NCBI GenBank assembly: GCA_947503175.1
Contig: CANNCO010000001.1
Location: forward strand, 496,001 to 560,000
Reading direction: 5' to 3'
From: an uncultured Paracoccaceae bacterium
GTDB taxonomy: Bacteria > Pseudomonadota > Alphaproteobacteria > Rhodobacterales > Rhodobacteraceae
Length of the DNA stretch: 64,000 nt
Shown: positions 1 to 64,000 of the stretch, piece by piece
How the letters are laid out: each line of letters opens with the position of its first letter
Numbering within the stretch: position 1 is the stretch's first letter
Program-made: the position numbers and the translations under genes
Notes under the pieces: model-generated
What the model was told of the DNA's origin: nothing
Database searches by the model: none
The model's input: the letters and a program-made list of their open reading frames with translations, nothing else

Positions 1-1
1 C

Positions 2-670
2 CAGTACTATGTCTGGCTGTCGACACTGATGACGCATCAGGGTCTGCCGATGGAGATCGACGAGATGATCATCTCTTCGACCGTGCCGCGCGTTGTGTTC
101 AACCTGCGTGTTCTGGCCGATCGCTATTTCGACACGCGGCCGCTCGTTGTCGGCAAGCCCGACTGCCTGTTGCCCGCGCCGCCGCGGGTGGACGAGGGCA
201 CTCAGGTCGGCCCCGACCGGCTGGTCAATACGGCGGGCGCGTTTGACCGGTATGGTGGCGATCTGATCGTCGTCGATTTCGGGACCGCCACCACGTTCGA
301 CGTGGTGGATGTGGACGGCGCTTACGTGGGCGGTGCGATTGCGCCGGGGGTGAACCTGTCCCTTGAGGCGCTGCATCAGGCGGCGGCGGCGCTGCCGCAT
401 GTCGACATCTCGAAACCTCAGCGGGTGGTGGGCACAAACACGGTCACCTGTATGCAATCCGGGGTCTTCTGGGGCTATATCGGGCTTGTGCGCGAAATCT
501 GTGCGCGTATACGGGCCGAACGCGGTACCGACATGCGGGTGATCTCCACCGGCGGGCTCGCGCCGCTTTTTCAGCAATCCGAGGCGCTATTCGACGCGTT
601 CGAGGATGATCTTACGATGCATGGTCTGACCATCATCCACAAATACAACAAGGACTCGCAAACCCAATGA
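2..670 (+). CDS. coaX: Type III pantothenate kinase, 3' part (5' end outside window)
   Basis: Phosphorylates pantothenate with ATP, the first step of CoA synthesis, in the cytoplasm. The frame is open from base 2 with no start, so the N-terminal P-loop-like region lies upstream; about 222 residues are visible. The ASKHA-type motif VVDFGTATTFDVV and the later ISTGGLAPLF segment are typical of CoaX. The stop overlaps the start of the ribonuclease J gene (ATGA), so the two are probably translationally coupled. In related genomes this pair follows the nuo-birA genes; that is recalled context, not seen here. Confidence 0.9.
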   Translation, partial: QYYVWLSTLMTHQGLPMEIDEMIISSTVPRVVFNLRVLADRYFDTRPLVVGKPDCLLPAPPRVDEGTQVGPDRLVNTAGAFDRYGGDLIVVDFGTATTFDVVDVDGAYVGGAIAPGVNLSLEALHQAAAALPHVDISKPQRVVGTNTVTCMQSGVFWGYIGLVREICARIRAERGTDMRVISTGGLAPLFQQSEALFDAFEDDLTMHGLTIIHKYNKDSQTQ

Positions 671-2334
671 GCAGCGACAGGCTGATTTATCTTCCCCTCG
701 GAGGCGCGGGGGAGATCGGGATGAACGCCTATGTCTATGGCTATGGCGCACCCGACAAGGAGCGTCTGATCGTCGTCGATCTGGGCGTGACATTCCCGGA
801 TATGGACGGCACGCCGGGGGTCGATCTGATCTTTGCCGATATCGACTGGCTGGCCGAACGGGCCGACCGGATCGAGGCGATTTTCATCACCCACGCGCAT
901 GAGGATCATGTGGGGGCGGTTGGGCATCTTTGGAGCCGATTGCATTCCAAGATCTATGCCCGCCGGTTCACCGCGAATATCGCGCGGCGCAAGATGGATG
1001 ATCAGGGCCATGACCCGCTGGAGGTCCAGACGGCCGATGCATGGCCAAGCCAGGTCACCGCAGGACCGTTCAAGGTGGGGTTCCTGCCTGTTTCGCATTC
1101 GATCCCCGAAGCCGCGGCCCTTGTGATCGACACGCCTGCCGGACGGATCGTCCACACGGGTGATTTCAAGATCGACGAAACGCCCGTGGTGGGCGAACCG
1201 TTTGATCGCGCGCTTTGGGCGGATGTGTCGAAGGATGGGGTGAAGGCGCTTGTCTGCGACTCGACCAATGTCTTTTCGCCGAAACCGGGGCGGTCCGAGG
1301 CAAGCGTCGGTCCGAATATCGAGGCGCTGGTGAAGAACGCGCCGCGCATGGTGGTGGCGACCACGTTTGCGTCGAACATTGCACGGGTCAAGACGCTGGC
1401 CGAGGCCGGCAAGCGGGCGGGCCGGTCGGTCTGTCTTCTGGGCCGGGCGATGCGGCGGATGATCGAAGCCGGGGTGGAAAGCGGTGTCCTCACTGACTTT
1501 CCGACGACGATCAGCCCCGATGAGGCGACCGAACTGCCGCGTGAGAACCTGATGCTGATCGTCACGGGAAGTCAGGGGGAGCGGCGCGCGGCGTCTGCGC
1601 AGCTGTCGCGCGGCAAGTATCTGGGTCTGACACTGGCCGAGGGTGATCTGTTCCTGTTCTCATCCAAGACGATCCCCGGAAACGAGGTGGGCGTTGCCCG
1701 GATCATGAACGCCTTCAGCGAGATGGGGGTGGATGTGGTCGATGACAGCGATGGGCAATACCACGTCTCGGGCCACGCGAACCGGCCTGACCTGGAAGAG
1801 ATGCATGACATCGTCAAACCGCAGATGGTGATCCCGATGCATGGCGAACACCGGCATCTGCGAGAGCATGCGGGGCTGGCGAAGGCGCGGGGGATCGAGA
1901 GTGCGGTCGCGCCCAACGGGACGATGCTTGACCTGACCGGCGATGCGCCTGTGGTGGCAGGCTACGTGGAAACGTCGCGCACCTATCTGGACGGCGCGGT
2001 GCATATTGGAGCCATGGACGGCGTGGTGCGCGACCGCATCCGGATGGCGTTGAACGGCCATGTGATCGTGACGCTGATTGTCGAGGAAGGGGGCGAGCCC
2101 TTGGGCGATCCCTGGTGCGATATCAAGGGGTTGCCGGAGATAGGTATGTCGCGGGCACCGCTGGTCGAGGTGCTGGAAGAGGATTTATCGCAATTCGTGG
2201 GCCGGGCGAAGGCCAAGACGCTGTCGGACGACGACGCGTTGGAAAAGGAACTGCGCCAGATCGTGCGGCAGACCAGCCAGACCGAGATCGGCAAGAAACC
2301 CGAAGTGACGGTGGTGGTCAGCCGCTTAGGCTGA
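667..2334 (+). CDS. rnj: Ribonuclease J (metallo-beta-lactamase / beta-CASP ribonuclease)
   Basis: 5'-to-3' exo- and endoribonuclease for mRNA decay and rRNA maturation in the cytoplasm. It is 555 residues, the usual RNase J length. The metal-binding HAHEDH motif is at residues 76-81, followed by TGDFKID, CDSTN and the beta-CASP motifs TGSQGE and HVSGHA. The start ATG overlaps the coaX stop by four bases. A bidirectional terminator follows 20 bases after the stop. Alphaproteobacteria commonly carry both RNase E and RNase J, so its presence is expected. Confidence 0.95.
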   Translation: MSSDRLIYLPLGGAGEIGMNAYVYGYGAPDKERLIVVDLGVTFPDMDGTPGVDLIFADIDWLAERADRIEAIFITHAHEDHVGAVGHLWSRLHSKIYARRFTANIARRKMDDQGHDPLEVQTADAWPSQVTAGPFKVGFLPVSHSIPEAAALVIDTPAGRIVHTGDFKIDETPVVGEPFDRALWADVSKDGVKALVCDSTNVFSPKPGRSEASVGPNIEALVKNAPRMVVATTFASNIARVKTLAEAGKRAGRSVCLLGRAMRRMIEAGVESGVLTDFPTTISPDEATELPRENLMLIVTGSQGERRAASAQLSRGKYLGLTLAEGDLFLFSSKTIPGNEVGVARIMNAFSEMGVDVVDDSDGQYHVSGHANRPDLEEMHDIVKPQMVIPMHGEHRHLREHAGLAKARGIESAVAPNGTMLDLTGDAPVVAGYVETSRTYLDGAVHIGAMDGVVRDRIRMALNGHVIVTLIVEEGGEPLGDPWCDIKGLPEIGMSRAPLVEVLEEDLSQFVGRAKAKTLSDDDALEKELRQIVRQTSQTEIGKKPEVTVVVSRLG

Positions 2335-2355
2335 TCCTGCGTTTCTCACAGAAAG

Positions 2356-2385
2356 AAAGGCGCAGCTTGCGGGCTGCGTCTTTTT
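2356..2385 (+). terminator. Intrinsic terminator, probably bidirectional
   Basis: Stem AAAGGCGCAGC / GCTGCGTCTTT closes a six-base loop and is followed by T residues. On the minus strand the same hairpin ends in TTTCTTTC. It sits between the convergent rnj and helicase genes and can serve both. Confidence 0.8.
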
Positions 2386-2406
2386 CATTGCCGGATGGGT
2401 GTGCGG

Positions 2407-3849
2407 TTAGCCCGCCATCCGCTCTTCAAAGCTTTTCTCGATGAAGCTGGGCATGTGATCGCCCATGCCCACGACATGATTGTCGCCGCCACGGTCGTTA
2501 TTGCGGTTTCGGCCGCCACGACCACGGTTGCGCGGTGCACGCTCTTCTTTTGGTGCGGCCTCTACTGCGGCCGGTTCCGTCTCCGTCGCGGGTGTTTCGG
2601 CCGGAGCATCGTCCTGCTTGCGGGACCGGGACCGGGAGCGGCGCGGCTTTTCTTCCGTTGCGGCTTCGGCCTCTGGCGGGGTTTCGGTATCTTTCGATGT
2701 CGCCAGTGGGTTTTCGCCGCGCGGAATGGTCTTGGCGACCAGCCGTTCGATATCGTCGAGGTTCTTTTCGTCCGAGGGCGCGCAGATCATCATCGCCTTG
2801 CCCTCGCGGCCCGCGCGGCCCGTCCGGCCGATGCGGTGGACGTAATCCTCGGCATGACTGGGTACGTCGAAGTTGAAGACATGACTCACGGCGGGGATGT
2901 CGAGCCCGCGCGCCGCGACATCAGAAGCCACGAGGAAACGCAGCGTGCCGTCGCGGAACCCGTCAAGTGTGCGGGTCCGTTGGGACTGGTCCAGATCGCC
3001 ATGGATCGGGGCCGCGTCATAGCCGTACTTCTTGAGGCTTTTCGCGACGATATCCACATCTGTCTTGCGGTTGCAGAAGATGATGGCGTTCGTGCAGTTT
3101 TCGCCCTCGCCATCGATCATTGCCCGTAACAGTTTGCGCTTTTCGCTCGCAGCGCGGTCGCGGCGCGAGCCGCGGAACATGACGACCGACTGTTCGATGG
3201 TCTCCGACGCCGTGGCCTGTCGCGCCACCTCGATCCGCGCCGGGGCCGAAAGGAAGGTATTGGTGATACGCTCGATCTCGGGCGCCATGGTGGCGGAGAA
3301 GAACAGGGTCTGGCGGGTGAACGGCGTCAGATTGAAGATGCGCTCGATATCCGGGATGAAGCCCATGTCGAGCATCCGGTCGGCTTCGTCGACCACCATT
3401 ATCTCGATGCCGGTCAGAAGGAGCTTACCGCGTTCGAAATGGTCCAGCAGGCGGCCCGGCGTGGCGATCAGAACATCCACGCCCTTGTCGATCAGGATAT
3501 CCTGTTCCTTGAAGCTGACGCCGCCGATCAGCAGCGCCTTGGACAGCTTCACATGCTTGGAATAGGTGTCGAAATTCTCGGCCACCTGCGCGGCCAGTTC
3601 GCGGGTCGGGCACAAGACCAGACTGCGCGGCATGCGGGCACGGGCACGGCCGCGCGCCAGCTTGCATATCATCGGCAGCGTGAAACTGGCCGTCTTACCT
3701 GTGCCGGTCTGGGCAATGCCCAGAACGTCCTGGCCTTCGAGAGCGGGAGGAATGGCCCCGGTCTGAATCGGCGTCGGTGTTTCGTACCCTGCCTCTTCAA
3801 CGGCTTTCAGAACTTTCGGGGACAGATTTAAGTCTGTAAACTTCGTCAT
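2407..3849 (-). CDS. DEAD-box ATP-dependent RNA helicase, RhlE-like
   Basis: Unwinds RNA duplexes, probably in ribosome assembly or mRNA decay. Motifs are in order: Q motif GYETPTPIQ (21-29), AQTGTGKT (46-53), PTRELA, DEAD (154-157), SAT, and HRIGRTGRAGR. After the helicase core a tail rich in Glu/Ala and then Arg/Gly (RNRGRGGRNRNNDRGG) is typical of RhlE-type RNA binding. I chose the ATG at 3849 (480 residues) because MTKFTDLNLS is the family N-terminus; an upstream in-frame start would add 26 unrelated residues. Upstream of the ATG a 6-bp hairpin (GTCCGT/ACGGAC, 3854-3870) could influence translation. Confidence 0.93.
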   Translation of the reverse strand: MTKFTDLNLSPKVLKAVEEAGYETPTPIQTGAIPPALEGQDVLGIAQTGTGKTASFTLPMICKLARGRARARMPRSLVLCPTRELAAQVAENFDTYSKHVKLSKALLIGGVSFKEQDILIDKGVDVLIATPGRLLDHFERGKLLLTGIEIMVVDEADRMLDMGFIPDIERIFNLTPFTRQTLFFSATMAPEIERITNTFLSAPARIEVARQATASETIEQSVVMFRGSRRDRAASEKRKLLRAMIDGEGENCTNAIIFCNRKTDVDIVAKSLKKYGYDAAPIHGDLDQSQRTRTLDGFRDGTLRFLVASDVAARGLDIPAVSHVFNFDVPSHAEDYVHRIGRTGRAGREGKAMMICAPSDEKNLDDIERLVAKTIPRGENPLATSKDTETPPEAEAATEEKPRRSRSRSRKQDDAPAETPATETEPAAVEAAPKEERAPRNRGRGGRNRNNDRGGDNHVVGMGDHMPSFIEKSFEERMAG

Positions 3850-3919
3850 ACACGTCCGTGGGTTACGGACCTGTTGGTGGCCCGTCGGCTGCGAGGCTTG
3901 GGGCCCGGGTGGCCGCAAC

Positions 3920-4322
3920 TTATACACAAGTCGCCTCTTACGGCATTCGGCCTACTATGTTTGGCGGAGGGGGTCAATGTAGCAGGACACTTTGCATGTG
4001 CAGCAAGGTCTCGGGAGTCAATAGTTTCCCATTTCTTGACAGTGAATTGCTTTCTTTCACATTGTTAACCCTTCCTGCCGGACGTAACGCTATAACCTCC
4101 CGCAGATAAGGAAGGATGCCGGCGTGATGGTCAGCCATCGGGACATGCTGCGCCGCGGAATGAATGCCGGATAGCCGCCTATGCTTCCATCGCGGCGTTT
4201 CGCGCACAGGATTATCCACAGAACCTGAATTCGGGGAGAGTAACCGGCTTTGATCGCGGTTGTTTCCTGGGCAGGCGCGGTTCGCCACATTCTTGCCAAT
4301 GTTCCCTGTCATCTTTTCCACA
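3920..4322 (+). promoter_or_regulatory. Gene-free spacer with DnaA-box-like 9-mers
   Basis: The 498 bases between the helicase start (3849) and the next gene (4348) hold no convincing gene. They contain two exact matches to the DnaA box TTATNCACA, at 3920-3928 (TTATACACA) and 4212-4220 (TTATCCACA), and a one-mismatch site TTTTCCACA at 4314-4322, all in the same orientation. Between them is an AT-richer stretch (about 4022-4070) with a TTGACA hexamer at 4036 and a GANTC site at 4015. It may be a DnaA-responsive promoter region, a titration site or, less likely, an origin. Confidence 0.4.
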
Positions 4323-4347
4323 ATCCTGCTGCGAGAGGGCGACTGTT

Positions 4348-4650
4348 ATGTCATCTACGCTTGAGAAACTTCCAGGTCACCGGATGGCGCCGGATGCCGA
4401 TCAGGGGTCGCTCCTGCTGGAGTTGTTTCCATTCCTGCCGGAAGCCGCGACAGGACCCGTGCCGATCTATGTGACGATCGGGCTTCTGTATGTCGTGATC
4501 TCGCGTGCGGAACGCAGGCGGCGTCGCGAAAAGCAGCGTCAGCAGGGCTATCTGGGCCCCTCGACCGAGGTTCAGGTACAGCCAGAGGGACAGTCGGTGG
4601 GTATAAATCCCCGTCTTGGGTCCCACGGCGGCCATTGGGGCGACGGCTAG
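4348..4650 (+). CDS. Small single-pass membrane protein, unknown function
   Basis: 100 residues; no family recognised. A hydrophobic segment (about residues 39-55, VPIYVTIGLLYVVIS) is followed at once by the basic stretch RAERRRRREKQRQQ, so a membrane helix with a cytoplasmic C-terminal tail is likely. The tail is Gly/His-rich. A GAGAGGG ribosome-binding site lies about eight bases before the ATG, which supports the start. It begins a run of three plus-strand membrane-anchored genes ahead of prfC. Coding status is plausible but not proven. Confidence 0.5.
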   Translation: MSSTLEKLPGHRMAPDADQGSLLLELFPFLPEAATGPVPIYVTIGLLYVVISRAERRRRREKQRQQGYLGPSTEVQVQPEGQSVGINPRLGSHGGHWGDG

Positions 4651-4789
4651 GCGCGCAGATTGCACGGCTGGCCGGGCCGAAACGGTTACTGCCGCCGAAA
4701 CCGCAACAATTTACCTTAAATCCATTCCGGTTTCCGCCATCATTGCGTTTCATAAAGAGGTGGTTGAAACGTTATGTGTGGTAAGTGGT

Positions 4790-5065
4790 ATGGTTTCTTT
4801 TGCAATGACAAGGGTATACGCCCCCGGGTATGAACCCGGGTTTGAGTTTGATTTCCTCGGCTTCCTGAACACGGAAGTTCTGGGAATTCCCGGCTTGCTG
4901 CCAATGCTGGCGGTCGGAGGCGTCCTGTTTCTGTTAGTGAGCCGGATGTCGCCCCGCGCGACCGGGCATCGTTCCTCGTTCATCGGCATGCATGATGGGC
5001 ATTCGGGGCTGTCGGCGCTGGATCGCAAAAAGGGTCTGCTGAGACGAATCCTGCGACTGAGCTAA
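4790..5065 (+). CDS. Small hypothetical membrane protein
   Basis: 91 residues from the ATG at 4790. One hydrophobic segment (LGIPGLLPMLAVGGVLFLLVS, about residues 32-52) precedes a basic C-terminal region ending KKGLLRRILRLS. The codon pattern looks coding from about 4790 on; the frame stays open upstream to 4616, but that part overlaps the preceding gene and looks non-coding. The ribosome-binding site is weak (AAGTGG). I recognise no family. Confidence 0.4.
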   Translation: MVSFAMTRVYAPGYEPGFEFDFLGFLNTEVLGIPGLLPMLAVGGVLFLLVSRMSPRATGHRSSFIGMHDGHSGLSALDRKKGLLRRILRLS

Positions 5066-5191
5066 GACGGAAGTCCGATTTCAGATCACTGAACAAAGCA
5101 ATGGGAATGCAGCCGCAGAATTGCCCGTTTTGATCCTTGGGGTGGCCTTCGATTGACTGACGGACCGAACGCCGAAGGGATCCGAAGCGAA

Positions 5192-5911
5192 ATGAATGCG
5201 AGACTGTTTGCCAGCATGGGATTGGCCGTGGTCATAGCCGCGGCACTCTGGATATTCACCAGCCGCCAGAATTCATATGAGCCCGGGATCATACCGGGAG
5301 CGCACCTGCATCTGGCTTTCGAAGGCACGCTGGACAATATCGGTCGTGACACTGCGATCAGCCGAACGCGCGACGGTGGCGTCGTCTATGCCGAAGGTCC
5401 GACTGGCGCCTCCTTTTACGCACAGGGTGACGGGAGCTATCTGGAGATTGATACTCCGGATATGCGTGATTTCGCCGATGTCGTCGAGATTTCCTTTGAT
5501 TTCAGGGCAGACGACTGGACGAATCCTTATGAGAATGGCGCTGCCGTCAAAACCATCGCAGTTGTCACCGGAAGGAGCGGAGACCGGCTGCGGCATGCCG
5601 TCTTCAACATCTCAAGTGGGAACAACCCGTCACTCTCTGTCTCGATCGAGGCCGCCGACGGGGCCAAGGAGCGGCTCACCTCGCCGTCCGGCGAAGTTTC
5701 GACGCATTGGCACGCTGTCCGGCTTCGCATCGATCGGGAGGCGGAACGCAGCAGTCTTTATCTTGATGACACGCTGATCGGCGAAGCGCGGATCGTTCCC
5801 TCTGTCATCACCAATGGTATTGACCGCGTTCAGGTCGGGACGTGGTACAGGCAAAATCAGGCCTATCGGGGCCTCATCGACAATCTGGTGATCCGGGACG
5901 TAACTGGTTGA
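5192..5911 (+). CDS. Membrane-anchored LamG-like (concanavalin A-like fold) protein
   Basis: 239 residues from the ATG at 5192; a TTG 39 bases upstream would add 13 residues. An N-terminal hydrophobic helix (LFASMGLAVVIAAALWIF) looks like a signal anchor, so the rest is periplasmic. The body resembles a LamG/Laminin_G_3 domain: LHLAFEGTLDNIG, then FDFRADDW, a RLRIDREAERSSLYLDDTLIG strand pair and the closing GLIDNLVIRD, where Asp-Asn commonly helps bind Ca2+. Ligand unknown; carbohydrate binding is only an inference. It converges on prfC with eight bases between stops. Confidence 0.65.
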   Translation: MNARLFASMGLAVVIAAALWIFTSRQNSYEPGIIPGAHLHLAFEGTLDNIGRDTAISRTRDGGVVYAEGPTGASFYAQGDGSYLEIDTPDMRDFADVVEISFDFRADDWTNPYENGAAVKTIAVVTGRSGDRLRHAVFNISSGNNPSLSVSIEAADGAKERLTSPSGEVSTHWHAVRLRIDREAERSSLYLDDTLIGEARIVPSVITNGIDRVQVGTWYRQNQAYRGLIDNLVIRDVTG

Positions 5912-5919
5912 GCGAGACG

Positions 5920-7527
5920 CTAAACCATCATCTCTTTCGTCGCTGACAGCGTCAGGTCGGGATAGTCCCGTTCGACCCGGTCGATATCCCATTGCAGGCG
6001 GGTCAGATAGACCGTGTCGCCGTCATTGTCATGGGCGATATGGCCCTTGTTGCTGTCGACGAAAGCCTCGACCTTGGCCTTCGGACCAGTGACCCAACGG
6101 GCGGAGGTGAACTGCGACGGCTCGAACCGGACGGGCAGGCCGTATTCAAGTTCGATCCGGCTGGCCAGAACCTCGAACTGAAGCTGCCCCACAACGCCGA
6201 CGATGAAGCCCGCGCCGATCATCGGCTTGAATATCTTGGCGGCGCCTTCCTCGGCGAATTGCATCAGCGCCTTGTCCAGATGCTTGGCCTTCAGCGGGTC
6301 GCCCGCGCGGACGTTTTGCAGGAGTTCCGGGGCGAAAGACGGGATGCCGGTCACCCGGATCGCCTCGCCCTCGGTCAGGGTGTCGCCGATGCGAAGCTGG
6401 CCGTGGTTCGGGATGCCGATGATGTCGCCCGCCCAGGCCTCTTCCGCCAGTTCGCGGTCGGAGGCGAGGAACAGGACGGGGTTCGAGACGGCCATGGGTT
6501 TTTTCGTGCGCACATGGGTGAGTTTCATGCCACGGGTGAAATGGCCCGAGGCAAGCCGCAGGAAGGCAACGCGGTCGCGGTGTTTCGGGTCCATGTTGGC
6601 CTGAACCTTGAAGACGAAGCCCGCGACCTTGGTTTCTTCGGGTGCCACCTGCCGGGGCTCGGCGGATTGCGGCTGGGGCTCCGGGCCGTAAGTGCCGATC
6701 CCGTCCATCAGTTCCTTCACACCGAAGGAGTTGATCGCCGAACCGAACCAGATCGGGGTCAGCGTGCCATCCAGAAACGCCTGTTGGTCGAAACGCGGCA
6801 GAAGCTCGCGCGCCATCTCGATATCTTCGCGCAGCTTGTCCAAGAGTTCGGCTGGCACGTGTTCGGCCAGTTTCGGGTCATCGAGCCCGTCGATCCGGAT
6901 CGAGTCCGCCACAGTGTTGCGGTCGGCGCGGTCCATCAGCTCCAGCCGGTCGTGCAGCATGTCGTAGCAACCAAGGAAATCGCGCCCGACGCCGATGGGC
7001 CACGAGGCCGGGGTGACGTCGATGGCGAGGTTCTCCTGAATTTCGTCGATGATCTCGAACGTGTCGCGGCTTTCCCGGTCCATTTTGTTGCAGAAGGTCA
7101 GGATCGGCAGATCGCGCAGGCGGCAGACCTCGAACAGTTTCTGTGTCTGGCTTTCCACGCCTTTCGCGCCGTCGATCACCATGATCGCGGCATCCACCGC
7201 GGTGAGCGTGCGATAGGTGTCTTCGGAGAAATCCGAATGGCCGGGCGTGTCCACCAGATTGAACCGGAAGTCCTTGAAATCGAAGGACATGGCCGAGGCT
7301 GAGACGGAAATGCCCCGATCCTTTTCCATCTGCATGAAGTCCGAGCGCGTGCGCCGTGCCTCGCCCTTGGCGCGCACCTGGCCCGCCATCTGGATCGCGC
7401 CGCCGTAGAGCAGGAATTTCTCGGTCAGCGTCGTCTTGCCCGCATCCGGGTGCGAAATGATGGCAAAGGTCCGCCGCCGCGCAATCTCGGGCGGCAGGGA
7501 CGAGGTATTATGGGCGCGGTCCAGCAT
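5920..7527 (-). CDS. prfC: Peptide chain release factor 3
   Basis: GTPase that recycles RF1/RF2 from the ribosome after termination. 535 residues from the ATG at 7527 (another in-frame ATG is at 7536). G motifs: ISHPDAGKTT, DTPGHSDFSEDTYR and CNKMDR; the C-terminal RF3 region includes VGVVGQLQFEVLASRIE. Longer upstream frames lack family sequence. No clear ribosome-binding site is visible before either ATG. Length matches the family. Confidence 0.93.
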   Translation of the reverse strand: MLDRAHNTSSLPPEIARRRTFAIISHPDAGKTTLTEKFLLYGGAIQMAGQVRAKGEARRTRSDFMQMEKDRGISVSASAMSFDFKDFRFNLVDTPGHSDFSEDTYRTLTAVDAAIMVIDGAKGVESQTQKLFEVCRLRDLPILTFCNKMDRESRDTFEIIDEIQENLAIDVTPASWPIGVGRDFLGCYDMLHDRLELMDRADRNTVADSIRIDGLDDPKLAEHVPAELLDKLREDIEMARELLPRFDQQAFLDGTLTPIWFGSAINSFGVKELMDGIGTYGPEPQPQSAEPRQVAPEETKVAGFVFKVQANMDPKHRDRVAFLRLASGHFTRGMKLTHVRTKKPMAVSNPVLFLASDRELAEEAWAGDIIGIPNHGQLRIGDTLTEGEAIRVTGIPSFAPELLQNVRAGDPLKAKHLDKALMQFAEEGAAKIFKPMIGAGFIVGVVGQLQFEVLASRIELEYGLPVRFEPSQFTSARWVTGPKAKVEAFVDSNKGHIAHDNDGDTVYLTRLQWDIDRVERDYPDLTLSATKEMMV

Positions 7528-7643
7528 GGGGCGCATATAGCGGCGGGTTGGCGGGAAGGGAAGAAGGGTAGACCGTTTGGTGCTGCGGGAAATCGGGCGC
7601 ATAGTCCGGCTGGTGGCACAAGGATCCAGAGGAGGACAGCCCA

Positions 7644-8021
7644 ATGCCGGATACAACGGACATCGCCCAAGCGCTTGTCGGCCATTGCCGGGCGCATACC
7701 GAGGCTGAAGGCTTGACAACGCTTTATGCGAAAGACGCCGAATCAATCGAGGCCAACCACATGCCAGACGGGTCGCGTGTGGCCAAGGGCGTCGAGGCGA
7801 TCGCGGCCAAGCACGACTGGTGGAACCAGAACTTCGAGGTTCATTCGGCCGAGGTCGACGGGCCCTATATCCATGACAACCGGTTCGCGGTGATCTTTAC
7901 GATTGATGTGACCGAGAAGGCCACCGGCACGCGCTGGAAGATGAGCGAGGTGGGGCTTTATACGGTGACCGAGGACAAGATCACCCGCGAGGAGTTCTTT
8001 CAGGCGCCCATGCCTGGCTAG
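7644..8021 (+). CDS. SnoaL-like / nuclear transport factor 2-fold protein
   Basis: 125 residues with the NTF2/SnoaL pattern: N-terminal helix, LYAKDAESIEANHMPDG, EAIAAKHDWWNQNFEVHSAEVDGPYIHDNRFAVIFTID in pieces, and a C-terminal FFQAPMPG. Such cone-shaped folds serve as isomerases, hydrolases or binding proteins; the substrate cannot be read from sequence. A GGAGGAC ribosome-binding site is well placed before the ATG. It stands alone between divergent prfC and a repeat element. Confidence 0.7.
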   Translation: MPDTTDIAQALVGHCRAHTEAEGLTTLYAKDAESIEANHMPDGSRVAKGVEAIAAKHDWWNQNFEVHSAEVDGPYIHDNRFAVIFTIDVTEKATGTRWKMSEVGLYTVTEDKITREEFFQAPMPG

Positions 8022-8071
8022 GCAGGCAGATTCGCCGAAAAGCCCCACCGGCTGCGCCCGGCATGATCTGT

Positions 8072-8195
8072 GGGAGCCTCCGGCGGGAGTGTTTTCTGGA
8101 ACAATGAAACCAGAACGATGGCTCGTTGTTTCATTGTTCCGATGAATACTCCGGGGGAGTCGCGCATCTGCGCGACGTGGGCTGGCCCCCTTATA
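8072..8195. repeat. Dispersed imperfect inverted repeat, copy 1
   Basis: Left arm CTCCGGCGGGAGTGTTTT...GGAACAATGAAAC (8078-8110) and right arm GTTTCATTGTTCC...GAATACTCCGGG (8128-8155) form a long imperfect hairpin. A second small hairpin (GTCGCGCATCTGCGCGAC) and GGGCTGGCCCCC follow. The same composite occurs at 32548, and one arm at 15022. It fills the gap before the SDR gene. Confidence 0.75.
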
Positions 8196-8270
8196 CAGCG
8201 ACCGGGCTTTTCCCCGTTCGCCTCGGATGCTACGTCCCGGCGGAAGCGAATGAGAGGCGGGGAGAGAAGA

Positions 8271-9050
8271 ATGGATCTGGGAATCAGTGGCAAATGGGCG
8301 ATTGTATGCGCCGCGTCCAAAGGGCTGGGGCGCGGGTGCGCGGCCGCTCTGGCGGGCGAGGGTGTGAACCTTGTGATCAATGCACGCGGTGCCGAGGCAC
8401 TGGCGGCGACGGCGGCGGAGCTGAGGTCGGCCCATGGCGGCGAGGTCATCGAGGTCGCGGGCGATATCACGACCGACACCGTGCGGCGTGCGGTGGTCGA
8501 GGCTGCGCCGCAGGTGGATATTCTGGTGACCAATGCGGGAGGGCCGCCGCCGGGGATGTGGTCGGACTGGAGCCGCGATGATTTTATCACAGCGATGGAC
8601 GCCAACATGCTGACGCCCATTGCGTTGATGCAGGCGGTGTTGCCGGGGATGATTGAGCGGGGGTGGGGCCGGGTGGTCAACATCACTTCGGGGTCGGTCA
8701 AGGCGCCCATTCCGCAGCTTGGCCTGTCGAACACCGCGCGGACCGGACTGACCGGTTTTGTCGCTGGAACGGCGCGGCAGGTTGCCGAAAAAGGTGTTGT
8801 GATCAACAATCTGTTGCCCGGAATTCATGCGACGGACCGGGCGAACTCGCTTGATGGGCCGGTGGCCGAGCAGAAGGGCATTTCGATCGATGAGGCGCGG
8901 GTGTTGCGGCAGGCGACGATCCCCGCACGGCGCTATGGAAGCCCCGAAGAGTTCGGCGCGACCTGTGCGTTCCTCTGTTCGCAGCATTCGGGATTCATGA
9001 TCGGGCAGAACGTTCTGCTGGATGGCGGGGCGATCAACGCGACGATCTGA
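8271..9050 (+). CDS. Short-chain dehydrogenase/reductase family protein, atypical active site
   Basis: 259 residues. The Rossmann glycine motif reads CAASKGLGRG (13-22) and the NAG motif is TNAGG (88-91 region). The usual Tyr-x-x-x-Lys pair is absent: after NITSGSVKAP the aligned stretch is GLSNTARTG (151-159). A subgroup of SDRs carries this pattern and its chemistry is unclear. The ATG at 8271 has a GGGGAGAGAAGA leader; upstream in-frame sequence lies in the repeat. Substrate unknown. Confidence 0.85.
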   Translation: MDLGISGKWAIVCAASKGLGRGCAAALAGEGVNLVINARGAEALAATAAELRSAHGGEVIEVAGDITTDTVRRAVVEAAPQVDILVTNAGGPPPGMWSDWSRDDFITAMDANMLTPIALMQAVLPGMIERGWGRVVNITSGSVKAPIPQLGLSNTARTGLTGFVAGTARQVAEKGVVINNLLPGIHATDRANSLDGPVAEQKGISIDEARVLRQATIPARRYGSPEEFGATCAFLCSQHSGFMIGQNVLLDGGAINATI

Positions 9051-9119
9051 ACGGCGATGCAGGGCTGGACGGGGCGGGGTGCGGCTGATACGCCGCAAAT
9101 CCGATAGTTTCCATCGGGA

Positions 9120-10235
9120 ATGCAGGGCGTGAGCGCAGGAACACCACGGCTGGAGATCAGGGGCCTTGGCCGCCGGTTTGGCGGGCGCGATGTCGTGCGG
9201 GATGTGTCGCTGTCGGTGATGCCGGGTCAGGTGACCTGTCTGCTGGGCCCGTCGGGCTGCGGAAAGTCCACCACGCTGCGCCTTGTCGCGGGTGTGGACC
9301 GGCAGGATAGCGGCGAGATTATCGTGGATGGTCATACGGTTGCGGGGCCCGACCGGCATGACCCGCCGGAGTTGCGCGGTGTCGGCCTGATGTTTCAGGA
9401 TTTTGCGCTGTTTCCGCATCTGAGCGTGGCCGGCAATGTGGGGTTCGGGTTGACCGGAAGCCGCGCGGCGAAGCGGGCGCGGGTGATGGAACTTCTGGAG
9501 CGGGTGCATCTGGCAGGCTACGCCGACAAGTTTCCCCATGAGTTGTCAGGCGGTGAACAGCAGCGTGTGGCGCTTGTGCGGGCGGTGGCGCCCCGGCCCA
9601 AGGTGATGCTGATGGACGAGCCGTTCTCGGGGCTCGACAACCGTCTGCGCGACGGTATCCGCGACGAGACGCTGGAGATTTTGAAAGAGGAAGGCACAGC
9701 GGTTCTTCTGGTGACGCATGAGCCGGAGGAGGCGATGCGGATGGCCGATGAAATCGCCCTGATGCGGGCCGGTCAGATCGTGCAGCAGGGTGCACCCTAC
9801 AATGTCTATAATGCGCCGGCCGACCGGATGGCGGCGGCATTTTTCAGCGATATCAACGTGATACGCGGGACGGTGAACGGTGCATTGACGAACACGCCGT
9901 TCGGCCAGTTTCTTGCACCCGGCGTACCGGACGGCACGGATGTGGAGATCGTGATACGGCCCCAGCACCTGCGGATCGACTTTGACCGGCATGGCAGGGG
10001 TCCCGATCCGACGCCGGAAGACGGGACGCCCGCGCGGGGCGTGGTGGAGCGGTCGCGGTTTATCGGCAATGAAAGCCTTGTGGAGTTCCGGATGGACCAT
10101 GACGGGTCGATCCTGAAGGCGGCGGTGCCGTCGGTGTTTCTGCCGAAACCGGGGACGGTGTTGTGGCTGATGATCCGGCGCGGGCGGTGCTTTGTCTTTC
10201 CGGTGCGTACGCAGGATTCGATGATTCGCGATTAA
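9120..10235 (+). CDS. ABC transporter ATP-binding protein, FbpC/PotA-like
   Basis: Importer ATPase of the iron(III)/spermidine/putrescine type, 371 residues. Walker A GPSGCGKST, Q-loop FQDFALFPHLSV, signature LSGGEQQR, Walker B VMLMDEPFSGLD and the switch His (VTHEPEEAM) are all present, followed by a C-terminal TOBE-like domain (from about 240). No permease or binding-protein gene is adjacent, so partners must be encoded elsewhere. The Fe3+ assignment is by overall resemblance only. Confidence 0.85.
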   Translation: MQGVSAGTPRLEIRGLGRRFGGRDVVRDVSLSVMPGQVTCLLGPSGCGKSTTLRLVAGVDRQDSGEIIVDGHTVAGPDRHDPPELRGVGLMFQDFALFPHLSVAGNVGFGLTGSRAAKRARVMELLERVHLAGYADKFPHELSGGEQQRVALVRAVAPRPKVMLMDEPFSGLDNRLRDGIRDETLEILKEEGTAVLLVTHEPEEAMRMADEIALMRAGQIVQQGAPYNVYNAPADRMAAAFFSDINVIRGTVNGALTNTPFGQFLAPGVPDGTDVEIVIRPQHLRIDFDRHGRGPDPTPEDGTPARGVVERSRFIGNESLVEFRMDHDGSILKAAVPSVFLPKPGTVLWLMIRRGRCFVFPVRTQDSMIRD

Positions 10236-10340
10236 TGCATTGAAATCACGGGCTTTCGCGAATGCGCAAACCATGTGTATTTGATGTGTATTTCATGCGC
10301 ATAGGCGGTGTGAAATCGATGGGGTTAAGGCCCCGCGCGT

Positions 10341-10793
10341 TCAGGCGCGCTCGTCCTTGGGCGAAGCCATGACGACATAGGTGGTGAGCGCCGAAAGCTG
10401 GGGCAGGGTGCCGAGCGTCTCGGCATGGAACACCTTGTAGGCGGACAGGTCGGCGACCTCGACGCGGAGCATGTATTCGACCGATCCGGTGATGTTGTGG
10501 CATTCGCGAACTTCCGGCGCGCGGGCCATTGCGGCCTCGAACGCGCGCTGTGAGGGTGTCGTGTGATCGTTGAGCGCAACGGCGATATAGGCGGTGAAGC
10601 CGCGTCCGAGTTTCGTCTGGTCGAGGGTTGCGCGGTAGCCGGTGATCACGCCCGAACGTTCCAGGTCCTGCACCCGGCGCAGGCAGGCGGAGGGTGACAG
10701 GCCGACCCGTTCGGCGAGGGCGAGATTCGACAGGCGCCCGTCGCGGGACAGTTCCTGCAATATCCGTTCATTTATGCTGTCTAGCTTGGTCAT
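10341..10793 (-). CDS. Lrp/AsnC family transcriptional regulator
   Basis: 150 residues: N-terminal winged helix-turn-helix (LDSINERILQELSRDGRLSN, then LAERVGLSPSACLRRVQDLE) and a C-terminal RAM ligand-binding domain (GFTAYIAVAL to YVVMASPKDE). Divergently transcribed from a LysE-type exporter with 72 bases between starts, so it probably controls that exporter in response to an amino acid. An inverted repeat lies between them. Confidence 0.92.
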   Translation of the reverse strand: MTKLDSINERILQELSRDGRLSNLALAERVGLSPSACLRRVQDLERSGVITGYRATLDQTKLGRGFTAYIAVALNDHTTPSQRAFEAAMARAPEVRECHNITGSVEYMLRVEVADLSAYKVFHAETLGTLPQLSALTTYVVMASPKDERA

Positions 10794-10795
10794 CT

Positions 10796-10832
10796 ATTGC
10801 GAATTATCTCTCAGTGCGCCGAAAATCGCAAT
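10796..10832. promoter_or_regulatory. Candidate Lrp operator
   Basis: A perfect 7-base inverted repeat, ATTGCGA (10796-10802) and TCGCAAT (10826-10832), with centres 30 bp apart (about three helical turns), between the divergent lrp-type and lysE-type genes. Spacing suits an Lrp multimer; function inferred from position. Confidence 0.4.
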
Positions 10833-10865
10833 TTCATATGAAGTTTTTCCGCAGATAGTTGTGAG

Positions 10866-11453
10866 ATGACCTTAGAGACTGCCCTTGCCCTTGCTGGCTT
10901 TGCCTTTGTCACCTCGATCACGCCGGGGCCGAACAACCTGATGCTGATGGCGTCGGGGGCGAATTTCGGCCTTCGCCGGACCTTGCCGCATATGGCCGGT
11001 GTCGCGCTGGGCTTTGTCTTCATGGCCGTGCTTGTGGGTGTCGGACTGATGCGCCTGTTCGATGCATGGCCCCCGGTTTACACCGTGCTGAAGGTGGTGA
11101 GCGTTGGTTATCTTCTTTATCTGGCATGGAAAATCGCCAATGCGGCACCCCCGAAAGAGGGGCAGGCAAAGGGCAATCCGCTGACATTCCTGCAGGCCGC
11201 GGCGTTTCAATGGGTCAACCCGAAGGCCTGGGCCATGGCGCTGACCGCGATTACCGTCTATGCGCCCGACCGGTCGATTGCGGGTGTGGTTGCGGTTTCG
11301 GTGCTGTTCGGGATCGTGAACCTGCCATCGGTCGGGGCCTGGGCGCTGGTCGGACAGGGTTTGAAGCGGTTTCTGACCGACCATCGGCGACTTCGGGCCT
11401 TTAACTGGACCATGGCGGTGCTTCTGGTCGGCTCGATGTTGCCGATGTTGTGA
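10866..11453 (+). CDS. LysE/RhtB family amino-acid exporter
   Basis: 195 residues with about six hydrophobic segments and the family signature ITPGPNNLMLMASGANFG near the N-terminus, plus FQWVNPKAWAMAL. Exports an amino acid or derivative across the inner membrane. The divergent Lrp-type regulator suggests induction by the exported amino acid. Substrate cannot be told from sequence. Confidence 0.9.
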   Translation: MTLETALALAGFAFVTSITPGPNNLMLMASGANFGLRRTLPHMAGVALGFVFMAVLVGVGLMRLFDAWPPVYTVLKVVSVGYLLYLAWKIANAAPPKEGQAKGNPLTFLQAAAFQWVNPKAWAMALTAITVYAPDRSIAGVVAVSVLFGIVNLPSVGAWALVGQGLKRFLTDHRRLRAFNWTMAVLLVGSMLPML

Positions 11454-11513
11454 TCGGCACTGCAAATTCCGAAAAAACGTCCTAAATGTCTGACAGACGC
11501 CAGCTAATCATTT

Positions 11514-12254
11514 TTACCCAGTAGGCGTCCTGTCCGCCGCGCGCGGGCGGCCCCTGTCCCAATCCCCCTCGGGATGGGGGCCAGACGCGGCAGCCCAGTT
11601 CAGATAATCGTTGAGACTGATGCCCGGTTCGTTCAGGAACAGTTCGGGCAGGATCCGTAGCCCGGTGATGCGGTCGATCCGGAAGTTGCGGAAGTCGGAG
11701 CGCAGCTCGCACCACGCGCCGAGCGTCCAGACCTGCCCCCAGTATTCTGTCTGAAGCGGTCGGATCGTGCGGGTCGTGGCGCCGCTTTGCCCTTTGTAAT
11801 CGATGCGGAGTTTCTGGCGCGCGCGGATCGCGCCGCGCAGGGGGGCCAGATGGGACAGCCCGCGGGCGGCTGTGGGCGTATTGGTGGGGAAGGTCCAGCC
11901 TTGTGGCGGGCTGTCCCGGTCGATCGGCAGGTGGGCGTCGATCTTGTCGGCAAGGCCAAGGGCGGCGGTGCGCAGGTCTTCGTCGGCGGCCTGGGTGACG
12001 ACGGCGAGGCCCAGATGCAGCGCCTCAAGTTCCGTCACCGAAAGGGTGAGTTGCGGCAGAAGGATCGGAGCATCGAGCCGGTAGCCCACGCCGCGCGCGC
12101 CCGTGATCTGAACGCCCGAGGCCTGAAGTGTTTCGATGTCGCGGTAAATCGTGCGCTGGGCGACATTCAGCATGCGCGCCAGATCGGTCGCACGCCAGAG
12201 CCGCCCGTCGCGGAGGAGGGCGACCAGTTTGAGCAGGCGGTCTGAGCGGTTCAT
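11514..12254 (-). CDS. WYL-domain (YafY-like) transcriptional regulator
   Basis: 246 residues: N-terminal HTH_11 domain (SDRLLKLVALLRDG, then ARMLNVAQRTIYRDIETLQ) and a WYL domain (about 130-220; LRIDYKGQSGATTRTIRPL, then YWGQVWTLGAWCELRSDFRNFRIDRI). WYL domains sense small ligands or nucleic acid in many regulators. I chose the ATG at 12254, which gives the family N-terminus MNRSDRLL. A long dyad just upstream is its likely operator. No obvious target apart from itself. Confidence 0.88.
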   Translation of the reverse strand: MNRSDRLLKLVALLRDGRLWRATDLARMLNVAQRTIYRDIETLQASGVQITGARGVGYRLDAPILLPQLTLSVTELEALHLGLAVVTQAADEDLRTAALGLADKIDAHLPIDRDSPPQGWTFPTNTPTAARGLSHLAPLRGAIRARQKLRIDYKGQSGATTRTIRPLQTEYWGQVWTLGAWCELRSDFRNFRIDRITGLRILPELFLNEPGISLNDYLNWAAASGPHPEGDWDRGRPRAADRTPTG

Positions 12255-12262
12255 AGGCGATT

Positions 12263-12316
12263 CGCACGTTTCATACCCAACAACTGACATGATTCTGTCA
12301 GTTGTGGAAGCGTGCG
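12263..12316. promoter_or_regulatory. Nested dyad upstream of the WYL regulator
   Basis: Inner perfect arms ACAACTGACA (12280-12289) and TGTCAGTTGT (12296-12305) around a 6-base centre, with outer arms CGCACGTTTC (12263-12272) and GAAGCGTGCG (12307-12316) matching at 9 of 10 positions. It starts nine bases from the regulator's ATG, so it is a good candidate for an autoregulatory operator or a structured leader. Confidence 0.5.
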
Positions 12317-12444
12317 ATCCCGACCGGTGGGAAAAACCGGCCCGCGCGCGGGCAAACGCGCATTCGGGCTTTTCGCCCCCCGGTCAAGCGCATAAAACGC
12401 TTTGGTGTTTCATGGCGGGGTGACCCCCGCGAAGGGAGAGATCC

Positions 12445-12672
12445 ATGCTGAACAATATCGGCCTTCCCGGCCTTCTCTTGATCGCCATCGTCGTGCTTGT
12501 CCTGTTCGGGCGCGGGAAAATCTCGTCTCTGATGGGCGAGGTGGGCAAGGGTATCACCGCGTTCAAGAAAGGTGTCGATGACGGCAAGAAAGAGATCGAG
12601 GACAATGCGGATGTCACCGCCGAGGCGGCGCGCGACGTGACGCCCGAGGACGACAAGAAAGACAAGGTCTAG
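12445..12672 (+). CDS. tatA: Sec-independent protein translocase subunit TatA
   Basis: 75 residues. Single N-terminal membrane helix ([18 protein letters not shown]), then the FGRGK hinge, the amphipathic helix [19 protein letters not shown] and an acidic/lysine-rich tail. TatA multimerises to pass folded proteins carrying twin-arginine signals across the inner membrane. GGGAGAG ribosome-binding site. First gene of a tatA-tatB-tatC cluster. Confidence 0.97.
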
Positions 12673-12703
12673 GGCCCCCGGCGGGGCACGGCGGGGAACG
12701 TCC

Positions 12704-13264
12704 ATGTTCGATATCGGTTTCATGGAGCTATTGGTGATAGGCGTGGTGGCGTTGATCGTCGTCGGCCCGAAAGACCTGCCCGGAATGTTCCGCACCTTGG
12801 GCCGGTTCACCGCCAAGGCCCGCAGCATGGCGCGCGAGTTTCAGCGCGCGATGAACGACGCGGCCGACGAATCCGGTATGAAAGAGGCGGCGAGCACGCT
12901 GAAGGGTGTGAGCAGCCCGAAATCCATGGGGCTGGATACGCTGAACAAGGCCGCCGACAATTTCGAGAAGTGGCAGCCCGGGAAGCCGGACGGGTCCACC
13001 GGCAAGACCACCGGCAAGAAGCCCGATAAGGGGTTCAAACCGGCAGATCCGAACGCTGCCAAGACGCGCGAAGAGCAGGCGGCAAAGGCAAACAAGATTC
13101 AGAACGAGACCGCGGCCCGGCTGGCCAAGGCCAAAGAAGCCGAAGGTGCGCGCGCGGCGTTCACGCCCGCCGAACCCGAGCCTCACCGCCCGGTTCGTGG
13201 GCCGGCGTCAAAGAACATGCCAGTGAAAAAGCGGCCCGCGCGGCCTGTGAAGAAGGGCCGCTAG
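12704..13264 (+). CDS. tatB: Sec-independent protein translocase subunit TatB
   Basis: 186 residues. N-terminal helix [21 protein letters not shown] with the Glu of the first helix (E9) that marks TatB, then the [15 protein letters not shown] amphipathic helix and a long, Ala/Lys/Pro-rich tail typical of alphaproteobacterial TatB. Forms the twin-arginine receptor with TatC. One base separates its stop from tatC. Confidence 0.96.
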
Positions 13265-13265
13265 C

Positions 13266-14177
13266 ATGTCCGACGCACCGACCGACGACATCGAAGACAG
13301 CTCTGCCCCGCTGATCGAGCATCTGGCGGAGCTGCGCAACCGGATCATCCGGTCGGTGATGGCGTTCCTTGTTGGCATGATCATCGCGTTTTTGGTGTGG
13401 AACCCGATCTTCAACTTCCTGACCGACCCGATCTGTTCGCAGCTCAACGAGCGCGGGCAGGATTGCGGGCTGATCCTGATCAAGCTGCAGGAAGGTTTCT
13501 TTGTCGCGATCCGCATCTCGCTGATGGGGGGCTTTATCCTGGCCTTTCCGTTCATCAGCTATCAGATGTGGCGGTTCGTGGCGCCGGGGCTGTACCGATC
13601 CGAGAAATCGGCGTTTCTGCCGTTTCTGATCGCGTCGCCGTTCATGTTCCTGCTGGGCGCGTCTTTCGCGTTCTACATCGTCATCCCGCTGGCCTTCGAC
13701 TTCTTCCTGGGCTTCCAGCAGGTCGGCGGTGTGCCGGTTCCGTTGGAGGGCGAGGTCGCGGCGACGGGCGATGGCCTCGGTAATGCCGGGATCACCTTTC
13801 AGGGCTCGGTGGCCGAGTACCTGACGCTGACGATCAAGTTCATTCTGGCGTTCGGGCTTTGCTTCCAATTGCCGGTTCTTCTGTCGCTGATGGGCAAGGC
13901 GGGGCTTGTGTCGTCCAAGGGTCTGGGCGAGATGCGCAAATACGCGGTCGTGGGCATTCTGGTGCTGGCGGCCCTTGTGACGCCGCCCGATGTGATCACC
14001 CAGATCATCCTGTTCGTGGCGGTCTATGGTCTTTACGAGATCTCGATCCAGTTGGTGAAGCGGATCGAACGGAAACGGGTCGAGCAGTTGCGCCGCGAAG
14101 GTGTGCTGGGCGAGGACGAGGATCTGGACGATCTGGGTGGCTTCGCGGATGACGACGAGGACGACGCGAAGGCATGA
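13266..14177 (+). CDS. tatC: Sec-independent protein translocase subunit TatC
   Basis: 303 residues, six hydrophobic segments. The N-terminal HLAELRNRI and the first-loop [15 protein letters not shown] segments form the signal-peptide binding site. Longer than the E. coli protein because of an inserted loop (about 160-175) and an acidic C-terminal tail ([19 protein letters not shown]). Overlaps the next gene by four bases (ATGA). Confidence 0.97.
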
Positions 14178-15013
14178 CCGATCCGTTGGAGCGTATTGCC
14201 GCCGCGCTGGAACGCATGGCTCCGGCGCCGACGGACCCGCCCGAGTTCGGTACGGCCGATGCGTTTGTCTGGCATACGGACCCGGATCGCCTGACCCCGG
14301 TGGACCGCGTGAACCGGGTGGACCTGCCGCTTCTTCTGGGGATCGACCGGTCGCGGGATACGCTTCTGGCGAACACGCTGCAATTCGCGAAAGGGCTGCC
14401 TGCGAACAACGCGCTTCTGTGGGGTGCGCGGGGGATGGGGAAATCATCGCTCGTGAAGGCCGTCCATGCTGAGGTTGCAGCGCAGGGGCTGGCCCTGAAG
14501 ATCGTCGAGGTTCAGCGCGAGGACCTGCCATCGATCGGGCGGCTTTTGGGCATCCTGCGCGCCGCCGATGCGCGGTTTCTGCTGTTCTGCGACGACCTGT
14601 CGTTTTCCCATGATGACGAGCATTACAAATCGCTCAAAGCGGTGCTGGATGGCGGGATCGAGGGGCGGCCGGACAACGTGGTGTTCTATGCCACGTCGAA
14701 CCGTCGCCACCTGATGCCGCGGGACATGATCGAAAATGAACGCTCCTCGGCGATCAGCCCGTCGGAGGCGACCGAAGAAAAGGTATCGCTATCGGACAGG
14801 TTCGGGCTGTGGCTGGGGTTCCACCCGTGCAGCCAGGACGAATACCTGGCGATGATCCGCGGCTATTGCGATGCGTTCGGCATCGCCATCGACGACGAGA
14901 CCCTGCGCGCCGAAGCGATCGAGTGGCAGGCGACGCGCGGCGCGCGCTCGGGCCGGGTCGCCTGGCAATACGTGACGGATCTGGCGGGACGGCGCGGTGT
15001 GGTGCTGATCTGA
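14174..15013 (+). CDS. DUF815-family AAA-type ATPase
   Basis: 279 residues. Walker A GARGMGKS (84-91), Walker [12 protein letters not shown], then a Ser/Thr-rich sensor region ([14 protein letters not shown]). DUF815 proteins are cytoplasmic P-loop ATPases of uncharacterised role. It overlaps tatC by four bases, so it is in the tat transcription unit; this hints at a role linked to export, but linkage alone is weak evidence. Confidence 0.88.
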
Positions 15014-15021
15014 CGTCCCAC

Positions 15022-15078
15022 CTTCATTGTTCCTGAAATACTCCCGCCGGAGGCACCGCGACGCCCCTTCGGGGCGGC
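15022..15078. repeat. Dispersed repeat, single-arm copy 3, with hairpin
   Basis: Read on the minus strand it matches the left arm of the repeats at 8072 and 32548 (CCTCCGGCGGGAGTATTT...GGAACAATGAA). It is followed by the hairpin CGCCCC-TTC-GGGGCG (15062-15076). Lies between convergent DUF815 and cvpA genes and may help end transcription, though no T-run follows. Confidence 0.65.
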
Positions 15079-15085
15079 GCAATCC

Positions 15086-15682
15086 CTATTCTACTGCAGG
15101 CGCTGTCTCGGCCTCGACCGGGGCGGAAGGTGCGCCGCAATCGCCCACAAGCTCTTCGTAACGGTCGACGATCCAGCTCGGTGCTTCATCGGGGATGCTG
15201 TCGGCCAGCGTGTCCTGGACTTCGGCAAAGATCATCGCGGTGCGGCTGTCATCGACGGTGGGAACGGGATCACCGATCAGCACGCGGTCATAAACGATGA
15301 GCGCCACCACCACCAGAAGCGCACCGCGCAGAACGCCAAACAGGAAGCCCAAGGCCTGGTCCAGACCGCCCACGGCGGACCGCTGGACGGCGCTGGAAAA
15401 GAGCGGAATGAAAATCGACAGAAGCACAAGCGCGATGACAAAGACGCCGGTAAAGGCTCCGAGCGTCGACAACTCGCAACTGTCGGTCAGGAACTCTCCG
15501 ATCACCGGAATTTCGGGCACCAGCGGCACGGCCATGGGTGTAAGATAGAAAGCTGCAACCGCAGCCGCGGCCCATCCGGCGATGGCCAGAACCTCGCGCA
15601 CGAAGCCCCTTGAATAGGCAAGGATTGCCGAAATCAGGATAACGACCGCGACGACACCGTCGACGATGGTGAAACCTTCCAT
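15086..15682 (-). CDS. cvpA: CvpA family membrane protein
   Basis: 198 residues from the ATG at 15682 (MEGFTIVDGVVAVVILISA). Four hydrophobic segments and the family pattern YSRGFVREVLAIAGW. CvpA homologues are inner-membrane proteins first tied to colicin V export and now to envelope stress tolerance. The C-terminal tail is acidic and Ala-rich. It follows radA by 25 bases, an arrangement seen in related genomes. Confidence 0.9.
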   Translation of the reverse strand: MEGFTIVDGVVAVVILISAILAYSRGFVREVLAIAGWAAAAVAAFYLTPMAVPLVPEIPVIGEFLTDSCELSTLGAFTGVFVIALVLLSIFIPLFSSAVQRSAVGGLDQALGFLFGVLRGALLVVVALIVYDRVLIGDPVPTVDDSRTAMIFAEVQDTLADSIPDEAPSWIVDRYEELVGDCGAPSAPVEAETAPAVE

Positions 15683-15707
15683 ATGCTCGCTCCGTCGTGC
15701 GGGGGCC

Positions 15708-17072
15708 TTACCCCGCGCCGAAAATGCCCCCAACCAGGGCTGCGAGATCCGGCATCTTCTGCACCGTCAGCCCGCTCCCCGGTCCCGTTTTACTTCGTTC
15801 CGGCAGGATCGCCCCGGTAAACCCTAGTTTCCGGGCCTCTTTCAGCCGTGTTTCCGTCTGCGTCACGGGACGCAACGCCCCTGATAGGCTGATTTCGCCA
15901 AAAACAACAGTGTCATGGGGCAAAGCCGTGTCCTCGCGCGCCGAAAGTAGCGCCGCCGCCACAGCCAGATCGGCGGCCGGTTCGGCGATCCTCAGGCCGC
16001 CTGCGACGTTCAGATAGACGTCGAGGCCGGTAAACGGGATGCCGCAGCGCGATTCGAGGACGGCGAGAATCATCGACAGCCGCCCGCCATCCCAGCCCAC
16101 CGCGGAGCGCCGGGGCTGGGAGTGGGGGGTGGGGGCGACGAGCGCCTGAATCTCGCAGAGGACCGGCCTTGTGCCCTCCATTCCCGCAAAAACCACCGAG
16201 CCGGGGGCGGGGGCGTCGCGTTCCGACAGGAACAGGGCCGAGGGGTTCGTGACTTCGGACAGGCCCGCGCCGGTCATCTCGAACACCCCGATCTCGTCGG
16301 CCGGGCCGAAGCGGTTCTTGACGGCGCGCAGGATGCGGAACTGGTGGCCGCGCTCACCCTCGAAGTAAAGCACGGTGTCGACCATGTGTTCGACGACGCG
16401 TGGACCGGCGATCTGGCCCTCTTTCGTCACGTGGCCCACGAGGATCACGGCCATGCCGCGGCGTTTGGCATAGGTCGTCAGTTCATGGGCGGTGGAACGG
16501 ACCTGTGCCACGGAACCTGGGGCGGAATCCACGGTGTCGAGCCACATCGTCTGAATCGAATCGATGATCGCGATATCCGGAGTTTCTTTGTCGAAAGTGG
16601 TGAGGATGTCCCTCAGGTTGGTTTCCGCCCCAAGGCGCACAGGCGCGTCCGTCAGGCCAAGGCGGTTGGCGCGCATGCGGATCTGGGCCGTCGCCTCTTC
16701 GCCCGAGATATAGGCGGCTTTCAGGCCCGCGGCGGCGAAACGCGCGGCGGCCTGTAACAGAAGGGTCGATTTGCCGATGCCGGGATCGCCACCCACGAGG
16801 ACCGCCGAGGCCGGAACCAGCCCGCCGCCCAGCACCCGGTCGAACTCTCCCAGCCCGCAGGGCGTGCGGGGTGGTGGTGTTTCGCGGGAAGCCAGATCGG
16901 TAAGGGCGATACCGCGCCCGCGGGCGGCCCCAAGGCCCTTGGAGGAGGGGCCTTGCGACAGGGGAGCCTCTTCCCGGATCGTGTTCCACGCCCCGCATGC
17001 GTCGCAGCGCCCGGACCATTTGGAATGGGCGGCGCCGCAATCGGAGCAAGTGAAGGTCTGTGCCTTGGCCAT
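15708..17072 (-). CDS. radA: DNA repair protein RadA (Sms)
   Basis: 454 residues. N-terminal zinc finger (CSDCGAAHSKWSGRCDAC), RecA-like core with Walker A GGDPGIGKST, the RadA-specific KNRFG motif, and a C-terminal Lon-like P domain (GLDVYLNVAGGLRI). Helicase that processes recombination intermediates. Length and domain order match the family. Confidence 0.96.
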   Translation of the reverse strand: MAKAQTFTCSDCGAAHSKWSGRCDACGAWNTIREEAPLSQGPSSKGLGAARGRGIALTDLASRETPPPRTPCGLGEFDRVLGGGLVPASAVLVGGDPGIGKSTLLLQAAARFAAAGLKAAYISGEEATAQIRMRANRLGLTDAPVRLGAETNLRDILTTFDKETPDIAIIDSIQTMWLDTVDSAPGSVAQVRSTAHELTTYAKRRGMAVILVGHVTKEGQIAGPRVVEHMVDTVLYFEGERGHQFRILRAVKNRFGPADEIGVFEMTGAGLSEVTNPSALFLSERDAPAPGSVVFAGMEGTRPVLCEIQALVAPTPHSQPRRSAVGWDGGRLSMILAVLESRCGIPFTGLDVYLNVAGGLRIAEPAADLAVAAALLSAREDTALPHDTVVFGEISLSGALRPVTQTETRLKEARKLGFTGAILPERSKTGPGSGLTVQKMPDLAALVGGIFGAG

Positions 17073-17109
17073 GGTGGTCTATCGCCCATGCCCGCACGGG
17101 CCGCAAGGG

Positions 17110-17517
17110 TCAGGCAGTGACGTCGTCGCGCGTGCTGCGAAACTGGGGATCGCCGGACGGTATCGGGGATTCGAGGCGGAGGGGCGGGGGCGACAGGTTC
17201 GCCCGGCCCGGTCTTTTCCGGCCGGAATTGGGTGTCTGGCGGTAGCGGGCCGGGCCATCGGTTTCGTACAGCACCAGAAACCAGAGCGGCAGCGTTGAAA
17301 ACGCCATGTAGCGCAGAATGTAAGCCTCGATATCCCGGGCGCCGCTTTCCGGAAGGAGCCATATGGCGGCAAGACAGTAAAACAGAACATAGCCGTAATA
17401 GAGCCGGTCATATCCCGGGCAGTGGATCAGCCGCCGCAGCGCCATCCAGGCCACCGAGGCGGGTATGATGAATTCCAGTATCCGTTCCAGCACGGCGAGG
17501 AACACGAGGACCGGCAT
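17110..17517 (-). CDS. Small membrane protein, unknown function
   Basis: 135 residues from the ATG at 17517, which has a GGAG site about nine bases upstream. Three hydrophobic segments (LVFLAVLERILEFIIPASVA, LYYGYVLFYCLAAIWLL, YMAFSTLPLWFLVLY), then a Pro/Arg-rich polar tail of about 45 residues. No family recognised. Same strand and close to radA. Confidence 0.6.
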   Translation of the reverse strand: MPVLVFLAVLERILEFIIPASVAWMALRRLIHCPGYDRLYYGYVLFYCLAAIWLLPESGARDIEAYILRYMAFSTLPLWFLVLYETDGPARYRQTPNSGRKRPGRANLSPPPLRLESPIPSGDPQFRSTRDDVTA

Positions 17518-17592
17518 TGGCAGAGGCTCCGTTTGTCCGACGGGTTCAGGATGCCTCAACCTTGGTTAATTGCCGGTTAATTATGGAAAACT

Positions 17593-17967
17593 TTACCAGA
17601 TGGCGTCGGAGATCATGTGCAGGAAGGCGGGCAGGAACGGGAGCGCGAAGAGGAACGTGACGACCACGACGATGCCGACCCATTTGTCATCGCGGCGGAA
17701 GACCGCCATGGGATCGGCACGGGCGGCCAGCGCCAGCGCGAGCGGAGCGGCCCAGCTTGCCGACCAGAACAGCGCCTCGCCCGTCCCGGCTTGTGTCATG
17801 GCGCGGGTGAAACCCACAAGGACGACGCCGAACGCGAGAAAGGACAGAAGCGACCAGCGGCGCGCGGTCCCGTCATTGCGGATAGCGCGCACCAGCGTCA
17901 GGGGCAGCCACAGGAGGCTCGCCCAGAACACGAGGAGGCCCGCGATGGCGATGATGTCGAATACCAT
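17593..17967 (-). CDS. Four-helix hypothetical membrane protein
   Basis: 124 residues, about four hydrophobic segments starting IIAIAGLLVFWASLLWLPLT. No family recognised. Only three bases follow the stop of the PqiA-like gene, so it is probably cotranscribed with mlaE-mlaF and the PqiA-like gene. Confidence 0.65.
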   Translation of the reverse strand: MVFDIIAIAGLLVFWASLLWLPLTLVRAIRNDGTARRWSLLSFLAFGVVLVGFTRAMTQAGTGEALFWSASWAAPLALALAARADPMAVFRRDDKWVGIVVVVTFLFALPFLPAFLHMISDAIW

Positions 17968-17970
17968 CTG

Positions 17971-18444
17971 TCAGCCTTCCTGTTGTACGGGTTGGGGTTT
18001 CGCCAGTTCGCGTGCCGTCAGGATCGAGATGGCGATGGAGGCGAGTATGCAGGCGGTGAAGAGGTAGAGACCCCATGCGGTTTCGACCCGGGCAAAGCCC
18101 ACGCCCTTCACCACGACGATGTAGAGCGCGATCAGGAACACATCCGCCATGGCCAGTTTGCCGAGCCAGGACAGGACACCCAGAACCTTGCGGCGCATCA
18201 GCCCGAAATGGACGCAAGCCAGCCCGATGGTTTTCAGATAGGGGGCGAAGAGCGCGAAGATCGTGACCAGAAGGGCGAGAAACACGTCGCTTTGCCAGAG
18301 CGATTGCAGGCCGGAGATGACAGAGATTTCGGAGAGGCCGAAGAGGGGCAGTATCCCGGCGCGCATCAGGGGTGCGAACCATGCCACGGGAAACAGGACC
18401 AGAAGGGCGAGGTTGGCGAGGCGGAGCGCGGGCATCATCGGCAT
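17971..18444 (-). CDS. Paraquat-inducible protein A-like membrane protein (single PqiA module)
   Basis: 157 residues from the ATG at 18444 (AACGAGG upstream); an ATG at 18438 is also possible. Four hydrophobic helices with PqiA-like features: FPVAWFAPLM, SLWQSDVFLALLVTIFALFAP, then LGKLAMADVFLIALYIV. PqiA works with MCE proteins in envelope lipid traffic. It lies directly downstream of mlaF, which fits a lipid-transport unit. It is one module, not the fused pair of E. coli PqiA. Confidence 0.8.
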   Translation of the reverse strand: MPMMPALRLANLALLVLFPVAWFAPLMRAGILPLFGLSEISVISGLQSLWQSDVFLALLVTIFALFAPYLKTIGLACVHFGLMRRKVLGVLSWLGKLAMADVFLIALYIVVVKGVGFARVETAWGLYLFTACILASIAISILTARELAKPQPVQQEG

Positions 18445-18467
18445 GGGCCTCGTTATCGGGTGGGGGA

Positions 18468-18490
18468 GGTCCCGGATCAAGTCCGGGACC
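18468..18490. repeat. Palindromic GGTCCCGGA-TCAAG-TCCGGGACC element
   Basis: A perfect 9-bp inverted repeat with loop TCAAG, between the mlaF stop and the PqiA-like start. The sequence resembles a palindrome widely scattered between genes in alphaproteobacteria. It may protect the upstream mRNA end or reduce read-through. Confidence 0.7.
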
Positions 18491-18497
18491 GCTGGGG

Positions 18498-19244
18498 TCA
18501 GCGGACGGCTTCGATCGGGCCTTCGGCGCGGCCGTTGATGAACTGGTCGACGTAAGGATCGCCGCAATCGTCCATATCGGCCACGGGGCCGGACCAGCGG
18601 ATCTTGCCCGCATGCAGCATCGCCACCTTGTCGGCGATGGCGCGCACGCTTGTCATATCGTGAGTGATGGTGATCGCCGTGGCACCCATCTCGACCACGA
18701 TTTCGCGGATCAGGTCGTTGATGACGCCCGCCATGATCGGGTCGAGACCGGTGGTGGGTTCGTCGAAAAAGATCACTTCCGGATCGGCGGCGATGGCGCG
18801 GGCGAGGCCCACACGTTTTTGCATGCCGCCCGAAAGCTCTGCCGGGAACTGGTCGGCTACATCGGAGGTGAGGCCAACGCGGCGCAATTTCTCGATCGCG
18901 ACGTCGCGAGCTTCGGATTTCGGGCGTTTGAGGGAGCCGCGCAGGAGGCGGAAGGCCACGTTTTGCCAGACCGGCAGGCTGTCGAACAGCGCGCCACCCT
19001 GAAACAGCATGCCGAAGCGGGCGAGAAAGGCGTCACGTTCTTCCTCTTCCACATCCTTCCCGTCCAGAAGGATGCGCCCGCTATCGGGGTGGATCAGGCC
19101 GAGGATGCATTTGATCGTGACGGACTTCCCGCTGCCCGACCCGCCGATGATGACCATGCTTTCGCCGGTCGCGACGGTCAGGTTCACGCCGCGCAGCACG
19201 TCCTTCGGCCCGAAGGATTTATGGATGTCCTGCATTTCGATCAT
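18498..19244 (-). CDS. mlaF: Phospholipid ABC transporter ATP-binding protein MlaF
   Basis: 248 residues. Walker A GGSGSGKSV, Q-loop FQGGALFDSLPVWQNV (the Mla hallmark), signature LSGGMQKR, Walker B VIFFDEPTTGLDP. Drives phospholipid movement between inner and outer membranes. Starts four bases inside mlaE. No mlaD (MCE) gene follows; the PqiA-like gene comes next. Confidence 0.92.
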   Translation of the reverse strand: MIEMQDIHKSFGPKDVLRGVNLTVATGESMVIIGGSGSGKSVTIKCILGLIHPDSGRILLDGKDVEEEERDAFLARFGMLFQGGALFDSLPVWQNVAFRLLRGSLKRPKSEARDVAIEKLRRVGLTSDVADQFPAELSGGMQKRVGLARAIAADPEVIFFDEPTTGLDPIMAGVINDLIREIVVEMGATAITITHDMTSVRAIADKVAMLHAGKIRWSGPVADMDDCGDPYVDQFINGRAEGPIEAVR

Positions 19245-20026
19245 GCGGAGAAGAACACCTCGGTCAGGATGTAGTTGGAGGCGAGGATCAGGATCGAGGC
19301 GGAGACCACGGCGGAGGTCGTGGCCCGGCCCACGCCCTGCGCGCCCTTGCCTGCGTTCATGCCGTGATAGCAGCCCATGGTGGCGACGATGAAGCCGAAA
19401 ACCGAGGCTTTCACAAGGCCTGAGATCACGTCGCCGGCCTCAAGAAAGTTAATCGTGTTCGTCATATAGGCGGCGGAGTTGAAGTCGAGCCGCAGGGTGC
19501 CCACGAGATAACCACCCATGATCCCGATGGCATCGCCGATGGCCACGAGAATGGGCAGGGTGACGACTGCCGCGAGGACGCGGGGAACGGTGAGGTATTT
19601 CATCGGATGGGTCGAGAGCGTGGTAAGCGCGTCGATCTGTTCGGTGACCTTCATCGTGCCGATCTCGGCGGCAATGGAGGCCGCGACCCGGCCTGCGACC
19701 ATCAGGCCGCCCAGAACCGGGCCCAGTTCGCGGACGATGCCGATGGCGACGATGGAGGGCACGACGGTTTCGGCGTTGAAGCGCGCGCCGCCCGCATAGA
19801 TCTGAAGTGCGAGCGCGCCGCCGGTGAAGAGCGCGGTCAGTCCCACCACGGGCAGGGACAGCCAGCCGATCAGGCCCAGCTGGTGCAGGAATTCGCGCGG
19901 ATAGAATGGCGGACGCAGCATATGGCTGATCGCGTCGATCGCATAGATCGCGATCCGGCCGATCAGGGCCAGCGTGTCCATCGTGCCCCGCCCGATGGCG
20001 GCAAAGGGGGCGGTGAGGGCGTTCAT
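19241..20026 (-). CDS. mlaE: Phospholipid ABC transporter permease MlaE
   Basis: 261 residues with five to six membrane helices and the family core [20 protein letters not shown] and [13 protein letters not shown]. Inner-membrane permease of the Mla system. Overlaps alr by four bases upstream and mlaF by four bases downstream, so all three are translationally coupled. Confidence 0.93.
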
Positions 20027-21066
20027 TGGGACGCTCCGATGCTGCGGCGAGCGTAGCGCGGGCCGAGGGATGTGAGAATCTCATATCCGATTGTTCCGGC
20101 GGCGTCAGCCAGATCATCGACGGTCTGGGAGGGGCACAGGATGTCAAGATGCGTGGGCGTCTGCGGCAGATCGGTGATATCGACGGTCAGAAGGTCCATC
20201 GAGACGCGACCGGCCAGCGGGCAGGGCGTGTCCCCGTGCCAGAGCGTTGCCTTCGGCCCCATGGCGCGGATGAGGCCGTCGGCGTAACCGGCGGAAAGCG
20301 TTGCGATTCTGGTGGGGCGTTCCGCGCTCCACGTATTGCCGTAGCCCACGGTTTCACCTGGTACCAGATCGCGGATCTGGACGATCGGCAGGGAGAGCTG
20401 CGCGACGGGTTTCGCATCCGCGAAGGGCAGGCCGCCGTAAAGGCCGATGCCGGGGCGCGTGAGGTCGAAGTGATAGTCGGGGCCAAGCAGGATGCCGCCG
20501 GTGGCCGAGAGCGAACGGGGCGTGTCGATGCCATCGGTCATCTCGCGGAACGCGGCCAGTTGAGCGGCGTTCATCGCGTGATCCGGCTCATCGGCACAGG
20601 CCAGATGGCTGATGATCAGGGCGGGGTTGCGGGCCAGTGCGATGTCGCGAAGGGCGGCCCATTCGGCGGGCTCCATGCCGAGACGGTTCATGCCGGTGTC
20701 GAGCTGCAGGCCGAAGGGGTGATCGGGCAGGATCTCGATCTGGCGGGTCATCTGTTCGACCGAGTTCAGCATGGGGATCAAGCCCGCGTCGCGGATCATG
20801 TCGCCATCACCCGGCATGTGGCCGGAGAAGACGAAGATGCGGGGGGTGGGGCCAAGCGTGGCGCGCAGGGCGACGCCCTCTTCGGCGACGGCCACGAAGA
20901 AGCTGCGCGCGCCTGCACTGGCAAGGGTGCGGGCGACGAGGGGGGCGCCAAGGCCATAGCCATCGGCCTTGACCACCGCGCCGGTTTCTCCGCCGGACAG
21001 GGCGTCGAGCGCGCGCCAGTTGGCGGCGAGTGCGGCAAGGTCGATGGTCAGCGTTCCGGTTCCCAT
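20023..21066 (-). CDS. alr: Alanine racemase
   Basis: PLP enzyme making D-alanine for peptidoglycan. 347 residues from the ATG at 21066. PLP lysine K33 in [10 protein letters not shown], and the catalytic Tyr region [10 protein letters not shown] is present in the C-terminal beta domain. Start chosen by alignment of [10 protein letters not shown] to the family N-terminus; there is an alternative 11 codons upstream. Coupled to mlaE. Confidence 0.95.
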
Positions 21067-21108
21067 GCCCCCTTCTGACAAACCGGGGCGCGGCGTCAAG
21101 GGTGGCTG

Positions 21109-21906
21109 TCAGGGGCCTTCCCAGAAGCGGCGGTTCCGCTCCCATATCTTTTCGCCGATCAGGCAGTCATAGCCGGTTGCGGTGGCCCCGCGGTTTGACG
21201 CAGGGACGATCCGGGCGGGGCCGGCTGCGATCTCCATCACCAGCTTGCGGCGGACGGCGGTGGCGAACTGATCCCATGAATGCACGGGCAGGGTAAAGGC
21301 GCCGGGGCCGCCGATGACGCAGGCCGTGTAATAGGCGTCGAGATCTTCAAGGTGCCAGCGCGCGCCCATACCGTCGCGGGTCATGAGCGGCAAGCCGTTG
21401 ATCGTGATGCCGCGGGCGAGGACCGCGTCGCGGGCGCGGGTGACGGGGCGGCCGTGGTTGTTGGGGCCGTCGCCGGAGACGTCGATCACTTGGCGCAGCC
21501 CGTGAAACTCATTGGTTTCAAGGCTTTCTCTGGCATAGAGCAGCGCGCCCGAGATGGAGGTGCGGCGCAGCGACGGGTCGAAATGGGTGGCGATCCTGTC
21601 GGCGAATTCCTCTGCATCCGCGCCGGTACGGATCAGGGTCCAGGGGACGACAACGCGCTGCGAACCGGTGCCCGCCCATTCCACATAGGTCAGTGCGATC
21701 TGGCCGATCAGCCCGCCTTCGATCGCTTCGATCACCTCGGGCGAGCGCAGCGCCTGTGCGTAACCGCGGCGCTGGATTTCCAGCTCGGCAGGGGCCATGG
21801 AGCGCGAGACGTCGACGGCAAGAAACAGTTCCACATCGACCTCTGTCTGCGCGACGGCAGGCAGGGGGATGGAGAGGGTGAAGAGGAGGGGGACAAGACG
21901 CCACAT
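21109..21906 (-). CDS. DUF1194 / VWA-domain secreted protein
   Basis: 265 residues from the ATG at 21906. Signal peptide MWRLVPLLFTLSIPLPAVAQ, then a von Willebrand A fold with the metal-site motif VDVSRSM (DxSxS) and a later SGDGPNNHG strand. Probably periplasmic; partner unknown. Lies 42 bases upstream of alr on the same strand. Confidence 0.85.
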   Translation of the reverse strand: MWRLVPLLFTLSIPLPAVAQTEVDVELFLAVDVSRSMAPAELEIQRRGYAQALRSPEVIEAIEGGLIGQIALTYVEWAGTGSQRVVVPWTLIRTGADAEEFADRIATHFDPSLRRTSISGALLYARESLETNEFHGLRQVIDVSGDGPNNHGRPVTRARDAVLARGITINGLPLMTRDGMGARWHLEDLDAYYTACVIGGPGAFTLPVHSWDQFATAVRRKLVMEIAAGPARIVPASNRGATATGYDCLIGEKIWERNRRFWEGP

Positions 21907-21955
21907 GGTTGAAACTCTGCCAGTGCGGGGCAGGGTCTGTCCAATCAACTTCCCG

Positions 21956-21990
21956 CTTTCGTCTTGTCAAAAATACGCAGATTCCGACGC
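21956..21990. repeat. Short dispersed repeat, copy A
   Basis: TTTCGTCTTGT-CAAAAATACGCAGATTCCG matches TTCGTCTTGTTCCAAATACGCTAATTCCG at 38653-38690. Each copy lies just upstream of a minus-strand gene (DUF1194 here, DUF934 there), so it may form part of their leader. Confidence 0.55.
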
Positions 21991-22008
21991 TGGCCGGATG
22001 GGCTTTGG

Positions 22009-23502
22009 TCAGAAGTCGCGGTCGCCGCCCCCCTGCCACGGCTTTACGAGGTTTCCGAACCGGGTGAAGCGCCCTTCGAAGCTCAGTTCCACCGTGCCGA
22101 TGGGGCCATGGCGCTGTTTGCCGATGATCACCTCGGCGCGGCCGTGGAGACGCTCCATCTCTTCCTGCCAGGCTGCGATCTTGTCCAATTCGTGATCGCC
22201 GGGCTTTTCGCGTTCCTTATAGTATTCCTCGCGGAAGACGAACATCACCACGTCCGCGTCCTGTTCGATCGAGCCGGATTCGCGCAGGTCTGAGAGTTGC
22301 GGGCGCTTGTCGTCGCGGTTTTCGACCTGACGGGAAAGCTGCGACAGGGCAATGACGGGGATGTCGAGTTCCTTCGCGATGGCCTTCAGGCCTTGCGTGA
22401 TCTCGGAGACCTCGTTCACCCGGCTGTCCTTGGCCGAGGCGGGACGGACCAGTTGAAGGTAGTCGACGACCAGCACGTCGAGCCCGTGTTCGCGCTTGAG
22501 CCGTCGCGCGCGGGCGGCGAGTTGCGAGATCGGCAGGGCGGGCGTGTCGTCGATGAAAAGCGGGCAGGCCTCCAGCGTCTTGGCGGCGTCGACGAAGCGG
22601 CGGAATTCGGTTTCGGTCATGTCGCCGCGGCGGATCTGTTCCGAGGGCACTTCGGCGGCTTCCGAGAGAACCCGGGCGGCAAGTTGTTCCGCGCTCATCT
22701 CGAGCGAGAAGAATCCGACCGAGCCGCCATCCACAGCGCCGACCGACCCGTCGGGTTTCTGCCCGCGCTTATAGGCCTTGGCGATGTTGAAGGCGATGTT
22801 GGTGGCGAGCGAGGTTTTGCCCATGGAGGGGCGGCCAGCGAGGATCAGCAGGTCGGAGCGGTGCAGCCCGCCGAGCTTCTTGTCGAGATCCATGAGGCCG
22901 GTGGAGACGCCCGCAAGTCCGCCCTCCCGCTGATAGGCGGCGTTGGCGACGTTCACTGCATCGGTCACGGCCTTCAGGAACGATTGAAAGCCCTGATTGG
23001 CCTGACCGACTTCGCCGAGCTTGTAGAGTGCCTGTTCTGCTTCGACGATCTGCTCGCGCGGTTCGGAGGCCACGTCGACACGGGCCGCCTTGGAGGTGAT
23101 ATCGCGGCCCAGATCCATCAGCTCGCGCCGGATCGCGAGGTCATAGATCATTTGCGCATAGTCGCGCGCTGCGAAGGACGAGATCGCGGCCCCGGCGAGG
23201 CGGGCCAGATAGGCGGGGCCGCCCAGTTCCTTCAGCCCTTCGTCTTCTTCCAGAAACGCCTTGAGCGTCACCGGGGAGGCCAGCGCGTTTTTCGTGATCC
23301 GCGCCGAGGCCACTTCGTAAATGCGTGCATGAACCGGTTCGTAGAAATGCGACTCGTCCAGGATCGCCGCGATGCGATCATAGATGTCGTTATTTGTCAG
23401 AATCGCCCCCAGAAGCTGCTGCTCGGCTTCGATGTTATGGGGGACGGTATCGCCACCTGTTTCCGTGGCTTGGTCCGTTCCGACACGCGCGACTTGATTC
23501 AC
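22009..23502 (-). CDS. dnaB: Replicative DNA helicase DnaB
   Basis: 497 residues. N-terminal primase-interacting domain (NIEAEQQLLGAIL), linker, then RecA-like helicase with Walker A GRPSMGKTS (223-231), the Walker B region VLVVDYLQLV and the arginine-finger region NRDDKRPQLSDLRESGSIEQD. No intein. Hexameric motor of the replication fork. The 210 bases upstream contain TGTGGACA-like repeats but no gene. Confidence 0.97.
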   Translation of the reverse strand: MNQVARVGTDQATETGGDTVPHNIEAEQQLLGAILTNNDIYDRIAAILDESHFYEPVHARIYEVASARITKNALASPVTLKAFLEEDEGLKELGGPAYLARLAGAAISSFAARDYAQMIYDLAIRRELMDLGRDITSKAARVDVASEPREQIVEAEQALYKLGEVGQANQGFQSFLKAVTDAVNVANAAYQREGGLAGVSTGLMDLDKKLGGLHRSDLLILAGRPSMGKTSLATNIAFNIAKAYKRGQKPDGSVGAVDGGSVGFFSLEMSAEQLAARVLSEAAEVPSEQIRRGDMTETEFRRFVDAAKTLEACPLFIDDTPALPISQLAARARRLKREHGLDVLVVDYLQLVRPASAKDSRVNEVSEITQGLKAIAKELDIPVIALSQLSRQVENRDDKRPQLSDLRESGSIEQDADVVMFVFREEYYKEREKPGDHELDKIAAWQEEMERLHGRAEVIIGKQRHGPIGTVELSFEGRFTRFGNLVKPWQGGGDRDF

Positions 23503-23712
23503 TTTCTACCTCCTGCCTCAGGACTGGTGCTATGGCCGATCCGGGAGAGGCGATCAATCAGGATAACTCTGTGGACATCCTGTGGACGGACCTCATCTTG
23601 GGGCGGGGAGGCCCATCACGTCAATATCTATGATTCTGCGGTTAAGAAATATGACATTTTCCCCAACACTTTTTACGTGTTTGGTAAAGAAACTACTCTG
23701 CCTCAGGGAGAA

Positions 23713-24390
23713 TCAGGGGCTGCGAGCGTCCTGCCAGGCGCGGGGGTTTCGCAGGAAACTCTCGACATCCGAGAGCGTCGCCTCGTCGAAAAACTCTTTG
23801 GTTCGGGCGACTTCCAAGACGTCCCACCAGGTACAGAGGTGGTGGAGCGCGACGCCGTGGTCGCCGAGGGTTTTGATCGTTTCGGGAAATATTCCGTAAT
23901 AGAAGATCACGGCGGTATGGGCGCAGCTTGCGCCGGTGTCGCGAATCGCATCGACGAAGGACAGCTTCGATCCGCCGTCGGTGGTGAGGTCCTCGACCAG
24001 AAGGACCCGGTCGCCTTCTGCCATCACGCCCTCGATCCGGGCGTTGCGGCCGTAGCCCTTGGGTTTCTTGCGCACATAGGTCATCGGCAGGGCGAGGCGT
24101 TCGGCCATGAGCGCGGCAAAGGGAATGCCGGCGGTTTCGCCGCCGGCGATGTTGTCGAAGGCTTCGAAACCGGCGTCGCGCATGACGGTGCAGGCGAGGA
24201 AGTCCATCAGGGTCGAGCGGATGCGCGGGTGGCTGATCAGCTTGCGGCAATCGATATAGGTGGGGGACGGCAGGCCCGAGGCGAGGGTGAAGGGTTCGCG
24301 TGCGTTGAAGTGGACCGCGCCGATTTCAAGAAGCATCGAGGCCGTGAGGCGGGCCATTTCATCCTTGGGCGGGAAGCTGTTGGGGATCAT
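23713..24390 (-). CDS. pyrE: Orotate phosphoribosyltransferase
   Basis: Converts orotate and PRPP to OMP in pyrimidine synthesis. 225 residues with the PRPP-binding motif [14 protein letters not shown] and [20 protein letters not shown]. Starts 13 bases after the pyrC stop, so the two form an operon. Confidence 0.95.
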
Positions 24391-24403
24391 CGGGACCTCG
24401 GGG

Positions 24404-25444
24404 TTAGACGCGGACGTGCCAGTGGAGCGGAAAGCCGGGATCGAACAGGGTGACCGGGCCGTCGCCGGTCTCGATCTGGGCGGGATATTCGACGGGCTCG
24501 CCCTTCTCCAGCGTGATCGTGTCCTCGTTTACGGGCAGGCGGTAGAAGGCGGGGCCGTGGCGCGAGGTGAAGCCTTCGAGCCGGTCGAGCGCATCTTCCT
24601 CTTCGAAGACATGGGCGAGGATCGACAGGGTATTCGTCGCGGTGAAGCAGCCCGCGCAGCCGCAGGGCTGAAGCTTGGCGGCATCGGTGTGGGGCGCGCT
24701 GTCGGTGCCGAGGAAATAGGACGGATCGCCGGAGGTGGCGGCCTTGCGGAGGGCAACGCGGTGCTCTTCGCGCTTGGCCACGGGCAGGCAGTAGTAATGC
24801 GGTTTGATGCCGCCCGCGAGGATGTGGTTGCGGTTGATCACGAGGTGATGGGTGGTGATCGTGGCGGCGATGTCGTCGCCGCCCTCGCGGACGTAATCGG
24901 CGCCGTCGCTTGTGGTGATGTGTTCCATGACCACGCGCAGGCCGGGGATGTCGCGGCGGATCGGGTCCAGCACGCGGTCGATGAACACGGCCTCGCGGTC
25001 GAAGATGTCGATGTCGTTGTCGGTGACCTCGCCATGGACGCAAAGGGGCAGGCCGATCTGGGCCATGTTTTCGAGGACGCGGGTAACCTTGGAGAAGTCG
25101 CGGACGCCGGACTGGGAGTTCGTGGTGGCGCCCGCGGGGTAAAGTTTGACCGCCGTGATCAGCCCGATTTCGGCGGCGGCGCGCAGATCGCGGACCTGAG
25201 TGTCTTCGGTCAGGTAGAGCGTCATCAGCGGTTTGAAGTCGGAGTTTTTCGGTTTCGCCCACATGATGCGGTCGCGGTAATCGGCGGCATCGGCGGCGGT
25301 GACCACGGGCGGAACGAGGTTCGGCATGATGATCGCGCGGGCGAAATGGCGGGCGGTTTCGGGAAGCACGGCTTTCAGCATCTCGCCATCGCGCAGGTGC
25401 AGGTGCCAGTCGTCGGGACGCAGGATCGTAAGGCGGTCGGTCAT
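24404..25444 (-). CDS. pyrC: Dihydroorotase (class II)
   Basis: 346 residues. Zinc-binding HLHLRDG near the N-terminus, carboxylated-Lys region [18 protein letters not shown], and the C-terminal GTDSAPH metal motif. Cyclises carbamoyl aspartate. Class II type (PyrC of gammaproteobacterial pattern) and directly followed by pyrE. Confidence 0.95.
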
Positions 25445-25618
25445 GGGCTTCGCCTAACTTATTGGCGGCGGCTGCGCCAGTCTTTGCGGGCGCGCATCGG
25501 CCGTTGCCTGATTTTTGTGCAGCTGCGGCGGGAATTGGCAAAATGGCCGACAGGTGGGGCGTGTGGAATTGCGCCTGTCCGGGTCCGGCGTAACAGTGGC
25601 CTGCGAAAGGCCAGAGTG

Positions 25619-26437
25619 ATGTTCGATGTTTCCCAACCGGTGCTGCAGCGGATGCGCGGAGAGGCGCATGTGGCGGTGTCGATGCGGGACGGGCAGGTGC
25701 GGCTGGACGCGTTGCGGCAGGCCGGTAGCGGCAAGGCGTTTCTGCCGAAGGTCCACGGGCCGGTGCCGGAGATTGTGTTTCTGAACACGGCGGGCGGGCT
25801 GACCGGCGGCGACAGGCTGCGCTATGGCGTGGAGGTGGGTGCAGGCGCGCGGGCGCTGGCGACAACCCAGACCGCCGAGCGGGCCTATCGGGCGTCTTAC
25901 GGCGTTGCCGAGCTGGATGTGCGGCTGAGTGTCGGTGCCGGTGGCGTGCTGGACTGGTTGCCGCAGGAGACGATCCTGTTCGACGGCGCGGCCCTGTCGC
26001 GGCGGACCGACGTGGATCTGGCGGAGGGTGCGCGGTTCCTGATGGCCGAGATGGTGACATTGGGCCGGGCGGCGATGGGCGAAGAGGTGCGCCGGCTGGA
26101 GTTCACCGACCGAAGGCGCGTGCGGCGGGACGGTGTGCCGGTTTTCGTCGAGCCGATTTGGATCGGGACCGGGATGCTAGCCGACCGGCGCCCGGCAGGG
26201 CTGGCGGATGCCACCGCGCTGGCGACCGTGGCGCTGATCGCGCCGGGGGCTGAAGACGCGCTGGGCGGCGTGCAGGCGCTGCCCGAAACGCGGGGCGTGC
26301 GCGCCTTTGCCAGTGGCTGGGACGGCAAGCTGGTGCTGCGCGCGATGGCGCGGGACGCCTGGCCCTTGCGCCGCCATGTGGCCCGCGTCATTGAGCATCT
26401 GCGCGGCGCGCCATTGCCGCGTGTCTGGCATGTCTGA
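25619..26437 (+). CDS. ureD: Urease accessory protein UreD
   Basis: 272 residues from the ATG at 25619; the frame stays open far upstream but that part is antisense to pyrC. Family motifs: VFLNTAGGLTGGDRL, AERAYRA, WLPQETILFDGA. Scaffold that holds apo-urease for nickel insertion with UreF and UreG. First gene of the operon, divergent from pyrC with a 174-base gap that should hold the promoter. Confidence 0.93.
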   Translation: MFDVSQPVLQRMRGEAHVAVSMRDGQVRLDALRQAGSGKAFLPKVHGPVPEIVFLNTAGGLTGGDRLRYGVEVGAGARALATTQTAERAYRASYGVAELDVRLSVGAGGVLDWLPQETILFDGAALSRRTDVDLAEGARFLMAEMVTLGRAAMGEEVRRLEFTDRRRVRRDGVPVFVEPIWIGTGMLADRRPAGLADATALATVALIAPGAEDALGGVQALPETRGVRAFASGWDGKLVLRAMARDAWPLRRHVARVIEHLRGAPLPRVWHV

Positions 26438-26446
26438 GGAGTATCG

Positions 26447-26749
26447 ATGAACCTGACACCACGGGAAAAGGACAAGCTTCTGGTCAGCCTCGCGGCGATG
26501 GTCGCGCGCGGACGGCTGGAGCGCGGGGTGAAGCTGAACCACCCCGAGGCGATTGCGCTGATCACGGATTTCGTTGTCGAGGGGGCACGGGACGGACGAT
26601 CCGTCGCCGACCTTATGGAGGCGGGCGCACGGGTGATTGGCCGGGATCAGTGCATGGAAGGAATCGCGGAAATGATCCATGATGTGCAGGTCGAAGCCAC
26701 ATTCCCGGATGGCACCAAACTTGTCACCGTGCACCATCCGATCCGCTGA
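26447..26749 (+). CDS. ureA: Urease gamma subunit
   Basis: 100 residues, exact family length. [20 protein letters not shown], then [12 protein letters not shown]-type core ([15 protein letters not shown]) and the C-terminal [18 protein letters not shown]. Smallest structural subunit of urease. Nine bases after ureD. Confidence 0.97.
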
Positions 26750-26763
26750 GAGGAGATCCAGCC

Positions 26764-27057
26764 ATGCTTGCAACCGTAATTCTGGGCATCGCCGCCGGAG
26801 CCGGCGCGCCCTATGCCGAACCCCACATCAAGGGCTGGCTTGAAGCGCTGCTTCTGTCGGATGCGCCGATGACCGAGATGGAACTGCGCATGTTCACCTT
26901 CGCGATCTGTCTTCTGGGGGCGTCGATCCTGGCCTATATTTTCGGGAACGGTTCGGGTTTTGCGCTGGCCGTGGGCGCGGCGCTGGGCGTGTTCGGTCCG
27001 CGTCTGATCGACCGGGTGCAGAAGAAGAAAGCGCCCGATTACGGGGATGACCTGTGA
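26764..27057 (+). CDS. Small membrane protein encoded between ureA and ureB
   Basis: 97 residues with two or three hydrophobic segments ([54 protein letters not shown]) and a basic C-terminus. Good GGAGATCC ribosome-binding site; its stop overlaps the GTG start of ureB. No family recognised. Its fixed place suggests a role in urease assembly or urea/ammonia handling, but that is inference. Confidence 0.75.
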
Positions 27058-27371
27058 TCCCCGGCGAGATCATCTGCGCGCCCGGCGAGATCACGCTGAA
27101 TGCGGATCGCGAGCAGACTGTGCTGGAAGTGGCGAATACCGGCGACCGACCCGTGCAGGTGGGCAGCCATTACCATTTTGCCGAGACGAATGCCGGGCTG
27201 TTTTTCGACAGGGAGGCGGCCCGGGGGATGCGGCTGGACATAGCGGCGGGCACCGCGGTGCGGTTCGAGCCGGGCCAGACCCGCGAGGTGCGGCTTGTGC
27301 CCTATGGGGGTGCGCGCATCGTGACCGGATTTAACCAGGCCGTCATGGGCGGCCTTGATCAGAGCGATTGA
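27054..27371 (+). CDS. ureB: Urease beta subunit
   Basis: 105 residues. [38 protein letters not shown] and [13 protein letters not shown] match the family. Start codon is GTG, overlapping the previous stop (GTGA), so it is translationally coupled. Confidence 0.96.
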
Positions 27372-27382
27372 AAGGATATGAG

Positions 27383-27775
27383 GTGAATTTTCCAAACCCC
27401 ACGGATGCCATCGCCAACCCGGTGCGTTACTGGACCGATGTGACCCTGATGCAGATCCAGATCGGCCGGACGGTCTATGACATTGCCGCGTCGATGAACC
27501 CCTATCTGCCGAAAGACGGGTTTTCGATCGGTGCGGGAAAGACGATTGTGCGGAAGGCGCGGCGGTCTGCGGCCCGGTCTGCACCGCGCCGGGCGGCGCG
27601 CGCGCCGGTGAGCAAGGTGACGACGATCGGGCAGGCGAAGGCGGCGCCGAAAGGGGTGGCGCGGGTTGCGCCGAAGCCGGATGCAGCCGCGCCGAAAGAG
27701 ACACGGCGTCCGGTGCGCAAGCCGGTATCGCTCCCGCCCGATCTGCCGCCGTCGAAATCAACCGGGAAATCATGA
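27383..27775 (+). CDS. Basic Ala/Arg/Lys-rich protein in the urease operon, unknown
   Basis: 130 residues from the GTG at 27383 (AAGGA eight bases upstream); a TTG at 27368 is possible. The first 45 residues (NFPNPTDAIANPVRYWTDV onward) look folded and slightly phasin-like; the rest is low-complexity, rich in Ala, Arg, Lys and Pro (RKARRSAARSAPRRAARAP). Overlaps the next gene by four bases. No function assigned. Confidence 0.65.
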   Translation: MNFPNPTDAIANPVRYWTDVTLMQIQIGRTVYDIAASMNPYLPKDGFSIGAGKTIVRKARRSAARSAPRRAARAPVSKVTTIGQAKAAPKGVARVAPKPDAAAPKETRRPVRKPVSLPPDLPPSKSTGKS

Positions 27776-28125
27776 GGGCGGGCGTTTGTTGTGCGGTATT
27801 TCTGGTTTTTTCCGGCCCTGCGCTGGCGGCCTGTCCCGGTGAGACGCAGATGGAGATGAACCAGTGCGCAGCGGACGGCTATGCCGCGGCGGATGCGGAA
27901 CTGAACCACGCATGGGGTGTGGCCAAGCGTTACATGGATGGATTCGGAGCGGGGGATGCCCTGCTGGACGCCCAACGGAAGTGGATTTCCTATCGCGATG
28001 CGGCCTGTATGGCGGAGGCGGCGCAGCATGAGGGCGGGAGCATTCAGCCGCTGATCTGGTTCACCTGTCTTGAGACGCTGACGGAGCGGCGGACGGCGGA
28101 TTTGCTTGGGCTGGTGATCGAGTGA
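27772..28125 (+). CDS. LprI-like (DUF1311) secreted protein
   Basis: 117 residues. Signal peptide ([15 protein letters not shown]) then the DUF1311 pattern: [57 protein letters not shown], with four conserved Cys. LprI itself is a lysozyme inhibitor; whether this homologue acts so is unknown. Likely periplasmic. Confidence 0.85.
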
Positions 28126-28207
28126 TGAGTGTTTCGCTTTGGGTAGCGCGCGAGAAGCGCTTTTGCGCCGATTTGTTTCCACCGAAGTTCTGAGAGGTAT
28201 TGCATTC

Positions 28208-29917
28208 ATGCCCACACAAATCGCCCGCACGACCTATGCCGACATGTATGGCCCCACCACAGGAGACCGGGTGCGGCTGGCCGATACCGAGTTGTTCATC
28301 GAGGTCGAGCGCGACCTCACGACCTATGGCGAAGAGGTGAAGTTCGGCGGTGGCAAGGTGATCCGCGACGGGATGGGGCAGGCCCAGACGACGCGGGCCG
28401 GGGGCGCGGTGGATACGGTGATCACCAATGCGCTGATCGTCGACCATACCGGCATCTACAAGGCGGATGTGGGCCTGAAGGACGGGAAGATCCACAAGAT
28501 CGGCAAGGCCGGAAACCCCGATACGCAGCCCGGCGTCGATATCGTCGTCGGCCCCGGGACCGAGGCGATTGCGGGCGAGGGCAAGATCCTGACGGCGGGC
28601 GGCTTTGACAGCCATATCCATTTCATCTGTCCGCAGCAGATCGACGATGCGCTGCATTCCGGGGTCACGACGATGCTGGGGGGCGGTACGGGACCGGCCC
28701 ATGGGTCGCTTGCCACGACCTGCACGCCGGGGCCGTGGCATATCGGGCGGATGCTGCAGGCGGCGGATGCCTTTGCGATGAACCTTGCCTTTGCGGGGAA
28801 GGGGAACGCCTCACAGCCCGCGGCACTGGAAGAGCAGATCAGGGGTGGGGCCTGTGCCTTGAAGCTGCATGAGGACTGGGGCACGACGCCGGGTGCCATC
28901 GATTGCTGCCTGTCGGTGGCGGATGCGTGGGACGTGCAGGTGATGATCCATACCGACACGCTGAACGAAAGCGGGTTCGTCGAGAACACCATCGCGGCGA
29001 TGAAGGGCCGGACGATCCATGCTTTCCACACCGAAGGCGCGGGTGGCGGCCATGCGCCCGACATCATCAAGGTTTGCGGGTTGGATCATGTCCTGCCCAG
29101 TTCAACGAACCCGACGCGGCCCTACACGGTGAACACGCTGGAGGAGCATCTGGATATGCTCATGGTCTGTCACCATCTGGACAAGTCGATCCCCGAGGAT
29201 GTGGCCTTTGCCGAAAGCCGGATCCGGAAAGAGACCATCGCCGCCGAGGATATCCTGCACGATATGGGCGCTTTTTCGATCATCGCGTCGGACAGTCAGG
29301 CGATGGGACGGGTGGGCGAGGTGATCATCCGCACATGGCAGACCGCCGACAAGATGAAAAGGCAGCGGGGGCAGCTGGCCGACGAAACGGGACCGGCGGA
29401 TAACCTCCGGGTCAGGCGGTACATCGCGAAATACACGATCAACCCGGCGATTGCGCACGGCCTGTCCAAACACATCGGGTCGGTGGAGGCGGGCAAGCGT
29501 GCCGATCTGGTGCTGTGGAACCCGGCGTTTTTCGGGGTGAAGCCCGAGATCGTGTTGCTTGGCGGGTCGATTGCGGTGGCGCAGATGGGTGATCCCAACG
29601 CATCGATCCCGACGCCGCAGCCGGTCTATACCCGGCCTATGTTCGCAAGCTATGGGCGGGCCGTGCATGCCTCGGCGGTGACGTTCGTGTCGGCGGCGGC
29701 GATGGACGAGGGCATCGACGATGCGCTGGGGCTGGACAAGGCGGTGATGGCGGTGGAGAACACGCGCGCCATCGGCAAGCGTGACATGGTATTGAACGAT
29801 GCGCTGCCGGAGGTCGAGGTGGACCCCGAGACCTATGAGGTGCGGGCGAACGGAGAGCTTCTGACCTGCGAGCCGGCGGAAGTGCTGCCGATGGCGCAGC
29901 GGTATTTCCTGTATTGA
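28208..29917 (+). CDS. ureC: Urease alpha subunit (catalytic)
   Basis: Hydrolyses urea to ammonia and carbamate. 569 residues from the ATG at 28208. Nickel ligands HIH (136-138), carbamylated Lys K219 in LKLHEDWG, and the flap [20 protein letters not shown] are all present. Longer in-frame upstream starts are discarded because [17 protein letters not shown] is the family N-terminus. Confidence 0.98.
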
Positions 29918-30156
29918 TCAGGAGTTGCTGCCGGAAGTAGCGGACTGCCAGACCGTCGGATGTAACGGGGATTTGTCGGGAAACTCTCTCGTCCGGCATA
30001 CCCGCAGTCCAGCACTGGCCTGCGGGGCTTGGATCGAGAAAGGCATGTAAAGCGTTGCATTCATTGCAACTCGGGATTGCGGCGGTGGACCTTGCTGGGG
30101 CGTGGCGGTTGGACCATGTGATGTTGAACATGTACCAACACTGAGTGAGATGACCC

Positions 30157-30375
30157 ATGAGACTTCTTTCCACCTTGAACGGTTTTGCCGCTTCCATGAT
30201 GATCGCAAGGCAGTACAGCCATTTGCTTGTCCTGTCGGATCAGGAGCTTGCGGCGCGGGGTCTGACGCGTGATGCGCTGAAGGAAGACTATCTGGCGGCG
30301 CTGGACCGGGCGCATGACCGCCGAAAGAGCACCTCTGACTTGCCAAGCCTCGGGGGATTTGCGCAGTCTACGTGA
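30157..30375 (+). CDS. DUF1127-like small protein
   Basis: 72 residues. N-terminal helix RLLSTLNGFAASMMIARQYS, then LSDQELAARGLTRDAL, which resembles the DUF1127 core (LSDRELADIGL). Lies between ureC and the lipoprotein gene. The 239 bases before it (29918-30156) show no gene or clear signal apart from a probable promoter area. Confidence 0.65.
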   Translation: MRLLSTLNGFAASMMIARQYSHLLVLSDQELAARGLTRDALKEDYLAALDRAHDRRKSTSDLPSLGGFAQST

Positions 30376-30397
30376 ACCATGTCCTTCGGAGGTTCCC

Positions 30398-30703
30398 ATG
30401 CGCTTTGCCCTTGTTTTGACCCTGCCGCTTCTGGCGGCCTGTGAAAGCCCTATTCCGCTGACGATGGACCCGAACGCCATACGGATCGCGACAGCGGCGG
30501 AGGTGACCGGATGCACGCCGACAGAGGTGATCACCACGACAACCGGCGTGTTCGGCACAATCGGACAGGAGCGCGCATTGGAACTGGCGCGGAACGAGAC
30601 GATCCAGACCGCGCTGCAGTCGGGCGCCAACACGATGGTCTATGAGAATGGCGCGCCGGGGTCGCAGGACGTGTTTGTCCGGGCGCGGGCCTTTTCCTGT
30701 TAG
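30398..30703 (+). CDS. Small predicted lipoprotein
   Basis: 101 residues from the ATG at 30398, with CGGAGG eight bases upstream. Signal peptide ends in the lipobox LLAAC (Cys 17), so it should be lipid-anchored. The body (TAAEVTGCTPTEVITTTTGVF, then RNETIQTALQSGANTMVYE) resembles small lipoproteins of the DUF4156/RcsF-like kind, not firmly assigned. Sits inside the urease operon. Confidence 0.75.
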   Translation: MRFALVLTLPLLAACESPIPLTMDPNAIRIATAAEVTGCTPTEVITTTTGVFGTIGQERALELARNETIQTALQSGANTMVYENGAPGSQDVFVRARAFSC

Positions 30704-30795
30704 GATTGCACAAGAATTAGGCATCGACGTCGGAACAGGACCGGGCGGGTGCCCGTGACCTTGCCATTGGGCGGTGGCCGGTATTCGATCCGGTC

Positions 30796-31275
30796 ATGGG
30801 CCAGACAGCTTCCTCCCTCATTCGTGCGACCTCCGTCGCCCATGCCCATGATGCGCCCGATCACGTGGCGCTGGATTACGAGGCACGGCTTTTGCGCCGG
30901 AAGCGGCTGACCAGTGCGGGCGGGCGCGGGTTTCTGGTGGATTTGCCAGAGGTCGTGTCGGTCGGGGCGGGCGACTGTTTTGTGCTGGAAGATGGCGGGC
31001 TGATCGCGGTTGAGCCCGCGCCCGAGGCGCTGGTGGCCGTGACCGGAGACCTGCCGCGGCTGGCCTGGCATATCGGGAACCGGCATACGCCCTGCCGGAT
31101 CGAGCCGGACCGGTTGCTGATCCGGGCCGACCATGTGCTGGAGGCGATGCTGGCGCAGCTTGGCGCGGTGCTGACGCCTGTGACAGAGCCGTTTTCGCCT
31201 GAAGGCGGGGCTTACGGGCATGGGCGGACGATGGGGCATTCACACGGGCATGGTCACGGGCATTCCCATGACTGA
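30796..31275 (+). CDS. ureE: Urease accessory protein UreE (nickel metallochaperone)
   Basis: 159 residues. N-terminal peptide-binding domain, then WHIGNRHTPCRIE with the conserved nickel-binding His, and a His-rich tail ([13 protein letters not shown]). Delivers Ni2+ to the urease maturation complex. Its last eight bases overlap ureF. Confidence 0.93.
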   Translation: MGQTASSLIRATSVAHAHDAPDHVALDYEARLLRRKRLTSAGGRGFLVDLPEVVSVGAGDCFVLEDGGLIAVEPAPEALVAVTGDLPRLAWHIGNRHTPCRIEPDRLLIRADHVLEAMLAQLGAVLTPVTEPFSPEGGAYGHGRTMGHSHGHGHGHSHD

Positions 31276-31909
31276 CACCGGCGACGATGCCGGTCTGCTG
31301 ACGCTGATGCAATGGCTTTCGCCTGCGTTCCCGGTCGGGGGGTATGCCTATTCACACGGGCTTGAGGCGGTGATCGCGGCTGGCGATGTGGCGGATGCCG
31401 ACGGTCTGGAACGGTGGCTTTCCGATATCATCGGGCATGGCGCGGGGCGGGCGGATGCGGTCTTGCTGACCGCTGCGATGGCGGGGCTCGCCGGTGTCGA
31501 CGATCTGGCGCGCGCGCTGGCGCCGTCGCGGGAGCGGTGGGACGAGACGATTGCGCAGGGCGGTGCGTTTACCGAGGCGGTGAATGCGATGACGGGGGCG
31601 GCTTTTCCGCCCGTTGCCTTGCCGGTGGCCGTGGGGCGGGCGGCGGCGGTGCTGGGCTTGGCCCCTGCGCGTGTTGCCGGGCTTTACCTCCATGCTTTTG
31701 CGTCGAACCTCGTTTCGGGCGCCGTGCGGTTCATTCCTCTGGGTCAGACCGAGGGGCAGCGGGTGCTGGCGGCGCTGCATCCCCTGATTCTGTCGGTTGC
31801 CGAGGAGGCGGTCGAGATGACACCCGAAGAGATCACAAGCGGGGTGCCGGGGGCCGATCTTGCGGCAATGGCCCATGAGGTGATGGATGTGAGGATTTTC
31901 AGGACATGA
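31268..31909 (+). CDS. ureF: Urease accessory protein UreF
   Basis: 213 residues from the ATG at 31268. All-helical protein with the signature [21 protein letters not shown] and [21 protein letters not shown]. Gates GTP-dependent nickel insertion with UreG and UreD. Overlaps ureE by 8 and ureG by 4 bases. Confidence 0.95.
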
Positions 31910-32517
31910 GCGGAAAGAACGGCCCGCTGCGGGTGGGAATCGGCGGCCCCGTGGGCGCGGGCAAGACGACGCTGACGGCAGAACTGTGCCGGGCGCTGAC
32001 GCCCACCCGGTCGGTCGCCGTGATCACCAATGACATCTATACCCGCGAGGATGCGGAGTTTCTGATGCGGGCGCAGGTTCTGCCCGGTGACCGGATCAAG
32101 GGGGTCGAGACCGGCGGCTGCCCGCATACCGCGATCCGGGAAGATGCGTCGATCAATCTGGCGGCGGTGGCGGAGTTTCGGGCGGCGATCCCGGATCTGG
32201 ACGTGATCTTTATCGAGTCGGGCGGCGATAACCTTGCCGCGACATTCAGCCCGGAACTGGCCGATCTGACGCTTTACGTCATCGATACGGCGGCGGGGCA
32301 GGACATACCGCGCAAGCGGGGGCCGGGGGTCACGCGGTCCGATCTGCTGATCATCAACAAGACCGATCTGGCGCCCTATGTGGGAGTGGACCGGGCGTTG
32401 CTGGAACGGGATGCGGGCGCCGCGCGGGGGGAGCGGCCATTCGTCATGGCATCTTTGCGGGATGGGGTCGGCGTGCCCGAGATCGTGACGTTTCTGGAGC
32501 GCGAGGGCGGGCTTTAG
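31906..32517 (+). CDS. ureG: Urease accessory GTPase UreG
   Basis: 203 residues. P-loop [10 protein letters not shown], metal-site [15 protein letters not shown] (CPH motif), [17 protein letters not shown] and NKTDL. Couples GTP hydrolysis to nickel transfer. Last gene of the operon; a repeat with a strong terminator follows. Confidence 0.97.
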
Positions 32518-32547
32518 CTGCCGCCCCGCAGGCCCGGCTGCCAGTGC

Positions 32548-32647
32548 GGGAGCCTCCGGCGGGAGTATTTTCGGGAACAATGATGCCGGAGCGCTTTTGT
32601 TTTCATTGTTCGCCAAATACTCCGGGGGGAAGCGGCCGCAGGCCGAT
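32548..32647. repeat. Dispersed imperfect inverted repeat, copy 2
   Basis: Left arm GGAGCCTCCGGCGGGAGTAT...GGAACAATGA (to about 32583) and right arm TTTTCATTGTTCG...AAATACTCCGGG (from about 32599), then a GC-rich hairpin. Same composite as at 8072. Confidence 0.75.
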
Positions 32648-32668
32648 GGGGGGCTGGCCCCCCTTTTT
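32648..32668 (+). terminator. Intrinsic terminator of the urease operon
   Basis: Perfect stem GGGGGG-CTGG-CCCCCC followed by TTTTT, at the end of the repeat element after ureG. The matching part of copy 1 (8179-8192) is weaker and lacks the T-run. Confidence 0.8.
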
Positions 32669-32679
32669 CCGGGATGGCA

Positions 32680-33666
32680 TCAGTTCAGTTCGGGGAATTT
32701 CGACGCGGCGCTGCGTTTCAGGCGAGGCTCCGGCAGGCTGCGGCCCTGCATCATCAGTTTATGCTCTGACAGTTCAAGGTGGTGTCGGAAGCGGGGCGCG
32801 TTCTTGCGGGACAGGACCGTGCGGCAAAGCAGGGCCGTCAGCCACAGCCGGTCGTCCACATGGACCCGGTTGAGGAGATTGCGGAGGTAGGGCAGGTAAT
32901 CGCGCCGCCGGCGCAAGGCTTTGAACGCCACCGCCCGTGTCAGGGTGCCATCACCCGCGGCTTTGAGGATCGGGCCGATGGCGTTCATCGCCTGAAGATC
33001 GGTGCCGAGGCGGGCGCCGCCGAAGCGTGAACGGATATGTTCGATCTGCGTGCCGCGGAAAAGCGTGGCGTGCATCGCATCAAGCTCTTCCAGGGGGTCG
33101 TAGATGACGAAGGCTTTTTCGGCCGCGTCCAGCATGTCGGGCGCATATCCGTAGCGGTCGGTGAAGTTCGTGCGCCGCATGCCCACGAAGCGGTCGTCCC
33201 ATGGCGCAATGTCGGGGTCGAGCGTGGCCTGGGGCGAGACGACGACAACGGTCGCGCCGGGAGCCGCGACCGAATAGGCGGCGGCGGCATAGCCGCACAT
33301 CCCGTGGCCGTAGAACACGACACGGTCGAAATCCTCGAAGAACGCATCATCGACCAGCCGGTCGAAATAGCCATAGACGGCGGGATCGCGGAACCATGAG
33401 CGGTCGCGGGCGATGAGCGACAGGTGGGACCAGCCGTTCAGTTCCGCCTGCAGCATGCCATGGGGAATACCCGATGCGCTTCCGGCACGGGCCGAGGGGA
33501 TCGTATCGAAACTGACCAGAAGCGTATCGAGCGATTCGTCGAGGAAAAGCGCCCCGTGGCGGTCGCCCACAGGTTCGTAATAGCCCCGATCCTCGCCTAT
33601 TTCGGCAAGTTCGGACAGCCACTCTTCGTCGGTCAACTGATCCGACAGAGTTACCAACTCTGACAT
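32680..33666 (-). CDS. Conserved alpha/beta-hydrolase-like protein of unknown function
   Basis: 328 residues from the ATG at 33666. VVFYGHGMCGYAAAAYSVA resembles a nucleophile elbow, but with Gly-His-Gly-Met-Cys-Gly instead of G-x-S-x-G, so hydrolase activity is doubtful. Then VVVVSPQATLDPDIAPWD and a helical C-terminal domain rich in Arg/Leu. I recall similar roseobacter proteins labelled as phosphosulfate reductases; none of that family's motifs is visible, so I do not adopt the name. Confidence 0.7.
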   Translation of the reverse strand: MSELVTLSDQLTDEEWLSELAEIGEDRGYYEPVGDRHGALFLDESLDTLLVSFDTIPSARAGSASGIPHGMLQAELNGWSHLSLIARDRSWFRDPAVYGYFDRLVDDAFFEDFDRVVFYGHGMCGYAAAAYSVAAPGATVVVVSPQATLDPDIAPWDDRFVGMRRTNFTDRYGYAPDMLDAAEKAFVIYDPLEELDAMHATLFRGTQIEHIRSRFGGARLGTDLQAMNAIGPILKAAGDGTLTRAVAFKALRRRRDYLPYLRNLLNRVHVDDRLWLTALLCRTVLSRKNAPRFRHHLELSEHKLMMQGRSLPEPRLKRSAASKFPELN

Positions 33667-33839
33667 CGTTACACACCCCACCTACACAGATGATCCTACA
33701 AAGCGGGGTCAGGGTCTGGCAATCATTGCGGTCGGGGGCCGATCAACTGTTTCGGCGGGTTCACCAGTGGTTATCTGGCTGTACGATTGTCGGGGCGGGC
33801 GGCGCATCTCTGGATGCGCGCGCCTTGAAAACAAAGGAT

Positions 33840-34268
33840 TCAGTGAATTTCCATGAGCATCGCCAGGATCGCGGTCCAGCCTTTTTCGTGATTGTCCCGG
33901 GACTCTTCGGACGGGAATTTCACATGGGTCAGATCGACTTTCGTGCCGCCGGAGACCGGTTTGAAGGTGAGCGTCACGGTGCTGCCCTCGACCGAAAACG
34001 GGGATTGCCAGGTGAAGGCGAGGCGTTTGTGGGGGTCGATTTCGGTATAGGTCCCCCAATGGGGTATCTCGTTTTCGCCTGCGGTCATGAGGATGTCGAA
34101 GCGACCGCCCACGCGGGGGTCGTTCGAGACGGTCGGCGCGGGCATTTCGGCCATTGGGCGCATGAAACGGGCCAGTGTCACGGGATCGAGCCATGCGTTG
34201 AAAAGAGCCTCGGGCGGCGCGTCGATGGTGCGCGAGACAGTGAGGGCGAGATCAGTTGTCGTCGTCAT
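33840..34268 (-). CDS. SRPBCC / AHSA1-domain protein
   Basis: 142 residues. LTVSRTIDAPPEALFNAWL, PRVGGRFDI, GTYTEIDPHKRLAFTW and a C-terminal GWTAILAMLMEI match the Aha1-like START-fold family. Its start overlaps the stop of the ArsR-type regulator by 17 bases. ArsR-SRPBCC pairs are common; function undefined. Confidence 0.88.
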   Translation of the reverse strand: MTTTTDLALTVSRTIDAPPEALFNAWLDPVTLARFMRPMAEMPAPTVSNDPRVGGRFDILMTAGENEIPHWGTYTEIDPHKRLAFTWQSPFSVEGSTVTLTFKPVSGGTKVDLTHVKFPSEESRDNHEKGWTAILAMLMEIH

Positions 34269-34605
34269 TGGTGGTTTCCTCCGTCAGGATTTCATCGAGG
34301 CGCTCCAGCCGCATGTCCCAGATCGATCGCAACTGACCGAACCAGCGGTCTATTTCGCGAATGGGACCGAGTTCAGCGGCAATGAGATGTTCGCGCCATT
34401 CGGTCTTGCGGCTGGCGAGGCCCGCACGTTCCAGAACCTTGATGTGTTTCGACACGGCGTTGAGGCTCATGTCGAACTGCCGGGCCAGATCGGTGACGCG
34501 GGCCGGGCCGTCCTGCACCAGAAGGGTGAGGATGGCGCGCCGTGTCGGATCGCTGGCGGCCTTCAGTATTTCGGTCAGGGGGTCGTGTGATTCTCGTTCA
34601 ACCAT
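34252..34605 (-). CDS. ArsR family HTH regulator
   Basis: 117 residues. Winged HTH: ILKAASDPTRRAILTLLVQD, ARVTDLARQFDMSLNAVSKHIKVLERAGL. No metal-binding Cys cluster is visible, so it is probably not a metal sensor. Coupled to the SRPBCC gene, the usual arrangement for this subfamily. Confidence 0.9.
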   Translation of the reverse strand: MVERESHDPLTEILKAASDPTRRAILTLLVQDGPARVTDLARQFDMSLNAVSKHIKVLERAGLASRKTEWREHLIAAELGPIREIDRWFGQLRSIWDMRLERLDEILTEETTNDDDN

Positions 34606-34752
34606 GTGGATGAATAAGCCTTGAAGCTCTTTCAGTCAACTTTATGGATGAATGAGAGGAGTCACAAGAGCGGAACCCGCAGGAAACGGGTCGCGGGGCC
34701 GGGCGTCTCTGTGGTTCCTGAGGGAAGTGTTTTTCAGCCAAGGAGAGACCTG

Positions 34753-35232
34753 ATGACCGTTCGTTTTCTGCCGATGGATTCGGAGTTTGTGGCGCGGGTG
34801 CGCGCGGGTGGCCCGGATGCCAATGGCCAGCCTGCCGAGATGCATGTCTCAAGCGGCGAAGGAACGCCGTGTCGGTCCTGCATGCGCCATGTGCCGAAGG
34901 GCAAGACGTATCTCATCCTTGCGGCACGTCCCTTTCCCGCACCCCAGCCATATGCTGAGACCGGGCCGGTGTTTCTATGTGCCGATGCATGTGAGCCCTG
35001 GGACGGGGATGGTGTGCCTCCGATCCTGGAAAACTCGCCGGACTATCTGCTCAAGGGGTACTCGGCGGATCACCGCATCGTCTATGGCACGGGGCAGATC
35101 ACGCCTTCGGGCGACATCCTGGCCTATGTGTCGCAACTGCTTGAAGATGCGGCGATTGCCTATGTGGATGTGCGGTCGGCGCGGAACAACTGCTTTCAGA
35201 CACGCGCGGTGCGCTCTAGCGCGGCAGAATGA
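34753..35232 (+). CDS. DUF1203 family protein
   Basis: 159 residues. FLPMDSEFVARVRAGG, then CRSCMRHVPKGKTYLILAARPF (a CxxC pair), CADACEPW, and DYLLKGYSADHRIVYGTGQI match DUF1203. The Cys pairs suggest metal or redox chemistry, unproven. AAGGAGAGACCTG ribosome-binding site. Converges with and overlaps the DUF938 gene by 17 bases. Confidence 0.85.
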   Translation: MTVRFLPMDSEFVARVRAGGPDANGQPAEMHVSSGEGTPCRSCMRHVPKGKTYLILAARPFPAPQPYAETGPVFLCADACEPWDGDGVPPILENSPDYLLKGYSADHRIVYGTGQITPSGDILAYVSQLLEDAAIAYVDVRSARNNCFQTRAVRSSAAE

Positions 35233-35887
35233 CCAGCCGGTTGTTCGCAGGCATGGGCAGGATGCGCGGCGGGCCGAAGCCAAGGGCTGCGCCCGCCCTT
35301 GCGATGTCGGAGACGTCCCTGATGCCCCAATCGGGGTTCTCGGCGCGCAGGTTCCGGTCGAAGGCCGCGTTGCCCTCGCCCGTATGGCGGCCATCCTCCT
35401 TGAACGGGCCGTAGAAGACCAGAAGGCCTTGCGGAGCGAGGGCTTGCGCCGCGTTGTTCAGAATGCCGTGAAGCACCGTCACCGGGGCGATATGGATGAC
35501 ATTGAGCGAAATGACGGCGGTCAGGGGGCCGAGATCGGCGACCTCACCTGTCCAGTCCGCGCTTGCGTCAATGGCGCGCGGCGGACGGTCGGGCGCGCGC
35601 AGATGCGCCGCCCAGGCGGTGATCGACGCACGGTGGATCGGATCGGGGTCCGATGGCCACCAGTCAAGATGCGGGAATGCCAGCGCAAAGGCGGCCGCAT
35701 GCTGACCTGTGCCGGCTCCGATCTCCAGCACCGGGCCCGCGCGGTCGCGAAACACATCCGTCAGTGTTGCAATGAGGGGCGGGGCGTTTCGGGGAAAGAC
35801 GGGCGATTCAATCCGCCCGTCCCGGGTATCGTCCGACGGCCCTTGACGGTAGCGCGCGGCATGCGTGCTGGACGGGCCTTCGGGCAC
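35216..35887 (-). CDS. DUF938 SAM-dependent methyltransferase-like protein
   Basis: 223 residues. SAM motif I VLEIGAGTGQHAAAFA, then WWPSDPDP, SLNVIHIAP and LVFYGPFKEDGRHT characterise DUF938. Substrate unknown. Its start lies upstream-coupled to infC on the same strand (infC ends at 35893; this gene starts at 35887), so infC may be read first and this gene second. Confidence 0.85.
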   Translation of the reverse strand: MPEGPSSTHAARYRQGPSDDTRDGRIESPVFPRNAPPLIATLTDVFRDRAGPVLEIGAGTGQHAAAFALAFPHLDWWPSDPDPIHRASITAWAAHLRAPDRPPRAIDASADWTGEVADLGPLTAVISLNVIHIAPVTVLHGILNNAAQALAPQGLLVFYGPFKEDGRHTGEGNAAFDRNLRAENPDWGIRDVSDIARAGAALGFGPPRILPMPANNRLVILPR

Positions 35888-35892
35888 GGGCG

Positions 35893-36435
35893 CTACTTCG
35901 CCGGCCCGATCATCATGACCATCTGACGGCCTTCCATCTTGGGCATGTTTTCGACCTTGCCGATCTCTTCGACATCCGCCGCCACACGATTCAGAAGGTC
36001 GCGGCCAAGATCCTGATGCGCCATCTCGCGCCCGCGGAACCGCAGCGTGACCTTCACTTTGTCACCGTTTTCCAGGAATTTCAGGACGTTGCGCATTTTT
36101 ACATCATAGTCATGCACGTCGGTATTGGGACGAAACTTGACCTCTTTGACTTCGATGATCTTTTGCTTCTTGCGTGCCTCGGCCTCTTTCTTCTGGGTCT
36201 CGTACTTGAACTTGCCGAAATCCATGATCTTGCAGACGGGCGGGTTGGCGTTGGGCGATATCTCGACCAGATCCAACCCGGCGTCATCGGCCATTTCCAT
36301 GGCGCGGCCGGGGGTAACGACGCCGACATTTTCGCCTTCCGCGCCGATCAGGCGAATCTCTGCGGCGGTGATACGGTCATTGACCCGGGGGCCGGTGTCC
36401 CGCGTTGGCGGGGCGTTGTGAGGTCTGCGAGCGAT
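35893..36435 (-). CDS. infC: Translation initiation factor IF-3 (probable ATC start)
   Basis: Binds the 30S subunit and polices start-codon choice. 180 residues from the proposed ATC at 36435-36433. N-terminal [20 protein letters not shown], linker, C-terminal [12 protein letters not shown]. No in-frame ATG exists before the conserved region. AAGGA is eight bases before an ATC that begins [10 protein letters not shown], which matches the family N-terminus; the alternative TTG at 36486 has no ribosome-binding site and adds 17 odd residues. Rare infC starts (AUU in E. coli) underlie autoregulation by IF-3. Confidence 0.95.
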
Positions 36436-36624
36436 GGGAGTTATCCTTACGTAATTGCTGTCGACAGGCGTGTAAATTAAGGCCAACGCCGCGCTGATTC
36501 AAGCGGGAATAGGCCGATCGCTGGCACGAGTTTGCCGGTGGGAGAAATGTGGCGGTTTTCCCCTGCAATCCGGTGGGGACGGTTCCTATATCAAGTCAAT
36601 AACTGTCAGGAAGGAATACAGGAC

Positions 36625-37287
36625 ATGAGCAAAGCACTTATTGCCCTTGTCGTCATTGCGCTGCTGGGGGTCGGGGCCTTTATCCTGATCGGAAACCAGA
36701 CGCCGGTGGCGGAGGACACGGCCCCCGCAGAGACGGCAACCGAAGACGCGGCCGAGGCTGCGGATGACGCGGCCACTGCCGCCGAAGACGCTGCGGACGC
36801 TGCAGGCGAAGCGGTTGAGGGCGCGATCGAAGGCGCCACGGAAGCTGCAGAAGGCGCCGCCGATGCCGTGACCGATGCCGTCGAGGGTGCTGCCGAGGCC
36901 GTTGAAGGCGCGATCGAAGGCGCCACGGAAGCTGCAGAAGGTGCTGTCGAAGGGACGACCGAAGCTGTTGAAGGCGCTGCCGACACGGCGTCAGGCGCCA
37001 CCGAGAGTGCCGTCGAAAGCGCCGCGGACACGGCAACGGATGCGACCGAAGGCGCCGCTGAAACCGCGACCGAGATGGCATCGGATGCCGCCGAAGGTGC
37101 GACCGGTCTTGCCGATGCCCTGACCGTCGAGGGGTTCGATTTCGACCGCGCGGCCGAGGCAATTCAGAACTCGGATCTTGGCGATCTTCAGAAAACCTCG
37201 CTGACCGCCGCCCTTGAAGGCGCGCGCGACAACCCTGACCTCTTGCAGGATGTGCTTGAGCAGGTGCGCGGCGCGCTGGGTCTGTAA
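36625..37287 (+). CDS. Membrane-anchored Ala/Glu/Gly-rich repeat protein
   Basis: 220 residues. N-terminal signal anchor (ALIALVVIALLGVGAFILIG), then about 130 residues of Ala/Glu/Gly/Asp/Thr helical repeats (EGAIEGATEAAEG repeated with a 30-residue spacing), and a C-terminal folded part (LTVEGFDFDRAAEAIQNSDL to QVRGALGL). Highly acidic; likely a periplasmic or exposed coiled rod. The DNA for 36811-36853 recurs at 36901-36943 almost unchanged, so the length may vary between strains. AGGAA ribosome-binding site. Confidence 0.8.
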   Translation: MSKALIALVVIALLGVGAFILIGNQTPVAEDTAPAETATEDAAEAADDAATAAEDAADAAGEAVEGAIEGATEAAEGAADAVTDAVEGAAEAVEGAIEGATEAAEGAVEGTTEAVEGAADTASGATESAVESAADTATDATEGAAETATEMASDAAEGATGLADALTVEGFDFDRAAEAIQNSDLGDLQKTSLTAALEGARDNPDLLQDVLEQVRGALGL

Positions 37288-37299
37288 GCTTGCGGGAAG

Positions 37300-37329
37300 G
37301 GCCGCGCCCTTGCCGGGCGCGGCCTTTTT
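37300..37329 (+). terminator. Strong intrinsic terminator
   Basis: Perfect 10-bp stem GGCCGCGCCC / GGGCGCGGCC with loop TTGCC and a TTTTT tail, directly abutting the stop of the convergent ferredoxin reductase gene. Confidence 0.9.
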
Positions 37330-38166
37330 CTATCCGACGAAGGCCTTTTCGACCACGTAGTGTTTCGGGTCGGAATTTGCGCCTTCCTCCAGCCCGAAGC
37401 CTTCGAGGATCTCCTTGAGATCGAGGTTCAGACCGATGGAGCCGCAGACCATGGCGCGGTCGGCCTCGGGGCCGAAGCCGTCGACACCCAGATCGGCGAA
37501 CAGCGAGCCGTCCTTCAGAAGCGTCGTGATCCGGCCCATCTTGGGGCTCTCGTCGCGCGTCGTGGTAGGATAGTAGGTAAGCTTGGACAGATGCTCTTCG
37601 CCCAGAAGCTCCTGCATCAGCTCGTCCGATTTCAGGCTGTCGATCAGATCGCGGCTATAGGTCAACTCGGCCAGCTCGCGGCAGGTATGGGTGACGATCA
37701 CGCGTTCGAACCGCTCATAGGTTTCGGGATCGCGCAGGAGCGAGGCGAAGGGCGCGAAGCCGGTGCCCGTCGCAAAGAGCCAGAGCCGCTTGCCGGGCAG
37801 AAGCGCGTCATGAACGAGCGTGCCCACGGGCTTGGGCCGCAGGATGATCTGATCGCCGGGCTGGATGTGCTGAAGCCGCGAGGTCAGCGGGCCGTCCTGT
37901 ACCTTGATCGAATAGAACTCCAGCTCGTCGTCCCATGAGGGCGAGGCAATGGAATAGGCGCGCAAAAGCGGTTTGCCGTTCTCGCCCATGAGGCCGATCA
38001 TCACGAACTCGCCCGACCGGAACCGCAGGCTTTGGGGCCGCGAAACCCGGAAGGAAAACAGGCGGTCGGTGTAGTGCTTCACCTCTGTGACGGTCTGGGC
38101 GTCGGGCAGGGTGGGGACTTTGGCGGCGGTGGCTTCGGTCACGGGGCGTTGCTCTGTCATTGTCAT
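37330..38166 (-). CDS. fpr: Ferredoxin-NADP reductase
   Basis: 278 residues (272 from the second ATG at 38160). FAD site RAYSIASP, NADP site FATGTGFAPFASLLRD, C-terminal HYVVEKAFVG of the bacterial FPR class. Moves electrons between NADPH and ferredoxin/flavodoxin; here it probably supplies the sulfite reductase upstream on the same strand. A perfect 16-base palindrome (38170-38185) lies immediately before the start. Confidence 0.93.
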   Translation of the reverse strand: MTMTEQRPVTEATAAKVPTLPDAQTVTEVKHYTDRLFSFRVSRPQSLRFRSGEFVMIGLMGENGKPLLRAYSIASPSWDDELEFYSIKVQDGPLTSRLQHIQPGDQIILRPKPVGTLVHDALLPGKRLWLFATGTGFAPFASLLRDPETYERFERVIVTHTCRELAELTYSRDLIDSLKSDELMQELLGEEHLSKLTYYPTTTRDESPKMGRITTLLKDGSLFADLGVDGFGPEADRAMVCGSIGLNLDLKEILEGFGLEEGANSDPKHYVVEKAFVG

Positions 38167-38169
38167 AGG

Positions 38170-38185
38170 GCGGGGATATCCCCGC
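38170..38185. promoter_or_regulatory. Perfect palindrome before fpr
   Basis: GCGGGGATATCCCCGC is a perfect 16-base palindrome beginning four bases before the fpr start codon, where a ribosome-binding site is expected. It could fold and modulate translation, or bind a protein. Confidence 0.4.
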
Positions 38186-38222
38186 GCTCCCTCTTACGCG
38201 TTGATGTGGATCAGGAAAAGGC

Positions 38223-38651
38223 TCAGCCGCGCAGGCGCGACTGATAGTCATTGGATTGCCAGTCGGCGCGGGCCAGCCATTGGGCTTCGGGCTGGCGGGT
38301 GGCAAGGTCGGGGCCGATCTCGACCTCGTCGAAACCGGCGCGCCGCGCCATGGCATATTGATCGGCCAGAACGTGGCCTGCGGCGCGCATCCGGCCGGGA
38401 TATCCCATGCGCCGGATCAGGCGGGCGAGCGTGAAGCCGCGCCCGTCGGCGAAGGAGGGAAAATCGATACGGATCAGGTCGATGGCGTCGAGATGACCGG
38501 CAAGATCCGCGGGATCGGCGTCGGATGCGAGGTCCACCCCCACGGCGGGGCAGTCATTGGCGGCCAGCCGCTCGGGTGGCATGAAGCCGTGGGTCCAGTC
38601 GTCGGGCGCGAACCCGCTATCGGTCACGAGTGTCTGTCGATCTTGTGTCAT
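38223..38651 (-). CDS. DUF934 protein of the sulfate-assimilation operon
   Basis: 142 residues from the ATG at 38651. LAANDCPAVGVDLASDADP, LIRIDFPSFADGRGFTLARLIR and GYPGRMRAAGHVLADQYAMARRAGFDEVEI match DUF934, long found next to sulfite reductase genes. Probably an accessory factor of sulfite reduction; mechanism not established. In-frame sequence upstream comes from a dispersed repeat. Confidence 0.85.
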   Translation of the reverse strand: MTQDRQTLVTDSGFAPDDWTHGFMPPERLAANDCPAVGVDLASDADPADLAGHLDAIDLIRIDFPSFADGRGFTLARLIRRMGYPGRMRAAGHVLADQYAMARRAGFDEVEIGPDLATRQPEAQWLARADWQSNDYQSRLRG

Positions 38652-38652
38652 A

Positions 38653-38690
38653 TCGCCTTCGTCTTGTTCCAAATACGCTAATTCCGCATT
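38653..38690. repeat. Short dispersed repeat, copy B
   Basis: Partner of the element at 21956-21990 (about 26 of 31 aligned bases agree by eye). It lies directly upstream of the DUF934 start codon, between cysH and DUF934. Confidence 0.55.
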
Positions 38691-38710
38691 TTGCCGCCTG
38701 CCTGTGTGGC

Positions 38711-39454
38711 TCAAAGCGGGGCGCGAACGGGCACGGCCCGGCCACCCACATAGTGAATGCCGCATTCAAGCTTTTCCCGGTCCCGCCAGCGCCCGGCGCG
38801 CGGGTCTTCGCCCTCGGCCACACGGGTCGTGCAGGGGGCGCATCCGATCGAAGGAAAGCCATTGGCGACAAGGGGATGACGCGGCAGGCGATTGTTCAGG
38901 ATGTAGTCCTGCACGTCGTCCGGCGTCCAATGCGCAAGGGGGTTCACCTTGATCCGCGCGCCTGCCTCGTCCTCGAAGAACTCCATCGTCGCGCGGCGTC
39001 CGCCCTGAAAGCGTTTCCGGCCGGTGATCCAGGCATCGAAAGGCGCCAGCGCATCTTCCAGCGGTTCGATCTTGCGGAGCGTGCAGCAGGCATCGGGGTC
39101 GGACAGGTGCAAGTCGCCCTCGGGGTCGCGCAGGAAGGTTTCGGTGCGGTCCGGTGTCAGGACGCGGATATCCGCGAGGCCCAGACGATCCGCGATCTCG
39201 CGCTGATAGTCCAGCGTTTCGGCAAACAGCATCTGGGTGTCGAGGAACAGGACCGGCACGGAGCGGTCGAGGACCGAAACCATGTGCAGAAGCGCCACCG
39301 ATTCCGCTCCGAAGGACGAGACCATGGCGGTTCGCCCGACCTGGGGATCGTTCAGGGCGTGTTCCAGCACCGAGATAGCGGAATGGTGTCGATAGCGCGC
39401 GTTCAGGTCGTGAACGCGCTCCGAGACAGGGGCGAGGGGTGATTCAAGCGGCAT
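38711..39454 (-). CDS. cysH: Assimilatory adenylyl-sulfate (APS) reductase, CysH family
   Basis: 247 residues. PP-loop MVSSFGAESVALLH (44-57), catalytic Cys C231 in ECGIH, and two Cys pairs, CC (123-124) and CAPC (205, 208), that bind a 4Fe-4S cluster. The cluster marks an enzyme that reduces APS, not PAPS, so no APS kinase step is needed. Product sulfite feeds the reductase encoded just upstream, which it overlaps by 11 bases. Confidence 0.93.
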   Translation of the reverse strand: MPLESPLAPVSERVHDLNARYRHHSAISVLEHALNDPQVGRTAMVSSFGAESVALLHMVSVLDRSVPVLFLDTQMLFAETLDYQREIADRLGLADIRVLTPDRTETFLRDPEGDLHLSDPDACCTLRKIEPLEDALAPFDAWITGRKRFQGGRRATMEFFEDEAGARIKVNPLAHWTPDDVQDYILNNRLPRHPLVANGFPSIGCAPCTTRVAEGEDPRAGRWRDREKLECGIHYVGGRAVPVRAPL

Positions 39455-41105
39455 CGCGGCGCTCCTTTGCTTCCGGATAGAGCGCGGCCTTGAACGGGGC
39501 CATGCCGAGGCGGCGATAGGCCTCGATGAATGTCTCGTCGGGGTCTTCGCGGTGGTCCAGATAGGCTGTGATCAGGCGCTCGATGGCCGGCACGATCTCG
39601 TCATAGGCGAAACCGGGGCCTGCGCGTTCGCCGATGGTGGCGGTTTCGGTGCCGTCGCCGCCCAGCGTGATCTGGTAGTTTTCGACGCCTGCGCGGTCGA
39701 GGCCCAGGATGCCGATATGGCCCACATGGTGGTGGCCGCAGGCATTGATGCAGCCCGAGATCTTGATCTTGAGCGCACCGATATCGTGTTCGAGCTTCAA
39801 CTCGTCGAACCGCGTGGCGATTTTCTGCGCTACCGGGATCGAGCGGGCGGTGGCGAGCGCGCAGTAATCCATGCCGGGGCAGGCGATGATGTCGGAGACA
39901 AGGCCGATATTTGCGGTGGCGAGGCCCACGTCGCGCAGGGCCGTGTAGAGATCGGGCAGCACGTCGCGGGGGACATGGGGCAGGATCACGTTCTGTTCGT
40001 GGCTGATGCGCAGCTCGTCATAGGCGTAGCGTTCGGCGAGGTCCGCCATCACCCGCATCTGGTCTGCGGTTGCGTCGCCCGGCGTGGCGCCGTGGGCTTT
40101 GAGGCTGATCGAGACGATGGCGTGATCGTCGCGCCTGTGCGGGGTGATGTTGGTATCGTGCCATGAGCGATAGGCGGCGTTCTGGTCTGCCGCTGGCAGG
40201 TTTTCCACTGTGCGGAAGGCGGGCGGTGCGAATTGCGCCTCGATCCCCGCCAGAAGCTCCTGATCGACGCCCGAGAAGGCGGGCCGGATCTCGGCAAAGC
40301 GGGCCTCGACGAGGCGGGAAATCTCTTCGATCCCATGTTCGTGCACGGTGATCTTGATGCGTGCCTTGTATTTGTTGTCGCGGCGTCCGAGGAGGTTGTA
40401 GACGCTGACGATCGCCTCGACATAGGGCAGCAGATCGGCCTTGGGCAGGAAGTCCCGGATGACCTTGCCGACCATGGGCGTGCGGCCAAGGCCGCCGCCG
40501 ACGATGACCTCGAAACCGGCCTCGCCGTCCCGCTCGACCATGCGCAGGCCGATATCGTGGGCCTTGGTCACGGCGCGGTCATTGGGTGAGCCTGTGATGG
40601 CGATCTTGAACTTGCGGGGCAGGAACTGAAACTCCGGGTGATCGGTTGACCATTGTCGCAGAAGCTCGGCCACGGGCCGGGGATCGGCGATTTCGTCGGC
40701 TGCGGCCCCTGCGAAATGGTCGGCGGTGACGTTGCGGATCGTGTTTCCGGATGTCTGGATCGCGTGCATGCCCACATCGGCAAGGGCGTCGAGCATGTCG
40801 GGCACGTCGCGCAGTTTGGGCCAGTTGTACTGGATGTTCTGGCGGGTGGTGAAATGACCGTAGCCGCGATCCCAGCGTTCAGCGATATGGGCCAACTGCC
40901 GCATCTGGGCGGAGTTGAGCGTGCCATAGGGGATCGCCACGCGCAGCATATAGGCGTGGAGTTGCAGGTAGAGGCCATTCATCAGGCGCAGGGGCTTGAA
41001 CTCATCCTCGGAGAGCGACCCGTCGATGCGGCGGTTCACCTGCGCGCGGAACTCGCCGACGCGGTTGCGGACGAAGGCGTCGTCGAAGGCATTGTACTTA
41101 TACAT
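39444..41105 (-). CDS. cysI: Sulfite/nitrite reductase, siroheme-4Fe-4S hemoprotein
   Basis: 553 residues from the ATG at 41105. Cluster/siroheme ligands: C409-x5-C415 (CPGMDYC) and C452-x3-C456 (CINAC). RQNIQYNWPKLRDVPD and the duplicated ferredoxin-like domains fit the family. Reduces sulfite to sulfide for cysteine synthesis; nitrite reduction cannot be excluded by sequence. Overlaps DUF2849 (8 bases) and cysH (11 bases). Confidence 0.93.
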   Translation of the reverse strand: MYKYNAFDDAFVRNRVGEFRAQVNRRIDGSLSEDEFKPLRLMNGLYLQLHAYMLRVAIPYGTLNSAQMRQLAHIAERWDRGYGHFTTRQNIQYNWPKLRDVPDMLDALADVGMHAIQTSGNTIRNVTADHFAGAAADEIADPRPVAELLRQWSTDHPEFQFLPRKFKIAITGSPNDRAVTKAHDIGLRMVERDGEAGFEVIVGGGLGRTPMVGKVIRDFLPKADLLPYVEAIVSVYNLLGRRDNKYKARIKITVHEHGIEEISRLVEARFAEIRPAFSGVDQELLAGIEAQFAPPAFRTVENLPAADQNAAYRSWHDTNITPHRRDDHAIVSISLKAHGATPGDATADQMRVMADLAERYAYDELRISHEQNVILPHVPRDVLPDLYTALRDVGLATANIGLVSDIIACPGMDYCALATARSIPVAQKIATRFDELKLEHDIGALKIKISGCINACGHHHVGHIGILGLDRAGVENYQITLGGDGTETATIGERAGPGFAYDEIVPAIERLITAYLDHREDPDETFIEAYRRLGMAPFKAALYPEAKERRDAA

Positions 41106-41406
41106 ATTGGGCGTCCGCCTGTTTGCCGTGGGCATAGTTCGAGGGGCCGCGGGTGCGGAAATCCTCGCGGAAATGAGTGGGTTCGGGGCCGTTCGGCCCT
41201 GCTTTCGCATCCGCCAGATAGGCACCGACGACAATCTCGGGCTGGCTTTCGGCGTGAAGGAGGCGGAGTTGCGCATGCGCCTCGTCCTCGATCAATTCGG
41301 CGCGGGCCATGTCGCGGGTCCATGCGTCATCGGCGGTGAGCCAGACGACATCGCCCTCAAGCAGGTCATTCGCGGTGACGACTTTCGGTGTGAACTGGCG
41401 GCTCAT
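41098..41406 (-). CDS. DUF2849 protein
   Basis: 102 residues. SRQFTPKVVTANDLLEGDVVWL and VVGAYLADAKAGPNGPEPTHFREDFRTRGPSNYAHGK in pieces match DUF2849, found almost only between siroheme synthase and sulfite reductase genes. Role unknown, presumably in sulfite reductase maturation. Overlaps cysG by four bases and cysI by eight. Confidence 0.88.
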   Translation of the reverse strand: MSRQFTPKVVTANDLLEGDVVWLTADDAWTRDMARAELIEDEAHAQLRLLHAESQPEIVVGAYLADAKAGPNGPEPTHFREDFRTRGPSNYAHGKQADAQYV

Positions 41407-42803
41407 AGGGCAAGCTCCTGTTGCGGAAGGGTGGGGGTCACGGCCAGTGCCGCGCGGGGGGCAAGGCCATAGAGGGTAAGCGCTGGGCCGGTCATGTGGG
41501 CGGCGCTGAGGTCGGGTTCGAGATGGGTGAGGGTCGTTTCGAGCACGCGTTCGTCGGGGCGCGAGGCGTTTTCGATCACGGTGACGGGCGTGGCCGGGTC
41601 GGCCCCGTGCATCATCAGGCGGCCCTGTATGAAGCGCGCGGATTTCTTGCCCATATAGATCGCGGCGACCTCACCGGGGCGGGCGAGGGCGGCCCAGTCG
41701 TGTTCGGCGAAGCCTTTCATGTCGTGGCCGGTGAGGAAGCGGACCGAGGCGTTGCGGTGGCGCTTGGTCAGGCTCTGGCCGATGCCCGCGACAGCCGCCG
41801 AGGCGGCAGTGATGCCGGGGACGATGGTGAAAGCGATGCCTGCACCGGTGACGGCGTCGATCTCTTCGTCGAGACGGCCGAAGACGGTGGAATCGCCCGA
41901 TTTCAGGCGGACGACATGGGCGCCCGACTTGGCGTGTTCGACGATCAGCGCGTTGATGTCGACTTGTTTCATGGACGGCCCGAAGCCTTCTTTGCCGGCG
42001 TCGAAGATCTGTGCCTCGCGCCGGACTAGTTCGAGGATCTCAGGCGAGATCAGGCGGTCGTGGATCACGACGTCCGCCGTATCGAGCGCCTTGCGGGCCT
42101 TTAAGGTCAGGAGTTCGGGATCGCCGGGGCCGGCGCCAACGAAATCGACGCGGCCCGGTGTGGTTTCGCGGTTCAGGTGGGTTTCGAGCAGGGTGTCGAG
42201 GGTTGCGGGCAGGGCGGTTTCGTCCTGTTCCGTGAGCGTGCGGGGCCCCGCCGTATCATAGTATTCGGCCCAGAAATCCCGGCGGGAGCGGCCCATGGGG
42301 AGTGCCCTTGTGCGGGTGCGGAAGCCCTTGGCGATGCGGGCGAGGGTGCCGAGGGTGGGGGACAGGTGTTCTTCGAGATGGGCCTTGATGCGGCGGGCGA
42401 GGACCGGGGCCGTGCCTTCGGTGCCGATGGCCACGGTCACCGGATCGCGGTCAACGATGGCGGGCGTGATGAACTGCGAGCCTTCGAGGTTGTCGACCAT
42501 GTTCACCAGCGCGCCGTCGGCGCGGGCGAGGCGCGCCGTGCGGGCGTCTTCGGCGTCATCGTCCGAGGCGGCGTAGAAGAGCGCGGCGCAGGTCGCGTCG
42601 CCGGGGCCGAAATCGCGGCGGAGAAGGGTCAGACGGCCTTCCCCGGCCCAGCCTTCGATCTCGGCTGCAGGGTTTTGCGCGAAGACTGTCAGCCGGGCTT
42701 CGGTCTTGAGCAGCAACCGGAGCTTGGCGATAGCGGCGTCACCGCCGCCTGCGATGACGATGCGGCGGCCTTCGACGGCCAGAAAGATCGGAAAGTGTTT
42801 CAT
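41403..42803 (-). CDS. cysG: Siroheme synthase CysG (trifunctional)
   Basis: 466 residues from the ATG at 42803. N-terminal precorrin-2 dehydrogenase/ferrochelatase (FLAVEGRRIVIAGGGDAA) and C-terminal uroporphyrinogen-III methyltransferase (VDFVGAGPGDPELLTLKARK, DRLISPEILEL). Makes the siroheme needed by the reductase in this operon. First gene of the operon, divergent from the Lrp-type regulator. Confidence 0.94.
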   Translation of the reverse strand: MKHFPIFLAVEGRRIVIAGGGDAAIAKLRLLLKTEARLTVFAQNPAAEIEGWAGEGRLTLLRRDFGPGDATCAALFYAASDDDAEDARTARLARADGALVNMVDNLEGSQFITPAIVDRDPVTVAIGTEGTAPVLARRIKAHLEEHLSPTLGTLARIAKGFRTRTRALPMGRSRRDFWAEYYDTAGPRTLTEQDETALPATLDTLLETHLNRETTPGRVDFVGAGPGDPELLTLKARKALDTADVVIHDRLISPEILELVRREAQIFDAGKEGFGPSMKQVDINALIVEHAKSGAHVVRLKSGDSTVFGRLDEEIDAVTGAGIAFTIVPGITAASAAVAGIGQSLTKRHRNASVRFLTGHDMKGFAEHDWAALARPGEVAAIYMGKKSARFIQGRLMMHGADPATPVTVIENASRPDERVLETTLTHLEPDLSAAHMTGPALTLYGLAPRAALAVTPTLPQQELAL

Positions 42804-42830
42804 CAGCGCCTCTAGTTCTGTGTCCAATAT

Positions 42831-42885
42831 AGAATAATGTTCCGATATGTTGCGAGTATGCTGGTCAAATAAGAACTTTTGTTCT
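42831..42885. promoter_or_regulatory. Candidate regulator sites between cysG and the Lrp gene
   Basis: Two related elements, AGAATAATGTTCC (42831-42843) and AGAAC-TTTT-GTTCT (42872-42885, perfect 5-bp arms), about 41 bases apart, in the 132-base divergent spacer. They may bind the Lrp-family protein encoded to the right. Confidence 0.4.
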
Positions 42886-42935
42886 ATTTCAGGAGCGACT
42901 TGGAACATGCGTTACGGGAAATCGGAGGGATTGGG

Positions 42936-43397
42936 ATGAGCGTCCGGATTGACGACACTGACAGGAAGATCATGGCGGAGTTGCAGCGGGATGCAGGCCA
43001 GTCACTGGATGAAATTGCTCGTGCGGTGGGGTCGTCGAAGACGCCGGTGTGGAACCGCATTCGCAAGCTGCGCGAGGCTGGCGTGCTGGGGCCGCAGACG
43101 GTCGTTCTGGATGCCGAGGCGCTGGGGTTCGAGGCGTGTTTCTTTGTCCTGATCCGGACGTCGGAGCACGAGGCGGACTGGCAACAGAAGTTTCTGGGGG
43201 CGCTCAAGGCGCGGCCCGAGGTGCAAGAGGCGCACCGGCTGGCAGGCGATATCGACTATATCCTGAAGGTCCGGGTAAAAAATGCGCGCGCCTATGACGA
43301 GTTCTATCAGGCGCTGATCTCCGAGGTGAAAATCTATAACGTGACGGCGCTGCTTTCGATGGAGCAGATCAAGTCGACGACGGCGCTGCCGCTGTGA
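42936..43397 (+). CDS. Lrp/AsnC family transcriptional regulator (probable sulfur-operon regulator)
   Basis: 153 residues from the ATG at 42936 (GGAGGG upstream). HTH: IDDTDRKIMAELQRDAGQSLDEIARAVGSSKTPVWNRIRKL in pieces, then an RAM domain (EACFFVLIRT to LLSMEQIKSTTALPL). Divergent from the sulfite-reduction operon, so it probably senses a sulfur amino acid and controls cysG onward. Assignment of target is from position. Confidence 0.9.
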   Translation: MSVRIDDTDRKIMAELQRDAGQSLDEIARAVGSSKTPVWNRIRKLREAGVLGPQTVVLDAEALGFEACFFVLIRTSEHEADWQQKFLGALKARPEVQEAHRLAGDIDYILKVRVKNARAYDEFYQALISEVKIYNVTALLSMEQIKSTTALPL

Positions 43398-43467
43398 CCC
43401 TGAGAAATATCAAGGTCGCTTAGCCGCAGTCGTGAGATGGTTCAGCCCAGATTTCACGGAGGTTGAG

Positions 43468-43935
43468 ATGCCAAGTTTTTCATTCAAGGACGTGACGGAG
43501 ACGCCGTATCTTTATGTGACCAAGAGTTGTTCCATGGACCCGAAAGACATCAGCGCGGCGATGGAAGAGGCCTATGACGAGGTCTGGGGCTGGATGCAAA
43601 AGGAGGGTGTTGAAGCCGCCGGTCGGCCGTTGGCGGTTTATCACAGCTATGATCCGAACAAGATGACGTTTCGTGCGGGGTTTGTCGTGACGCCCGAGGA
43701 TATGGAGAAGGCGGACGGGGCGGTTTCAGCCGATGTGACCCCTGCTGGTCGTGTTCTCCATTACGTACACAAGGGGCCCTATGCGACGCTGCGGGACGAC
43801 TATGCCCTGTTGATGGACTACGCTGAATCGGAAGGGATCGAGATCGATGCGCCAAGCTGGGAGATCTATGTGAACGATCCGGCGGAGGTGTCCGAGGATG
43901 AACTTTTGACCGAGGCCTACATCTCTGTCGCCTGA
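43468..43935 (+). CDS. GyrI-like (AraC effector-binding) domain protein
   Basis: 155 residues from the ATG at 43468 (ACGGAGG upstream). Pattern: YLYVTKSCSMDPKDISAAME, PLAVYHSYDPNKMTFRAGF, PAGRVLHYVHKGPYATLRDDY, and the C-terminal PSWEIYVNDPAEVSEDELLTE. GyrI-like proteins bind small hydrophobic or cationic ligands. No DNA-binding domain. Converges with and overlaps the P450 gene by 19 bases. Confidence 0.85.
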   Translation: MPSFSFKDVTETPYLYVTKSCSMDPKDISAAMEEAYDEVWGWMQKEGVEAAGRPLAVYHSYDPNKMTFRAGFVVTPEDMEKADGAVSADVTPAGRVLHYVHKGPYATLRDDYALLMDYAESEGIEIDAPSWEIYVNDPAEVSEDELLTEAYISVA

Positions 43936-45107
43936 GCCCGTACCATGAGCCGTTCCAGCCCGTGGAAGTGATAGAGGTTGGCGTAGCGCGGTGGTTCGAC
44001 CAGTGCGAGGTCGGGGCAGCGGGCGAACAGGGCGGTGAGCCCCAGTTTCAGCTCCAGACGCGCGAGCGGTGCGCCGACGCAGAAATGGAGACCGGCGCCG
44101 AAGGCGGTGTGGGTTGTCTGCTTGCGCTGCGGTTCAAAGCGGTCGGGATCGGGCCAGATGGCGGGGTCGCGGTTGGCCGCGCCCAGAAGGCAGCCCACCT
44201 CGTCGCCGCGTTTCAGGTCTGCGCCGAAGACGGTCGTATCCTCATAGACCCAGCGCGTGAACATGTGGAGCGGCGGGTCTTGGCGCATGACCTCTTCCAC
44301 CGTCGCGTCGATCCGGTTGGGGGCGAGGGCAGCCCGTGGTGTTTCCGTTTCCAGAAGGGTTTTGACGGCGATGCCAAGGGTGTGGACCGTCGCCTCGTGG
44401 CCTGCGTTCAGAAGCAGGATGCAGGTGGTGATCAGCTCGTCGGTTGAGAGTTTCTCGCCGTCTTCTTCGGCCGCGATCAGGTGGGTGATCAGGTCATCGG
44501 CGGGTTTGGCGCGGCGTTCATCGACATAGGCCCGCAGGAAATCGGTGAATTCCTGCGCGGCAAGGGCCGCGGCATCTTCGATCGGGCGGGTGCGGCGGGC
44601 CTGATACATGGCGACCATGGCGTTGGACCATGCCAGAAGCTGATCGGATATGGTTTCGGGGACGCCCAGAAGGCGGGCGATAACGATGACGGGAAGGCGC
44701 TGGGCATAGACCTGGAGAAGGTCGAAAGGGCCATCCGGGAAGGTGTCGATCAACGCGTGACAGAGGGCGGTCGTTTCTTCCTTTAGGGCGGCGATCCGGC
44801 GCGAGGTGAAGGCACGCAGAACGAGGCCGCGCAGGCGCGTGTGGCGGGGCGGTTCGAGTTCGAGCATGGAATGCGCCTCGACCGCGTAGAAAGCTGCCAG
44901 ATGCGGTGGGATTTCCGGCGGGGAGAGGGGCGCGCGGCCCATCTTGCGGTCTTTCAGGATTTGGGTGACGGCGCGATGGGTCGTGGCGACGGGCACGCCG
45001 TAGTCCTCCCAGAAGACGATATCACCCAAGGCCCGCGCGCGGGCATAGAAGCGGTAGGGGTTCTGGACGAAGGCCGGATCGGTGGGCGACTGACTGATAC
45101 GCTCCAC
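43917..45107 (-). CDS. Cytochrome P450
   Basis: 396 residues from a GTG at 45107; the frame is open much farther upstream but that is antisense-like sequence within the TRAP gene. I-helix LLNAGHEATVH, ExxR (EEVMR) and heme-binding FGAGLHFCVGAPLARLE. Soluble bacterial class; needs a ferredoxin partner not seen here. No ATG near, so the start is uncertain. It begins six bases past the TRAP permease stop, so the two may be cotranscribed. Confidence 0.9.
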   Translation of the reverse strand: MERISQSPTDPAFVQNPYRFYARARALGDIVFWEDYGVPVATTHRAVTQILKDRKMGRAPLSPPEIPPHLAAFYAVEAHSMLELEPPRHTRLRGLVLRAFTSRRIAALKEETTALCHALIDTFPDGPFDLLQVYAQRLPVIVIARLLGVPETISDQLLAWSNAMVAMYQARRTRPIEDAAALAAQEFTDFLRAYVDERRAKPADDLITHLIAAEEDGEKLSTDELITTCILLLNAGHEATVHTLGIAVKTLLETETPRAALAPNRIDATVEEVMRQDPPLHMFTRWVYEDTTVFGADLKRGDEVGCLLGAANRDPAIWPDPDRFEPQRKQTTHTAFGAGLHFCVGAPLARLELKLGLTALFARCPDLALVEPPRYANLYHFHGLERLMVRAQATEM

Positions 45108-45112
45108 CTTGG

Positions 45113-47341
45113 TCAGTCGGCCCCTTTGACTTCCAGCGTTGCGTCGGGATCGGGATGAAAGACCTTCTGGACGAAGTAGAGTCCGACCGCGAGGCCGACC
45201 CCGATCAAGTCGGTGATCCCGCCGCCTTCGATCATGAAGAGCGCCGCGAGAAGCAGGCCTGCGCGGATGAACCACGCGGCGCGGCCGCCCATGAACCAGC
45301 CCTGGACGCCCGAGGACAGGAGGAACACGCCGAAGACTGCGGTAACTCCTGCGCGGAGGATCTCAAGGCTGCCACCCTCCATCAGAAGGGCGGAGTTGTA
45401 GAAGAACATGAAGGGCACGATGAAGGCTGCGATGCCGATCTTGAAGGACGCGACGGAGGTTTCCATCGGGTTCGCGCCGGATATGCCTGCGGCGGCGTAA
45501 CTTGCGAGCGCCACGGGGGGCGTGATGGCCGAGACGACGGCGAAATAGAAGACAAAGAAATGGGCCGTGAGCGGCGGGATACCGAGGTTGACGAGGCCGG
45601 GGGCCACGACCGAGGCGGCAACCGCATAGGCCGCCGTCGTGGGCATACCCATGCCGAGGAGGATCGCGATGCACATGGCGAAGAAGAGGGCCAGAAGCTG
45701 TGACGCTTCGGCGAGACCGAGGAGCAGGTTCGAGAAGCGTGCACCGACGCCGGTGAGGGAGATGACGCCCACGATGATACCGGCACAGGCGCAGACCGCG
45801 ATGATCTGGATCGACATGATCCCGGCAAGCTCGAACGCCTTTAGGATCGAGCGAAGGCCCATGCGGAAGGGTGTGAGCCAACTGACGACGGCGGCGGCGA
45901 CGGTGGCGAGTGTGCCGGCGCGGATCACCGAATAGCCCATGAAGAGTGCCGTGATCAGGATGATGATCGGGATGAACAGATAGACCTGACGGACCATCTT
46001 GTTGAACTTCGGCAACTCGTCGTCGCGCATCCCGCGCATGCCAAGCTTCGCGGCCTCGAAATCGACCATGAAGTAGATCGAGACGAAGTAGAGAACCGCC
46101 GGAATGATTGCGGCGATGGCGATCTCGGTATAGGGAATGCCCGTGATCTCGGCCATGATGAAGGCGCCGGCACCCATGATCGGCGGCATGATCTGGCCAC
46201 CGGTCGAAGCTGCGGCTTCGACCGCACCGGCGGTTTTCTTGTGGTAGCCGACCTTTTTCATCAGCGGGATCGTGAGCGAGCCTGTGGCGACGACGTTACC
46301 GGCGGATGTGCCGTTGATCATGCCCATGAGACCCGAGGCAAAGATCGCCACCTTGGCGGGGCCGCCGCGCGCGCGGCCGGCGGCGGCGAAGGCGAAATTG
46401 ACGAAGTAGTCGCCGACTTTCGAGGCCTGAAGGAAGGCGGCGAAGATGATGAACAGGATGATGTAGGTCGACGAAACAGCGGTGGTCGGCCCGAGGATGC
46501 CCGCATCGGTGTAGACCTGGCTGAAGAAACGCTGCCAGCCGATCTGGGGGGAGTTCAGAAAGCCGGGCAGGGTGTGGCCCGCGAAGACATAACACAGGAA
46601 GATGCCTGCAATGATGACGAGCGCGAGACCCGCGACCCGGCGGGTCAGTTCCATGATCAGGGCGGCCCCTGCGACGGCGGCCATGGACATGCCGATGGGG
46701 GCGAAGGGCGTGCCGGTGGAGTTGCGCATGAGCGTGCCGAAGATCGTGATCAGGTAGGCCGCGACCGCAAAGCCGCAGACGGCAAGCACGATATCGGGGG
46801 CGGAGAACGCGCCGCGTTCGCGTTTGTGGAACCATGACAGGAGGATTGCGCCGCCGGTCGCGACCCAGAGCGGTGCGCCGTAGAGCCATGTCTCATTGAA
46901 CCTGATCGCTTCGTCGATGCCGTTCCACATGACGCCGTTTCTGATCTCGACCGCGAAGGACAGGGCTATGCCCAGTGATGTGAGGGCAGGGACCATCAGC
47001 ACCCACGCGGCATAGCCGAGGATCGGCGTTTCGCCGGCGCGGGTTTCGGCAAAGCCGCGGCCCGAGAACAGAACGAAGCCAAGCGCCAATGCGCCTGCGA
47101 CATGGACCAGCCGGAAGTTCCAGGTCTCCATCGGGAAGGTGGGAAGGAAGGGGATTTCGATCCCGGTCCAGTCCGAGATCGAAAGACCGTTCAGCGCAGC
47201 CATGTGGAACGCGGCGTAAAAGGCGGCAACGGCGCTGACCACAACGAAGGCGCGGCCTTCAAACATCCGGCGGTTGTTTTCGACTGGCTCGTCGTCGACG
47301 CCTTCGGCGATCACCTGATCCTGGCTGCTCGTGTCGGTCAT
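45113..47341 (-). CDS. TAXI-type TRAP transporter, fused small and large permease subunits
   Basis: 742 residues. About 18 hydrophobic segments: N-terminal DctQ-like part fused to a DctM part with LMGMINGTSAGNVVATGSLTIPLMKKVGY and MCIAILLGMGMPTTAAYAVAASVVAPGL in pieces. Na+- or H+-driven secondary import with a TAXI binding protein, here encoded at 49255. Substrate not known. Confidence 0.93.
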   Translation of the reverse strand: MTDTSSQDQVIAEGVDDEPVENNRRMFEGRAFVVVSAVAAFYAAFHMAALNGLSISDWTGIEIPFLPTFPMETWNFRLVHVAGALALGFVLFSGRGFAETRAGETPILGYAAWVLMVPALTSLGIALSFAVEIRNGVMWNGIDEAIRFNETWLYGAPLWVATGGAILLSWFHKRERGAFSAPDIVLAVCGFAVAAYLITIFGTLMRNSTGTPFAPIGMSMAAVAGAALIMELTRRVAGLALVIIAGIFLCYVFAGHTLPGFLNSPQIGWQRFFSQVYTDAGILGPTTAVSSTYIILFIIFAAFLQASKVGDYFVNFAFAAAGRARGGPAKVAIFASGLMGMINGTSAGNVVATGSLTIPLMKKVGYHKKTAGAVEAAASTGGQIMPPIMGAGAFIMAEITGIPYTEIAIAAIIPAVLYFVSIYFMVDFEAAKLGMRGMRDDELPKFNKMVRQVYLFIPIIILITALFMGYSVIRAGTLATVAAAVVSWLTPFRMGLRSILKAFELAGIMSIQIIAVCACAGIIVGVISLTGVGARFSNLLLGLAEASQLLALFFAMCIAILLGMGMPTTAAYAVAASVVAPGLVNLGIPPLTAHFFVFYFAVVSAITPPVALASYAAAGISGANPMETSVASFKIGIAAFIVPFMFFYNSALLMEGGSLEILRAGVTAVFGVFLLSSGVQGWFMGGRAAWFIRAGLLLAALFMIEGGGITDLIGVGLAVGLYFVQKVFHPDPDATLEVKGAD

Positions 47342-47434
47342 TCAGCGTCCCCCTGATGGCCCCGTCTTCGGGCGCGTGGAGGTATTTATGGGTGGCTGGC
47401 GGCGGTGATGCAATCCTCTGTTGGAGGCGGCTGT

Positions 47435-48373
47435 CTAGGCTGTTGCAATGAGCAGCGCGAGGTACGCCAGATAGAGGGCGAGCAACACGCCGCCCTCGGC
47501 CCGGGTGATCCGCCAGCCGGTGATCGCCATGGCGAGGGCGATCACGGTCGTTCCGGCCATAATCCAGAGGTCGAGCGCGATGATCTCGGCCGGGACCGGA
47601 AGCGGCACGATCATCCCCGCGATGCCGAGGATGCCGAGGATGTTGAAGATGTTGCTGCCGATGATGTTGCCGTAGGCGACGGCGGTCTCGCCGCGGCGGG
47701 CGGCGATGACGGCGGTGACAAGCTCCGGCAGCGACGTGCCGACGGCGACGATGGTCAGGCCGATCAGCGTATCGCTAACCCCGGCCCATTCGGCGACCGA
47801 GACGGCACCGCTGACAAGGGCCGGCGCGGCCAGCAGGAGGATGACGAGACCGCCGACCAGCATGGCGATGGCCTTTGACTTGGAGACGGCGCTTTCGGCG
47901 CGAAGCACGTCTTCGTTCGTGGGGCCGCCCTCCTGCCCTGCGCTGCGCAGCATCATGGCGAGGTAGAGGACGAGGCCGAAAACAAGGATCCCGCCTTCGG
48001 CCCGACCGACCTCGCCCGTCAGAACCAGGCCGACAGCGAGGGCCGTCGCGAGGGTCAGGGCCATCGCGTCGCGGCGGAACGGCGCGCGGTCGATCCGGAT
48101 CGGCGCGATCAGTGCTGCGGTGCCGAGGATCAGAAGCACATTGGCGATGTTGCTGCCGACGACATTGCCGATGGCGATGCCGGTCACGCCCTGCAAGGCG
48201 GCCTGGACGCTGGTGATGAGCTCGGGTGTCGAGGTGCCGAACCCGACCAGCGTCAGTCCGATGACGAGGGGCGACACGCCGAGGCGCGTGGCGAGGGCCA
48301 CCGCGCCGCGGACGAGAAGGTCGCCGCCGACGAACAGTCCCACGAGACCCGCGACGATCAGAACGACGGTCAT
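47435..48373 (-). CDS. Calcium/sodium antiporter (CaCA family)
   Basis: 312 residues, about ten helices in two homologous halves. Each half has an alpha-repeat: GLTLVGFGTSTPELITSVQAA and GLTIVAVGTSLPELVTAVIAA, both with the ion-binding Glu, followed by GNVVGSNIANVL and GNIIGSNIFNIL. Inner-membrane exchanger of the YrbG type. Lies between the TRAP permease and nitroreductase genes. Confidence 0.92.
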   Translation of the reverse strand: MTVVLIVAGLVGLFVGGDLLVRGAVALATRLGVSPLVIGLTLVGFGTSTPELITSVQAALQGVTGIAIGNVVGSNIANVLLILGTAALIAPIRIDRAPFRRDAMALTLATALAVGLVLTGEVGRAEGGILVFGLVLYLAMMLRSAGQEGGPTNEDVLRAESAVSKSKAIAMLVGGLVILLLAAPALVSGAVSVAEWAGVSDTLIGLTIVAVGTSLPELVTAVIAARRGETAVAYGNIIGSNIFNILGILGIAGMIVPLPVPAEIIALDLWIMAGTTVIALAMAITGWRITRAEGGVLLALYLAYLALLIATA

Positions 48374-48475
48374 TTTCGAGCAATCCTGCCCCCTCCGGCG
48401 ATGGACCGCGCCAGGGGCGGGCTGCGGCCCTGCTTAGATCGTGCGCCATCGCGACGGCTTCAAGGGGGCGGGCGG

Positions 48476-49168
48476 TCAGTCCAGCACGGAGAGGATCTGG
48501 TCGAGTGGTTTCTTGATCTTGGCGGCGCGGGGCACCGTGGCGTCCGGAGACGGATGACCGACGGCGAGGATCATCACCGGCTTCTCCGACGCGGGGCGCC
48601 CCAGCAGATCGTTCAGGAATTTCATGGGGTTCGGCGTATGTGTCAAGGCGACGAGCCCGGCATGGTGCAGGGCCGAGATCAGAAAGCCCGTGGCGATGCC
48701 GACGCTTTCGGGGACGTAGTAGTTCTTGTATCGCGTGCCGTCATCGAACTCGCCCCAGCGTTGTGCGAAGATCACGATCAGCCACGGCGCGATGTCGAGA
48801 TGCGGTTTGGCCACGTCGGTGCCCATGGGTTCAAGCGCCTTGAGCCACTCGTCGCCCGCGCCGCCTTCGTAAAACTTGCGCTCTTCCTCTTCTGCGGCCA
48901 GCCGGATCTTGTGCTTCGCCTCGGCACCGGAGATGGCGACGAAATGCCAGGGTTGGTGGTTCGCGCCGGAGGGTGCTGTGCCGGCAGTCATTACGGCGGC
49001 CTCGATGACCGCGCGGTCCACGGGCCGGTCGGAAAAGTCGCGCACCGTGTGGCGGGACTTCATGCGATCGTAATAGGCCCGGGCCGCCTCGATGCGTTCG
49101 TCATCGGTCAGATCCACCCGGTCGGGCAGAGGGATCGGTTCGAAAGACATCTTGGATTTCGAGAACAT
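48476..49168 (-). CDS. Nitroreductase family protein (FMN-dependent)
   Basis: 230 residues from the ATG at 49168 (GGAG seven bases upstream). FMN-binding RHTVRDFSDRPVD near the N-terminus, TAPSGANHQPWHFVAIS and the C-terminal VGHPSPDATVPRAAKIKKPL. NAD(P)H-dependent reductase of nitro or other electrophilic compounds; substrate unknown. Confidence 0.9.
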   Translation of the reverse strand: MFSKSKMSFEPIPLPDRVDLTDDERIEAARAYYDRMKSRHTVRDFSDRPVDRAVIEAAVMTAGTAPSGANHQPWHFVAISGAEAKHKIRLAAEEEERKFYEGGAGDEWLKALEPMGTDVAKPHLDIAPWLIVIFAQRWGEFDDGTRYKNYYVPESVGIATGFLISALHHAGLVALTHTPNPMKFLNDLLGRPASEKPVMILAVGHPSPDATVPRAAKIKKPLDQILSVLD

Positions 49169-49200
49169 GGCAGGTCTCCATCGTGCCGCGACAGGAACGA

Positions 49201-49230
49201 AAAGGGCCGCCCCATTAGCCGGGACGGCCC
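49201..49230 (-). terminator. Intrinsic terminator after the TAXI binding protein
   Basis: On the minus strand GGCCGTCCC-GGCTAAT-GGGGCGGCC followed by CTTTTCG; one G-U in the stem. Lies 25 bases past the stop at 49255. Confidence 0.75.
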
Positions 49231-49254
49231 CATATCACATGGCAATGCGCAGGA

Positions 49255-50244
49255 TTACATCCCGTGGATCATCGAATCCGGTATATCGGCGCCTGCATTC
49301 TCCTTGAACCACTTTGCTGCCCCCGGATGCCACATCAGGACACCGTTCTTGTCCCAGTTCTCGGGCAGGGTCGAACGGGCGGCCTTGTGAATGTTCATCA
49401 TCCGCTCGTTGTCCGACATGACGACGTCCACGACGGCTTCGACGAAGCTTTCGGGCAGTTCGCAATTGGCGATGGCGAAGTTCCACATGGAGACCGACCG
49501 GGCATCCGCTTCGAGCGTTGTGTAGGTGTCGGCCGCGATGCTGAACTCAGACACGGGGAAGTCGGCAAGCAGCTTGGCCTGCTCTTCCTCGGTGAACTCG
49601 ATGATGTTCACGTCGGTCTGAACTTCGAGCTGGCTGACCGCGGGGACCGGAACACCGGCTGCGAATGCGATGACGTCCAGAAGACCATCCTGAAGCTGAC
49701 CGCCAAGGTCGGTCCAGCCGCCGTTGCGGCGTTCGAAGTCGACACCAAGGTTTTCCATCATGCGTGGGAAGTATGTGTCGGAGGTCGAACCTGCCGGGCC
49801 GAAGCCGATCTTTGCGCCTGCCGGGATTTCGGAAATCGAAGTGATGCCCGAGCTTGCGAGTGCCGTGACCGAGAACGGTGTCTGGTACATCGGGAACATC
49901 GCGCATGCGCCGGTCATCTCGAGGCCGGGGGCGATCGGGTTGGTTCCTGCGAGCGATTCCGCAGCCGGACCCATCGTCGTCATGCCGAAGGCCGCATCGC
50001 CGGTATGGACGAGCGCCATGTTCTGCATCGGGCCGCCGGTGACTTCGCCGCCGCCGGACAGGCCAAGCTCTTCTGCAACAAGGTTTGCCCAGCCGGAGCC
50101 GTAGGCAAAGTAGGTGCCGCCCTGCGATGCGGTTCCAACGGTGAAGCTTTCGGGCCAGCCGGTGCGATCGGTATGCCCTTCGGCAAAGGCTGCGCCAGAC
50201 GTAGCGGCCACGGCGAGAGCCGCGGTTAGCGTGGTTATTTTCAT
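49255..50244 (-). CDS. TAXI family TRAP solute-binding protein
   Basis: 329 residues. Cleavable signal peptide (LTAALAVAATSGAAFA), then the TAXI pattern FTVGTASQGGTYFAYGSGWANLVAEEL, QNMALVHTGDAAFGM, KIGFGPAGSTSDTYFPRMM. Periplasmic receptor, probably for the fused TRAP permease at 45113. GGAGGATAAAC before the ATG. Strong terminator follows, so it has its own transcript. Confidence 0.93.
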   Translation of the reverse strand: MKITTLTAALAVAATSGAAFAEGHTDRTGWPESFTVGTASQGGTYFAYGSGWANLVAEELGLSGGGEVTGGPMQNMALVHTGDAAFGMTTMGPAAESLAGTNPIAPGLEMTGACAMFPMYQTPFSVTALASSGITSISEIPAGAKIGFGPAGSTSDTYFPRMMENLGVDFERRNGGWTDLGGQLQDGLLDVIAFAAGVPVPAVSQLEVQTDVNIIEFTEEEQAKLLADFPVSEFSIAADTYTTLEADARSVSMWNFAIANCELPESFVEAVVDVVMSDNERMMNIHKAARSTLPENWDKNGVLMWHPGAAKWFKENAGADIPDSMIHGM

Positions 50245-50382
50245 GTTTATCCTCCTACAAAGCCCTTGTTCTTTGAGCCGGGCCTGCGAGAGGTTTTAGT
50301 GTTTTATGCCTCACTTGCAAGGCGATGACGTGGTGTTAGCGCCAACGCCCCGAAAGACCTGTCAGGAGCCGCACCGCACCGA

Positions 50383-51255
50383 TCAGGTCCGGCTGCGGCG
50401 GGTGAACCGGGGCAGCATGGCCGAGAAATCCATGCCCTTGCCGTCTTCTTCGTCGACGAACCGGGCGTAAAGGTCGCGCGCGGCCAACCCGAGCGGCGTG
50501 TCGGCATCGGTCTCTTCGGCGGCTTCCTGGGCAAGGCGCAGGTCCTTGAGCATCAGTTCGGCGGCGAAACCCGGCGCGTAGGCCCGGTCTGCGGGGCTTT
50601 CGGGCCCGATGCCGGGGGCAGGGCAATACGTCGTCATCGACCAGCTTTGCCCCGAGGAGGTGGAGACCACGTCATACATGGCCTGCCGGTCGAGGCCGAG
50701 TTTGTCGGCCAGCGCGAAAGCCTCGCATGTCGCGATCATGGTGACACCGAGGATCATGTTGTTGCAGATCTTGGCGGCCTGCCCGTTGCCGGAAGCGCCG
50801 CAATGCACCGCTTTCTGGCCCATGATATCGAAGAGGGGTTTGGCGATATCGAAGGCGGCCTTTTCGCCGCCGACCATGAAGGTCAGCGTGCCGCCACTTG
50901 CGCCGCCGACGCCGCCCGAAACAGGTGCATCGAGCGGAAGGAGGCCCGCTTTTGCGGCCTGTTCGGCCACATCGCGCGCGCTGGAGACGTCGACGGTGGA
51001 GCAATCGAGAAAGACGGTGCAGCGTGCCATCACGGGAACGATCTCGGCAGCGACCGCGCGGAGGATCGCACCATCGGGCAGCATGGTGATGACGACATCA
51101 CGCCCACGCGCGGCATCCTTGCCGCTTTGCGCGGTTTCAATACCTTCCGGATAGGGTGCAATCGGGTCGAAACCGGTGACGTCGTGCCCTGCCGCCGCGA
51201 GGTTCGCGGCCATCGGGCCACCCATGTTGCCCAATCCGATAAAGCCGATCTTCAT
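50383..51255 (-). CDS. mmsB: 3-Hydroxyisobutyrate dehydrogenase
   Basis: Oxidises 3-hydroxyisobutyrate to methylmalonate semialdehyde with NAD+ in valine breakdown. 290 residues. NAD motif IGFIGLGNMGGPMAANLAAAG, substrate motif DAPVSGGVGGA, and the catalytic Lys in GNGQAAKICNNMILG. Same strand as the acyl-CoA genes upstream. Confidence 0.93.
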   Translation of the reverse strand: MKIGFIGLGNMGGPMAANLAAAGHDVTGFDPIAPYPEGIETAQSGKDAARGRDVVITMLPDGAILRAVAAEIVPVMARCTVFLDCSTVDVSSARDVAEQAAKAGLLPLDAPVSGGVGGASGGTLTFMVGGEKAAFDIAKPLFDIMGQKAVHCGASGNGQAAKICNNMILGVTMIATCEAFALADKLGLDRQAMYDVVSTSSGQSWSMTTYCPAPGIGPESPADRAYAPGFAAELMLKDLRLAQEAAEETDADTPLGLAARDLYARFVDEEDGKGMDFSAMLPRFTRRSRT

Positions 51256-51352
51256 GTCCCGTTCCTTTGTCGTTCGTCCGTTCTTAGCGCCCTCGATGCA
51301 CGCATCAGAAGGGGTCCGGCCCCTCTATCGGCGGTTCGTCGCCAGTTTCGTG

Positions 51353-52387
51353 TCAATCGAGCACCAGTCTGTCCGCGCCGAGCGGCATCAGCATGTGGGC
51401 GACCTCGGCCTCGGTCACGTCTTCGAGCGTGCCGTGGCGCCAGTTCGGGCGGCGGTCCTTGTCGATGATCGCCGCGCGGATGCCTTCTAGAAAGTCGCTT
51501 TCCTCCATGGCGCGGTAGGTGAAGCGGTACTCCAGTTCCAGCGCGCGGCGGATCGAGGTCGCGCCGCGCACGCGCGCGATGGCTTCGTGGGTACAGGCAA
51601 CCGCCAGCGGGCTGCCAGTGGACAGCGCCTTGCGTGTCTTGGCGGAAATGTCGGATCGGTCTGTATCGAGCGATCGCATCACCTCGGCCATCGAAGGACG
51701 GTCATAGTGCCGGTGTATCCAGTCGCCGATCGCGGCCAGCGGAGCTTCAGGCGCGGGGCGCGCCGCATCAGCGATGCAGGCGGGATCGCCGGAGGTTTCC
51801 AGCCGTTCGATGAGAGCGGGCCATTTTTCTTCGGGCATGAACGTATCGGCGAACCCGGCGAGGATCGCGTCGCCCGGACCCATGCGGTAGCCCGTTGTTC
51901 CGATGTAATGGCCGATGCAGCCCTTGGTCCGCGACAGGATCAGCGAGCCCCCCACGTCGGGGATTATCCCGATGGCGCATTCGGGCATGGCGACCTGTGT
52001 CGTCGCTCCGACGACGCGATGCGAGCCATGGCAGGAAACGCCGACGCCGCCGCCCATCGTGTAGCCCTGCATGAAGGCGACATAGGGTTTGGGAAACTCG
52101 GCAACCTTGGCGTTCAAGCGGTATTCTTCGGTCCAGAAGCGGCGGCCGAAGTCGAAATCTCCGGCGCAGCCCTTGTGATACATCTCGGCGATGTCGCCGC
52201 CGGAACAGAAGGCGCGGTCGCCTGCGGCGTCAATGACGACGAGTTCCACCGCATCGTCATCGCGCCATGCGTCGAGCGCGGCTTCGATGGCGTTGCACAT
52301 CTCCCATGTCAGCGCATTCAGTGATTGCGGACGGCTGAGCGTGATCCGGCCTGCACGGCCGGTTGTGCGGATCAGAACGTCGGTCAT
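51353..52387 (-). CDS. 3-Hydroxyisobutyryl-CoA hydrolase (enoyl-CoA hydratase family)
   Basis: 344 residues, the longer crotonase type of HIBCH. FCSGGDIAEMYHKG, GYTMGGGVGVSCHGSHRVVG, PECAIGIIPDVGGSL with the catalytic Glu/Asp, and an extended C-terminal part. Releases 3-hydroxyisobutyrate from CoA. Starts four bases inside the acyl-CoA dehydrogenase gene. Confidence 0.9.
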   Translation of the reverse strand: MTDVLIRTTGRAGRITLSRPQSLNALTWEMCNAIEAALDAWRDDDAVELVVIDAAGDRAFCSGGDIAEMYHKGCAGDFDFGRRFWTEEYRLNAKVAEFPKPYVAFMQGYTMGGGVGVSCHGSHRVVGATTQVAMPECAIGIIPDVGGSLILSRTKGCIGHYIGTTGYRMGPGDAILAGFADTFMPEEKWPALIERLETSGDPACIADAARPAPEAPLAAIGDWIHRHYDRPSMAEVMRSLDTDRSDISAKTRKALSTGSPLAVACTHEAIARVRGATSIRRALELEYRFTYRAMEESDFLEGIRAAIIDKDRRPNWRHGTLEDVTEAEVAHMLMPLGADRLVLD

Positions 52388-53523
52388 TTCGCGATGAGGC
52401 CCCGCGCCACGATGAGCCGCATGATCTCGTTCGTGCCTTCAAGGATCTGGTGGACGCGCAGGTCGCGGACGATCTTTTCGATCCCGTAATCCGCCAGATA
52501 GCCGTAGCCGCCGTGAAGTTGCAGGCACTGGTCGGCCACGCGGCTGCCGGTTTCGGTCACATGCTTTTTGGCCATGGCGCAGCGTTTGGAGGCGTCGGGC
52601 TGCCCGGTGTCGAATGCCCATGCGGCCTGGCGAAGGAAGGTCCGGGCGGCCTGCAGCTCGATCTCCATGTCTGCGAGGCGGAACTGGAGCGCCTGAAACT
52701 GGTCGATCGGCTTTCCGAATGCCTTGCGCTCGGCCATGTAGGCAATCGTGGCGTCGAGGGCGGACTGGGCGGCACCGAGGGAACAGGCGGCGATGTTCAG
52801 ACGGCCCCCATCGAGGCCCGACATCGCATAAGTGAAACCTTCGCCTTCTTCACCCAGAAGGTTGCCGACCGGAATGTTGCAATTGTCCAACTGGACCTGG
52901 CGGGTCGGCTGGCTGCGCCAGCCCATCTTGTCCTCGAGGCCGCCGAAACTGAGGCCCTCCGCGCCGTCTTCGACAATGAGCGTCGAGATGCCTTTGGGGC
53001 CGTCTTCGCCCGTCCGGCACATGACGATATAGGCGTCGGAATAGCCGCCGCCGGAGATGAACGCCTTGGTGCCGGTCAGCGCATAGCCTTCGTTGGTACG
53101 CGTTGCGCGAGTCTTGAGGGCTGCCGCATCCGAGCCCGATCCCGGTTCGGTCAGGCAATAGGAGAGGACGGTTTCCATCTTAAGCGCCGGTGGCAGGAAA
53201 CGTGCCTTCAGGTCGTCCGAGCCGTAGCGGTCGATCATCGCCGCGCACATGTTATGGATCGACAGGAAGGCCGAGACAGAGGCGCAGGACATGGACAGCG
53301 CCTCGAACACCAGCGTTGCGTCCAGCCGGGTCAGGCCGGCGCCGCCGCTCTCTTCGGAGACGTAGAGGCCCCCGAAGCCCAGTTCGGCGAGGGGAGCCCA
53401 CAGATCCCTTGGGATCGTGCCCTGCGCGTCCCAGTCGCGGGCATGGGGGGCGATGTGTTCCGCGCCGAATTCGCGGGCCATTTCGAAGATGGCAGATTGT
53501 TCTTCGCTAAGTGCGAAATCCAT
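52384..53523 (-). CDS. Isobutyryl-CoA dehydrogenase-like acyl-CoA dehydrogenase
   Basis: 379 residues. N-terminal FALSEEQSAIFEMAREF, FAD motif YCLTEPGSGSDAAAL, catalytic Glu in HQILEGTNEIMRLI. Oxidises branched acyl-CoA and passes electrons to ETF. Context (HIBCH, mmsB, mmsA) points to isobutyryl-CoA, but a different short acyl chain is possible. Confidence 0.9.
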   Translation of the reverse strand: MDFALSEEQSAIFEMAREFGAEHIAPHARDWDAQGTIPRDLWAPLAELGFGGLYVSEESGGAGLTRLDATLVFEALSMSCASVSAFLSIHNMCAAMIDRYGSDDLKARFLPPALKMETVLSYCLTEPGSGSDAAALKTRATRTNEGYALTGTKAFISGGGYSDAYIVMCRTGEDGPKGISTLIVEDGAEGLSFGGLEDKMGWRSQPTRQVQLDNCNIPVGNLLGEEGEGFTYAMSGLDGGRLNIAACSLGAAQSALDATIAYMAERKAFGKPIDQFQALQFRLADMEIELQAARTFLRQAAWAFDTGQPDASKRCAMAKKHVTETGSRVADQCLQLHGGYGYLADYGIEKIVRDLRVHQILEGTNEIMRLIVARGLIAK

Positions 53524-53584
53524 GGATGACTCCCGCTGTCCCGTCTTGCCGAGTTAGGCGTCAGACGGGCGGATGGCAAGCCGT

Positions 53585-54715
53585 TCAGAGCCCTTCGTGA
53601 AACTCTTCGATCAGGTGCGAGACAACTGCGCAAAGGGCCGTTTCGTGATCCTGACCGGCTTTGACCGCAGTCTCATAGACGGTGCGCTGACGATCGGCGC
53701 TGGTTCCCGTTTCGACCATCTCGAGTACGCGCTGGGTTTCTTCGACGGAGCGGAGCACGCCGGCGTCTTCTCCTACGAGGTCCATCCACTGACCGGCAAT
53801 GGCTTCGAAGCTGATGATCTCGCGGGCGCCGAAATCGATCATCCCTTCGGATGTGCCGTAGCGCTGCGCGCGCCAGCGGTTTTCGCCCACAAGGAAGGTG
53901 TCGTAGATCCGCCAGCGCTGGTTCTTGCGGGAGAGCCGGTAGAGTGACCGGAGCGTCGATTGGGTCAGTGCGGCAAGGGTCAGTGTGTCTTCGATGCGTG
54001 GCGAGACATCGCAGATCCGCGATTCAAGCGTCGGGAAGCGGGAGGAGGGGCGCAGGTCCCACCAGATTTTCGACGTGTCTTCGATAATTCCGAGATCGAT
54101 GAGCACTCCGACGGAGCGTTCGTACTCTGGCCAGCTGGTGACGCGGGGCGGCAGGCCCGTGCGCGGCAGGTTGTCGAATATCGTCATCCGGTAGGACGAA
54201 AGCCCGGTATCGCTGCCCTGCCAATAGGGCGACGAGGCACTGAGGGCCAGGAGGTGCGGCAGGAAGTAGGTGAACTGGTTCATCAGATCGACCCGCAGGT
54301 CGCGGTCTTCGATCCCCACATGGACATGCATTCCGCAGATCAGCATCCGGCGCGCGACGCCGCCCAGATCCTTCTCCAGCTGATTGTAGCGTTCCTTGTC
54401 GGTGTGGTGCTGTTTCTTCCAGTCCGCGAAGGGGTGACAGGACACCGCGATGGGGGCGAGTCCATGGGTCTTTGCGTGTTTGGCGACGGTCGAGCGAAGG
54501 CGTTTGAGGTCTTCGCGTGCCTCGCCGATCGTCTTGCAGACACGGGTGCCGATCTCGATCTGGCATTGCAGGAATTCGGGACTGACCTGTTCACCGAGAT
54601 CGTCGATACAGGCCTGCATGAGTTCCTGTGGAGCTTCGGCCAACGCGCAGGTTTCGGAGTCGACCAGAAGGTATTCTTCCTCGATGCCGATGGTGAATTC
54701 GGGTTCCTGAACCAT
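53585..54715 (-). CDS. Glutamate-cysteine ligase type 2 (YbdK-like carboxylate-amine ligase)
   Basis: 376 residues from the ATG at 54715 (GGAAAGG upstream). GCS2 motifs: [46 protein letters not shown]. Makes gamma-glutamyl bonds; in proteobacteria this class may be a low-activity ligase, not the main GshA. It is the only gene on the minus strand between acyl-CoA dehydrogenase and mmsA. Confidence 0.88.
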
Positions 54716-55112
54716 GCGCCACAACCTTTCCTTGTCCGGCGAGTTGAGCGGAAAGAACTTGGCGTGGCAAGCGTCGGATTTAGTGCGACTTTGCCGATTC
54801 GGCGTGTTTGGAAATCTTCGCGATGTGGTGGGATGGCGTCTTTTTGGCGGTTGTGGAGATCGGAACGGGCTCCGGTGCCGGGAATTCCTGATTCTCAACA
54901 GTTATGCCCAAATGTTACGCTCTGTTTCTATTTCTGTCGCTTATTTCTACCTTTGCACGAGCGTTGTTGTCTGAATCGCCTTAAGATTGCAAAGGAAGGT
55001 TCGTTGCGAGCGATATTAACCTTTGCAGCAGAATTGTGGCGTGCTTAGTATGTCGGTGATGGGGGTGAGGTGTCCCCGTTCTTGTGTACCTATTAGATGG
55101 GGGATTTTGAAA
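54716..55112. other. 397-base divergent spacer, AT-rich
   Basis: Divergent spacer between the GCS2 and first VPLPA-CTERM genes. It is more AT-rich than its surroundings, especially from about 54890 to 55110. No gene seen; it should hold the promoters of both neighbours. No clear operator found. Confidence 0.5.
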
Positions 55113-55793
55113 ATGCGGAAACTATTATTGACGGCGGGGGCGGTTCTGGCCACGTCCGTCGTAGCAGCATCTGCCGCGACCGTTACTTTTGAGACGGATG
55201 AAGCCGGTTTTGTTGCGGTGGCGTCTTCGAGCGGCACGCAGACAGGTGGGGCTGCGTTGGGTCCGTTTGCAGGTGGTGGCACGACGTTTACCATCGACGC
55301 GGATACATTCACGACTTCGGGCAGCAGCCTGACCCTGAATGGCGAGACCAACATTGAGATCACTCAGAACAATGAGGGTCTTGGTATCGACAATAACAAT
55401 GGGTTTTTCGGTGGTGATAACTCCGACATCGATGGCGCCAACGACAACGACATCCTTGTCTTCACCTTCGCGAAGTCGATCAGCCTGTTCGACATCATTT
55501 TCGAGAATGTGACGAACAACGATGACTTTATCTTCTATGTGCCGGGTGCAAACCCGGAGTTCGCACAGTACGATATCATCAATCCTATCCCGTTCGATAC
55601 TGATGGCGACGAAGGCATCTTCAGCTTTGGTGGCCTTGTCGTCGATACTTTCGGCATCGGCGCGAGAGGCGGCAATGATGACTTCAGACTGTCCAAGCTG
55701 GACTATGCGGTTGTTCCGCTTCCTGCAGCTGGCTGGCTGATGCTTGCGGGTATCGGCGGGCTTGCAGCACTACGCCGCAAGAAGAAAGCCTGA
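55113..55793 (+). CDS. VPLPA-CTERM sorting-domain protein 1
   Basis: 226 residues from the ATG at 55113. Signal peptide (LLLTAGAVLATSVVAASA), an acidic Asn/Asp/Gly-rich beta body (NNEGLGIDNNNGFFGGDNSDID), and a C-terminal tag VPLPAAGWLMLAGIGGLA plus RRKKKA. Such tags are cut by an exosortase and attach or release the protein at the surface. No exosortase lies in the window. Body function unknown; it may bind Ca2+ or be a matrix protein. Confidence 0.88.
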   Translation: MRKLLLTAGAVLATSVVAASAATVTFETDEAGFVAVASSSGTQTGGAALGPFAGGGTTFTIDADTFTTSGSSLTLNGETNIEITQNNEGLGIDNNNGFFGGDNSDIDGANDNDILVFTFAKSISLFDIIFENVTNNDDFIFYVPGANPEFAQYDIINPIPFDTDGDEGIFSFGGLVVDTFGIGARGGNDDFRLSKLDYAVVPLPAAGWLMLAGIGGLAALRRKKKA

Positions 55794-55850
55794 TCTGCAT
55801 CGTTTGATCATTTAACAAATGGAAAAGGGCGGCCCCACGGCCGCCCTTTT
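55713..55850 (+). repeat. Duplicated 3' module, copy A
   Basis: Covers the tag-coding end, stop, spacer and terminator of VPLPA protein 1. It closely matches 56639-56777, including the non-coding GATCTGCATCGTTTGATCAT after the stop, though the upstream halves of the two genes are unrelated. Confidence 0.8.
55823..55850 (+). terminator. Terminator of VPLPA gene 1
   Basis: Stem GGGCGGCC-CCAC-GGCCGCCC flanked by AAAA and TTTT, 30 bases past the stop. The following 248 bases to 56098 hold no gene. Confidence 0.9.
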
Positions 55851-56098
55851 CCTTTGGATCGGCCTGTCGGATCCGGCGATCCGCGTTTCGACGGGGCGGG
55901 TTGCGAAGAGAACTCATGTGTCTTTCGGGCGATGAACCGCCGTGGGCGCGGTGACGATCTGACCCCTGGGGTAAGCCAGACAGACGTAACGTTTCGTTGC
56001 GTCCGTTGCGAGAAAGCTTGAGGGCCTCAGCCGGGTCTGATAGGCGATTACGGCGAGTAAGCGGTCTTGGACTGCGTGTGTGACATTATGGGGGAAAT

Positions 56099-56719
56099 AT
56101 GAAGAGAGTTATTCTGGTAGCGGCTGCGGCTGTTGCATCTATTGGTATTGCGACGGCATCGGCCATTGCCGCACCCGTTAAACCGATCCAGACATTCACG
56201 GAAACCGGAGCGTGCAGCGTTTCCGATTTCACGACCACAACGGCAGACGACTGTTTTGGCCTCGTCCTGAATTCGAACGATGACACGACGCCGGATACGA
56301 ACGAGAACAAGCAGGCGACATTCAATCTTGAGACTTTCGGCTCTGAGACGGGTTTGTTCGGTAATACCGGTTACGGCTTTATTGCGAAGTCCGATAATGG
56401 CGGTCTGAGCGATGGCCTTAGCTATTCGGTCAGCGGAACAATCGCCAGCTTCAACTATGCCGGGGATCTGTCCGGCTTTGAGTATGTCGTCTATGTCTTC
56501 AAGCAGTCGAACGACTTCGCGGCCTATCTGTTTGACAAGACCGCAGCACCGACGAGCGGAGCGTTCGACCTGAGCGTTTTTCCCAACTCGGACTCTCTGA
56601 GCCATATCTCGATCTATGCAGGTGGTCAGACGACCGTGGTTCCGCTTCCCGCGGCTGGCTGGCTGATGCTTGCGGGTATCGGTGGACTTGCAGCACTGCG
56701 CCGCAAGAAGAAAGCCTGA
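56099..56719 (+). CDS. VPLPA-CTERM sorting-domain protein 2
   Basis: 206 residues. Signal peptide (VILVAAAAVASIGIATASAIAA) and a body with two Cys near the start (GACSVSDF, DDCFGLVLN), then Gly/Ser/Asn-rich beta sequence and the same C-terminal tag VPLPAAGWLMLAGIGGLA. The body shares no visible similarity with protein 1. Probably exported and processed by the same exosortase. Confidence 0.88.
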   Translation: MKRVILVAAAAVASIGIATASAIAAPVKPIQTFTETGACSVSDFTTTTADDCFGLVLNSNDDTTPDTNENKQATFNLETFGSETGLFGNTGYGFIAKSDNGGLSDGLSYSVSGTIASFNYAGDLSGFEYVVYVFKQSNDFAAYLFDKTAAPTSGAFDLSVFPNSDSLSHISIYAGGQTTVVPLPAAGWLMLAGIGGLAALRRKKKA

Positions 56720-56777
56720 TCTGCATCGTTTGATCATTCAGAAAACAAGAAAGGGCGGCCCAGCGGCCGCCCTTTTT
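56639..56777 (+). repeat. Duplicated 3' module, copy B
   Basis: Partner of 55713-55850: tag codons, stop, shared 3' spacer and terminator. Confidence 0.8.
56753..56777 (+). terminator. Terminator of VPLPA gene 2
   Basis: Stem GGGCGGCC-CAGC-GGCCGCCC followed by TTTTT. It lies 20 bases from the stop of convergent mmsA. Confidence 0.9.
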
Positions 56778-56797
56778 GTTTGAACGCTATGGACGCC

Positions 56798-58297
56798 CTA
56801 CTCCATGACCGGAATGCTGAACTCGCCGCCTTCCTTGATGCCCGAGGGCCAGCGCGCGGTGACCGTCTTGGTGCGCGTGTAGAACTTGAACGCGTCGGGG
56901 CCGTGCTGGTTCAGATCACCGAAGCCCGACTTCTTCCAGCCACCGAAGGTATGATAGGCCAGCGGAACGGGGATCGGGACGTTGATGCCGACCATGCCGA
57001 TATTGATGCGGTTGGCGAAATCGCGGGCGGCGTCGCCGTCGCGGGTAAAGATCGCGGTGCCGTTGCCGTATTCGTGGTCCATGGCATAGCCCAGCGCCTC
57101 TTCGTAGCTTTGGGCGCGGACGGTGCTGAGGACGGGGCCGAAGATCTCTTCCTTATAGATGTCCATGTCGCGGGTGACGCGGTCGAAGAGGTGGGGGCCG
57201 ACAAAGAATCCGTCTTCATAGCCCTGAAGGTTGAAGCCGCGGCCATCGACCACGAGATCGGCACCCTGTTCAACGCCGGAGTTCACCAGACCCAGGACGC
57301 GCTCTTTCGCAGCCGCCGTGACGAGCGGGCCGTAGTCGACATCCTTGCCGGAGGTATAGGGGCCGACCTTGAGCGCCTCGATCCGAGGTACCAGTTTCTC
57401 GATCAGCTTGTCTGCGGTGGCGTCGCCCACCGGGACGGCAACGGAGATGGCCATGCAGCGTTCGCCCGCTGCGCCGTATCCAGCGCCCACGAGCGCGTCG
57501 GCGGCCTGATCCATATCGGCGTCGGGCATGACGATCATGTGGTTCTTGGCACCGCCGAAGCACTGAACGCGCTTGCCGTTCGCGCAGCCGCGGCTGTAGA
57601 TATATTCCGCGATGGGCGTGGAGCCCACGAACCCGATGCCCTGGATGGTCGGATTGTCCAGAATGGCATCGACCGCTTCCTTGTCGCCATTCACCACTTG
57701 AAGGATGCCATCGGGCAGACCGGCCTCTTTCATCAGCTCTGCCAGCATGATCGGGACGGAGGGGTCGCGTTCCGACGGCTTGAGGATGAAGGCGTTGCCG
57801 CAGGCGATGGCGGGTGCGAATTTCCACATCGGGATCATGGCGGGGAAGTTGAAGGGCGTGATGCCCGCGACGACGCCAAGGGCCTGACGCATGGAATACA
57901 TGTCGATGCCCGGTCCGGCGCTGTCGGTGTATTCGCCTTTCAGAAGGTGCGGGGCACCGATGCAGAACTCGACCACCTCCAGCCCGCGCTGCACGTCGCC
58001 GGCGGCATCGGGAAGCGTCTTGCCATGCTCGCGGGACAGTGCTTCGGCAAGTTTGTCCATATCGCGATTGAGAAGGCGGACGAACTCCATGAGCACGCGG
58101 GCGCGGCGCTGCGGGTTGGTGGCGGCCCATGCCGGTTGTGCGGCGGCGGCGCTTGCCACGGCGGCATCAAGTTCGGCTTTTGATGCGAGTGGAACCTTGG
58201 CCTGAACTTCGCCCGTTGCGGGATTGAAGATATCGGCAAAGCGGCCGGATGTGCCTTTGGCGTGTTGGCCGTCGATGAAATGCGCAAGCTCTTGCAT
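56798..58297 (-). CDS. mmsA: Methylmalonate-semialdehyde dehydrogenase (CoA-acylating)
   Basis: 499 residues. Converts methylmalonate semialdehyde to propionyl-CoA, CO2 and NADH, the last step of valine catabolism here. N-terminal HFIDGQHAKGTSGRFADIF, catalytic Cys C281 in GAAGERCMAIS, and ITPFNFPAMIPMWKFAPAIA. GGGAGGG ribosome-binding site. Separated from the rest of the pathway by about 3.3 kb. Confidence 0.95.
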   Translation of the reverse strand: MQELAHFIDGQHAKGTSGRFADIFNPATGEVQAKVPLASKAELDAAVASAAAAQPAWAATNPQRRARVLMEFVRLLNRDMDKLAEALSREHGKTLPDAAGDVQRGLEVVEFCIGAPHLLKGEYTDSAGPGIDMYSMRQALGVVAGITPFNFPAMIPMWKFAPAIACGNAFILKPSERDPSVPIMLAELMKEAGLPDGILQVVNGDKEAVDAILDNPTIQGIGFVGSTPIAEYIYSRGCANGKRVQCFGGAKNHMIVMPDADMDQAADALVGAGYGAAGERCMAISVAVPVGDATADKLIEKLVPRIEALKVGPYTSGKDVDYGPLVTAAAKERVLGLVNSGVEQGADLVVDGRGFNLQGYEDGFFVGPHLFDRVTRDMDIYKEEIFGPVLSTVRAQSYEEALGYAMDHEYGNGTAIFTRDGDAARDFANRINIGMVGINVPIPVPLAYHTFGGWKKSGFGDLNQHGPDAFKFYTRTKTVTARWPSGIKEGGEFSIPVME

Positions 58298-58435
58298 GGG
58301 TCCCTCCCTGAATTCCGCGCGACATTACCGCCGCTTCAGATCAGGGGAAACCCGATTCGGCATGGGTGTCAGACTTGACAGGCAGTGTTCCGAGCGGCCA
58401 CGCTGAAACTCCCAAATCCTGCGATGGAGATCCAG

Positions 58436-58870
58436 ATGACCGTAGCTAAGATCCTGCAATCCAAGGGGACGGCGGATGTCGTCACGATCGGGTCGGACAA
58501 ATCCGTTGCGGATGCGGCGAGCGTTCTGTCGGAGAAGCGGATCGGTTCGCTTGTCGTGTCCGACGACGGCACGGCCGCCATGGGCATTCTGTCAGAGCGT
58601 GACATCGTGCGGGAGGTCGGGCGACGTGGTCATGTCTGTCTTGGCGACAAGGTCACCGAAATGATGACCCGTGAGATCGTGACCTGCGTGAAGGAGGATA
58701 AGGCGGATGCGATACTGGCGCAGATGACCAAGGGCCGGTTCCGCCATATGCCCGTTGTCGAAGGCGGGAAGATGATCGGGCTGATTACCCTGGGCGACGT
58801 CGTCAAATACCGCCTGGAAGAGATCAAGATGGAGAAGGATGCCCTGGAGGGCATGATCATGGGCTTTTAG
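58436..58870 (+). CDS. CBS-domain pair protein
   Basis: 144 residues from the ATG at 58436 (GGAGATCC upstream; an ATG four codons earlier is possible). Two CBS domains: ADAASVLSEKRIGSLVVSDD with GILSERDIVREV, then MTREIVTCVKEDKADAILAQM with RHMPVVEGGKMIGLITLGDVVK. Binds adenine nucleotides; target unknown. Confidence 0.88.
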   Translation: MTVAKILQSKGTADVVTIGSDKSVADAASVLSEKRIGSLVVSDDGTAAMGILSERDIVREVGRRGHVCLGDKVTEMMTREIVTCVKEDKADAILAQMTKGRFRHMPVVEGGKMIGLITLGDVVKYRLEEIKMEKDALEGMIMGF

Positions 58871-58948
58871 CGTCGTCTGTCGTTCACGCCCTTGATCCCC
58901 CGCGCGGTTTGATGTTCGTTCAAGGCGCGGGACAGGAAGGAATACCCC

Positions 58949-59440
58949 ATGCGCATCGGACTTTACCCGGGCACGTTTGACCCGGTCACGCTGGGTCACG
59001 TGGATATCATTCGGCGGGCGACGGTGTTGGTGGATCGCCTTGTCATCGGTGTTGCGATCAATCGTGACAAGGGACCGATGTTTTCGCTGGAAGAGCGTGT
59101 CGCGATGATCGAGGCGGAATGCGCGGTTTTGTCGGAACAGACCGGGGTTGAGATCATTGCCCATCCGTTCGACAACCTTCTGATCGATTGTGCGCGGGAT
59201 GTGGGTGCGGGGATCATCATCCGTGGTCTACGGGCCGTCGCCGATTTCGAGTATGAATTTCAGATGGTTGGTATGAACCGGCGTCTGGATGCCACGATCG
59301 AGACGGTTTTCCTGATGGCGGAGGCCGAACATCAGGCGATTGCATCGAAGCTGGTCAAGGAAATCGCGCGTCTGGGCGGCGATGTGTCGAAGTTCGTGAC
59401 CCCTGCGGTGCATAAGGCGCTGATGGCCAAGGTTGGCTGA
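58949..59440 (+). CDS. coaD: Phosphopantetheine adenylyltransferase
   Basis: 163 residues, exact family length. Nucleotide motif YPGTFDPVTLGHVDIIRRA and ISSxxVK-type end (ASKLVKEIARLGGDVSKFV). Fourth step of CoA synthesis. AAGGAATACCCC before the ATG; terminator follows. Confidence 0.96.
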   Translation: MRIGLYPGTFDPVTLGHVDIIRRATVLVDRLVIGVAINRDKGPMFSLEERVAMIEAECAVLSEQTGVEIIAHPFDNLLIDCARDVGAGIIIRGLRAVADFEYEFQMVGMNRRLDATIETVFLMAEAEHQAIASKLVKEIARLGGDVSKFVTPAVHKALMAKVG

Positions 59441-59451
59441 GCCCTGAATCA

Positions 59452-59479
59452 GAATGCCCCGCCGGACGGCAGGGCATTC
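59452..59479 (+). terminator. Hairpin after coaD, probable terminator
   Basis: Perfect arms GAATGCCC / GGGCATTC, with an inner GCC-GGAC-GGC; followed by GCGGTTTTCGG. T-run is short, so efficiency is uncertain. Confidence 0.6.
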
Positions 59480-59502
59480 GCGGTTTTCGGGTGTGGACGG
59501 GT

Positions 59503-59667
59503 TTAGCGTCCGTAAACTGCCTCATGCGCGATACGATGCGCATCGCCGCGGTAGATCCCAAGATCCAGTGCCACATCGAGCGGCATGTTTTCGATCTCGC
59601 GAACAGTGCGGGCGTAGGCCGCGCGCTTTTGTGCGGCGGCTTTCAGGTCATTGAGCAGATTGGTCAT
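59503..59667 (-). CDS. DUF1127 small protein
   Basis: 54 residues from the ATG at 59667, with GGAGG eight bases upstream. MTNLLNDLKAAAQKRAAYARTVREIENMPLD-type arrangement: basic helix then LDVALDLGIYRGDAHRIAHEAVYG. DUF1127 proteins in Rhodobacter and Agrobacterium act in RNA turnover and sRNA maturation. Paralogue of its upstream neighbour (55 bases away). Confidence 0.85.
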   Translation of the reverse strand: MTNLLNDLKAAAQKRAAYARTVREIENMPLDVALDLGIYRGDAHRIAHEAVYGR

Positions 59668-59721
59668 GTCGTGCCTCCGTCTTTTGTCCGAGGCGCTCGG
59701 GCCTCTGGGGTTCAAATCTAT

Positions 59722-59886
59722 TCAGTATCCGTAGATCGCCTGATGGGCGATCCGGTGTGCGTCGGTCCGGGCGATGCCCAGATCGTCGGCCTCGCGGGCG
59801 GACATCGTCGAAATCTCGTTCACGATCCGCCGGTAGGCTGCATGCTTTTGTGCTGCGTTTCTGAGAGTGTTGATCAGGCCTTTCAT
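59722..59886 (-). CDS. DUF1127 small protein, paralogue
   Basis: 54 residues from the ATG at 59886. MKGLINTLRNAAQKHAAYRR, then MSAREADDLGIARTDAHRIAHQAIYG. Same length and layout as the gene at 59503, with which it forms a tandem pair. A TTAGCGCTAA palindrome lies 65 bases upstream. Confidence 0.85.
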   Translation of the reverse strand: MKGLINTLRNAAQKHAAYRRIVNEISTMSAREADDLGIARTDAHRIAHQAIYGY

Positions 59887-59949
59887 GTGCCTGCGTCCTT
59901 CTATGCGTTGGTGTGACCCCCATTGGTCACAAGGCGAATATGGCAACTC

Positions 59950-59961
59950 GTTAGCGCTAAA
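59950..59961. promoter_or_regulatory. GTTAGCGCTAA palindrome upstream of the DUF1127 pair
   Basis: GTTAGCGCTAAA contains the perfect 10-base palindrome TTAGCGCTAA (59951-59960). It resembles operators of LacI-family regulators. A related GTTAGCGCCAAC is at 50335-50346, 91 bases upstream of the TAXI gene. Confidence 0.3.
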
Positions 59962-60032
59962 CCAGCCCCCAAAAGGTGAAAGCTGCTATGCGTTTTCTGC
60001 AATGCAGCATCTGATGCGGCTTCTGCAAAGAA

Positions 60033-60062
60033 AAAGGGGCGCCCGTTGGCGGACGCCCCTTT
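60033..60062 (-). terminator. Intrinsic terminator of gap
   Basis: Arms AGGGGCG (60035-60041) and CGCCCCT (60054-60060); on the minus strand the stem is followed by TTTTTC. Lies 21 bases past the gap stop. Confidence 0.8.
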
Positions 60063-60082
60063 CAGAACAGTGAGTTATGGGG

Positions 60083-61084
60083 TCAGATGAGTTTGCCCAT
60101 CGCGATGGCCGTATCGGCCATGCGGTTGGAGAAACCCCATTCGTTGTCATACCAGGTCAGGATCCGGCACATCGTGCCTTCCATCACCTTGGTCTGGTCG
60201 GTGTGGAAGATCGAGGAATGCGGATCGTGGTTGAAATCCATCGAGACGAGCTTTTCGTCCGTATAGCCGAGAATGCCCCTGAGGGGGCCGTTCGCGGCGG
60301 TGCGGATCGCTTCGTTGATCTCTTCCACAGATGTGGTGCGCGATGACTCGAACGTGAGGTCGACGACCGAAACGTTGGGGGTCGGAACGCGGATGGCCAC
60401 GCCGTCAAGCTTGCCGTTCAGTTCGGGCAGCACCAGACCGACGGCTTTCGCTGCGCCTGTCGAGGTCGGGATCATGTTCAGGGCTGCTGCACGCGAACGG
60501 TAGAGATCCTTGTGCATCGTATCGAGCGTCGGCTGGTCGCCGGTGTAGCTGTGGATCGTCGTCATGAACCCGCGCGCGATGCCCACTGAATCGTTCAGAA
60601 CCTTCGCGGCGGGGGCCAGGCAGTTCGTCGTGCAGGAGGCGTTCGAGACGATGAGGTCTTCGGCCGTCAGAACATCGTGGTTCACACCATAGACAACTGT
60701 CTTGTCGGCGCCTTTGGAGGGCGCCGAGACGAGGACACGGCTTGCACCGTTTTCAAGGTAGATCGCCGCCTTGTCGCGATCGGTGAAGACGCCGGTACAT
60801 TCCATGACGATGTCCACATGGCCCCATGGCAGGTCTGCGGGGTTGCGGATCGCGGAGACTTCGATCGGGCCGGTGCCCACATCGATGGTCGTCTCGGTCA
60901 CCTTGACCTCTGCGGGGAAGCGGCCATGAACGCTGTCGTAGCGTAAAAGATGGGCGTTGGTTTCGACAGGTCCGAGATCATTGATCGCGACCACTTCGAT
61001 ATCGCTGCGCCCGGACTCGATGATCGCGCGCAGTATGTTGCGGCCGATCCGTCCAAATCCGTTGATCGCTACTTTGACCGTCAT
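60083..61084 (-). CDS. gap: Glyceraldehyde-3-phosphate dehydrogenase
   Basis: 333 residues. NAD motif INGFGRIGRN, catalytic C151 in SNASCTTNCLAP and WYDNEWGFSNRMADT. Glycolytic/gluconeogenic enzyme in the cytoplasm. In bhc-using cells gluconeogenesis from oxaloacetate would run through it, but proximity to bhcR may be chance. Independent transcript. Confidence 0.97.
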   Translation of the reverse strand: MTVKVAINGFGRIGRNILRAIIESGRSDIEVVAINDLGPVETNAHLLRYDSVHGRFPAEVKVTETTIDVGTGPIEVSAIRNPADLPWGHVDIVMECTGVFTDRDKAAIYLENGASRVLVSAPSKGADKTVVYGVNHDVLTAEDLIVSNASCTTNCLAPAAKVLNDSVGIARGFMTTIHSYTGDQPTLDTMHKDLYRSRAAALNMIPTSTGAAKAVGLVLPELNGKLDGVAIRVPTPNVSVVDLTFESSRTTSVEEINEAIRTAANGPLRGILGYTDEKLVSMDFNHDPHSSIFHTDQTKVMEGTMCRILTWYDNEWGFSNRMADTAIAMGKLI

Positions 61085-61169
61085 GGTGTCCTCCTTGCGT
61101 GAAAGCGTTGCCCGTCACCAAAGGGTTTGGGCCGAAAAGGTCAACCCGGAAATTGCCGCAGTTGCGGGG

Positions 61170-61973
61170 TCAGGCGGCTCCCAGATGACGGGAAAGCTCG
61201 GCCGCGGCCTGCCGGACATGGTTGCCGAACTCTTCGGTCCGGTCCGAGGTGACACGGGCCGTGGGCCCGGAGATCGAGAGACCGGCGACAGCGGTGCCCG
61301 TTGCATCAAAAACCGGGGCTGCGACGCATCGCATGCCTTCGGCCTTTTCCTCGTCATCGATAGAGTATCCGCGGCGGCGGATCGCGGCGAGGTCAGAGAG
61401 AAGGGCGGAGCCGTTTGTCAGCGTGCGGGGCGTGAAGCGTTCGAGGCCGGAGGAGACGACCGCGTTGAGTTGCGGTTCGGCAAACTGGGCGAGCAGGGCC
61501 TTGCCGATGCCCGAGGCATGGAGCGGTGATTGTGTTCCCGGTGGAAAGAAGGCGCGGATCGAGGCGTGGGTTTCGACCTGACTGACGAAGAGAACCGAGT
61601 GGCCGTTGGCAACGCCGAGGTTGGCGGTCTCTCCCGTTGCCTCCATCAATGCCTGCATGACCGGACGTGCGCGTTCGACCAGATTCGTACGGCGCAGGAA
61701 GGCAGACCCGATCCGGAACGCGCCAGCACCCACATACCAGGTCTGTGTCTGGCCATCGAGTTCGACGATCCCGCGCGTTTCGAGCGTGACGAGGACGCGA
61801 TAGGCCGTGGCGGGTGATTGATCGAGGGATGCGGAAAGCTCGGTGAGCGTCATGCCGCCCGATTGTCCCAGGGTTTCGAGAATCATCATGGCGCGATCCA
61901 GAGACTGGATCGTGTTCTGGTCGGTTTTGTCATGGAAGGACCGGGGGCGGCCGCGCGAACGTTTTTCTGCCAA
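61170..61973 (-). CDS. bhcR: IclR-family regulator, probable BhcR
   Basis: 267 residues from the TTG at 61973, chosen for an AAAGGA six bases upstream and the natural N-terminus AEKRSRGRPRSF; another TTG at 61997 lacks a site. HTH: IQSLDRAMMILETLGQSG, LTELSASLDQSPATAYRVLVTLE; IclR effector domain with SIRAFFPPGTQSPLHASGIGKALLA and GYSIDDEEKAEGMRCVAAPV. BhcR in Paracoccus controls the beta-hydroxyaspartate cycle and senses glyoxylate. Divergent from bhcA. Confidence 0.85.
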   Translation of the reverse strand: MAEKRSRGRPRSFHDKTDQNTIQSLDRAMMILETLGQSGGMTLTELSASLDQSPATAYRVLVTLETRGIVELDGQTQTWYVGAGAFRIGSAFLRRTNLVERARPVMQALMEATGETANLGVANGHSVLFVSQVETHASIRAFFPPGTQSPLHASGIGKALLAQFAEPQLNAVVSSGLERFTPRTLTNGSALLSDLAAIRRRGYSIDDEEKAEGMRCVAAPVFDATGTAVAGLSISGPTARVTSDRTEEFGNHVRQAAAELSRHLGAA

Positions 61974-62026
61974 GGGGTGTCCTTTCGGTTCGATCAAACA
62001 GTGAAAATCTTAGGTGTGCAAATTGA

Positions 62027-62092
62027 TTTCACAATATGAAAAACATAACATGCTGTAAAATAAAGAATTTTGTATTTTTCCACAATGAGAAA
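62027..62092. promoter_or_regulatory. Paired operator-like sites in the bhcR-bhcA spacer
   Basis: TTTCACAATATGAAA (62027-62041) is nearly palindromic (5-bp arms TTTCA/TGAAA), and TTCCACAATGAGAAA (62078-62092) matches it at 12 of 15 positions. Their starts are 51 bp apart. The right one ends 16 bp before the bhcA -35; the left one is 53 bp from the bhcR start codon. Likely BhcR sites. Confidence 0.5.
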
Positions 62093-62108
62093 AATAATTT
62101 CAAAAAAA

Positions 62109-62137
62109 TTGGCAAACGCATCCAGGGAGTTTAGATA
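62109..62137 (+). promoter_or_regulatory. Predicted bhcA promoter
   Basis: -35 TTGGCA (62109-62114), 17-bp spacer, -10 TAGATA (62132-62137). The surrounding spacer is the most AT-rich stretch of the window. GGAGG (62153-62157) is seven bases before the bhcA ATG. Confidence 0.6.
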
Positions 62138-62164
62138 AAGCCAACGCAACGAGGAGGACGTGCG

Positions 62165-63355
62165 ATGTCCCTGCAAAACCCTGTCTTTATTCCCGGGCCG
62201 ACGAATATGCCCGAAGTGCTGCGCAAATCGATTGATATGCCGACGATGGATCACCGGTCTTCGGCCTTCGCGGACATTCTGCATCCCGCCATAGCCGGCG
62301 TGAAGAAGGTCCTGAAGACGAAAGATGCTCAGGTCTTTGTCTTCCCGTCGACCGGTACAGGCGGCTGGGAAACGGCCCTGACCAACACGCTGTCACCCGG
62401 CGACAAGGTGCTTGCGGCGCGCAATGGCATGTTCTCGCATCGTTGGATCGATATGTGCGAGCGCCACGGCCTGAACGTGACGGTGATCGAGACGCCATGG
62501 GGCGAAGGCCTTCCGGCCGACCGGTATGAAGAGGTGCTTGCAGCGGACAAGAACCACGAGATCAAGGCGGTTCTGGCCACCCATAACGAGACCGCGACGG
62601 GTGTGGTTTCGAATATCGGTGCGATCCGCAAGGCGATGGACGCCGCCGGTCATCCGGCCCTTCTTCTGGTGGATGGAGTCAGCTCGATCGGTTCGATGGA
62701 TTTTCGGATGGATGACTGGGGCGTGGATATCGCGGTGACCGGTTCGCAGAAGGGGTTCATGCTGCCCGCCGGTCTGGCCATCGTCGGTGTCTCTGCCAAG
62801 GCGCGTGCGGCAGTGGAAACGGCCAAGCTGCATCGCACATTCTTCGATCTGCGTGATATGGAGACCGGGTACTCCGTCAACGGCTTTCCCTACACGCCGC
62901 CGATTGGTCTGATGAACGGTCTGAACATCGCCTGTGACATGCTGCTGGAGGAGGGGCTTGAGAATGTCTTTGCCCGCCATCACCGGATCGCATCCGGGGT
63001 TCGGGCCGCGGTTGACGCATGGGGTCTGAAACTGTGTGCCACGCGTCCGGAGTGGCAGTCGGATACGGTGAGTGCAATCGTGACGCCCGAGGGGTTCAAC
63101 GCCACCCATATTGTGACCCATGCCGCCGAGGTTTATGGTATGGCTTTCGGAACGGGACTTGGTGAGGTTGCAGGCAAGGTGTTCCGGATCGGCCATCTGG
63201 GTCAGTTGACCGATGCGCTTGCGCTGTCGGGGCTTGCAACTGCCGAGATGGTTATGGTTGATCTGGGTCTGGACATCAAACTGGGTTCGGGTGTTGCGGC
63301 GGCCCAGTCGGTCTATCGCCACGGGAACCCGAACCAGACGAAGGCGGCAGCGTAA
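62165..63355 (+). CDS. bhcA: Aspartate-glyoxylate aminotransferase (BhcA)
   Basis: 396 residues. Class V aminotransferase of the serine-glyoxylate type: FIPGPTNMPEVLRKS, PSTGTGGWETAL, LLLVDGVSSIGSMDFRMDDW and the PLP Lys K196 in VTGSQKGFMLPAG. In the beta-hydroxyaspartate cycle it aminates glyoxylate to glycine, using aspartate. Assigned by the combination with bhcR and bhcB; a serine-glyoxylate aminotransferase is the alternative reading. Confidence 0.88.
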   Translation: MSLQNPVFIPGPTNMPEVLRKSIDMPTMDHRSSAFADILHPAIAGVKKVLKTKDAQVFVFPSTGTGGWETALTNTLSPGDKVLAARNGMFSHRWIDMCERHGLNVTVIETPWGEGLPADRYEEVLAADKNHEIKAVLATHNETATGVVSNIGAIRKAMDAAGHPALLLVDGVSSIGSMDFRMDDWGVDIAVTGSQKGFMLPAGLAIVGVSAKARAAVETAKLHRTFFDLRDMETGYSVNGFPYTPPIGLMNGLNIACDMLLEEGLENVFARHHRIASGVRAAVDAWGLKLCATRPEWQSDTVSAIVTPEGFNATHIVTHAAEVYGMAFGTGLGEVAGKVFRIGHLGQLTDALALSGLATAEMVMVDLGLDIKLGSGVAAAQSVYRHGNPNQTKAAA

Positions 63356-63372
63356 TGAAGGATAGTGCCGAT

Positions 63373-64000
63373 ATGTATATCCCCACCTATCAGGACGTGC
63401 TGGACGCCCATGAACGGATCGAGCCGTATATCCATCGGACGCCGGTTCTGACGTCGAGCTATTTCAACGATCTGGTGGGGGCCGAGCTGTTCTTCAAATG
63501 CGAGAACTTCCAGAAGGCCGGTGCTTTCAAGGTGCGCGGCGCGTCGAACGCGGTGTTCGGGCTGGATGAGGAACAGGCCAAGAAGGGCGTCTGCACCCAT
63601 TCGTCAGGCAACCACGCCCTGTCGCTGTCTTATGCGGCGGGCCGCCGGGGCATTCCCTGCAACGTGGTGATGCCGCGGACGGCGCCGGATGCCAAGAAAG
63701 CCGCCGTGCGGGGCTATGGCGGCAAGATCACCGAATGCGAGCCGTCGACCACGAGCCGCGAAGAGGTGTTCGCAGAGGTTCAGGCGGAAACCGGGGGCGA
63801 GTTCGTACATCCCTATAACGACCCGCGCGTGATTGCGGGGCAGGGTACTTGTTCGCGCGAGTTCATGGAGCAGACGGGCGGCGTCGATATGATGGTTGCG
63901 CCGATTGGCGGTGGCGGCATGATCTCGGGCACATGCCTGACATTGTCGAACATCGCACCCGAGGTTCAGATTATCGCGTCCGAGCCGGAGCAGGCCGACG
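63373..64000 (+). CDS. bhcB: erythro-beta-Hydroxyaspartate dehydratase (BhcB), 5' part
   Basis: 209 residues visible, the rest beyond the window. Fold-type II PLP dehydratase: KCENFQKAGAFKVRGASNA with PLP Lys K53, THSSGNHALSLSYA, and the phosphate loop IGGGGMISG. Converts (2R,3S)-beta-hydroxyaspartate to iminosuccinate. I chose the ATG at 63373 (MYIPTYQDVL; AAGGA ten bases upstream); an ATG at 63355 overlaps the bhcA stop. A threonine/serine dehydratase is the alternative; context favours BhcB. Confidence 0.85.
   Translation, partial: MYIPTYQDVLDAHERIEPYIHRTPVLTSSYFNDLVGAELFFKCENFQKAGAFKVRGASNAVFGLDEEQAKKGVCTHSSGNHALSLSYAAGRRGIPCNVVMPRTAPDAKKAAVRGYGGKITECEPSTTSREEVFAEVQAETGGEFVHPYNDPRVIAGQGTCSREFMEQTGGVDMMVAPIGGGGMISGTCLTLSNIAPEVQIIASEPEQAD

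Follow-up and report, generated by a model that had tools for sequence, protein, structure and literature searches.

A copied 3' end, reaching from the sorting tag into non-coding DNA, is shared by two neighbouring VPLPA-CTERM genes with unlike bodies

The tags by which exosortases and similar sorting systems recognise their substrates are very short, C-terminal and carried on unrelated protein bodies, and the matching of these tags to one enzyme within a genome has usually been ascribed to protein selection or to lineage expansion. A different process, short-tract gene conversion, homogenises local, directly repeated segments between linked paralogues. In the PEP-CTERM/EpsH (exosortase) system, the tails are more alike within species than between species, and the portions of the original description that we draw on propose that the tail expanded as a modular domain in particular lineages and describe the tagged proteins as rapidly evolving (Haft et al. 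2006, PMC1569441). The argument in those portions is made from protein sequence, and we found in them no case in which the DNA of stop, UTR and terminator had been copied from one named gene to its neighbour; the case described here adds evidence at the DNA level, including non-coding DNA. It concerns the VPLPA-CTERM/exosortase D (XrtD) branch, a subtype separate from PEP-CTERM/EpsH.

The window that we analysed is a stretch of 64,000 nucleotides from an uncultured Paracoccaceae bacterium (assembly GCA_947503175.1, contig CANNCO010000001.1, positions 496,001 to 560,000). Within it, genes A and B are arranged head to tail on the + strand, flanked by a ybdK-like gene on one side and by mmsA on the other (Table 1). 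Their tags score 42.4 bits (A) and 43.5 bits (B) with TIGR03370, over the curated cut-off of 25.35, and both N-termini, as judged by eye in the translations, are hydrophobic and close in A-x-A. The genome holds one gene over the cut-off for XrtD (TIGR04152, 682 bits against a cut-off of 400; G000:C2:174099-175562), so the search for an exosortase of this type that the original prediction had proposed was successful, and A and B are predicted to be surface proteins sorted by XrtD. Four VPLPA-CTERM genes in the genome exceed the cut-off. The two apart from A and B (C1:430295 and C1:942880) have other tag DNA and other 3' ends, and a search of the genome for further copies of the shared 3' module after VPLPA genes, proposed together with that for the exosortase, returned just the two linked copies in A and B. 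A and B are ordinary VPLPA-CTERM members; what is unusual about them is only the identity of their 3' ends at the DNA level.

Table 1. Genes and sequence elements of the locus, in window coordinates.
Feature	Position	Strand	Basis or remark
Acyl-CoA dehydrogenase gene (acad), conserved neighbour	52384..53523	-	synteny
ybdK-like carboxylate-amine ligase gene, conserved neighbour	53585..54898	-	synteny; true start probably near 54715
Gene A: putative signal peptide, XDP1-like body (predicted beta-sandwich), VPLPA-CTERM tag	55113..55793	+	226 aa
3' module copy 1 (tag, stop, UTR, terminator)	55710..55856	+	direct repeat
Core of the copied tract in A	55710..55812	+	97/103 identical to B
Hairpin UGAUC-N10-GAUCA over the stop codon of A; same sequence in B	55791..55810	+	RNA fold
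Intrinsic-terminator-like hairpin after A	55821..55852	+	RNA fold on +; terminator scan lists the stem on -
Gene B: putative signal peptide, body unrelated to that of A (by sequence), VPLPA-CTERM tag	56099..56719	+	206 aa
3' module copy 2	56636..56782	+	direct repeat, 88% to copy 1
Core of the copied tract in B	56636..56738	+	97/103 identical to A
The same UGAUC-N10-GAUCA hairpin at the stop codon of B	56717..56736	+	RNA fold
Intrinsic-terminator-like hairpin after B	56750..56775	+	RNA fold and terminator scan
mmsA-like methylmalonate-semialdehyde dehydrogenase gene, conserved neighbour of A/B-family genes	56798..58297	-	synteny; name from sequence and context

Near-identity of the two 3' ends from tag to terminator had been predicted, together with a non-coding part within the copied segment, and both were borne out. 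A repeat search over positions 54600-57300 returned one strong direct repeat, the two module copies of 147 nt, which starts one codon ahead of VPLPA and ends just past the terminator; a duplicated flank beyond the terminator left no trace in the same search. The core of the tract is made up of the tag, the stop codon and 19 nt of UTR. Its 6 differences are all synonymous, and the tags of A and B are identical in 27/27 residues (VVPLPAAGWLMLAGIGGLAALRRKKKA). Past the tags, TGA and 19 nt are identical, followed by a 12-nt linker with 7 differences and by a terminator region with 4/31 differences; in terms of RNA folding, a hairpin of 5 bp at the stop codon is followed by the diverged linker and then by the terminator hairpin. 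The absence of differences from the UTR block (0/19) is significant against the adjoining linker (7/12, Fisher 3e-4) and against the synonymous codons of the tag (6/25, p=0.025). This pattern, 0/19 and then 7/12, is unlike that of one uniformly ageing tract, which counts against the local copying proposed below, and two possible reasons can be considered for the identical UTR block: a second, shorter copying event, or selection since the copying.

How far this likeness exceeds chance differs between the parts of the tract. In the tags, 21/27 codons are identical, where 12.6 would be expected from the codon usage of the window (P about 6e-4). Distant VPLPA pairs, however, already share 49% of their codons at positions with the same amino acid, and against this baseline the A/B pair, with 15/20 codons identical, is mildly high (P=0.017), so that the tag alone is only suggestive and its codon identity was rejected as stand-alone proof of copying. 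Because the excess in the tag is merely mild, the decisive evidence for copying is the UTR. The exact run after the stop codon is 19 nt in A and B, compared with 8 nt for the longest found elsewhere in 4851 pairs (99 VPLPA genes of related genomes). When gaps were allowed, the UTR score of A/B was 38, compared with at most 26 among 12,880 pairs (161 genes, 60 genomes), the maxima being 22 for the other within-genome pairs and 26 between genomes. Among 398 within-genome VPLPA pairs from 60 related genomes, no other pair has post-stop sequence in common. The claim that the terminator was copied as well stands in part: the two terminators are at the same offset, and their exact 8-bp stem is present at only these two sites in the genome, but terminators of the GGGCGG...CCGCCC type follow 27/161 VPLPA genes, which makes this weaker evidence, and a generic terminator was set aside as proof of copying.

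The bodies are as unlike as had been supposed. After removal of the tags, BLASTP gave an E value of 1.9, i.e. no match, and a Smith-Waterman shuffle test gave P=0.013, located inside a composition-biased stretch; hhalign assigned to the A-family and B-family profiles a 0.04% probability of relatedness. Judged by these sequence comparisons, the two bodies belong to two unrelated families. The profile NF041927 (XDP1, an exosortase-dependent surface protein) is matched by 9/11 A-family members. Gene A matches it over residues 10-138 with 40.8 bits, under the whole-protein cut-off of 125, and on this ground it is a distant relative and not XDP1 itself. Its predicted structure (pLDDT 73) has an all-beta body with a C-terminal helix, and the model weakly resembles discoidin/CBM32-like structures (best E 9e-4, TM about 0.3), from which glycan binding might be guessed. 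The family of gene B is unnamed; its alignment shows the motifs DC..GLFG..K..YLLD..LSHxSxY, with a conserved cysteine, GLFG, YLLD and LSHxSxY, and the predicted structure of B (pLDDT 44) is too poor for a fold comparison with A.

We also compared the surroundings of the pair with those of its relatives. Body-only profiles searched against 394 genomes of the bacterial family detected members of the A-family in 40 genomes and of the B-family in 22. With the window locus excluded, 16/29 of the A-family loci that were fetched, and about 10/21 of the B-family loci, have mmsA, acad, ybdK, cbs or coaD close by. Three genomes (G337, G117 and G231) share with the window the order ybdK, A-like gene, mmsA, and two others (G269 and G136) carry a tandem of A-like and B-like genes at the mmsA/ybdK locus, with the B-like gene upstream, whereas in the window A precedes B. 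A recent insertion of the pair into a metabolic cluster, as the original prediction had it, is rejected by this synteny in other genera. Because genes of both families adjoin the same metabolic genes there, the A/B pair is old, and the mmsA/ybdK site is an established home for such genes. The A-family and B-family relatives in other genera have their own tags and their own 3' ends.

Several further arrangements were seen at this site. Two VPLPA-CTERM families recur beside the valine-degradation genes mmsA/acad/ybdK in many genera (L235, L236, L238, L211, L213, L218, L221 and L222), and in one relative (G012) ybdK and mmsA are almost abutting. The nearest genome (G001, same genus) has no A-like gene at the locus; its B-family gene lies at another place and has another tail. 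At its corresponding locus (L200) mmsA is missing, and between ybdK and cbs lies a VPLPA gene (7323-7790, + strand) whose body is of a third kind, short and rich in glycine and proline. This gene was considered as a tail orthologue and rejected: the identity of its tag DNA to A ranks 16th/94 and its 3' UTR is unlike. The idea of a conserved tail with a swapped body, for which the same gene would have been the witness, was dropped on the same two counts.

We consider it probable that one of these old mmsA/ybdK residents recently had its 3' end copied onto its neighbour in the lineage of this species. Since relatives of both bodies carry different tails, the tail must have passed between A and B, or both must have received it from one source. 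Both families have long resided beside mmsA and ybdK in this bacterial family, and in the ancestry of the species the tag codons, the stop codon, the UTR and probably the terminator of one gene would have been copied to the neighbour about 0.9 kb away, the exchange being seeded by tag codons that were already alike before the event. The route may have been short-tract gene conversion, or a duplication of the tail or unequal exchange; the simplest would be gene conversion acting locally, or duplication of the tail. As expected for local gene conversion, the neighbours share a tract of DNA that includes non-coding sequence, and the flanks of the tract are non-homologous. The case is like short-tract conversion between paralogues in that the homogenised segment is local, directly repeated and placed between linked genes, but it differs in that A and B encode non-homologous proteins and that the prior homology would be limited to the short tag. 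The PAAGW form of the tag, as seen in A and B, is commoner in the B-family (4/6 other tags) than in the aligned A-family set (1/10 others), which weakly suggests that B was the donor and that the copying went from B to A.

Other ways of arriving at such a pair have to be weighed against local copying. The original prediction offered gene conversion, which stays as an option, and also the movement of the 3' module in one piece. A mobile or reusable cassette of tag, UTR and terminator, fused to new bodies across the genome, would explain the clean ends of the unit (at the tag start and past the terminator) and the unlikeness of the two bodies, but the mobile unit is unsupported and very improbable when the genome has two linked copies only, its two other VPLPA genes are without the module and no like case occurs among the 398 within-genome pairs. 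No viral contig contains the UTR 20-mer, and the one match to it among 257 billion bases of GTDB contigs, from which the window's own species was possibly excluded, is in Burkholderia, which is at chance level given that about 0.5 matches are expected by our estimate. An identical end product would be reached if a tandem duplication of one gene had been followed by replacement of the 5' part in one copy with the other body, or if a foreign body had been inserted before a duplicated tail, and the order of A and B, reversed relative to G269 and G136, indicates that the locus was rearranged. Such a birth from the tail is nevertheless unlikely: A-family genes with their own tails are already at the locus in other genera, so that no new fusion is needed, and no duplicated flank could be traced past the terminator.

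A plain tandem duplication of a whole gene, with bodies that diverged beyond recognition, would account for two adjacent genes on the same strand with the same tag, and structure prediction leaves it some room, the body of A being predicted as all-beta and the model of B being too poor for comparison. It is ruled out for practical purposes by the separate body families, each of which has members in other genera with different 3' ends and whose profiles do not match in hhalign; moreover, a 20-nt UTR block would hardly be kept identical while about 180 codons lost all likeness. It might also be supposed that selection and not copying keeps the 3' ends alike, the UTR hairpin and the tag being functional RNA and protein elements. 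The folding of the 20-nt block as a hairpin over the stop codon fits this idea, as does the excess of differences in the linker and in the synonymous codons over the UTR block. However, none of the other VPLPA genes, in this genome or in 59 more, was seen to have the UTR element, which makes convergence implausible, and as the source of the likeness selection is quite improbable. It may instead have preserved the UTR element after the copying.

Beyond this locus, neighbouring VPLPA genes seem to resemble each other in their tags more often than distant ones. In the 161 genes of 60 genomes, tag DNA identity of at least 80% was reached by 4/16 near and 8/382 far within-genome pairs (Fisher p=7e-4), and tag amino-acid identity of at least 90% by 4/16 near and 4/382 far pairs (p=1e-4), both thresholds having been picked after inspection of the data, with the A/B pair itself among the 4 near pairs and the near pairs partly drawn from genomes that have no far pairs; a Mann-Whitney comparison of near and far identities gave p=0.03 only. 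Near-identical tags on neighbours with unlike bodies were found in three more genera (G332, G081 and G280), the tags there being of their own kind. The adjacent VPLPA-type genes of G332 (L272, about 1400-2400, - strand) have unrelated bodies and tags that are 89% identical in DNA, up to the stop codon. Those of G081 (L088, about 1000-1900, + strand), also with unrelated bodies, have tags 86% identical in DNA, and the best of the genome's 27 distant pairs reaches 77%. Of the three, G332 alone has a clearly raised codon identity. Because the likeness in all three ends at the stop codon, shared descent or protein selection may also explain it, and the UTR is shared in the A/B pair only. By the counts of near and far pairs, homogenisation of tags between adjacent, unlike VPLPA genes looks recurrent. 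A wider proposal, that local recombination at a conserved locus for surface proteins repeatedly overwrites tails between unlike neighbours, that the tag is kept concerted by position while the bodies evolve independently, and that here selection has maintained the hairpin at the stop codon after the copying, we put forward tentatively and regard as rather doubtful.

The link of two families of predicted surface proteins to a valine-degradation locus (mmsA) is in itself a notable association. If local copying is the true origin of the shared 3' end, the transfer of tag and UTR DNA from one gene to an unlike neighbour would directly provide a mechanism for the matching of tags to their enzyme, and the case of A and B may illustrate how a functional sorting tag is maintained on proteins with different bodies.
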